Assembly (NCBI GenBank): GCA_026388095.1
Contig: JAPLKL010000034.1
Span: 1-32,793 of the forward strand
Length of the DNA stretch: 32,793 bases
Origin: Elusimicrobiota bacterium
Lineage (GTDB): Bacteria; Elusimicrobiota; Elusimicrobia; UBA1565; UBA9628
Reading direction: 5' to 3'
This document shows, one piece after another, positions 1 through 32,793 of this stretch. A program made the position numbers and the translations under genes. The notes below the pieces were generated by a model. That model worked only from the letters and a program-made list of their open reading frames with translations. It was not told the DNA's origin and did no database searches. How positions within the stretch are numbered: position 1 is the stretch's first letter; each line of letters opens with the position of its first letter.

Positions 1-41
1 AGGTAGACGTGCAGGCCCGAGCGGCCCTATGCTAGACTGAC

Positions 42-58
42 GCGACGCCCAGCGTCGC
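42..58. repeat. short 7-3-7 hairpin
   Basis: A perfect inverted repeat, GCGACGC and GCGTCGC, is separated by three bases. It lies just upstream of the secretin-like fragment. No run of T follows, so it is not a convincing terminator. It shares the three-base-loop design of other hairpins in this window. Confidence 0.4.
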
Positions 59-70
59 TACGCTCCGATA

Positions 71-508
71 GTGGACGGCATGGACCGGACGCGTGGTCGG
101 CATGAACCGAAACGCTGGTCGGCTTGCCCGGATTACGCATTCACGCTCAAGAACGGCCTGCGCGAAGCCTCAGGCCGCTTCCTGGTGGGGGACGGCAACC
201 AGTCCAACTACGTGGCCGGAGGCGAGGTCACCAAGACCATCAAGACCTCCCAGGGCAAGGGCGCGGAATACAAGAAGTACGGCGTCATCGTCAACTGCCT
301 GCCCACCCTCAACCCCGACGGGCAGCACGTGCGCGTGGAATGCCAGTTCGAGATCTCGGGCCCGGGACGGAAGAACCCGGACCTCGAGGCCTGGGACCTC
401 GACACCTTCCAATACCAGGCCGGCTTCGTGGCCGAGTTGGGCAAGCCCCTCGCCCTGGTCGACGAGACGGACCGCCGCGTCCAGGTCACGGTCAGCCGGG
501 CGCCCTAG
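71..508 (+). pseudogene. secretin C-terminal domain fragment (probably 5'-truncated)
   Basis: The open frame encodes 145 residues from a GTG. From about residue 23 it resembles the C-terminal part of the type II/III secretin pore domain: a YVAGGEV segment (47-53), then a YKKYGV segment (67-72), then LNPDGQHVRVECQFEIS (80-96), as in the usual pattern of a GGE loop followed by 'yGv-l-v-p-v-dg-i-l-v'. A GKPLALVDE segment (124-132) sits where secretins close the barrel. Whole secretins are several hundred residues long and carry a signal peptide and N domains; neither is present. The first 20 residues look like arbitrary translation. It is therefore most likely a remnant, although an unusual short protein cannot be excluded. 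The stop codon lies inside the direct repeat that flanks the adjacent insertion element. Confidence 0.5.
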
Positions 509-560
509 CCCCAATGCCGGTCACTTAAGGTCCGCTTCCGTCGGCCGCTGCCGTTAAGAC

Positions 561-617
561 CCTCGGAACCCCGTAGGGGTTCCGAGGCCGGCGCGACGAT
601 ATTCCTCTGTCGCGCCG
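561..617. repeat. two adjacent hairpins inside the left insertion
   Basis: At 561-587 a perfect 12-bp stem (CCTCGGAACCCC and GGGGTTCCGAGG) closes a GTA loop. It is followed at 589-597/609-617 by a 9-bp stem CGGCGCGAC/GTCGCGCCG with an 11-base loop. The first has the same 12-3-12 geometry as the hairpin inside guaA at 4107-4133 but a different sequence. Confidence 0.6.
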
Positions 618-775
618 ACCCTATGAGGATTCTGAGTGCTGGGTCACTTCCGGCGCCAAGCGCCGAGAGGGCACGAAGAGAGAGTATTGGGCCGAAGTCT
701 CAGTGATCTGGATGGCGACCTGAAATGCTGATTCTATTTATGGAATAACGATAAATTTAGCAATACCTCCAGCGC

Positions 776-871
776 TGGCGGCATATGCACATTGCTCACC
801 CTCGGACGAGACTTCACTTCGCAGATTCTCGGATTGATTCGGATTGAGCGGCTCAAGCGCATATGCCGCCA
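776..871. repeat. 13-bp inverted repeat
   Basis: TGGCGGCATATGC at 776-788 is repeated in inverse orientation at 859-871, enclosing 70 bases. It lies inside the left insertion. No protein-coding explanation is visible; weak open frames cross it on both strands. Confidence 0.6.
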
Positions 872-1018
872 ATTTTAACTTCAATGGGATCCCTTTTGTG
901 TTTTTCCCGACGGTGAGCCGGTCTGGGCGGCCCTCCGTCATCTTCGCCGGCCTTCTGATTTCCTTGACGGCCTCCCGTTTCCCTCACATTTTCAAAAAAT
1001 TGTTCTTTATTTTGCAGC

Positions 1019-1050
1019 GCTATTCACATCGCGCGCGCGATGTGAATAGC
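1019..1050. repeat. 32-bp perfect palindrome without a loop
   Basis: The half-site GCTATTCACATCGCGC is followed directly by its exact reverse complement, centred between 1034 and 1035. The flanks are AT-rich. A loop-less palindrome of this size could be a binding or recombination site, or a cruciform-forming feature of the insertion element. Confidence 0.75.
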
Positions 1051-1152
1051 ACCGATATTTTCAGCGTTATTTTTCTAAAAACGTAGGACCATCTGCCCTC
1101 GCATGACGCTCGATTGCGCCTCATTCGTACTTGCATGAGAGGCCCTCATCCA

Positions 1153-1407
1153 TCAGACACAGGTCGGACACGACCGACGCGGCACATGCGCATCGATCAC
1201 CATCGGACCAGGCTTAGTCGTCGAGAATAGATGACGGGGACCGTGGTCCGCGCCCTCGGATCGACACCTCTGGCAACGGGCATCGTAAATCCCCGGATTG
1301 GGTGACTGATAATCATCTGCCAGCAGCGCTGGAGGTGGAGGGGCTAGAAGTGATGGGGGAATATGAAAAATTGGCACATCAAGTCGCCGTCTTTCGTCAT
1401 AGCACAA
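1153..1407 (-). CDS. doubtful 84-residue ORF inside the insertion
   Basis: The frame encodes a protein with two cysteine pairs (CQRC near residue 45 and CPTC near the C-terminus) and a proline run. This is a pattern sometimes seen in zinc ribbons of transposition-related proteins. No family is recognised, no strong ribosome-binding site is seen, and it lies within the non-autonomous insertion. It may be a remnant of the element's original gene or chance. Confidence 0.2.
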   Translation of the reverse strand: MCYDERRRLDVPIFHIPPSLLAPPPPALLADDYQSPNPGIYDARCQRCRSEGADHGPRHLFSTTKPGPMVIDAHVPRRSCPTCV

Positions 1408-1462
1408 AACTGCGTGCCGCTAAGTGACCGGCATTGCCCCTAGCCCCCGCCCGGACCGCAGC

Positions 1463-2734
1463 CTACGAGCCCTTCTCGTCTGACGCGTCCGCAGCCTCGG
1501 GCGGACTACGCTCTTCCTTGCGTCGATCGCCCGAGATCTCCACGGCGATCGCGGCGGCCTGCTCTGCGGGCACGCCCTCTGTCCGGCGCTCGTACTCATC
1601 CTCCGAGCGCTCGTCCCCGACGCGCTGCTCCACATCTGCGACCTGTTCCTGCTGACCCGGCAGCTCGACGCGAAGCTCCTCGATGAGCATCATGACCGTG
1701 GCTGCGACAGGCAGCGCGAGGAGCGCGCCGGGGATCCCCATCAACGTCCCCCCCGCCAGAAGCGCGAAGAGCACGACGGACGGCGGCAGGCGCAGCGCCC
1801 GTCCATAAATGCGGGGGACGAGCACGCGGCTCTCGAACTCCTCGTACGCGAGCATGATCGACAGGACGACGGCCACGACGACCGGGCCGCGAGCCAGCGC
1901 CGCAAGGGCCATCGGCCCTATCGAGAGCAGGGCGCCGATGTAGGGCAGGACATCGGCGACGCCGGCGAACACGGCCAGCGCCAAAGCGTGCGGCACGCCG
2001 CACGCCACCAGGAGGATGAACGAGAAGACCGCGATGAGCAGGCACGTGATCAATTGACCGCGGATGTAGGCGCCGACGATCGTCTCCAGATTCATCAGCA
2101 CGCGGGCGAGGCGTATATGGTGCGAGCGAGGGACGACCGCGAAAAGCCCGCCCCGCAGCCGGTCGCGATCGATCATGATGTAGAGCGCGAGGAAGATGGC
2201 GCTGGCCCCGTACGCGGCGATCTCGAAGATGCGCATCGAGAAGGCGAAGGCCCTTACGTTGAGCGTACTCGCGGGAGCGCCGTATTTGACGCTGCGCAGC
2301 CAGCCCGCCAGCGGCACGGTCAGGTTGGAGCGGTCGAGATGATCCGCCAGGCGCGCGCGAAACGCGGGCTCTTGCTCGACCAGCGCCGAGGCCTGCGCCA
2401 GCAAGGTCGGGAACGTCAGCGTCACGACGAGAGTCGCGGCCACGAAGAGGAGTATGAAGACGAGCGCGATCGCCAGGCCGCGCTTGACCCGCCGCGCCTC
2501 CAGCCAGCTGACGGCCGAACTCATCGTCCCGACGATGAGAAGAGCGACGACGAGCACCAGGAAGACCGGCCAAAGCTGGATCAGCAGCCACAGGCAGGCC
2601 AAAACGAGGATGAGCTGGATCATCGTCGCGGGAGACAACTCCAAGCGCACCACGCGCGTCTTCTTGTCAGCGGAGGGCCGGCTCCCGGGGAGCGGCGGAA
2701 CGCCGGCCGCATCGGACTGGGTCTCTCTATCCAT
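1463..2734 (-). CDS. AI-2E family (PerM/YdiK-type) membrane protein
   Basis: This 423-residue protein belongs to the AI-2E transporter/PerM family (PF01594), inner-membrane proteins variously linked to export of autoinducer-2 or other small solutes; the substrate here is unknown. Two hydrophobic segments lie at about 38-75 and one at 85-110, followed by a soluble stretch. A segment at about 170-190 precedes IMIDRDRL, and a hydrophobic C-terminal block (225-355) contains the family-typical VADVLPYIGALLSIGP region (259-274). The N-terminal 25 residues and the last 65 (highly charged, Glu/Arg-rich) are cytoplasmic-looking extensions. A GAGG lies a few bases before the ATG. The gene stands alone and is divergent from the purine operon. 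Confidence 0.88.
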   Translation of the reverse strand: MDRETQSDAAGVPPLPGSRPSADKKTRVVRLELSPATMIQLILVLACLWLLIQLWPVFLVLVVALLIVGTMSSAVSWLEARRVKRGLAIALVFILLFVAATLVVTLTFPTLLAQASALVEQEPAFRARLADHLDRSNLTVPLAGWLRSVKYGAPASTLNVRAFAFSMRIFEIAAYGASAIFLALYIMIDRDRLRGGLFAVVPRSHHIRLARVLMNLETIVGAYIRGQLITCLLIAVFSFILLVACGVPHALALAVFAGVADVLPYIGALLSIGPMALAALARGPVVVAVVLSIMLAYEEFESRVLVPRIYGRALRLPPSVVLFALLAGGTLMGIPGALLALPVAATVMMLIEELRVELPGQQEQVADVEQRVGDERSEDEYERRTEGVPAEQAAAIAVEISGDRRKEERSPPEAADASDEKGS

Positions 2735-2840
2735 GTTCTATCCCTCGGGCATCCCACGATCGTCGCCGCCGGATGACACGCGACTCTAACAGATTGCCCG
2801 GCGGCTGTCAACGCGGCGTCCGACGACGATTTCTGGATGC

Positions 2841-2869
2841 TTGCGTGACCTTTCCAAAATTGATAAATT
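2841..2869 (+). promoter_or_regulatory. sigma-70-like promoter of the purine operon
   Basis: TTGCGT (2841-2846) and TAAATT (2864-2869) are separated by 17 bases in an AT-rich patch of the 177-bp divergent intergenic region. A GGAGGT ribosome-binding site lies at about 2900, ahead of the ATG at 2912. No purine riboswitch fold or clear operator was recognised. Confidence 0.55.
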
Positions 2870-2911
2870 TTATCGCCAGCAATCGCCGAGCCTGACCACG
2901 GAGGTGCCGAG

Positions 2912-4075
2912 ATGGCGTTCTTCATAGGCCGTGACCGGGAAGCCCGCAGAGCCTACGGATTCGACGAGATCGCGCTGGTCCCGGGCGACGTGACCGTCAA
3001 CCCCGACGAAGTCGACATCAGCCTCGCCATCGGGGACGTCAAGCTCGCCATCCCCTTCCTCGCCTCGGCCATGGACGGCGTCGTGGACGTCCCCTTCGCC
3101 ATCGCCATGGGCAAGGCCGGCGGCCTCGGGGTCCTGAACCTCGACGGCATCAACTCCCGCTACGAGAAGCCCCGCGAGGTGCTCACCACCATCGCGGCCG
3201 CCAACCCCGAGGAGGCCACCAAGCTCCTCCAGGAGGTCTACCGCAAGCCGGTCCAGGAAGACCTCATCGCCGAGCGCGTCAAGGAGATCAAGCGCGCCAA
3301 GGTCCCCTGCGCGGTCTCCTGCATCCCGCAGAACGCGGAGCGCTTCGGCGCCATCGCGGAGAAGGCGGGCTGCGACCTCTTCGTGGTCCAGTCCACCGTG
3401 GCCACGGTCCGGCACAAGGCCTCCCGCTACAAGCCTTTCGAAATCGCCCGCTTCATTAAGGAGAGGGACATCCCGGTCGTGGTCGGCAACGTGGTCACCT
3501 ACTCCGTGGCCGTGGAGCTCATGGAGGCCGGCGCCGCCGGCCTGCTCGTGGGCGTGGGCCCGGGAGCGGCCTGCACCACCCGCGGGGTGCTCGGCCTGGG
3601 CGTGCCCCAGGTCACCGCCACCGTGGACTGCGCCGCGGAGCGCGACTACCATTACAAGCGCTGCGGCCGCTACGTCCCCATGATCACGGACGGCGGCATG
3701 TCCACGGGCGGCGACATCTGCAAGGCGGTCGCCTGCGGCTCGGACGGCGTCATGGTCGGCTCGGCCTTCGCGCGCACCAAGGAAGCCCCCGGACAGGGCT
3801 ACCACTGGGGCATGGCCACCCCGCACGCCAACCTGCCGCGCGGCACCCGCATCCAAGTCGGCATCACGGGCACTTTGGAGGAGATCCTCTTCGGCCCCTC
3901 CCGGCTCGACGACGGCTCCCAGAACCTGGTCGGAGCCCTGCGCACCTGCATGGGCTCCGTCGGGGCCACCACCATCCGCGAGATGCAGACCACGGAGATC
4001 GTCATCGCGCCCTCCATCAAGACCGAAGGCAAGCTCTTCCAGAAGGCCCAGCGCATCGGGATGGGCAAGGGATGA
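2912..4075 (+). CDS. guaB3: GuaB3-type IMP dehydrogenase family protein
   Basis: This 387-residue TIM-barrel protein belongs to the IMP dehydrogenase/GMP reductase family and probably oxidises IMP to XMP with NAD. The catalytic loop GPGAACTTR (216-224) supplies Cys221, and the phosphate-binding DGGM segment is at 260-263. There is no CBS pair, which in ordinary GuaB sits near residues 90-200. The overall length and a [14 protein letters not shown] segment (298-311) match the GuaB3 subgroup known from actinobacteria and cyanobacteria. The start follows a good GGAGGT. It overlaps guaA by four bases (ATGA), so XMP formation and amination are co-translated. Activity on IMP is inferred from the conserved Cys and the context. 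Confidence 0.88.
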
Positions 4076-5682
4076 GAATGCCTTCAGCGCCGAAGGCGCT
4101 GAAGCCGACCGTCCCCCTAGGAGGGGGACGGTCGTTCCGTCAGGGTGGCCATGCGGACATCCTGATCCTGGACTTCGGGAGCCAGTACACCCAGCTCATC
4201 GCCCGCCGCCTGCGCGAGCTCGAGGTCTACGCCGAGATCCTGCCCTACTCCGCGACTCCGGAGCAGATCCGCGGCCGCAACCCGGCCGGCATCATCCTCT
4301 CCGGCGGCCCGGATTCCGTGCACCGCAGCGGCTCCCCCCGGCCCGACCCGGAGGTGTTCCGGATGGGCCTGCCCATCCTGGGCATCTGCTACGGCATGCA
4401 GCTGCTGGTCTCTTTGCACGGCGGCCGCGTCGCGCCGACCCGCCGCCGCGAATACGGCCACGCCGACGTGACGCTCACGGGCGCCACGCCGCTCTTCACC
4501 GGAGTGCCCAAGCGCCTGCAGGTCTGGATGAGCCACGGCGACGGCGCCCAGAACCTGCGCAACGGCTTCAAGGTCCTCGCCCGCACCGGAACCGCGCCTT
4601 ACGCGGCCATCGGCGACGAAAGCCGCCGCTGGTACGGGGTCCAGTTCCACCCCGAGGTCGCGCACACCCCCCAGGGGGGCCGCATCCTGGAGAATTTCGC
4701 GCGCCGCATCTGCGGTCTCTCCCGAAGATGGACCATGGCTTCCTTGCTCAAGAGCCAGGTCGCGGAGATCCGCGCCCAGGTCGGCGACGACCAGGTCGTC
4801 TGCGGCCTCTCCGGCGGGGTGGACAGCTCCGTGGCCGCCGCCCTCATCGCCCTTGCCATCGGCAAGCGCCTGCACTGCATCTTCGTGGACACCGGGCTCC
4901 TGCGCCTGGATGACCGGCAGCGCGTGGAGAAGTATCTCGGCGGAGCCCTGGGCCTCGACATCAAGACCGTGGATGCCTCGGCCCTCTTCCTCAAGCGCCT
5001 GGCCGGCGTCAGCGACCCGGAGCGCAAGCGCAAGATCATCGGCAAGACCTTCATCGAAGTCTTCGAGCGCGAGGCCAAGCGCCTGCGCGACGTCTCGTTT
5101 TTGGCCCAGGGCACCCTCTATCCCGACGTGATCGAGTCCGTCTCCGTGCACGGCCCGTCGGCGGTCATCAAGAGCCACCACAACGTGGGAGGGCTGCCCA
5201 AACACATGAGGCTCAAGCTGGTGGAGCCCCTGCGCTTCCTGTTCAAGGACGAGGTCCGGCGCCTGGGCCGGGAGATGAGGCTGCCCGCGGACATCCTGGG
5301 CTGCCACCCCTTCCCCGGCCCCGGCTTGGCCATCCGCGTCCTGGGCGCCGTCGACAGGACCCGGCTCAAGGTCCTGGCCGAGGCCGACGCCATCCTGCGC
5401 GAGGAGTTGCACGCCTCGGGCTGGTACGACAAGGTCTGGCAGGCCTTCACCGTGCTCCTGCCCGTCTGCTCCGTGGGGGTCATGGGCGACTCCCGGACCT
5501 ACGAGGACACCGTGGTCCTGCGCAGCGTGGACAGCCGGGACGGCATGACCGCGGACTGGTCGCGCCTGCCCGCCGAGCTCATCGCCAAGATCTCCAGCCG
5601 CATCGTCAGCGAAGTCAAGGGCGTCAACCGGGTGGTCTACGACGTCACCTCCAAGCCCCCGGCGACCATCGAATGGGAATGA
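4072..5682 (+). CDS. guaA: GMP synthase (glutamine-hydrolysing)
   Basis: GuaA amidates XMP to GMP, using ATP and ammonia from glutamine. The N-terminal class I amidotransferase has Cys105 (GICYGMQ) with His193 and Glu195 (FHPE). The ATP pyrophosphatase domain carries the SGGVDSS P-loop (247-253), and the C-terminal dimerisation domain ends normally. The length of 536 is slightly above the usual 510-525 because of an N-terminal extension of about 27 residues before DILILDFGSQYTQ. No in-frame ATG or GTG lies between the overlapping ATG (4072, or 4078) and the conserved domain, so the extension must be translated. Its codons coincide with two perfect DNA hairpins (4082-4133). It overlaps purC by four bases. 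Confidence 0.95.
   Translation: MRMPSAPKALKPTVPLGGGRSFRQGGHADILILDFGSQYTQLIARRLRELEVYAEILPYSATPEQIRGRNPAGIILSGGPDSVHRSGSPRPDPEVFRMGLPILGICYGMQLLVSLHGGRVAPTRRREYGHADVTLTGATPLFTGVPKRLQVWMSHGDGAQNLRNGFKVLARTGTAPYAAIGDESRRWYGVQFHPEVAHTPQGGRILENFARRICGLSRRWTMASLLKSQVAEIRAQVGDDQVVCGLSGGVDSSVAAALIALAIGKRLHCIFVDTGLLRLDDRQRVEKYLGGALGLDIKTVDASALFLKRLAGVSDPERKRKIIGKTFIEVFEREAKRLRDVSFLAQGTLYPDVIESVSVHGPSAVIKSHHNVGGLPKHMRLKLVEPLRFLFKDEVRRLGREMRLPADILGCHPFPGPGLAIRVLGAVDRTRLKVLAEADAILREELHASGWYDKVWQAFTVLLPVCSVGVMGDSRTYEDTVVLRSVDSRDGMTADWSRLPAELIAKISSRIVSEVKGVNRVVYDVTSKPPATIEWE
4082..4133. repeat. tandem perfect hairpins within the 5' coding end of guaA
   Basis: CTTCAGCGCC-GAA-GGCGCTGAAG (4082-4104) is a 10-bp stem with a 3-base loop. 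A 12-bp stem, GACCGTCCCCCT paired with AGGGGGACGGTC around AGG, follows at 4107-4133. Both lie in frame and encode most of the non-conserved N-terminal extension of GuaA. They look like small palindromic insertions, or an mRNA structure near the guaB3/guaA junction. Confidence 0.8.
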
Positions 5683-6566
5683 AGACGCCTACGCTGGAAG
5701 ACGGCATCAAAGGTCTCACGCTGCTGCGCCGCGGCAAGGTCCGCGACGTCTACGACCTGGGAGAGCGCCTGCTCATCGTGGCCACGGACCGCATCTCGGC
5801 CTTCGACCATATCCTGCCCACGGCCGTGCCGGGCAAGGGCCAGGTGCTGACGCAGGTCAGCGCCTTCTGGTTCCGCAAGACGGCGCCGCTGCTGCCCAAC
5901 CATCTCATATCCGCGGACCTCGCCGAGATCCGCCGCGAGCTGCCCGCGCAGGTGCGCCTGGGCGACGAGTTCGCGGGCCGCGTCACGCTGGCGCGCAAGG
6001 CCCGCCGGGTGGACGCCGAATGCGTGGTGCGCGGCTACCTGGCCGGCTCCGGCTGGAAGGAGTATCTCAAGACCGGCGCGGTCTGCGGGCACCGGCTGCC
6101 CGCGGGCCTGCGGGAGGCGGAGCGCCTGCCCGAGCCCATCTTCACGCCCTCCACCAAGGCCGAAGAGGGCCACGATGAGAACATCACCCGCGGGCGGCTC
6201 GCCGACCTCGTGGGCGCGGACACCGCCCGGCAGCTCGAAGCGGCCGCCCTCAAGCTCTACGGCTTCGGCGCCGATTTCCTGGCCCCGCGCGGCGTGATCC
6301 TGGCCGACACCAAGTTCGAGTTCGGCTTCCTGGGAGGCACGCTCATCGTCATCGACGAGATGCTGACCCCGGACTCTTCCCGCCTCTGGCCCGCCGCGAG
6401 CTACCGGCCCGGGAGCTCCCCCGAGAGTTTCGACAAGCAGTTCGTGCGCGACCATCTGGAACGCGTCCGTTGGGACAAGGCCTCGCCCGCGCCCGCCCTG
6501 CCCGCCGAAGTCGTGGCCGGCACGGCGCAGCGCTACGAGGAATTCCTCAGGATCGTCACAGGATGA
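5679..6566 (+). CDS. purC: phosphoribosylaminoimidazole-succinocarboxamide synthase
   Basis: PurC (SAICAR synthetase) condenses CAIR with aspartate using ATP. The N-terminal LLRRGKVRDVYDL and ATDRISAFDHILP motifs, the central VECVVRGYLAGSGWKEY-type segment and ADTKFEFG are all present. At 295 residues it is the longer PurC type, seen in many bacteria and in eukaryotes, rather than the short form of about 240. The ATG at 5679 is preferred because it gives the four-base ATGA overlap with guaA that recurs through the operon; an in-frame ATG at 5673 is possible. It overlaps purS by four bases. Confidence 0.95.
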   Translation: MKTPTLEDGIKGLTLLRRGKVRDVYDLGERLLIVATDRISAFDHILPTAVPGKGQVLTQVSAFWFRKTAPLLPNHLISADLAEIRRELPAQVRLGDEFAGRVTLARKARRVDAECVVRGYLAGSGWKEYLKTGAVCGHRLPAGLREAERLPEPIFTPSTKAEEGHDENITRGRLADLVGADTARQLEAAALKLYGFGADFLAPRGVILADTKFEFGFLGGTLIVIDEMLTPDSSRLWPAASYRPGSSPESFDKQFVRDHLERVRWDKASPAPALPAEVVAGTAQRYEEFLRIVTG

Positions 6567-7099
6567 AGCCCATGAGCGACAAGACAGACGTCTTGACCAA
6601 AGAGGCGCCGCAGGCCGCCGGCGCCGGCCCCGGCAATTACCTGGTGGAGGTCAGCCTCAAGCCCGACTTCACCGACTCCGAGGGACTCTCCGCCCAGTGG
6701 CTGCTCCACTGCGCCGGGCTGCCGGCGCGCGCGGTGCGCGTGGGACGGCTCTACGACCTGCGCGGGCCGCTCAACCTCGGCCATGTCCACGTGGCCGCGC
6801 GCGAACTGCTCTGCGACTGCGTGACCCAGGAGTTCCGCATCTGCCACAGCGCCTGCGCCGCGCCCCACAACGGCTGCCTCTGGCGCGTGGAGGTCTGGCT
6901 CAAGCCCACGGTCACGGACACGGTCGCAGAGACCGTGCGCGCGGCGCTGCGCGACCTGGGCATGCCCGACGTGTCCGTGCGCTGCGGGATGTCCTACCAC
7001 ATCGCGGGTAATTGCGGCCGCCACCAGCTCGACAAGGCGGTGGGCCGGTCGCTCGCCAATCCCATCGTCCACCGCTTCAGCCTGCACGAGGCTCATTGA
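6563..7099 (+). CDS. purS: tandem-duplicated PurS subunit of FGAM synthase
   Basis: PurS is the small subunit that bridges PurL and PurQ in formylglycinamidine ribonucleotide synthase. PurS is normally about 80-90 residues and works as a dimer. This protein has 178 residues containing two PurS-like modules: residues 25-92 begin NYLVEVSLKPDFTDSEG, and residues 106-174 begin LWRVEVWLKPTVTDTVAET. They are joined by a short Cys/His-rich linker (HSACAAPHNGC). The second copy keeps the SVRCGMSYHI-type strand, while the first is more divergent. The ATG at 6563 overlaps the purC stop by four bases. The purL ATG shares one base with its stop. I infer a covalent PurS pseudodimer. Confidence 0.85.
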   Translation: MKPMSDKTDVLTKEAPQAAGAGPGNYLVEVSLKPDFTDSEGLSAQWLLHCAGLPARAVRVGRLYDLRGPLNLGHVHVAARELLCDCVTQEFRICHSACAAPHNGCLWRVEVWLKPTVTDTVAETVRAALRDLGMPDVSVRCGMSYHIAGNCGRHQLDKAVGRSLANPIVHRFSLHEAH

Positions 7100-9525
7100 T
7101 GCCGATCCACACCGCCGCGCCGCCGCCGCCGGCTGCCGAGACCGTGCCGTTCTGCGGCCTGCAGCCGCAGGACCTGCGGGCCCTGAACGTCAGCCACGGC
7201 TGGTCGCTCAATGCTCCCGAGCTGGCCGCCATCCAGGCCCATTTCCGGGCCCTCAAGCGCGAGCCGTCCTTGGCGGAGCTGGAGACCTTGGCCCAGACCT
7301 GGTCCGAGCACTGCAAGCACAAGACCTTCACCAGCCCCATCCGCTTCAGCGACGGCAAGAAGACCCGCCTCATCAAGAGCCTCATCGAGGAGACCATCTT
7401 CAAGGCCACCAAGCAGCTCGCCCGCCCGTGGTGCCTCTCGGTGTTCAAGGACAACGCGGGCATCGTGGCCTTCGGCCCCAAGTGGGCCCTGGCCTTCAAG
7501 GTCGAGACCCACAACCACCCCAGCGCCATCGAGCCCTACGGAGGGGCCGAAACCGGGGTGGGCGGCGTCATCCGCGACGTCATGGGCGCGGGGTTGGGCG
7601 CCAAGCCGGTCTTGAACACCGACGTCTTCTGCTTCGCCCCCCCGGACTACGACGGCCCCTTGCCCGAGGGCGCCCTGCACCCGCGCCGGGTCTTCAACGG
7701 CGTGGTCGCCGGCGTGCGCGACTACGGCAACCGCATGGGCATCCCCACGGCCGCAGGCGGCCTGTGGTTCGATGACGACTATCGCCTCAACCCGCTGGTC
7801 TTCTGCGGCACCGTCGGGATCATGCCCACCTGGGCCGTGCGCAAGGAGGTCAAGCCGGGCGACCTCATCGTGGCGGCCGGCGGGCGCACGGGCCGCGACG
7901 GCCTGCACGGCGCCACCTTCTCCTCCGCGGCCTTGGAAGGGGCCCAGCTCTCCGCCGTGCAGATCGGGCACGCCATCAACGAGAAGAAGCTCCTCGACGC
8001 CCTGCTGGCGGCCCGCGACAAGAAGCTCTACCGCGGCGTGACCGATTGCGGCGCCGGCGGCTTCTCCTCGGCCATCGGGGAGCTCGCGGCCGAGTGCGGG
8101 GCGCGCGTGCGCCTGGAGGCCGCGCGGTTGAAGGTCTCCGACTTGTCCCCCTGGGAGATCTGGCTCTCCGAATCCCAGGAGCGCATGGTCTTCGCCGTGC
8201 CCCCGCGCAGCCTCAAGGCCTTCGCCGAGGTCTTCGCCTGCGAGGACTGCGAGACCGCGGTCCTGGGCGAGTTCACCTCCACCGGCCGCCTCCAGGTCAC
8301 CCATGCCGGGACCTCCGTGGTGGACCTGGACATGCGCTTCCTGCACGACGGGCTGCCCCGCTGCGAGCGCGCCGCGCTCTGGGCCCCCCAGAAGCCGGCG
8401 CCGGCCAAGGCCTCGGCGCACAAGAAGAGCCTGGCCCAGATCCTCACAGAGGGCCTCGGCCACCTCAACGTCTGCAGCCGGGAATGGGTCATACGGCAGT
8501 ACGACCACGAAGTGCAGGGCGGCACGGTCATCAAGCCCCTGCAAGGCATCCGTCACGACGGCCCCGGAGACGCCTGCGTCATCTGGCCCCATGCCGCCAC
8601 CGGCGATCCTTCCGACCACCAGGGCTTCGCGGTCAGCCACGGCCTCAATCCGGCCTACGGCAAGATCGACCCTTATCGCATGGCCCTGGCCTGCGCCGAC
8701 GAGGCCCTGCGCAACCTCCTCTGCGTGGGCGCCGACATCTCCCGCGCGGCCTTCCTCGACAACTTCTGCTGGGCGAGTCCCGATGACCCGGCCCAGTTGG
8801 GGGCCCTGGTGCGCGCCGCGGAGGGCTGCCGCGACGCGGCCCTGGGCTTCGGCGTGCCCTTCATCTCCGGCAAGGACAGCCTCTACAATCAGACCAAGGA
8901 CGTCAACGGCAAGGACCTCGCCATCCCGGGGACCTTGCTCATCTCGGCCCTGGCCCCGGTCGCCGACGTGCGCAAGGCCCTGACCATGGAGATCAAGGGG
9001 CCGGGCAACGCCCTCTACCTCGTGGGCTGGACCGCCGAAGAGCTGGGCGGCTCTTTGTTCCACCAGGTGTGCGGTCGCTGCGCCAGCTGCGCCGCGCCGG
9101 CCGTGGACACCCGCGCCGCTCTGGCCGCCTTCAAGGCCGTGCAGTCGGCCCTGGCCAAAGGCCTGGTCCTCTCCGCGCACGACCTTTCCGACGGCGGCCT
9201 CGGCGTCGCGGCCGCCGAGATGTGCTTCACGGGCGAGTCCGGAGCCAGCCTGGACCTCGACGAGGTCCCGCGCCGCTCCCCCATCTATTCCGACGAAGTC
9301 CTGCTCTTCTCCGAGAGCGCCAGCCGCATCCTGCTCGAGGTGTCCCCGGAGCACGAGGCGGCCTTCCTCAAGGCGCTGCGCGGCGCGCCGGTCAAGCGCG
9401 TGGGGACGACCATGGCCAATCCCGTGCTCAAGGTGACCGGCCTCGACGGCCGGGTCGCTTTGGAGGCCGCGCTCTGCGACCTCAAGAGCGCCTGGCAGCT
9501 AGGCCTGCCCCGGAGGCTGGGATGA
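7099..9525 (+). CDS. purL: FGAM synthase large subunit (small-type PurL)
   Basis: PurL catalyses ATP-dependent amidation of FGAR to FGAM with PurS and PurQ. The 808-residue protein shows the ETLAQTWSEHCKHKTF motif with its catalytic His (about 62-77), VETHNHPSAIEPYGGAETGVGG (136-157), GRTGRDGLHGATFSS and the second-half SGKDSLYNQ segment. It lacks the glutaminase domain, which is encoded separately by the next gene. The start at 7099 shares a base with the purS stop (TGATG). An upstream in-frame extension to 7012 only re-reads purS. It overlaps purQ by four bases. Confidence 0.96.
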   Translation: MPIHTAAPPPPAAETVPFCGLQPQDLRALNVSHGWSLNAPELAAIQAHFRALKREPSLAELETLAQTWSEHCKHKTFTSPIRFSDGKKTRLIKSLIEETIFKATKQLARPWCLSVFKDNAGIVAFGPKWALAFKVETHNHPSAIEPYGGAETGVGGVIRDVMGAGLGAKPVLNTDVFCFAPPDYDGPLPEGALHPRRVFNGVVAGVRDYGNRMGIPTAAGGLWFDDDYRLNPLVFCGTVGIMPTWAVRKEVKPGDLIVAAGGRTGRDGLHGATFSSAALEGAQLSAVQIGHAINEKKLLDALLAARDKKLYRGVTDCGAGGFSSAIGELAAECGARVRLEAARLKVSDLSPWEIWLSESQERMVFAVPPRSLKAFAEVFACEDCETAVLGEFTSTGRLQVTHAGTSVVDLDMRFLHDGLPRCERAALWAPQKPAPAKASAHKKSLAQILTEGLGHLNVCSREWVIRQYDHEVQGGTVIKPLQGIRHDGPGDACVIWPHAATGDPSDHQGFAVSHGLNPAYGKIDPYRMALACADEALRNLLCVGADISRAAFLDNFCWASPDDPAQLGALVRAAEGCRDAALGFGVPFISGKDSLYNQTKDVNGKDLAIPGTLLISALAPVADVRKALTMEIKGPGNALYLVGWTAEELGGSLFHQVCGRCASCAAPAVDTRAALAAFKAVQSALAKGLVLSAHDLSDGGLGVAAAEMCFTGESGASLDLDEVPRRSPIYSDEVLLFSESASRILLEVSPEHEAAFLKALRGAPVKRVGTTMANPVLKVTGLDGRVALEAALCDLKSAWQLGLPRRLG

Positions 9526-10295
9526 AGCGCCCCAAAGTCCTCGTCCTGCGCGCGGCCGGGACCAACTGCGACCTGGAGACGGCCGAAGCCTTCGCCTTGG
9601 TGGGCGGAGCAGCGGAGCGCGTGCACATCGACCGCATCCGCACCGGCAAGACCAAGCTCATGGACTTCGACATCCTGATCCTGCCCGGCGGCTTCTCCTA
9701 CAGCGATGACGTGGGCGCGGGCCGCATACTCGCCAACCAGCTCAAGCTCTACTTCAAGGAGCTGCGCAACTTCGTGCGCCTGGGGCGGCCGGTGCTGGGC
9801 ATCTGCAACGGCTTCCAAGCCTTGGTCAAGGCCGGTCTGCTGCCCCTCTCCCACGGCGAGCAGACCGCGGGGTTCACGGCCAACGATTCCGGCCGATTCG
9901 AGGCGCGCTGGGTCCACCTGCGCCTCAACACCCAGAGCTCGTGCCTGTTCTTCAAGGGCCTGCCCGAGATGATCGAGCTGCCCGTGGCGCACGGGGAGGG
10001 CAAGCTGGTCCTGAAGTCCCCCCGCCAGCTCGAGGAGCTCAAGAAGAACAAGTCCATCGCCATGCAGTACGTCAGCGACGACGGCAAGCTCGCGGGCTAC
10101 CCGGCCAACCCCAACGGCTCGATCTTCAACATCGCGGCCCTGACCAACCCCGAAGGCAACTGTCTGGGCATGATGCCGCATCCGGAACGCTACACCACGA
10201 GGTTCCAGCATCCCAGCTGGACCCGGCAGACCTTCGTCAAGGAGGGCGTGGGCCTGGAGATGTTCCGCAACGCCGTGGAGTATTGCCGAGGCTAG
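9522..10295 (+). CDS. purQ: FGAM synthase glutaminase subunit
   Basis: PurQ supplies ammonia from glutamine to PurL. It is a class I amidotransferase of 257 residues with the nucleophile elbow GICNGFQ (Cys95) and the His220/Glu222 pair in MMPHPER. The LPGGFSYSDDVGAG segment (55-67) is diagnostic for PurQ. The length is slightly above the usual 220-260 range for the separate subunit. It overlaps purL by four bases and ends six bases before purF. Confidence 0.95.
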   Translation: MKRPKVLVLRAAGTNCDLETAEAFALVGGAAERVHIDRIRTGKTKLMDFDILILPGGFSYSDDVGAGRILANQLKLYFKELRNFVRLGRPVLGICNGFQALVKAGLLPLSHGEQTAGFTANDSGRFEARWVHLRLNTQSSCLFFKGLPEMIELPVAHGEGKLVLKSPRQLEELKKNKSIAMQYVSDDGKLAGYPANPNGSIFNIAALTNPEGNCLGMMPHPERYTTRFQHPSWTRQTFVKEGVGLEMFRNAVEYCRG

Positions 10296-10301
10296 AGTCC
10301 A

Positions 10302-11690
10302 TTGTGCGGAATCGTCGGGATAGCTGATTCGCCGCAGGCCGCCCAGCTCGCGCACCTGGGCCTCTTCGCGCTGCAGCACCGCGGGCAGGAATCCGCGGGG
10401 ATCGTGTCCGCCTACCGCTCCGAGCTGCGCCCGCACGTGGGCATGGGCCTGGTCTCCGAGGTCTTCGACCACGCGATCCTGCAGGCCCTGACCGGAGAGA
10501 GCGCCATCGGCCATGTGCGCTACTCCACGACCGGCGCCAGCCATCTCAAGAACGCCCAGCCCCTGCTCTTCAAGACCACCCACGGGCCCATCGCCATCGC
10601 GCACAACGGCAACCTGACCAACGCCGCCCGCCTGCGCCGCAGCCTCGAGCACCGCGGCGCCATCTTCCAGTCCGACACGGACACCGAGATCATCGCGCAC
10701 CTGCTGGCCCGCGAGCCGGGCCCCGTGGAGGAGGCCTTGGTCGCCAGCCTGCGGCAGGTGGAGGGCTCCGGCTGCCTGCTCATCCTCACCCCCGACAAGC
10801 TCATCGCGGCGCGCGACCCCCACGGCTTCCGGCCCCTGGTGCTGGGGGACCTGGACGGGACCGCGATCCTGGCCTCCGAGACCTCGGCCTTGAACCTGCT
10901 CAAAGCCCGGCTCGTCCGGGAGGTCGCGCCCGGCGAGGTCCTGGTGCTGGAGAAAGGCCGCAGCCGCAGCCTCAAGCCCTTCGCCCCGGTGAAGCTCTCG
11001 CGCTGCGTCTTCGAGCAGGTCTACCTGGCCCGGCCGGACTCCAACATCTTCGGCCGCAACGTCCAGGCCGTGCGGCGCGAGCTGGGCCGGGAGCTGGCCC
11101 GCCAGACCAAGGGCCTCAAGGCCGACGTGGTGGTGCCGGTCCCGGATTCCGGCGTCTCGGCGGCCCTGGGCTTCTCCGACGAGTCCGGCATCCCCTTCGA
11201 GATGGGCCTGGTGCGCAGCCACTACGTCAGCCGCACCTTCATCAAGCCCAGCCAGGAGCTGCGCGAGCTCGCCGCGGAGCTCAAGCTCGCCCCGGTGCCC
11301 GAGACCCTGCAGGGCAAGCGGGTGGTGCTGGTCGACGACTCCATCGTGCGGGGCACCACCTCGCTCAAGATCACCAAGAGCCTGCGCCGGGCCGGCGCCC
11401 GCGAGGTCCACATGGCGGTCTCCAGCCCCCCCATCATCTCCCCCTGCTACTACGGCATCGACACGCCCTCCTGCGCGGAGCTCATCGCCAGCCGGCGCTC
11501 CGTGCCGGAGATCCGCCGCTTCCTGGAAGTGGACAGCCTCCACTATCTTGACCTGGGGCGCATGCTCAGGGCGGCAGGCGGGGGCGACGCCTCCGGCTTC
11601 TGCTCGGCCTGCTTCACCGGGAAATACCCCACGTCCATCCCCGAAGCCAAGCCGCAGGGGCGCAAGGGCAGGAAGGCGGCCGCGCGATGA
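10302..11690 (+). CDS. purF: amidophosphoribosyltransferase
   Basis: PurF makes 5-phosphoribosylamine from PRPP and glutamine, the committed step of purine synthesis. The start must be TTG at 10302: an in-frame TAG lies nine bases upstream, and the Cys needed as the N-terminal nucleophile follows at once (MCGIVG). The glutaminase domain contains the LQHRGQESAGI motif, and the PRPP-binding motif VVLVDDSIVRGTTS is at 341-354. Cys235, Cys382, Cys434 and Cys437 (the latter pair in FCSACF) match the four iron-sulfur ligands of the Bacillus-type enzyme. No propeptide is encoded. The weak start is unusual in an operon otherwise using ATG. Confidence 0.96.
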   Translation: MCGIVGIADSPQAAQLAHLGLFALQHRGQESAGIVSAYRSELRPHVGMGLVSEVFDHAILQALTGESAIGHVRYSTTGASHLKNAQPLLFKTTHGPIAIAHNGNLTNAARLRRSLEHRGAIFQSDTDTEIIAHLLAREPGPVEEALVASLRQVEGSGCLLILTPDKLIAARDPHGFRPLVLGDLDGTAILASETSALNLLKARLVREVAPGEVLVLEKGRSRSLKPFAPVKLSRCVFEQVYLARPDSNIFGRNVQAVRRELGRELARQTKGLKADVVVPVPDSGVSAALGFSDESGIPFEMGLVRSHYVSRTFIKPSQELRELAAELKLAPVPETLQGKRVVLVDDSIVRGTTSLKITKSLRRAGAREVHMAVSSPPIISPCYYGIDTPSCAELIASRRSVPEIRRFLEVDSLHYLDLGRMLRAAGGGDASGFCSACFTGKYPTSIPEAKPQGRKGRKAAAR

Positions 11691-12955
11691 AGGTCCTCAT
11701 CCTGGGCTCCGGCGGGCGCGAGCACGCCTTGGCCTGGAAGGCGGCGCAGAGCCGCCTGGTGCAGAAGCTCTACTGCGCCCCGGGCTCCGACGCCATCTCC
11801 GCTTTGGCCGAGTGCATCCCGCTGGACTGCTGCGACGCCACCGAGGTGGCCGGGTTCTGCGCGGAGAAGGGCGTGGACCTCGTCATCGTTGGCCCCGAGG
11901 GGCCGCTGGCCGCGGGCGTAGCCGACGTCCTGCGCCGGGCCGGGGTCCGGGTCTTCGGGCCGGGCCAGGCCGCGGCCAGGCTGGAGTCCTCCAAGGCCTT
12001 CGCCAAGGACTTCTTGGCCCGCCATCACATCCCCACGGCCCGCGGCCGCTGCTGCGCGAGCGTGGAAGAGGCGGCGGCCGCTTTGGAGGCCATGAAGTTC
12101 CCTCTGGTGGTCAAGGCCGACGGCCTGGCCGCGGGCAAGGGCGTGCGCGTCTGCGCCGACCGCGAGGAGGCCGAGGAGACGGTCGAGGACTTCATGAGCC
12201 TCAAGACCCTCCAGGCCGCGGGCGAGACCGTGGTCATCGAGGAGTGCCTCTCGGGCCCGGAGCTCTCGGCGCTGGCCCTGACGGACGCAAAGACCTACAA
12301 GCTCCTGCCCCACAGCCGCGACCACAAGCGCCTGCTCGACGGCGACAAGGGCCCCAACACCGGCGGCATGGGCGCCTTCGCCCCGGTCGAGACCGGCCCG
12401 GAGCTCGAGTCGGCCATCCGCGCGATCTTCGACGCGGCCTTGGCCGGCCTGCGCGCCGACGGGCTGGATTACCGCGGCGTGCTCTACGCCGGCCTGATGC
12501 TCACGGCCCAGGGCCCCAAGGTCCTCGAGTTCAACTGCCGCTTCGGCGACCCGGAGACGCAGGCGCTCATGCCCCTTCTGGACTGCGACCTGGTGGCGCT
12601 GACTTTGGCCTGCGCGGAGGGGCGCCTGGGCCCGGCCGAGCTCAAGGTCCGGCCGGGGGCCTGCGTCTGCGTGACGCTCGCCTCCGAGAACTACCCGCGC
12701 GCGCCCATGACCGGCCGGCCCATCACGGGCCTGGAGGATTTCCCGGAGAGCCCGGACCTGAGGCTCTTCCACGCCGGGACCGCCCGCCCCGGCGGGCGCT
12801 GGACCACGACGGGCGGCCGGGTGCTGGGCGTGACCGCCTGGGGCCCGGACGCCTCGGCCGCGCGGCGCCGCGCCTATGAGGGCGTCTCGCGCGTCTGTTT
12901 CGACGGGATGCACTACCGCCGCGACATCGCAGGCGAGCTGCTGGCGCTCCGATGA
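11687..12955 (+). CDS. purD: phosphoribosylamine-glycine ligase
   Basis: PurD (GAR synthetase) joins phosphoribosylamine to glycine using ATP. The 422-residue ATP-grasp protein has the N-terminal [17 protein letters not shown], the VGPEGPL segment, ATP-binding [32 protein letters not shown] and the metal-binding [11 protein letters not shown]. The length is typical. The ATG overlaps the purF stop and its own stop overlaps purE, each by four bases. Gly replaces the more common Val in the GPExPL motif, a minor variation. Confidence 0.96.
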
Positions 12956-13434
12956 AGCCAGCTCTGGTCGGGATCCTGATGGGCAGCCGCAGCGACTGGG
13001 AAGCCATGAAGTCGGCCGCGGACATGCTCGAGAAATTCGGCGTGGCGCACGAATGCCGGATCCTCTCCGCGCACCGGGCGCCGGACGCCGTAGCCCGCTA
13101 CGCGGCCTCGGCCGAAGGCCGGGGCCTGCGGGTGCTCATCGCGGGCGCGGGCGGGGCCGCGCACCTGGCGGGCGTGGCGGCGGCCAAGACGATCCTGCCG
13201 GTGCTGGGAGTGCCCATGGCCTCCAAGCACCTCGGGGGGCTGGATTCCCTGCTCTCCACCGTGCAGATGCCCAAAGGCGTTCCGGTGGCCACGCTGGCCA
13301 TAGGAGAGAGCGGGGCGGCCAACGCGGCCCTCATGGCCGTCGCCATCCTGGCCCTATCGGACGCGGGCCTGCGCCGCAAGCTCCAGGCCTTCCGCCGCAG
13401 CCAGACCCGCGCGGTCCTCTCCCAGAAGCTCTGA
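12952..13434 (+). CDS. purE: N5-carboxyaminoimidazole ribonucleotide mutase
   Basis: PurE converts N5-CAIR to CAIR (class I) or carboxylates AIR directly (class II). The 160-residue protein has the GSRSDWEAM start motif, SAHRAPD at 43-49 and the [13 protein letters not shown] loop; the length and these motifs favour class I. No purK is nearby, so the class assignment rests on the sequence only. It is the last gene of the operon, and a FecR-domain gene converges on it after 46 bp. No strong terminator is seen in that gap. Confidence 0.93.
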
Positions 13435-13480
13435 GCCGGAGCTTCCCCCCGGATCGACGCGGTCCTGGCCCGAGCGGATG

Positions 13481-14809
13481 TCATCGGACCAGGGGCGCAG
13501 TCGCGGTCTGCAATGAGCCGGTCGCCGAGCCCGTGGCGGTGGCGGCTGTGGCGGAGTTGGAGTACTGCAGGTCGACCTTCATGTCCGCCGCCGCCGTCCC
13601 GCCGCGGTTCATGAAGGACACGGTGGTCTTGGAGAAGTCCCCGCCCGACGTGCCTAGGCTGGGGCCGAAACCGTTGAGCGTCTTGCCGAAAATGGCATTG
13701 CCGGTCGAGCCGGCGAACGAATCCGCGCTGCTCTGGGGAGCCGAGTCCGTGATCGGGCCGCTGAGACTGATGTTGCCTCCGGACAAGACGCGCGCGCCGA
13801 AGTCGACCGAGAGCTGGAAGGTCAGGCCTCCGGGGACATTCGTGCCGGCGCCGCAAGCGGTCCCTCCGGAGCAGAAATAGTCGCCGACCCCGCTGTAGGA
13901 GCCGGTGCCCTGCAGGCTGCGCACCTGGTCCCAGGTGGAGAGGCCGTCGGCGATGGGACTCGCGGTCTGCGCGGCCGTCTGCTGAGCGGTGTTCGCCGAG
14001 TTCGAGAAATTGAGCACGTCTGCGGAGGTTCCGGCATTGCCGCTTCCGGCCGCCGTGTCCTGCCCCGCCGCCTGGCTCGTGGACTGCCCGCCCTGCGCCG
14101 GGCCTGCCCCACCACCCGCGCCGCCCGCGCCGCCGGCGGCCGGCCCCTGCTGCGGGGCTTCGCCCAGGGAGCCCAGGATCTGCTGGGCCTGCGCGCTCAT
14201 ATCCGTCACCCCGGCGGGGGGCTGGCCCGGCAGGACCGTGGTGCCGAAGCCCGGCTGGGTGATGACCACATCCGAGCCCGCGTTGCCCACGGCCACGCTG
14301 CCCGGGTTCTCGTTGGCGTTGTTCTGCGCCCCGGGTCCGAAGAGGATGACGGTGGAACCGCCCTGCGAGACCTGCCCGCCCGCGATGGTGCCCCGGATGC
14401 CGATGGTCCCCACCGGCAGCTTGACCTTCATGCTCGCCGGGTCCTTGCGCGCCACCTTGCCCGTGACGAAGCGGAACACGCCCTTGGTCACCCGCGCCGT
14501 GACCTTGCCCGAGCTGGTGGCCGGGTCGTAGACGAACTCGTCGAGGACCATGTCGCTGTCGGGGCCGATCGTGAAGACCGTTTCGTCGAGCAGCAGCACC
14601 TGCAGGCGGCCCGCCGCGTCGGTGGTGACGTGGTCGTTGAGGAAGACCGGCTTGCCGCTGGAGAGCACCCGGCCCACGGCCGCGCCGGGCGCCTGGGCCA
14701 TGACCGCGCCCTTGACGGCAGCGGCCGCGCCGATGCGCGTGAGTCCCGCGGCCGGGACCTGGGCCGAAGCGGCAGTGACGACGCTGAGGAGCAGAGCGAG
14801 AAGGGTCAT
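13481..14809 (-). CDS. exported FecR-domain protein
   Basis: The protein (442 residues from the ATG at 14809) begins with a hydrophobic signal peptide, MTLLALLLSVVTAASAQ. A FecR-type domain (about 30-145) follows, including VKGAV, the LLLDETVFTIGPDSDMVLDEFVYDP segment and PVGTIGIRGT. A Gly/Ala/Gln-rich linker occupies 215-290. The C-terminal part (325-442) is rich in Ser, Gly and Thr with beta-strand-like alternation, suggesting an extracellular region. The GGGAGG about eight bases before 14809 favours this start over the in-frame ATG at 14824. Stand-alone exported FecR proteins are usually surface or periplasmic and have no established role; no sigma factor is adjacent. Confidence 0.78.
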   Translation of the reverse strand: MTLLALLLSVVTAASAQVPAAGLTRIGAAAAVKGAVMAQAPGAAVGRVLSSGKPVFLNDHVTTDAAGRLQVLLLDETVFTIGPDSDMVLDEFVYDPATSSGKVTARVTKGVFRFVTGKVARKDPASMKVKLPVGTIGIRGTIAGGQVSQGGSTVILFGPGAQNNANENPGSVAVGNAGSDVVITQPGFGTTVLPGQPPAGVTDMSAQAQQILGSLGEAPQQGPAAGGAGGAGGGAGPAQGGQSTSQAAGQDTAAGSGNAGTSADVLNFSNSANTAQQTAAQTASPIADGLSTWDQVRSLQGTGSYSGVGDYFCSGGTACGAGTNVPGGLTFQLSVDFGARVLSGGNISLSGPITDSAPQSSADSFAGSTGNAIFGKTLNGFGPSLGTSGGDFSKTTVSFMNRGGTAAADMKVDLQYSNSATAATATGSATGSLQTATAPLVR

Positions 14810-14962
14810 AGGCGGGCCTCCCATCCAGGTGTTCTTCCGATGATTGTACCTTTTGGCGGGTTCCGGCGCAGGAGCATGCGGGACATCAGGCCTAGAGCCA
14901 GGACGGCGTAAGTCCCATCGATCTCAGGCCCGACAGCCCAGGCGCTGTCTTCGGCCCGGGCT

Positions 14963-14968
14963 TACACT
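14963..14968 (+). promoter_or_regulatory. -10-like hexamer close to the PiT start
   Basis: TACACT lies nine bases before the GTG start at 14978 and no ribosome-binding site is visible in between. Together with similar spacings elsewhere in the window, this suggests a leaderless or nearly leaderless transcript. Confidence 0.35.
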
Positions 14969-14977
14969 TTACCAGCA

Positions 14978-16948
14978 GTGGACCGACTATCGCGCAGACT
15001 CATCGCTTCGGGAGCCGCCGCCGCGCTCCTGATCACCGCGCCCGGCCTGCCCTGTTACCAGGCCGCGGCCGGCGTCGTCACTTCCGGCGTCGTGACCTCC
15101 AGCCTCGGTTCCGCGGCCGACACCGGCGCGGCCGGCAGGTCCGGGTCCGTCGCGCCCGACTTCGACAACTCCGGCCTGCGCCCCGTCCTGCGGCTCGATT
15201 TCGGCCTGCTCGGCGCGGCTCCCGCCGCTCTCGTCCCGCAAGTCGCCCCCGGACACAGCGTCCTGCCGGCGCCCATGCCGGAGGCCGCCGTCGCCGTCCC
15301 TTTGCCGGCCCCGGCGGAGCAGCCCAAGGCTGAGCCGGTCCCGGCCGGGAGATTCCAAGAGGCCCAGATCCGCCTGGACGCCGTCGCAGCGGGACAGGAC
15401 TTGCCCGGCATAGGCCGGACCCTCTCCGAGCCGAACGCGGCGCCTGAAAGCGTCCAGGCCGTCTCAGCAAAGGCTTTCGACGCTCAGGTCCCCGCCCGGG
15501 ACGCCGAAGCCGTGCCGGCGGCCGCGAACCTAGCCAGGTTCAGCCGGGGACTCGCCGGGACCTTGGCCGGCCTGCACAAGCGCTTCGACCTGGCCTCCGA
15601 GGGACAGGCCGAGCCTGAACCTCCCCCTCCGGCGCCTGCGCCGACGCGCGGCGGCAAGGCTCTGCAGGCCGCGCGCACCGGCCTCGCCGCGCTGCTGGGG
15701 GCCGGCATGGGGGTGGGCTTGGTCTTCTCCGGAGCCGCGGCCGCGACTTTGACCCCGCTCGCCGCGGCCGTGGCGGGAGGTCTCGGCCTGGCCGCTTTGG
15801 CCTGGGCCGCCAAGAAGCGCTTCGCCGCGCAGCCGGGCGCGGTCCGCAAGCCCCTGGCGCCCGCGCTCCTGGGCGCGGCCGGGCTCTTCCTGCTCGGCGC
15901 CGCCGCCTCCCCCGTGCTGGCCGGGCTCGTGGGCATGACCGCCCTGCACGTCGGCTCCGTCGGGCTCCTGGTCTCCTTGGCCCTGCTCTTCGAGTTCCTC
16001 AACGGCATGCACGACGCGGCCAACTCCATCGCGACCGTGGTCGCGACCAAGACCCTCACCCCGCGCCAGGCCGTGCTCTGGGCCGCCTTCTTCAACTCCA
16101 TCGCCTACTTCGTCTTCGGCGCGCACATCGCCACCACCATCGGCAGCGGCCTCATCAGCCCGGCGGTCATGTCCAACGCCCTGCTCGCCGCGGCTCTGCT
16201 CGGGGCCAGCCTTTGGAACTGGATCACGGTCAAGCTCGGCATACCCGTGAGCTCCTCGCATTCGCTCATCGGCGGCCTGGTGGGCGCGGCCTTGGTGGCC
16301 GGCGGCTTCAAGGCCCTGGTCGCCGCCAGCCTCCTGCGCACGGCGCTGTTCATGGTCGTCTCCCCGGTCGTGGGCTTGGCCGTCTCTTTCGCGCTCATGG
16401 CGCTGATCAGCCATTTCTTCCCGGGCCCGCTCTCGGATCGGGCCCGCAAAGCTTTCGGCGGGGCGCAGCTCGCCTCCTCGGCGTTCCTGAGCCTGGGTCA
16501 CGGCGGCAACGACTCGCAGAAGACCATCGGGATCATCACGGCCCTGCTCTTCGCCAACGGCTTCCTGGGCGCGGCGTTCCATGTGCCCTGGTTCGTGGCC
16601 GCCGCCTCCTACCTGGCCATGGGGCTGGGGACGATGATGGGCGGCTGGCGCATCATCAAGACCTTGGGCGAGAAGGTGACCAAGCTGGACCGGTCCATGG
16701 GCACGGCGGCCGAGGTCGGCGCCGGAGCCGCCATCATGCTCTCCACCTGGCTGGGGGTGCCCGTCTCCACCACCCACGTGGTCACGGGCTCCGTGACCGG
16801 GGTGGGAGCCGCCCACAACGGAGCCAAGTCGGTGCAGTGGGGCACGCTGAGCAAGATCGCCTGGGCCTGGGTCCTGACCATCCCCTTCGCGGCGCTCGGC
16901 TCGGGCCTGCTCTACCTGCTCTTCACGGTGCTGCTCCGGGTGGCCTAG
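14978..16948 (+). CDS. PiT-family inorganic phosphate transporter with long N-terminal extension
   Basis: Residues about 318-656 form a PHO4/PiT permease (PF01384), which imports phosphate with protons or sodium. The first signature is NGMHDAANSIATVVATKTLTP (342-362), with its inverted-repeat partner GHGGNDSQKTIG (507-518) and the paired PVSSSH (423-428) and PVSTTH (595-600). The preceding 317 residues are not part of the usual protein: a signal-like hydrophobic N-terminus (1-32), a Pro/Ala-rich stretch (90-125, 210-225) and two extra hydrophobic segments (234-277, 292-315). GTG at 14978 is the first available start. No PhoU-like partner gene is adjacent. The TAG stop overlaps the terminus of the next insertion element by two bases, so the C-terminus may have been reset by the insertion. 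Confidence 0.88.
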   Translation: MDRLSRRLIASGAAAALLITAPGLPCYQAAAGVVTSGVVTSSLGSAADTGAAGRSGSVAPDFDNSGLRPVLRLDFGLLGAAPAALVPQVAPGHSVLPAPMPEAAVAVPLPAPAEQPKAEPVPAGRFQEAQIRLDAVAAGQDLPGIGRTLSEPNAAPESVQAVSAKAFDAQVPARDAEAVPAAANLARFSRGLAGTLAGLHKRFDLASEGQAEPEPPPPAPAPTRGGKALQAARTGLAALLGAGMGVGLVFSGAAAATLTPLAAAVAGGLGLAALAWAAKKRFAAQPGAVRKPLAPALLGAAGLFLLGAAASPVLAGLVGMTALHVGSVGLLVSLALLFEFLNGMHDAANSIATVVATKTLTPRQAVLWAAFFNSIAYFVFGAHIATTIGSGLISPAVMSNALLAAALLGASLWNWITVKLGIPVSSSHSLIGGLVGAALVAGGFKALVAASLLRTALFMVVSPVVGLAVSFALMALISHFFPGPLSDRARKAFGGAQLASSAFLSLGHGGNDSQKTIGIITALLFANGFLGAAFHVPWFVAAASYLAMGLGTMMGGWRIIKTLGEKVTKLDRSMGTAAEVGAGAAIMLSTWLGVPVSTTHVVTGSVTGVGAAHNGAKSVQWGTLSKIAWAWVLTIPFAALGSGLLYLLFTVLLRVA

Positions 16949-16976
16949 CAGGCTGCTGATAAAGTCCGTTCTGGGA

Positions 16977-17145
16977 GCGCCCGGCGGTCGTCTGCCGGGC
17001 GCAACCGACCCGCGCACCTGCCCGTAAGGAAGGCGGGCAGGTACCGTGCGTCGATAACGCACGGAAGCGGGGCGGCAGAACCCATCCGATAGGTTGCACG
17101 AAGGATGGCGCCTTCGGCGCGACTGGCGAGCCTTCGGCTCGCCAG
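16977..17145. repeat. array of six short hairpins
   Basis: Stems are at 16977-16985/16994-17002, 17016-17024/17034-17042, 17044-17051/17057-17064, 17082-17087/17103-17108, 17108-17112/17116-17120 (TTC loop) and 17123-17132/17136-17145 (TTC loop, 10-bp perfect stem). Such close packing of stems would fold strongly as RNA. Whether it is transcribed is unknown. Confidence 0.6.
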
Positions 17146-17172
17146 TTCGGGGACGGACTGTTGCCCGCTACC

Positions 17173-17602
17173 GAAAGGACTGTGTCCGGACCAGAGCTGT
17201 CCGGGGAAAGTCAAAGAAGCTTGCCCGGACGTTCTCTGAGTCTCTCGGAGCGGAACCGACCTGCGACGATCCTGGGCCCGACAGGGTTCTCTGTGCGATG
17301 CTGTCCGGGGCAGGTCTGGTCGAGGAATCTTAAGATTCCGGAGCAACTGTGTCCGGACACAGCGCACCCCGCCGCAACTCGCAGGACCCATCGGGGTTGT
17401 CAACGGCCACAGCCGGTATCGCCGGCGCGGGCCAACGCCGGGATGATGTCTCGGGACAGGCTCTAAAGCCGCGCAAGCCGATTCAACGAGGCCTGCTGCC
17501 GATTTTCCGTCGGACAATCCCGACCGGAGGCTGTTTCATCAGGGCTTGTTGCGTCGCGCGACGGATTTCCCCGGACAGGAGTGGTCCGGACACAGTCCTT
17601 TC
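17173..17602. repeat. 37-bp subterminal inverted repeat and two 16-bp palindromes
   Basis: Bases 17173-17209 match the reverse complement of 17566-17602: 21 identical bases beginning GAAAGGACTGTGTCC, three mismatches, then 13 identical bases ending CCGGGGAAA. Between them are the perfect palindromes GGAATCTTAAGATTCC (17324-17339) and CTGTGTCCGGACACAG (17347-17362). The core TGTCCGG recurs several more times. This may be an older element nested in the one bounded by the 17-bp repeats. Confidence 0.65.
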
Positions 17603-17708
17603 CGCTGGGGGGTTTATCAGCAGCCTGCTGGCGCGACAGCCGGGCGCCGGCCCAGAAAGTTGTAGTATTGTCCTAGCCGCGTCCGGCCGGCGACCGGGCG
17701 CCAACCTG

Positions 17709-19214
17709 ATGGCTTCCTCTCGAAAGTCTGCCGATTGGCCGGTCCTGGCCTTGCTGACCGGCGCCACGGCGGTGAGCCTCGGCGCATGGCGGATGGGGCG
17801 TCTCGGCTTCTACCATGACGACTGGTATTACCTCTATGCCCTCGGTTCCGTTCCGCAGGGGATGCTCTCCTGGATGCGCATCCTCGTCAAAGAGCTGCCG
17901 CCGCTGGTCTTCCGGCCCCTGGAGATACCTCTCTTCGCGGCGCTCTACGCCGCCTTCGGCGCCCACCCGCTGCCGTGGCACCTGTCTTTGCTGGCCATCA
18001 ACGCCGCGCTGGCCTTCGCCTTGTTCCGGCTGCTCCGGCGCTTCGAGGTGGACTGCCGGGGCGCCGCCCTCTGCGCCCTCGTCTTCGTGGCTTATCCCAG
18101 CAAGGACGCCTGCGTGTTCTGGCCCTTCGACCTGATCAACTCCCTGGCCCTGGCAGCCTTCCTGGCGGCCTACCTGGCCCATCTGGATTACGTCGAGACC
18201 GGCCGAGGCCGGTCTTTGGGCCTCTCGGTCGCGGCCTGGATCGGCTGCATCGCGATATACGACCAGTGCACCCTCCTCTTCCCGCTCTGGCTGCTCACGC
18301 CCAGGACGCTGCGCGAAGGGATACCTCCGCGGGCCTGGCGGGGCCTATGGGCCGCCCTCGGCGTGGCCGCGATCTCCTCCGCGTACAAGCTATGGTGGGT
18401 GCCGCACGCCTTCGGGACGGCCTACAACAAAAACATCATGTTCTCCCTCGCCCAAGCCGTGCGGGTCTACGGCCTCGGGATCGCGGCGAACCTGGGCCCG
18501 CGGCTGGCGGGCTACGTCGCCCGGTCGGCCTGGCGCGCATTCACCGTCTCTCCGGAGGTCGCGGCCCTCGCGTTCCTGCTGCCGTGGTCGCTGTGGTGGC
18601 TCCGATCCAAGGAGGCGGCGGCGGCGCGTCACGACGCGAACACGCTGCTGGCTCTCGGCGGGGCGGTGTTCCTGCTCGGCTATCTGCCCATCGCCGTCTC
18701 CGATTACATCCCGACCCCCCTCAGCCACATGAACCGGATCAACGAGGTGCCGATCCTGGGGCTGGTTTTGGCCCTGGCCGGGGTCTGGAACCTCCTGGGC
18801 CGCCGCCGCCGCGTCCTGGCGGCCGGCTGCGCCGCCGCCGGCCTCCTGCTGGCCGCCCACGTCGCCTTCGCCGATGCTTGGTCGCGATCCTACGAGCTTC
18901 AGCTCGAGATCCGGGACGTCATCCGATCGCAGCCGGAAAAGTGGCCGCATGGCACGAAATTGCTTTTATGGTACGAGCCCCATTACATCGAGGAAAAGGC
19001 TCCGGTCTTCATCGCGAGCTGGGACATCACCGGCGCCGCCCGGATATGGACGGGAGACCCGTCGCGGGAGGCTGACGTCCTGCCCGCGGCCATGGAGTTC
19101 CTTCCGGAAGGCGTCGCCCAGGGGGGCCGCCTCCTCCCCTACAAGTCCTTCCGCGTCCTGGACCTCGCTCACCGGACCATCGTGGAGGTCGGCTACCAGA
19201 GCTTTCACCGGTGA
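17709..19214 (+). CDS. multi-pass membrane protein, GT-C glycosyltransferase-like
   Basis: The 501-residue protein from ATG 17709 has about nine to ten hydrophobic segments. After the first it carries FYHDDWYYLY (34-43), an Asp-Asp pair in the first extracytoplasmic loop. This is the hallmark of GT-C enzymes (GT39/ArnT-like), which transfer sugars from polyprenyl-phosphate donors. A soluble domain follows the last membrane segment (about 400-501). The donor and acceptor are not predictable. The frame is open farther upstream to 17349, but that part crosses the insertion element and is not conserved-looking. It ends seven bases before the convergent membrane gene. Confidence 0.65.
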   Translation: MASSRKSADWPVLALLTGATAVSLGAWRMGRLGFYHDDWYYLYALGSVPQGMLSWMRILVKELPPLVFRPLEIPLFAALYAAFGAHPLPWHLSLLAINAALAFALFRLLRRFEVDCRGAALCALVFVAYPSKDACVFWPFDLINSLALAAFLAAYLAHLDYVETGRGRSLGLSVAAWIGCIAIYDQCTLLFPLWLLTPRTLREGIPPRAWRGLWAALGVAAISSAYKLWWVPHAFGTAYNKNIMFSLAQAVRVYGLGIAANLGPRLAGYVARSAWRAFTVSPEVAALAFLLPWSLWWLRSKEAAAARHDANTLLALGGAVFLLGYLPIAVSDYIPTPLSHMNRINEVPILGLVLALAGVWNLLGRRRRVLAAGCAAAGLLLAAHVAFADAWSRSYELQLEIRDVIRSQPEKWPHGTKLLLWYEPHYIEEKAPVFIASWDITGAARIWTGDPSREADVLPAAMEFLPEGVAQGGRLLPYKSFRVLDLAHRTIVEVGYQSFHR

Positions 19215-19221
19215 ACCCGGC

Positions 19222-20415
19222 TTAGCCAGGCTTGGGCGTGGCCCGGGCGAGGATCCACTCCAGGCTCCAGCGGCCCCGCGCGCGGTCCCAGCGCTCCAGC
19301 AAGACAGCCAGCGACCCCAGGAAGGCCGCGCCCGCGATGAATGCGGCCAGCGGGCTGCAGAGGTGCTCATAGAACATCGTCCGGGACCCGGCCGCCCAGC
19401 CCATGATCCAGAGCGGCCAGAAGATGAGGATGTGGTGGAGCACGTAGATGGTCAGGGAATAGCGGCTGAGCCGGCGCAGGTAGCGCCGCAGGCCGGTTTC
19501 CCTCGGGGAGCGGTCGCAGAGGCGGCGCAGCAGGGCGAAGGTCGCCAGGGTCAGCCCGAGCTGGAACAGGAACATCGGGAAGGAGTCCGGGTAGAAGGAG
19601 AGAGGGGCGACGTAGGAGTCCACGGCGCGCAGCCCGGGCCCGGCCGAGCCCAGGAGAGCCAGGGCCGCGCCCGCGGCGAGCCCGACCAGCCCCGCCGCGC
19701 CCAGGGCCAGGTCGAAACGGCGCGAGAAATCCGCCTTCTGCTGCAGCCGCCCCAGTCCGTAGCCGGATAGGGAGAAAGCCATCCAGGGCAGGACGGGGAA
19801 ATAGCCGTTCAGGAAGAAGCCGGTCAGGATGCTGCGGAGGCCTCCCCCGCCGGCGTATTCGTCCACCGGGTCGACCAGGATGCCGGGCAGCAGTCCGGAG
19901 ATGCCGGGGACAGGGTCGAGGGAGCCGCCCCATTGAGCGACGTAGCCGCTATGGGAACGCAGCGGGGGCGCGGCCAGCACCAGGGCGGCGGCCAGGCCGA
20001 GGAAGGCCGCTGGCGGCAGGCCGCGCAGGAGCCGGATGGCCAGCACGCAGGTGCCGATGAGGGTCAGCACGTCCCATTCGAAGAGGGCGTGGGGGCCGCG
20101 CACGGCCAGGGAGAACAGGAACCCGCAAAGGACGATGAGCGCGCCGCGCTTCATGGTCCGGTCGCGCGGCAGGTCAAGGAGGGCTGCGCCGGGAGGCAGC
20201 CGGGCCTGGGACACAGCCTGGCTCAAGCCGACGAGGAACAGGAAGAAGGGCGCGGCGAAATCTCCGACCACGTGGTTGCTGAAGAAATAGACCCAGGTGT
20301 AGCCGGCGTCCGGGGCCGAGAGGAAGATGGGGAAATGACAGAGCACCATGAACGCGATGGCGAGCGCGCGCATCACGTCGATCGAGTCGAGCCGCTGGGC
20401 AGGATGAGGAGCCAC
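19222..20415 (-). CDS. heparan-alpha-glucosaminide N-acetyltransferase-like (DUF1624) membrane protein
   Basis: The 397-residue polytopic protein starts with RLDSIDVMRALAIAFMVLCHFP (8-29), typical of the DUF1624/HGSNAT-catalytic group and related membrane acyltransferases. About ten hydrophobic segments follow, and SRYSLTIYVLHHILIFWPLW lies near residue 330. Such proteins are thought to acetylate sugars across the membrane using cytoplasmic acetyl-CoA. The GTG at 20415 is needed to include the conserved N-terminal motif. A perfect TATAAT lies eight bases upstream of it, suggesting a very short leader. It may modify a glycan made by its neighbours. Confidence 0.72.
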   Translation of the reverse strand: MAPHPAQRLDSIDVMRALAIAFMVLCHFPIFLSAPDAGYTWVYFFSNHVVGDFAAPFFLFLVGLSQAVSQARLPPGAALLDLPRDRTMKRGALIVLCGFLFSLAVRGPHALFEWDVLTLIGTCVLAIRLLRGLPPAAFLGLAAALVLAAPPLRSHSGYVAQWGGSLDPVPGISGLLPGILVDPVDEYAGGGGLRSILTGFFLNGYFPVLPWMAFSLSGYGLGRLQQKADFSRRFDLALGAAGLVGLAAGAALALLGSAGPGLRAVDSYVAPLSFYPDSFPMFLFQLGLTLATFALLRRLCDRSPRETGLRRYLRRLSRYSLTIYVLHHILIFWPLWIMGWAAGSRTMFYEHLCSPLAAFIAGAAFLGSLAVLLERWDRARGRWSLEWILARATPKPG

Positions 20416-20423
20416 GGTCCGGT

Positions 20424-20429
20424 ATTATA
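20424..20429 (-). promoter_or_regulatory. consensus -10 (TATAAT) just upstream of the acetyltransferase-like gene
   Basis: On the minus strand TATAAT sits inside GGTATAATACC, eight bases before the GTG start at 20415. No obvious -35 was recognised. Transcription would begin at or within a base or two of the start codon. Confidence 0.5.
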
Positions 20430-20516
20430 CCCTCCCGGCCCGGGCCGCGCCATGATGCGCACCGCAGTCGCTGGATGACCGGGATCAGGGGCACGGGGCC
20501 GGTCCCAGGGCCCACT

Positions 20517-20547
20517 CCGGCGGCGTTTTGGTATCATCACCTTTGCC
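20517..20547 (+). promoter_or_regulatory. repeated promoter block, copy 1
   Basis: The block holds CGTTTTGGTATCAT with the -10-like TATCAT at 20532-20537, 28 bases before the ATG at 20566. It matches 27 of 31 positions of the block at 22478-22508 ahead of the ATP-grasp gene. The shared sequence suggests co-regulation of the two genes, or duplication of a promoter. Confidence 0.55.
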
Positions 20548-20565
20548 AGGCCCCCATAGGGCTCT

Positions 20566-22476
20566 ATGGACCAGGATTCCAAAACGCCGGCGGCGTGCAG
20601 TCCCAGCCCGAGCGGGGCCTCGATACCGGCCTCGCCATGGCGGCGCCTGGCTTTACCCGCTCTCCTCGCAGCCCTGACCTTGGCCCTTTACGGCGACTCG
20701 CTCAACGATCCGCTCGTCTTTGATTCGACGATCATCCTCACGCCCTCCCGGCTGGAATGGACCCTGCAGCATTTCGGGATAGGCCGTCTTTTCGATCTGA
20801 GAGCTCTGACTTGGCTGTCCTTCGCCGGGACCTATTTTTTCTTCGGCATGAAGGTCTTCTGGCACAACCTGCTCAACGCGCTGTTGCACGCGTCGAACGT
20901 CGCGCTGATCTTCATCTTCCTGGAGCGGCTGTTCGCGCTGGCGCTGCGCCCCGTGGGACAGGACACCCCCGCGCGGAACCTGGCCTTTTCCGGGGCGGCG
21001 CTCTTCGCCGTCCATCCCATCAGCGTCTATGCCACAGCCTACCTCAACCAGCGGAGCATCCTCCTGGCGACCTTCTTCGCCTTGCTGTCGCTGATCTCCT
21101 TTCTAAAGGGATTCGCGCAGGATTCCCGCCGCCATAGGATCTGGTCCGCGGTCTTCTATTTTCTTTCCGTGCATTCCAAGGAGCACGCCGTCATGCTTCC
21201 GTTGGCGGCCTGCAGCCTGGTCCCCTTGATCTCGCAAGCGCAAGGTCGGGCGGCCCTGCGCAAGTTGTGGCCGTTGTGCCTGCTCTATGCGGCGATCGCC
21301 GGCGAGATCATTTTGAGGGCTCGCGGGGTCCTGGGGAAAGCCTACGAGCCGTATGCGGCCGAGATCCTGGGAAGTCTTGCCAATGACCGGCCAGCCCATT
21401 TGTACGCCCTTAGCGTGCTCACGCAGAGCTGGATGTTCTTTCGCTACCTATGGTTATGGCTCTGCCCGCATACGGGGTGGATGTCCGTCGATATGGTGTT
21501 GCCCATGGCTCGCGGCTTGCTCTCGTGGCCCGAGACGCTCGCATTGCCCTGCCTGGGAGCTTACGCGTGCGCTGCGTTGGCGTTGTTGCGCAAGCGCGGG
21601 CGCCTGGGCCTGGCGGGGTTCGGCTTGCTGTTCCCGCTCCTGCTCTTCCCCACGGAATTCGCGGCCGTCCGTACCCATGAGCAATTCGTGCTCTACCGCA
21701 GCTATCTTTGGATGCCCGGGTTCTTCGCGGTCCTGCCCCTGGCGGCGGCGCTCCTTTCCCGTAAAGCGAGGATCCCTCTGATGATCTGCGGTCTCCTGTA
21801 TCTGGCCATGGGAGCGAGGGATCGCTTGGCGACGTTCCGCGACCCCGTGTCTTTGTGGGCGGACGCGGCGGCGAAGCTCGATCCCAAGGCCTCCAAGAAC
21901 TCCCCAGCGTACCGGCCTATCGGGTGCCTGGCCCAAGCGTATGCGCAACGGGGGGATCAGGAGCGCGCCATCCCCTTGTACCGCCGCGCCTTGGAACTGA
22001 ACCCCCGCTCCGTAGAGAACCAGTACGACCTGGGCAACTCTCTCAGGAGCGTGGGGAGATGCCGCGAGGCGGTGGCCCACTACGCGGCCGCCGTGCAACT
22101 CAAGCCGTTCGCGGACGGCTTCAACAACCTCGGCCTGGCATTCGCCTGCAGCGGGGACATCGCCCCGGCGATCGCGGCGTATCGCCAAGCCATCCGGGTG
22201 TCGCCGGACAGCGTGGAGGCCCTGGTCAATCTCGGCAACCTGCTGCAGAAGAAGGGCGACTTTGCCGAGTCCAGGGATAGCTACACCCGCGCCTTGAGGC
22301 TGGAGCCCAATCGAGCGGAGATCCATAACAACCTAGGCCTGCTGCTGGCTCGCAACGGAGCGGTGGACGAGGCCATCGTCCATTTCAAGGAAGTCGTCCG
22401 CCTGAAGCCGGATGACCCGCAGGCTCGCGCCAATCTCGACAAGGCGTTCCAGTTCAAGAGACTGACGAGCCGCTGA
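20566..22476 (+). CDS. polytopic membrane protein with C-terminal TPR repeats (TMTC-like)
   Basis: The 636-residue protein has a membrane half (about 28-415, roughly ten hydrophobic segments) and a TPR half (about 445-625, five repeats such as AIPLYRRALELNP, AIAAYRQAIRVSP and AIVHFKEVVRLKP). The LFAVHPISVYATAYLNQRS segment (146-164) resembles the loop found in bacterial TPR membrane proteins and eukaryotic TMTC O-mannosyltransferases, of GT-C type. The usual Asp pair of the first loop is reduced to VFDS (51-54), so catalytic ability is uncertain. Its codons look less GC-biased than those of neighbouring genes. The promoter block is shared with the next gene. A role in protein or cell-surface glycosylation is inferred. 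Confidence 0.72.
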   Translation: MDQDSKTPAACSPSPSGASIPASPWRRLALPALLAALTLALYGDSLNDPLVFDSTIILTPSRLEWTLQHFGIGRLFDLRALTWLSFAGTYFFFGMKVFWHNLLNALLHASNVALIFIFLERLFALALRPVGQDTPARNLAFSGAALFAVHPISVYATAYLNQRSILLATFFALLSLISFLKGFAQDSRRHRIWSAVFYFLSVHSKEHAVMLPLAACSLVPLISQAQGRAALRKLWPLCLLYAAIAGEIILRARGVLGKAYEPYAAEILGSLANDRPAHLYALSVLTQSWMFFRYLWLWLCPHTGWMSVDMVLPMARGLLSWPETLALPCLGAYACAALALLRKRGRLGLAGFGLLFPLLLFPTEFAAVRTHEQFVLYRSYLWMPGFFAVLPLAAALLSRKARIPLMICGLLYLAMGARDRLATFRDPVSLWADAAAKLDPKASKNSPAYRPIGCLAQAYAQRGDQERAIPLYRRALELNPRSVENQYDLGNSLRSVGRCREAVAHYAAAVQLKPFADGFNNLGLAFACSGDIAPAIAAYRQAIRVSPDSVEALVNLGNLLQKKGDFAESRDSYTRALRLEPNRAEIHNNLGLLLARNGAVDEAIVHFKEVVRLKPDDPQARANLDKAFQFKRLTSR

Positions 22477-22477
22477 T

Positions 22478-22508
22478 CCGGCGTCGTTTTGGTATCATAA
22501 CCTCCGCC
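22478..22508 (+). promoter_or_regulatory. repeated promoter block, copy 2
   Basis: The same CGTTTTGGTATCAT core occurs here, with TATCAT at 22493-22498, 22 bases before the ATG at 22521. It begins two bases after the preceding gene ends. It differs from copy 1 at four of 31 positions. Confidence 0.55.
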
Positions 22509-22520
22509 GGCCTGCACCCC

Positions 22521-23690
22521 ATGAACATCCTCTACCTGTCGCCGGATTTCCCGCCGAACTACCGCCGCTTCCCGGTCTGCCTGCGGGAAGCGGGCGCCAC
22601 CGTGGTGGGCATCGGCTGGCAAGACCCCGGACGCCTGGCCCCCGAGGTCAGCCGGTCCTTGGCCGACTATTGCCGGGTGCCCGACATGGGCAACTACGAC
22701 CACGTGCTGCGCGCGGCCGGCTACCTGGTGTCCCGGGTCGGCAAGCTCGACCGCATCGTGTCCCAAGAGGAGCACTGGATCGACCTCGAGGCGGCCCTGC
22801 GGCTCGACTTCAACGTCGCGGGCGATAAGCCCGACGACATCCGCGCCTTCCGCCACAAGTCGCTCATGAAGGAGAACTTCAGGCGGATCGGAGTCCGCGT
22901 CGCGCAGGGGGAACTGGCCGTAGACCCCGAGGCGGGCAGACGTTTCGCCCGTCGGGCGGGCTACCCGCTGATCGCCAAGCCGGACCGAGGCGTGGGCGCC
23001 CACGCGACCTTCAAGCTGGCCAGCGACGAGGATCTATCGGACTTCTTCAGGCGCAGGAGCCCGGAGGTCCCCTACATCCTTGAGGAGTTCCTGGAGGGCT
23101 TCATCCAGTCTTTCGACGGATTGACCGGCCGGGACGGCGCCATCCTCTTCTGCGCGTCCCACCATTTCGTCCCCGACATCATGACCGCGGTCAACACGGA
23201 CGACCACCTGCACTATTGGTCCATGCGCCGGATCCCGGAGGATGTCGAGGAGCAGGGGCGCAGGGCCGTCGCGGCCTTCGGCCTGCGCGAGCGCTTCTTC
23301 CACCTGGAGTTCATCCGCGGCCCGCAAGGGCAGCTGACGGCCATGGAGATCAACGCGCGGCCCCCGGGCGGGCTGACCACGGACATGTTCAATTACGCCA
23401 ACGATATCGACGTGTATCGGCAGTGGGCCGAAGTCGTGGTCCACGGGACCTTCGCGGCCCGCTGCGAGCGGCCCTACCACGTCTGCTACATCGGGCGCAA
23501 AGCGAGCAAGCGCTACGCCCATTCGCATGAGGAGGTGCTCCAGAAGTACGGCCCGCAGATCCTGACGCACACCCCCATCGACTCCGTGTTCCGGAGCGCG
23601 ATCGGCGACTACGCCTATCTGGTGCGGGCTCCGGAAATGGAGCGGATCCAGCCCATCGTGGCCTACATCCAGGAGTTGCGCGCGGAATGA
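22521..23690 (+). CDS. ATP-grasp family ligase of unknown substrate
   Basis: This 389-residue protein has an ATP-grasp fold: a Rossmann-like N-terminus (MNILYLSPDFPPNYRRF), the ATP-binding YPLIAKPDRGVGAH (148-161), the LEEFLEG hinge (188-194) and the metal-binding MEINARPPGG (275-284). It resembles the carbamoyl-phosphate-synthase-type carboxylate-amine ligases, which form amide or peptide bonds through an acyl phosphate. The substrate cannot be told. It follows the TMTC-like gene behind a copy of the same promoter block and precedes a signalling gene. Confidence 0.75.
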   Translation: MNILYLSPDFPPNYRRFPVCLREAGATVVGIGWQDPGRLAPEVSRSLADYCRVPDMGNYDHVLRAAGYLVSRVGKLDRIVSQEEHWIDLEAALRLDFNVAGDKPDDIRAFRHKSLMKENFRRIGVRVAQGELAVDPEAGRRFARRAGYPLIAKPDRGVGAHATFKLASDEDLSDFFRRRSPEVPYILEEFLEGFIQSFDGLTGRDGAILFCASHHFVPDIMTAVNTDDHLHYWSMRRIPEDVEEQGRRAVAAFGLRERFFHLEFIRGPQGQLTAMEINARPPGGLTTDMFNYANDIDVYRQWAEVVVHGTFAARCERPYHVCYIGRKASKRYAHSHEEVLQKYGPQILTHTPIDSVFRSAIGDYAYLVRAPEMERIQPIVAYIQELRAE

Positions 23691-23696
23691 TATCAT
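23691..23696 (+). promoter_or_regulatory. -10-like TATCAT at the kinase start
   Basis: TATCAT overlaps the TGA of the preceding gene at its first base. It lies seven bases before a TTG and ten before the ATG at 23707, with no ribosome-binding site between. This fits a leaderless or 3-nt-leader transcript. Confidence 0.4.
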
Positions 23697-23706
23697 TTAC
23701 ACCTTG

Positions 23707-24861
23707 ATGAGCGATTCCAAGGAAGCGCCGCCCGGGCCCATCCTGGTCGTCGACGACGACGTGGAAGGCTTGGACTACGCCCGGGGGATACTGGAGAAGG
23801 GCGGCTACACGGTGGTCGCGGCCCCGAGCGTCCAGGCCGCCCGCGAGGAGATCGGCCGTCATGATTTCGCCGTGGTGGTCTCGGACCTGCGCCTGGCCGA
23901 GGGCTCGGGCCTGGACGTCATCTCCTGCGCGCGCGAGCGCTCCCCCCTCAGCGTGGGCCTCATCATCACCGCCTATGGCGCCCTGGAGTCCGCCCTGCAG
24001 GCCCTGAGGGAAGGGACCTTCGACTACGTGCTCAAGCCTTTCACCGGCGAGGTCCTGCTGTCCGCGGTGCGCCGCGCCCTGGAGCATCACCGGGTCAAAG
24101 CCGCGCTGGCCCGGCAGACCGCGCGGCTCGATGAGCTGCAGGCGCGCCTGGACCGCCACCTGCGGCTGCTCGAGAACATCTCGCACGAGTTCAAGAACCC
24201 CCTCTCCGTGGTCTACGGCTACGCCACGCACTTGCTGAACCAGGCGCCCGACCCCAGCCGCGTCAAGGATGTCCGCGAAGGACTCTCGACCATCCGCAAA
24301 GGAGCCCAGCGCCTGACCGCGCTGCTCGGAGATCTCCTGGACACCGTGCAGCTCACCAACCGGAAGATGGAGCTGGACCTCGAGACCCTGAGCGCCTGGT
24401 CCTTGATCCAGGAGGCGGTGCTGGAGCACAGCCTGGCGGCCCAGGAGCGCGGGCTCTCTCTGGAGTGCGAAGGCCCGCCGGACTCGGGCATGACCGTGCG
24501 CGCGGACCTGCGCCGGGTCCAGCAGGTGCTGGCCAACCTCATCTACAACGCCCTCAAGTTCACCCGCTCGGGCGGCCAGGTCCGGGTCTCCATCGCGCCG
24601 GCGGAGGGCTTCGTGCGCTTCTGCGTGCGCGACACGGGCCTGGGCATCTCGCCGCAGGATTTGGCGCTCATCTTCGAGCGGTTCTATCAGGCGGGCAAGC
24701 CGGCCGACCAGCAGCCGGGGCTGGGCCTGGGGCTGGAGATCTCCCGCGGACTGGTGGAGCTGCACGGCGGCCGCATCTGGGCCGAGAGCGTGCTGGACCG
24801 CGGCTCTTCCTTCTACTTCACCTTGCCGGCGTGCGGCGCCGACGGGTCCCGCAGGGCGTAG
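23707..24861 (+). CDS. receiver-histidine kinase hybrid without a sensory domain
   Basis: The 384-residue protein is cytoplasmic. A CheY-like receiver (about 11-125) has the acidic cluster DDD (16-18), phosphoacceptor Asp60 and Lys110 (LKPF). After a coiled-coil linker (128-155) comes the dimerisation/phosphotransfer helix with His160 in ISHEFKNPLS. The ATPase domain follows, with the N box (NLIYNALKF, 277-285), G1 DTGLGIS (309-315) and G2 GLGLGLEIS. No transmembrane or PAS segment is present, so input probably comes through phosphorylation of the receiver. No cognate response regulator is adjacent. The last 49 bases overlap the end of the convergent gene. Confidence 0.9.
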   Translation: MSDSKEAPPGPILVVDDDVEGLDYARGILEKGGYTVVAAPSVQAAREEIGRHDFAVVVSDLRLAEGSGLDVISCARERSPLSVGLIITAYGALESALQALREGTFDYVLKPFTGEVLLSAVRRALEHHRVKAALARQTARLDELQARLDRHLRLLENISHEFKNPLSVVYGYATHLLNQAPDPSRVKDVREGLSTIRKGAQRLTALLGDLLDTVQLTNRKMELDLETLSAWSLIQEAVLEHSLAAQERGLSLECEGPPDSGMTVRADLRRVQQVLANLIYNALKFTRSGGQVRVSIAPAEGFVRFCVRDTGLGISPQDLALIFERFYQAGKPADQQPGLGLGLEISRGLVELHGGRIWAESVLDRGSSFYFTLPACGADGSRRA

Positions 24862-26132
24862 CCCAGGCGCAGGCGCCCCGTCTCGACGAGCAGGCTGCGG
24901 ACCTCGATGTACCGGGCCAGCGCCGGGAGGACGGCCGTCTCCTTGAGCCGCAGCTCGACCGCGCCGGGGCCGGCCTGGCGCGCCGAAACGTAGCGCGCCA
25001 GCTCCGCGTCCTCGGCCAGCGCCTTGGCCACGCGGTCCGCGATCAGGCGCTGGACGCCGGGATGGCTCTGGATGAAGGCGGGCACGTTGGGCAGAGCGGT
25101 CTGCGGCCCCGCGCCCAGCCAGAGCGATTCCAGACTCGCGATCTCGATGCGCACGGTGTTGGCGGCGACCACCGAGGGCCTGACCACGGCCACGAAGACG
25201 GCGTGCAGCTGCCGGCCGGCGAACGGGAAGGGCAGGCTCAGGCCCGTGTTCACCAGACCCGAGACCTCCACGTCCCCCGGCCTGGGCACCCCCAGGAACG
25301 CTCCGCTGGGGCGGCCGTAAAGGCGCTGGAAGCTGATCCGGTCATCCGAGACCGCCTGAAGGAGCCTGTTGAGCAATCCCTCCCCGAGGACGAACTCGTA
25401 TTCGCCAGCGCCGCCTGCCGGGACGGGGCGCGCGATGTTCAAGGAGAGGACCAGCGACTCCCCCGCCAGTTCCAGGCGGTCGAAGCTGACCTCGGGCGCG
25501 GCGGGCAGGATGGCGCCGGGCGAGAAGTCCAGGTCGAGCTCCCGGCGCGCCGCGTCATGGGATATCCGGACCAGCTCTCCCGGTCCGGCCTGCGCTTCCA
25601 GGCCCTCGGCGATCCCCAGGAACAGCCGCTCGTCGGAGAGCCAGCCGGCCGTGTTGGCCGCTCCCACGAGGCTGTGCTCGTCGAAGAGCACTTGGCGGAC
25701 CCGTAATCCGATCCGGTTGCGGCCCGCGCAGAAAGGCCGCAGATAGAGAGTGGGGCGTCCCAGCTCGGTGCGGCCGGAGGGCAGGCTGAGCCTGGGCAGG
25801 ATGATGTTCGAGACCACGAGCTCGCCGCCTTCGGCCCGGAGCACCGGCCGGCGGCTGTCCGCCAGAGCCAGCAACGGATGCGCCGCCACCGCGTCCTTGA
25901 CGAACCTGTCCAGCAGGCTCACGGGCACGGGCAAGGAGAATCGGAGCTCCGGCGAGGGCTCCGGGGCCGGACGCGCGGAGGCCTTGAAGCCGCCGCGCGG
26001 GAGCTGCGACTGCAGCGCGGTCCGGATATCGGCCAGACCCGAGGCGAAGGAGCCTTCGCCGGGCCAGGCTGCGGCTGAGGCGGCGCTCAGGCCGGCCAAA
26101 GCGGCGGCCGCGAGCGCGGACAGCATCCTCAT
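24813..26132 (-). CDS. secreted protein of unknown function
   Basis: The 439-residue product starts with a signal peptide (MRMLSALAAAALAGLSAASAAAW). The remainder is predicted soluble, with alternating hydrophobic patterns suggesting several beta-sheet domains resembling lipid-binding or envelope proteins only in a general way. No family was recognised. The ATG at 26132 is chosen over the longer frame to 26207 because it starts the signal peptide and lies seven bases downstream of a TATCAT. The 3' end overlaps the convergent kinase gene by 49 bp. The opposite neighbour, transcribed away from it, also encodes an exported protein. Confidence 0.7.
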   Translation of the reverse strand: MRMLSALAAAALAGLSAASAAAWPGEGSFASGLADIRTALQSQLPRGGFKASARPAPEPSPELRFSLPVPVSLLDRFVKDAVAAHPLLALADSRRPVLRAEGGELVVSNIILPRLSLPSGRTELGRPTLYLRPFCAGRNRIGLRVRQVLFDEHSLVGAANTAGWLSDERLFLGIAEGLEAQAGPGELVRISHDAARRELDLDFSPGAILPAAPEVSFDRLELAGESLVLSLNIARPVPAGGAGEYEFVLGEGLLNRLLQAVSDDRISFQRLYGRPSGAFLGVPRPGDVEVSGLVNTGLSLPFPFAGRQLHAVFVAVVRPSVVAANTVRIEIASLESLWLGAGPQTALPNVPAFIQSHPGVQRLIADRVAKALAEDAELARYVSARQAGPGAVELRLKETAVLPALARYIEVRSLLVETGRLRLGYALRDPSAPHAGKVK

Positions 26133-26138
26133 GAGACT

Positions 26139-26144
26139 ATGATA
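26139..26144 (-). promoter_or_regulatory. -10-like TATCAT, leaderless spacing
   Basis: On the minus strand TATCAT is followed by six bases and then the ATG at 26132, so the expected transcription start coincides with the A of the start codon. There is no room for a ribosome-binding site. Confidence 0.5.
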
Positions 26145-26250
26145 TTCATACGGCCGGCCGGGGTCACAGGGCCAAAGGGGCCGCTCCCCGCGGGCTTTCC
26201 GACCCATCCCATTTACCCGGAAGGCCCTGGACCCAAGGCCGAGCGGTTGC

Positions 26251-26256
26251 TATCCT
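26251..26256 (+). promoter_or_regulatory. -10-like TATCCT near the nucleotidyltransferase start
   Basis: TATCCT lies eight bases before the ATG at 26265, which begins a clear signal peptide. No ribosome-binding site intervenes. The spacing is close to that of the leaderless candidates elsewhere in the window. Confidence 0.4.
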
Positions 26257-26264
26257 ATGGGCAC

Positions 26265-27560
26265 ATGAGGAGATTGCTCAAGACCTCCCCTATCCTGGCC
26301 CTATTGCTGGCCCTGCAGGCCGCGGCGCAGACCGTCGGCCCCAAGGGCGCGGTCGTCGACCGCTTCGAGCTCGCCCCGGTCTCCGGGGCGTCGGGCTCTC
26401 AGCTGGGCTCTTTGCCGTCCATCTCGCCGAGCCTGTCTCCCGCCACGCTCAGCAGCTCTCTGACCCCCTTATCCGCCCCGCTGCCGCAGGCGCCGGTCTC
26501 CTTGGTCGTTCCGATCTCTCTGCCCGCCCCAGCCGGATTGCCCGTCAGCGCGGTCCCCCCGTCCGCCGTCCAACTCGGCGAGGCCCAGTCCACGGGCGAG
26601 ACCAGCTTGGAGGCCGTCCGCGGCCAGCCGAACCACCTGGGCCGCAGGATAGACGAGGCGCGCCGGCTCTGGGCCGCGCCGCAGGACAGGACGACCGACG
26701 TCGCCGTCGATGCCTACAGTCCGGCGGTCGCGCGGGTCGGCCTGAACATCGAATCCCAGCTCGCGGCCATGGCCGCCGTCCCCGGCAACGAGAACGACCC
26801 GCTCTTCGCCACCATCTCCCGCAACGCCCAGGGATTCCTCAGGACCATCGATCAGCACATCAAGAGCGGCGCCATAGACCCGAGCTCGCAGGTCCGGACC
26901 TCGGCCTCGGACTCGGCCAAGCCCGTGGTCGGCCGCCAGTTGCGCGTGGGCATCTACCCGGTGGCGGGCGATCCCCTGCACTGGGCGCATCTGCTCATCG
27001 GCCTGCAGGCCATCGCCCAGCTCAAGCTCGACAAGGTGATCTTCATCCTGCAAGGCGACGACGTCCGCAAGCCCGACCTGACCAGGACCGAGATCCGCCA
27101 TCCCATGGGCCAGGCCGTGCTAGAAGCCTTCAAGCCGTTCTTCGAGTATTCGAGCATCGCGGTGGGAACGGGCTATGACGGAGAGACCAACATCTTCCGC
27201 ATGCTCGCGCTGAACCCGCAGCAGAAGATGGACGCCTTTTACATGGTGGGCGACGATCACTACAAGCTGAAGAACGCAAAGGGCGGCGACGACACCATCC
27301 CGAAGCTGGAGCAGAACCGCCTCAAGCCCGAGCTGGGCTTCGACGCGAAGACGCACGAGGTCAGCGCAGCTTTCATCGAGCGCGAAGGGCACAGCGAAGC
27401 GGTGCCCACGGAGCTGGACGTGCAGTTCCTCCCGCAGATCGAGTTCGAGGCGTCCTCGACCGCGGTGCGCAAGCACGGGCGCTACGCTTTGATGCCGTAT
27501 TCCGCCTACGACTACGTCAGGCGCCACAAGCTGGGGCTCTACGGCATCCCCGCCGACTAG
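26265..27560 (+). CDS. exported protein with a NadD-like nucleotidyltransferase domain
   Basis: Residues about 226-425 form a nucleotidyltransferase of the HxGH superfamily, like nicotinate-mononucleotide adenylyltransferase: VGIYPVAGDPLHWAHLLIG (228-246) carries the HWAH signature, and SSTAVRKHGRY (398-408) corresponds to the ISSTxIR motif. The N-terminus is a signal peptide (MRRLLKTSPILALLLALQAAAQ), followed by a Ser/Pro/Leu-rich low-complexity region (40-105) and an uncharacterised helical region (115-215). Cytoplasmic NadD is about 200 residues and has no signal peptide. An exported adenylyltransferase would lack ATP outside the cell, so the function or location is uncertain. The ATG at 26265 begins the signal peptide; the frame is open upstream to 26139. 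Confidence 0.75.
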   Translation: MRRLLKTSPILALLLALQAAAQTVGPKGAVVDRFELAPVSGASGSQLGSLPSISPSLSPATLSSSLTPLSAPLPQAPVSLVVPISLPAPAGLPVSAVPPSAVQLGEAQSTGETSLEAVRGQPNHLGRRIDEARRLWAAPQDRTTDVAVDAYSPAVARVGLNIESQLAAMAAVPGNENDPLFATISRNAQGFLRTIDQHIKSGAIDPSSQVRTSASDSAKPVVGRQLRVGIYPVAGDPLHWAHLLIGLQAIAQLKLDKVIFILQGDDVRKPDLTRTEIRHPMGQAVLEAFKPFFEYSSIAVGTGYDGETNIFRMLALNPQQKMDAFYMVGDDHYKLKNAKGGDDTIPKLEQNRLKPELGFDAKTHEVSAAFIEREGHSEAVPTELDVQFLPQIEFEASSTAVRKHGRYALMPYSAYDYVRRHKLGLYGIPAD

Positions 27561-27584
27561 ACGGCTCGCTCATGAGGAGGGATC

Positions 27585-27998
27585 ATGGACTGCCCTAAGT
27601 GCCTGCAGACCAAGCTGGAGAGCGTGAGCGTGCCGTTCCGGGACCGCAGCATACCGGGGCCGGACGACACCATGGGCAAGATCGAGCTGGACCTGTGCGC
27701 CTCCTGCGGCGGGGTCTGGTTCGACAAGGACGAGCTCGACCGCTACCTGGACTCGGCCGCCAAGCCCTTGCCGGCCATGGCCAGGACGGTGGACCCGGCG
27801 CAGGACTCCAAAAGCGGGCTCTGCCCGCGCTGCGGCGTAGCCATGATGAAGAAGCCGGCGCCGGGCAACCCGAGGATCACCGTGGATACCTGCGCCCTGT
27901 GCGGCGGGCTCTGGCTGGACGCGGGCGAACTGGAGCAGGCGGCCGGCAAGGGCCTGCCTTTCGCGGAGCGGCTCAAAGCCGCCTTCGGCGGCGCCTAA
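27585..27998 (+). CDS. double zf-TFIIB-type zinc-ribbon protein
   Basis: The 137-residue protein has two copies of the TFIIB-like zinc ribbon (PF13453). The first is CPKC (3-6) with CASCGGVWFDKDEL (38-51). The second is CPRCG (79-83) with CALCGGLWLDAGEL (104-117). Each supplies four Cys ligands and the characteristic W[FL]D..EL. Such small bacterial proteins are common and mostly uncharacterised. An AGGAGGG ribosome-binding site precedes the ATG, unlike the leaderless-looking neighbours. Its TAA stop interleaves with the stop of the convergent polymerase gene. Confidence 0.88.
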   Translation: MDCPKCLQTKLESVSVPFRDRSIPGPDDTMGKIELDLCASCGGVWFDKDELDRYLDSAAKPLPAMARTVDPAQDSKSGLCPRCGVAMMKKPAPGNPRITVDTCALCGGLWLDAGELEQAAGKGLPFAERLKAAFGGA

Positions 27999-30217
27999 GG
28001 GAAGAGTTCTCCCTGGCGCGGCGGCCGCGTCGCGGCCGGCTCGGGGGCGAGCCCCGCTAATATCTCCTCCGCGGCCCGGTCCAGGAGCTCCAGATATTTC
28101 CCGACATCGTACTCCAGCGGCCCGTCCATCAGCGCCACCGGCTTGGTCCGCCAATCCTTGACCTTGTCCTTGGCCGCCGTCATCACGTAGCGCACCGCCT
28201 CACCCGGATGCAGTTCTATTCCCGCCGCCGCCATCTGCTTGGCCGCCAAGGCCGGAAGGGTGTCGTGGACATACTCGGACGGCGCCTTGGACAGGTTGAA
28301 GGTGATGGCCAGCTCGTCCGCCGTCACCTGCCCATCTCTTATCCGCGAGCGATACCCCTCCACCGATTCCTGCAGGCGCGGCATCAACGCCCGGCACCCG
28401 GCCAGGTCCGGAGCCGCGGCCAACAGCGCCAGCAGGTCGCCCTGCATCGCCTTGATGAGCTTCGGCGTATCATGCCTGCGGCAAGCGATGCCCCGGATCT
28501 TCAGCTCCCCGTCCTGAAACGCCCCGAAATACCGGTTCGGCACCCCGGAGCGCGCATCCTGCTTCGACGGACAAAAACGGATCCACTTATAAACCCCATC
28601 CAAGGACAGCGGACAGTCCGCCTCCTTCTCGACGAGCAAACGAAGCTCTTCCAGATCCGTGCCCGGCGGGAACTGCACCCACAGACAGTCAACCAGAGCG
28701 TGCAGCATGCGCAGACCACGACCCTCCAGCACTTCCTTGGCCCGAAGCAGGACCTCCCGGCCCCAGGCGTTGACGCATTCGTGCGACTCGATCTTGCCGA
28801 AGCGCGCGTTCTTAAAGCCAAGGTAGCCGAAACAGCACACCAGACACCACTTATGCGCCGCTGCGCGAGCCTTGTAGACCGCCGCCCCCGGCCCCCCCGC
28901 CTTGGCCAAGACCTTGTAGCGCGCCCGCTTCTCCAAGATCGGCGCCAGCACCGCAGGCACCAGCCCCTGGCGCTTGCGGCAAAGATGGTGACCGATCTCA
29001 GGCACGATGTTATCCGTACAGCAGGAGCAGTTCACAGTCTCAGGGCTGATGTTGTGCGACACCATCATCTGCGGATACATCGAGGTGAAATCGTACTCAG
29101 CCACCCTCTCGTACCAGGCCGGCTCAGGCTCATAGACCAGACCCCCCTTGTCCGCCACCAGGAAATCGTCGGCCGAGCGGAAATCCTCGGCCTGGGCCTT
29201 GTCCATCGGGATGAGGACTCCCTTCTTCACCGCCCAGGCCATCTGCATCGAGGACAACGACGTGCCGATGGTGCAGCGCGCCGCGCGCTGGACCGGGATC
29301 TTGGCGATGCGGGCGATCTCGAAGAGGCCTTCCAAGCCCGTCTCGCGCAGCATGAAGCTGTTCTTATAGTCGAGGTGCCACCGGCCGAACAGATAGCGCG
29401 CTCCGCCCTGATAGATCGTCCTGCCGTAGGTGTAGAAGCTCCGTTCAGGACGGCCCGCCATGCCGCGGGAGGAGTCGCGGGACAGCGGCAGTTCCAGGCC
29501 CAGGTCCCGGGCTTGGGCGTCGAGCTGGGGTAAAAGGAAGCTGTCGCCCCAGTCCGTGGTGAGCACGTCCGGGTCGTACTGCTCGATGCGGCGGCGCAAA
29601 GACTCGAGCTGCTCTGAGAGCCCCCCCTCCAACTCGTAAGAGAGGCCTTCGACCTTGATGACCAGAGTGCCCCTGGGCTTGTGGTTCGGGTCCACCAAGC
29701 CCGCGCCCTCGGCAGCGGCCAGCGCCAGGTGCATGATGCGCAGAGGCGGCAGCTCATAGTCCACGGCCCATGGATCATCGCGCAGTTCCCAGGAGCGCAG
29801 TCTGCTGCCTTCCACCTCGAAGGCGCAGCGCGCCAATGGGAAGTGCCCGCGCTCGTAGTGATAAGCCTGGACCAGGTGGATGTCCGCGCTGAAAAGCGTC
29901 GCGCCCTGCTCGCGCAGCTGAGCCGCGAGCTTGGCGGATGCCGGAGGCGGCACGCGCACCTGCAGGACGCTCAGAGACTCGCCGGAGAAAAGCTCGAGGC
30001 GCTCCACCGGCCGGACATCCACCGGGAAAGGACGGCCGCGCAAGAAGGCCAAGGCCCCGCGCACGACCTCCGCGCTTCCCGACAGATAGAGCGCGGGCTG
30101 CCAGACGTCCAAAAAATCATGGGCGCGGCCCTCGACGTCGATGACCCAGACCCGCATGCCCTCGGACTCGGGGTAGGCGTCGAAGAGCCACCCCTCAAGT
30201 CTTCTCCTTCTGTTCAT
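27995..30217 (-). CDS. family-B DNA polymerase, PolB2-like, with altered motif C
   Basis: The 740-residue protein follows the order of a B-family polymerase. The exonuclease region is degenerate: KVEG (188-191) replaces the D-x-E of motif I and GDSFLLP (224-230) lacks the motif II Asp. HLDYKNSFMLRETGLEGL (281-298) and GTSLSSMQMAWAV (318-330) lead to the palm. Motif A is EYDFTSMYP with Asp376. Motif B is KWCLVCCFG (456-464). Motif C is LVDCLW with Asp510, but the second Asp of DTD is Leu512. A Cys cluster (CSCC 397-400, C413) follows motif A. The C-terminal QGELF (735-739) fits the beta-clamp-binding consensus QxxLF. These traits match the PolB2 group, whose archaeal members are linked to translesion synthesis. 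It is the last gene of the lexA operon and overlaps the small upstream gene by 23 bp. Confidence 0.85.
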   Translation of the reverse strand: MNRRRRLEGWLFDAYPESEGMRVWVIDVEGRAHDFLDVWQPALYLSGSAEVVRGALAFLRGRPFPVDVRPVERLELFSGESLSVLQVRVPPPASAKLAAQLREQGATLFSADIHLVQAYHYERGHFPLARCAFEVEGSRLRSWELRDDPWAVDYELPPLRIMHLALAAAEGAGLVDPNHKPRGTLVIKVEGLSYELEGGLSEQLESLRRRIEQYDPDVLTTDWGDSFLLPQLDAQARDLGLELPLSRDSSRGMAGRPERSFYTYGRTIYQGGARYLFGRWHLDYKNSFMLRETGLEGLFEIARIAKIPVQRAARCTIGTSLSSMQMAWAVKKGVLIPMDKAQAEDFRSADDFLVADKGGLVYEPEPAWYERVAEYDFTSMYPQMMVSHNISPETVNCSCCTDNIVPEIGHHLCRKRQGLVPAVLAPILEKRARYKVLAKAGGPGAAVYKARAAAHKWCLVCCFGYLGFKNARFGKIESHECVNAWGREVLLRAKEVLEGRGLRMLHALVDCLWVQFPPGTDLEELRLLVEKEADCPLSLDGVYKWIRFCPSKQDARSGVPNRYFGAFQDGELKIRGIACRRHDTPKLIKAMQGDLLALLAAAPDLAGCRALMPRLQESVEGYRSRIRDGQVTADELAITFNLSKAPSEYVHDTLPALAAKQMAAAGIELHPGEAVRYVMTAAKDKVKDWRTKPVALMDGPLEYDVGKYLELLDRAAEEILAGLAPEPAATRPPRQGELFP

Positions 30218-30440
30218 GGTCCAGGATCTGCCTCTGCAGGGCCACCAGCATGGCCATGAAGGCCGCTTCCATGGGCAGGGGCCGGCTGGCCATGGAGGCG
30301 GCCGCGGCCTGGCGGCGCGCGGCCCGCCACAGAGCGTCGAAGGCCTCCTGGTCCTCCTTGCGCAAAGCGCGGCGGAAGAGCTTCCACGCCGCTTCCTCCG
30401 ACTGCAAGGTCATCACGATCGTCGGCAATGTGCGTCCCAT
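30195..30440 (-). CDS. small helical protein encoded between the RecA-like gene and the polymerase
   Basis: The frame encodes 81 residues, mostly amphipathic helix: LFRRALRKEDQEAFDALWRAARRQAAAAS (about 21-49), then MEAAFMAMLVALQRQILDHEQ (57-77). The hydrophobic spacing, an AGAGGTG ribosome-binding site before the ATG at 30440 and the 23-bp overlap with the polymerase support a real gene. An internal ATG at 30413 is an alternative start. The function is unknown; its position suggests an accessory subunit of the polymerase. Its first 227 bases are also covered by the RecA-like frame, and that alternative reading looks Gly/Pro-rich and unnatural. Confidence 0.65.
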   Translation of the reverse strand: MGRTLPTIVMTLQSEEAAWKLFRRALRKEDQEAFDALWRAARRQAAAASMASRPLPMEAAFMAMLVALQRQILDHEQKEKT

Positions 30441-31038
30441 GTTCCATCACCTCTTCTTTCTCTATCGCGCGCAGGCGCGGAGCCTGCCCGTCTTCTTCGA
30501 GCCAAGCCAGGCGCTTGGACTGCCGGACCAAGGCCTGCAGCACGTCCTGGCGGCCCTCGGGCCGCTTGCGCATGACCGCGAGCACCAGCCACACGGCCGG
30601 AAGCCGGCGCAGGCCTTCGAGCAGGCCGGCCAGCGCCTTGGGGACCTCCGCGTCGGGCAGGTCCTCATCGTAGAAAGGGCCCAAAGGGTCGCAGAGCACC
30701 ACCGGCTCCCCCTTCCAGAGCGCCGGGAGCTTGGTCTTGACCATGGTCTGCAGTTGGAAGACGTTGAAGGGACGGGCCAGGCTGATCCTGGACAGGATGC
30801 GGCGAGGTTCGAGGCCCAGGGCCTGGGCCGTGCGGCTGAGGCCGTGCGCGTCGAAGCTGTTGCCCGCGTCTATCCAGAAGACGCGCGCTCCCTGCGCCAG
30901 GGCCGGGACCAGGCTGCGCAGGAACCATGAGGGCAGAAGGCGGCCGCCCAGAGCCGTGTAGATCCCGGCCTGCAAAGGCTGGGAAGAGAGCATGGGCTCC
31001 AGGGACTGCGGCAGAGCGGCTGGCACGGGAGCCTCCAC
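30214..31038 (-). CDS. RecA/Rad51-fold protein lacking a P-loop (ImuA-like position)
   Basis: Residues about 20-182 resemble a RecA/RadA core: ARVFWIDAGNSFDAHGLSRTAQALG (51-75) matches the strand after the P-loop plus the 'D-x-g-S-F' helix start, and GEPVVLCDPLGPF (110-122) matches a Walker-B-like strand. Where the Walker A motif should be (about 30-45) there is no GxxxxGK[ST], so ATP binding is doubtful. Residues after about 199 are read out of frame over the small downstream gene and look non-natural. The true C-terminus may lie near 200, with a lost stop, a frameshift or a real long overlap. GTG at 31038 follows the lexA stop by seven bases. The position and fold recall ImuA of the DnaE2 mutasome. 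Confidence 0.6.
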   Translation of the reverse strand: MEAPVPAALPQSLEPMLSSQPLQAGIYTALGGRLLPSWFLRSLVPALAQGARVFWIDAGNSFDAHGLSRTAQALGLEPRRILSRISLARPFNVFQLQTMVKTKLPALWKGEPVVLCDPLGPFYDEDLPDAEVPKALAGLLEGLRRLPAVWLVLAVMRKRPEGRQDVLQALVRQSKRLAWLEEDGQAPRLRAIEKEEVMEHGTHIADDRDDLAVGGSGVEALPPRFAQGGPGGLRRSVAGRAPPGRGRLHGQPAPAHGSGLHGHAGGPAEADPGP

Positions 31039-31045
31039 GCCACGT

Positions 31046-31642
31046 CTATCTATTATTGTAGCGCCGGACCAGTCCTATGACGAGTCCGATGACCTGGAAG
31101 GCCCTGGTGATGGGCGGATAGCGGGGGTTGGCGGACTCGAGCTGATAGCCTCTGCCGGTCTTCCTGAGGCGCTTGACCACGCCTTCCTCCTCCACCAGCG
31201 CCACAACGACGTCGCCGTCCACGGCCGTGGGCTGACGGCGCACCTGGACGAGGTCCCCCTCCAGGATGCCGTCGCCCTCCATGGAGTCGCCCTTGACGCG
31301 CAGGAGGAAGTCCGTGCCGAGCGCGAAGTCCCGGAACCCGTAGTGGGCCTCGATGTGGTCCATGGCCAGCACGCCGGTCCCGGCGCTGACCCGGCCGAGG
31401 ATGGGGATCTGCAGGCCGGGCACGGCTCCGGTGAGCGAAAAGCCCCGGGCCAGCCCCGCCTGCCTCTTGATGCAGCCTTTGGCCTCCAGGGCCTGGAGCT
31501 GGTCCTGGACCGTGCCCACGGACACGCCGAAACGGCGGCCGATCTCGCGCAGGGTCGGGTAGAATCCATGGTCCTGGAAGCAGTCGACGACGAAGTCCAG
31601 GATGCGCTTCTGTTTGGGGGTGGGCTCGTGGGTCATGGTCAT
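31046..31642 (-). CDS. lexA: LexA SOS repressor
   Basis: This 198-residue protein has a winged-helix N-terminus (PTPKQKRILDFVVD, LREIGRRFGVSVGTVQDQLQALEAKGCI) and a S24-type self-cleaving domain. The cleavage site is Ala87-Gly88 (GRVSAGTG), with nucleophile Ser120 (KGDSM) and general base Lys157 (VVKRL). LexA represses DNA-damage genes until RecA filaments provoke its cleavage. The recognition helix (about 39-52) differs from the E. coli sequence, consistent with a different operator. The ATG at 31642 is chosen because it lies exactly where transcription should start downstream of TATACT; in-frame starts at 31648 and 31636 are possible. It heads the operon with the RecA-like, small and polymerase genes. 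Confidence 0.93.
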   Translation of the reverse strand: MTMTHEPTPKQKRILDFVVDCFQDHGFYPTLREIGRRFGVSVGTVQDQLQALEAKGCIKRQAGLARGFSLTGAVPGLQIPILGRVSAGTGVLAMDHIEAHYGFRDFALGTDFLLRVKGDSMEGDGILEGDLVQVRRQPTAVDGDVVVALVEEEGVVKRLRKTGRGYQLESANPRYPPITRAFQVIGLVIGLVRRYNNR

Positions 31643-31648
31643 GGCCAT

Positions 31649-31676
31649 AGTATACACTACATTTGTAGTGTGTCAA
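31649..31676 (-). promoter_or_regulatory. lexA promoter with an 18-bp palindromic operator
   Basis: On the minus strand TTGACA (31676-31671) and TATACT (31654-31649) are 16 bases apart. The perfect 8-2-8 palindrome ACACTACAAATGTAGTGT (31671-31654) fills the spacer and touches both hexamers, so a bound repressor would exclude RNA polymerase. It differs from the Gram-negative CTGT-N8-ACAG and Bacillus GAAC-N4-GTTC boxes. The start codon at 31642 sits at the expected transcription start, implying a leaderless mRNA. Confidence 0.75.
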
Positions 31677-31733
31677 GACCCACAAAAAAAACCATGAAAG
31701 GACGGGGCCGACGATACCTTAACGAACATGCAG

Positions 31734-31801
31734 TTATCCACAAACTTGCCCCGGGGCAAGTTGTCAGGTGAACACTCTGTACGTACAGAGTCTATGGATA
31801 A
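31734..31801. promoter_or_regulatory. two palindromes bracketed by inverted DnaA-box-like sites
   Basis: TTATCCACA (31734-31742, plus strand) matches the consensus DnaA box, and TTATCCATA lies in inverse orientation at 31801-31793. Between them are the perfect palindromes AACTTGCCCCGGGGCAAGTT (31743-31762) and ACTCTGTACGTACAGAGT (31774-31791). They occupy the gap between the flavodoxin-like gene and the lexA promoter. No T tract follows either stem, so a simple terminator is unlikely. Confidence 0.5.
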
Positions 31802-31836
31802 GTCCCCTGCCGAGGTGCCCTAATGAAACGGAAAGG

Positions 31837-32457
31837 CTATTCGCGCAGGGACACGGGCTGGGCCCGGGGATGGTCCTTCTCATGCCGGCGCATGGCCTCG
31901 CCCAGCCAGGCGATGGTCTGGCCGAGGTCCTGCATGTTGCGCGCGGCCTCGTCGTCCTTGGCCACGTCGCCTTTCTCCAGGCCGAAGCCGAGGTTCCAGT
32001 AGGTCGAGCCGGGGATGACGGCGCCGGACATGAGGAACATGTGGTTGATGGTGTCGAAGGCGTGCGTCCCCCCTCCCCGCCGGACGGCGACTACGGCCGC
32101 GCCGATCTTGCCGCGCCAGAGGCCGCCGCTGGCCAGGCCCACGAGGCCGGCGCGGTCGAGCAGGGCTTTGACTTCGGCGCTGACGTCGGTGAAGTAGGTG
32201 GGCGAGCCGATGATGATCGCGTCGGCCTTGGTCATGCTCGCGATGACCTGGTTGACTGCGTCCTTGGTCTGGACGCAGCGGCCGTCCTTGGTCTCGAAAC
32301 ACTTGTAGCAGGCCAGGCAGCCGTGGATGGCCTGCCCGCCGATCTGGAGGAGCTCGACGTCCCAGCCCGCGGCCTTGATGGGTTCTAGAGCTTTCTTGAG
32401 CAGGATCTCCGTGTTGCCGCCTTGGCGCGGGCTTCCGTTGATGGCGATGGCTTTCAT
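31837..32457 (-). CDS. flavodoxin-fold NAD(P)H-dependent FMN reductase / iron-sulfur flavoprotein-like
   Basis: The 206-residue protein has the FMN phosphate-binding start AINGSPRQGGNTE (5-17), a Cys motif GCLACYKCF (46-54) followed by CVQTKD, and GSPTYFTDVSAEVKALLDR (84-102). These are features of the NADPH-dependent FMN reductase-like/iron-sulfur flavoprotein family; the Cys residues could bind an iron-sulfur cluster or serve as redox thiols. A GGAGAG precedes the ATG closely. It lies upstream of lexA on the same strand, separated by a 194-bp region with its own lexA promoter, and downstream of a partial gene that may share its transcript. Confidence 0.82.
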   Translation of the reverse strand: MKAIAINGSPRQGGNTEILLKKALEPIKAAGWDVELLQIGGQAIHGCLACYKCFETKDGRCVQTKDAVNQVIASMTKADAIIIGSPTYFTDVSAEVKALLDRAGLVGLASGGLWRGKIGAAVVAVRRGGGTHAFDTINHMFLMSGAVIPGSTYWNLGFGLEKGDVAKDDEAARNMQDLGQTIAWLGEAMRRHEKDHPRAQPVSLRE

Positions 32458-32492
32458 GGCTCTCCTGCCTTCCTGGGGTCGAGATGCCCGGC

Positions 32493-32793
32493 TCAGCGCA
32501 GCTTCTCCCGCGACTTCTCCGTGAGCTCCTGCCAGAGCCGCCGCTCCAGCGCCGCGGAGTTCTCCAGGCTCTCGTGGATCTGCGCCACCAGGCCCTTGAA
32601 CTTCTCGGAGTCGAGCTTGGCCGCGTCGCCCTTGGCCGCGGCCATATAGGCCGCAAGCGACTGGACCGCGCCGCTGAGGCTCTCGGCGCCCTCGCTGAAC
32701 TCCAAGGCCGCGTTATAGACGCTGCGCTCGCGGATGTCGGCCGCGTTGGGCTTGTGGAGCAGGAGCCAGGGCTGCCAGCGCACCTCGCGGGTC
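32493..32793 (-). CDS. partial helical protein of unknown function
   Basis: The frame stays open to the window edge, so the N-terminus may be missing; the first internal start is GTG at 32783. The visible 96 residues are rich in Ala, Glu, Lys and Leu and likely alpha-helical (SLSGAVQSLAAYMAAAKGDAAK, LVAQIHESLENSAALERRLWQEL). No family was recognised. It ends 35 bases before the flavodoxin-like gene. Confidence 0.5.
   Translation of the reverse strand, partial: TREVRWQPWLLLHKPNAADIRERSVYNAALEFSEGAESLSGAVQSLAAYMAAAKGDAAKLDSEKFKGLVAQIHESLENSAALERRLWQELTEKSREKLR

Follow-up and report, generated by a model that had tools for sequence, protein, structure and literature searches.

Here we report the analysis of a four-gene locus in a 32,793-nt stretch of DNA from an Elusimicrobiota bacterium, a stretch that is called the window throughout. 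On the minus strand of the window, at positions 27995-31676, open reading frames for LexA, a RecA-like protein, a small protein and a B-family DNA polymerase follow one another in this order behind one palindromic promoter, as the first-pass annotation of this DNA had described. The polymerase is referred to below as PolB2 and its two partners as iRadA (the RecA-like protein) and PPB2 (the small protein), names that come from PMC11791011. The features of the locus, all on the minus strand, are:

31671..31676, minus strand: -35 box TTGACA, read from the sequence and kept in relatives
31654..31671, minus strand: predicted LexA operator, ACACTACA-AA-TGTAGTGT, proposed from its sequence, its uniqueness in the genome and the palindromes that relatives have at this place in the promoter
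31649..31654, minus strand: -10 box TATACT, read from the sequence and kept in relatives, with the 16-nt spacer filled by the operator
31046..31657, minus strand: lexA, SOS repressor with a winged HTH and an S24 peptidase domain (TIGR00498, PF00717, PF01726)
30214..31038, minus strand: iRadA, RadA/Rad51-fold protein without Walker A, from PDB fold matches, weak family matches and the stops of relatives
30195..30440, minus strand: PPB2, small helical partner of the arCOG07300 type, from its MGRTLPTI N-terminus and profile matches
27995..30217, minus strand: PolB2, B-family DNA polymerase (PF00136, NF004416; alignments to solved polymerases)

The spacing is also as annotated, a 7-bp gap followed by overlaps: 7 nt separate lexA from iRadA, the iRadA frame shares 227 nt with PPB2, which is read in a different frame, and PPB2 and PolB2 have 23 nt in common. 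The first gene product matches TIGR00498 with 149.4 bits against a cut-off of 110.95, as well as the S24 peptidase (PF00717) and LexA HTH (PF01726) models, and by these family matches it is certainly LexA, the single one in this genome. The listed lexA start, a GTG, falls within the operator, and an ATG at 31642 or 31636 is more likely the start. Many Elusimicrobiota have the lexA ATG about 6-8 nt past the -10 box (window 31636-31654, L019, L020, L024, L025, L043, L044, L046, L054, L064), and thus the lexA mRNA is probably leaderless or nearly so.

The polymerase and its two partners

The polymerase matches the PF00136 and NF004416/PRK05761 models as well as solved archaeal B-family enzymes. 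It had been described as lacking apparent proofreading, and its alignment to a solved B-family polymerase bears this out, since the D-x-E of Exo I is replaced by A-x-A in the profile of the window family ('lrvlhlala' versus 'lrvlafDiE') and the Asp of Exo II is also lost. At the polymerase site, motif C of the window protein reads L-V-D in place of D-T-D, so that the first Asp of DxD is lost; among ten aligned PolB2 proteins this motif is LVD, or NVD in one of them, with the Val and the second Asp invariant. Motif A (DFTSMYP) is intact and is likewise invariant in ten aligned PolB2, and a D(K/R) motif is present in the IPMDK loop (PMDK). The C-terminal QGELF, which is QLRLF in G037, resembles a beta-clamp motif as judged by eye with no profile scored; only some members of the family have a clamp-binding motif in PolB2 or iRadA. 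With ten aligned sequences as input, the single-chain model of PolB2 reached a mean pLDDT of 67, too poor for structure to add anything on the polymerase.

The small helical protein of the first-pass annotation proved to be PPB2. Its MGRTLPTI start is found in all 12 aligned sequences (the window and 11 relatives), and the PPB2 profile matches in each of the 67 usable loci of the survey described below. The MGRT N-terminal arm of PPB2 is singled out in PMC11791011.

Sequence matches of the RecA-like protein to the Rad51/RadA families are weak, and its model has a pLDDT of about 85-96 over residues 21-180, with Rad51, RadA and Dmc1 as the top PDB folds (E 1e-9, probability 1.00). Walker A, searched as GxxxxGK[ST], occurs in none of 73 iRadA family sequences, in agreement with the proposal of a RecA-fold protein devoid of a P-loop. 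The frame has a conserved core, and its last approximately 75 codons form the non-conserved overlap with PPB2. The conserved core stops near 30450, and iRadA ends 7 nt ahead of the PPB2 ATG in G001 and G041 and about 22 codons inside PPB2 in three genomes of the g9 group, while most of the window extension has low pLDDT and models as disordered. Because relatives stop earlier and the extension models as disordered, the tail is probably not a real domain, and loss of the usual stop, rather than a new domain, is its natural reading. That the long overlap represents true dual coding, by which iRadA would have gained a 75-residue C-terminal domain, is favored by a frame that stays open through to 30214 with a stop overlapping the polB2 start codon; we reject this explanation as very improbable, given the earlier stops in all five relatives named above and the low pLDDT across most of the extension.

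Operator, promoter and predicted LexA regulon

The window promoter has the form TTGACA-16-TATACT, and its spacer is occupied by ACACTACAAATGTAGTGT (31654-31671), a palindrome that is perfect save for two central bases and follows the pattern CACTACA-N2-TGTAGTG. The strict form occurs once in the whole 4.6-Mb genome, which contains no second copy of the operator even when up to 3 mismatches are allowed. When leaders of Elusimicrobiota operons were scored for a palindrome inside the promoter with 7 of 8 paired positions, 14 of 18 contained one, versus 0 of 5400 first-order resampled leaders; this count, together with the uniqueness of the operator in the genome, means that the palindrome-in-promoter arrangement is more than chance. 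Relatives keep the layout with different letters (CCCTACATATGTAGGG, CTGGACAATTGTCCAG, CTGAACATCTGTACAG, TCGAACACGTGTTCGA). In genomes of the g9 and g12 groups, where lexA lies elsewhere, the box upstream of iRadA is like the one upstream of lexA, for example TCGAAC-N4-GTTCGA ahead of both genes, and in G037 and G043 a LexA-type box stands immediately ahead of PPB2. A simple scan found no palindromic promoter in many operons of Nitrospirota, Acidobacteriota and Ignavibacteria, and LexA control of this form may therefore not be universal, a point that we count against our best explanation of the locus. The operator core is counted 3 times versus 108 for its reversed control, a depletion that rare CTA/TAG words may cause.

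With one LexA in the genome and one strict operator in 4.6 Mb, this operon may make up nearly the whole SOS regulon. We tentatively propose, at somewhat less than an even chance, that LexA is a nearly private switch in this Elusimicrobiota genus, where the only strict genomic operator would drive the PolB2 mutasome and a single mutasome operon would be what is left of the SOS regulon, or what it started from, while recA would lie outside the regulon; no such box was seen upstream of the recA of this genome. The regulon may nevertheless be wider than one operon, because a one-mismatch site, CTATATATGTAG (L072, L071, around 1501), lies just ahead of a pilB/gspE-like gene and is conserved in G000 and G001, and because weaker sites could be missed as well. 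The site may be another target of LexA or no more than a -10 region. Most of the near-matches to the operator look non-promoter on inspection and were rejected as LexA sites.

Two further palindromes lie upstream of the operon. The perfect palindrome ACTCTGTACGTACAGAGT (31774-31791) has one more exact copy in the genome (G000:C51:42855), within TTATCCACCGACTCTGTACGTACAGAGTCGGTGGATAA, an intergenic repeat whose ends resemble DnaA boxes. As this only other copy belongs to a longer inverted repeat, ACTCTGTACGTACAGAGT was rejected as a LexA box. The palindrome AACTTGCCCCGGGGCAAGTT (31743-31762), which lies between the FMN-reductase gene and lexA, is followed by TGTGGATAA; it resembles a terminator or else belongs to the same repeat as ACTCTGTACGTACAGAGT.

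Distribution and mobile copies

Among the relatives of the window, PolB2 matches are patchy and were found in 13 of 57 genomes, including 2 of 7 in its own genus. In GTDB contigs, 287 stretches encode relatives; the best 80 of these, assigned to taxa by record title, come from Elusimicrobiota, Nitrospirota, Chloroflexota, Acidobacteriota, Ignavibacteria/Bacteroidota, NC10, Rokuibacteriota, Omnitrophota and others, and 67 loci, from about ten phyla, had enough upstream sequence to be usable. The profile search detected iRadA in 62 of the 67 loci and not in the other 5. The check that the first-pass annotation had suggested, namely a conserved gene order across phyla, thus came out positive for the trio, the order iRadA-PPB2-PolB2 being constant in all 62 loci, and lexA lies directly ahead of the trio in 27 of the 67. 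PPB2-PolB2 pairs without an adjacent iRadA have their own LexA-type promoter in G037 and G043 (L026, L029). In G006, a genome of the same genus (L054, G006:C22:1-2254), a LexA 82% identical to that of the window and nearly the same operator precede a PAS/kinase-like gene that replaces the trio, and the next frame resembles the zinc-ribbon neighbor of the window; the two loci likely offer a gain/loss comparison.

PolB2 is also encoded in four Leptospira phage records (33-34% identity). The one inspected, KF114878.1, has a complete iRadA-PPB2-PolB2 trio (L165:3201-6274), with profile matches ahead of PolB2 to iRadA (E 2e-19) and to PPB2 (E 4e-19), the latter with an MGRT start and annotated merely as a 132-nt ORF. 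Related polymerases are carried by many haloarchaeal plasmids, and in the one inspected Cdc6, two hypothetical ORFs and PolB stand in a row. A search of IMG/VR found no relatives. The main text of PMC11791011 does not mention phages or plasmids.

A predicted LexA-controlled PolB2 mutasome

The gene set has been described before. In 2014, PMC4104785 placed PolB2, arCOG07300 and an inactivated RadA together in predicted operons, which in some bacteria also include lexA; its typical case is Leptospirillum ferriphilum LFML04_0990-0993. A PolB2-iRadA-PPB2(3) complex was modelled in 2025 as the 'PolB2 mutasome' (PMC11791011), where iRadA-PPB2-PolB2 is the only order in bacteria and lexA is enriched beside bacterial polB2, and PolB2 was placed in group G2 of bacterial polymerases in 2026 (PMC12926913). 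The locus is very probably a bacterial PolB2 mutasome operon, for which control by LexA, induction by damage and activity in translesion synthesis are predicted. PMC4104785, PMC11791011 and our sequence tests of families, lost residues, MGRT start, gene order and operator all fit the earlier proposal of a LexA-controlled, PolB-based mutasome in which the RecA-like and small proteins are accessory subunits; as an 'alternative SOS mutasome' the system is supported in its mutasome part but is not new. New details here include the palindrome between consensus -35 and -10 boxes, its same place in relatives, including trios without an adjoining lexA, and its resemblance there to the box of lexA itself.

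Archaeal PolB2 operons are DNA-damage-induced and mutagenesis depends on PolB2, and from such published systems we infer damage induction, translesion activity and a heteropentameric complex for the window operon. In the undamaged cell, LexA would sit on the palindrome between the -35 and -10 boxes and block its own operon. DNA damage would lead to RecA filaments and LexA self-cleavage, upon which lexA, iRadA, PPB2 and PolB2 would be produced together. Lacking proofreading and with its metal site altered, PolB2 would continue synthesis from primer ends that are mispaired or contain lesions, the enzyme being completed by iRadA, RadA-like with no ATP site, and by PPB2 with its MGRT arm. The C-terminal QGELF, we infer, could tether the enzyme to the beta clamp.

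An opposite reading of the altered metal site, in which PolB2 has no catalytic activity and the complex has a regulatory or structural role, for instance controlling replication or recombination at damage, follows the 2014 authors, who took the family as inactivated (PMC4104785), and is in line with the loss of the first Asp of DxD. It appears very improbable to us, however, since the ten aligned sequences all keep motif A and the second Asp of motif C unchanged and an archaeal PolB2 with a substituted first Asp is active and required for targeted mutagenesis (work cited in PMC11791011). Slightly less probable still is a constitutive trio with lexA as a mere neighbor that runs an ordinary SOS regulon. 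The 27 of 67 loci with lexA directly in front, and the lexA of G006 with nearly the same operator and no adjacent trio, would suit such a neighbor, but the lexA/iRadA gap of only 7 nt, the LexA-type box of trios where lexA lies elsewhere and the lack of another strict operator in this genome argue for control by LexA.

A LexA-controlled mutasome at this locus would add Elusimicrobiota operons to the known PolB2 system, which in bacteria is little tested experimentally, and the locus gives concrete predictions for an operator, a promoter and a regulon. If true, an SOS response cut down to a single mutagenic operon would provide a simple natural model for induced mutagenesis.

The closest known system is the Leptospirillum ferriphilum LFML04_0990-0993 type (PMC4104785, PMC11791011), which has the same four families, order, motif losses, MGRT start and LexA association, whereas the window operon belongs to another phylum, has its own operator and contains the long non-conserved iRadA/PPB2 overlap. 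The archaeal PolB2/Dpo2 operon of Sulfolobus and haloarchaea likewise consists of iRadA, PPB2 and PolB2, and in the haloarchaeal plasmid copy the places of iRadA and PPB2 ahead of PolB are taken by two hypothetical ORFs of suitable length; archaeal copies, however, are linked to an Orc1/Cdc6 homologue and the window operon to LexA. ImuA-ImuB-DnaE2 is similarly LexA-controlled, with a RecA-like accessory protein and an error-prone polymerase, but combines a C-family polymerase with an inactive Y-family ImuB in place of the B-family enzyme. Membership in that system was rejected, since PolB is the only polymerase of the operon and the one Y-family gene of the genome lies on another contig; the window system works like ImuA-ImuB-DnaE2 and is not a member of it. 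E. coli Pol V (UmuD'2C-RecA), whose architecture is compared with that of PolB2 in PMC11791011, is likewise an SOS-induced translesion polymerase of several subunits, one of them from the RecA family, and is built from a Y-family polymerase, UmuD' and active RecA, where the window encodes B-family PolB2, PPB2 and iRadA.
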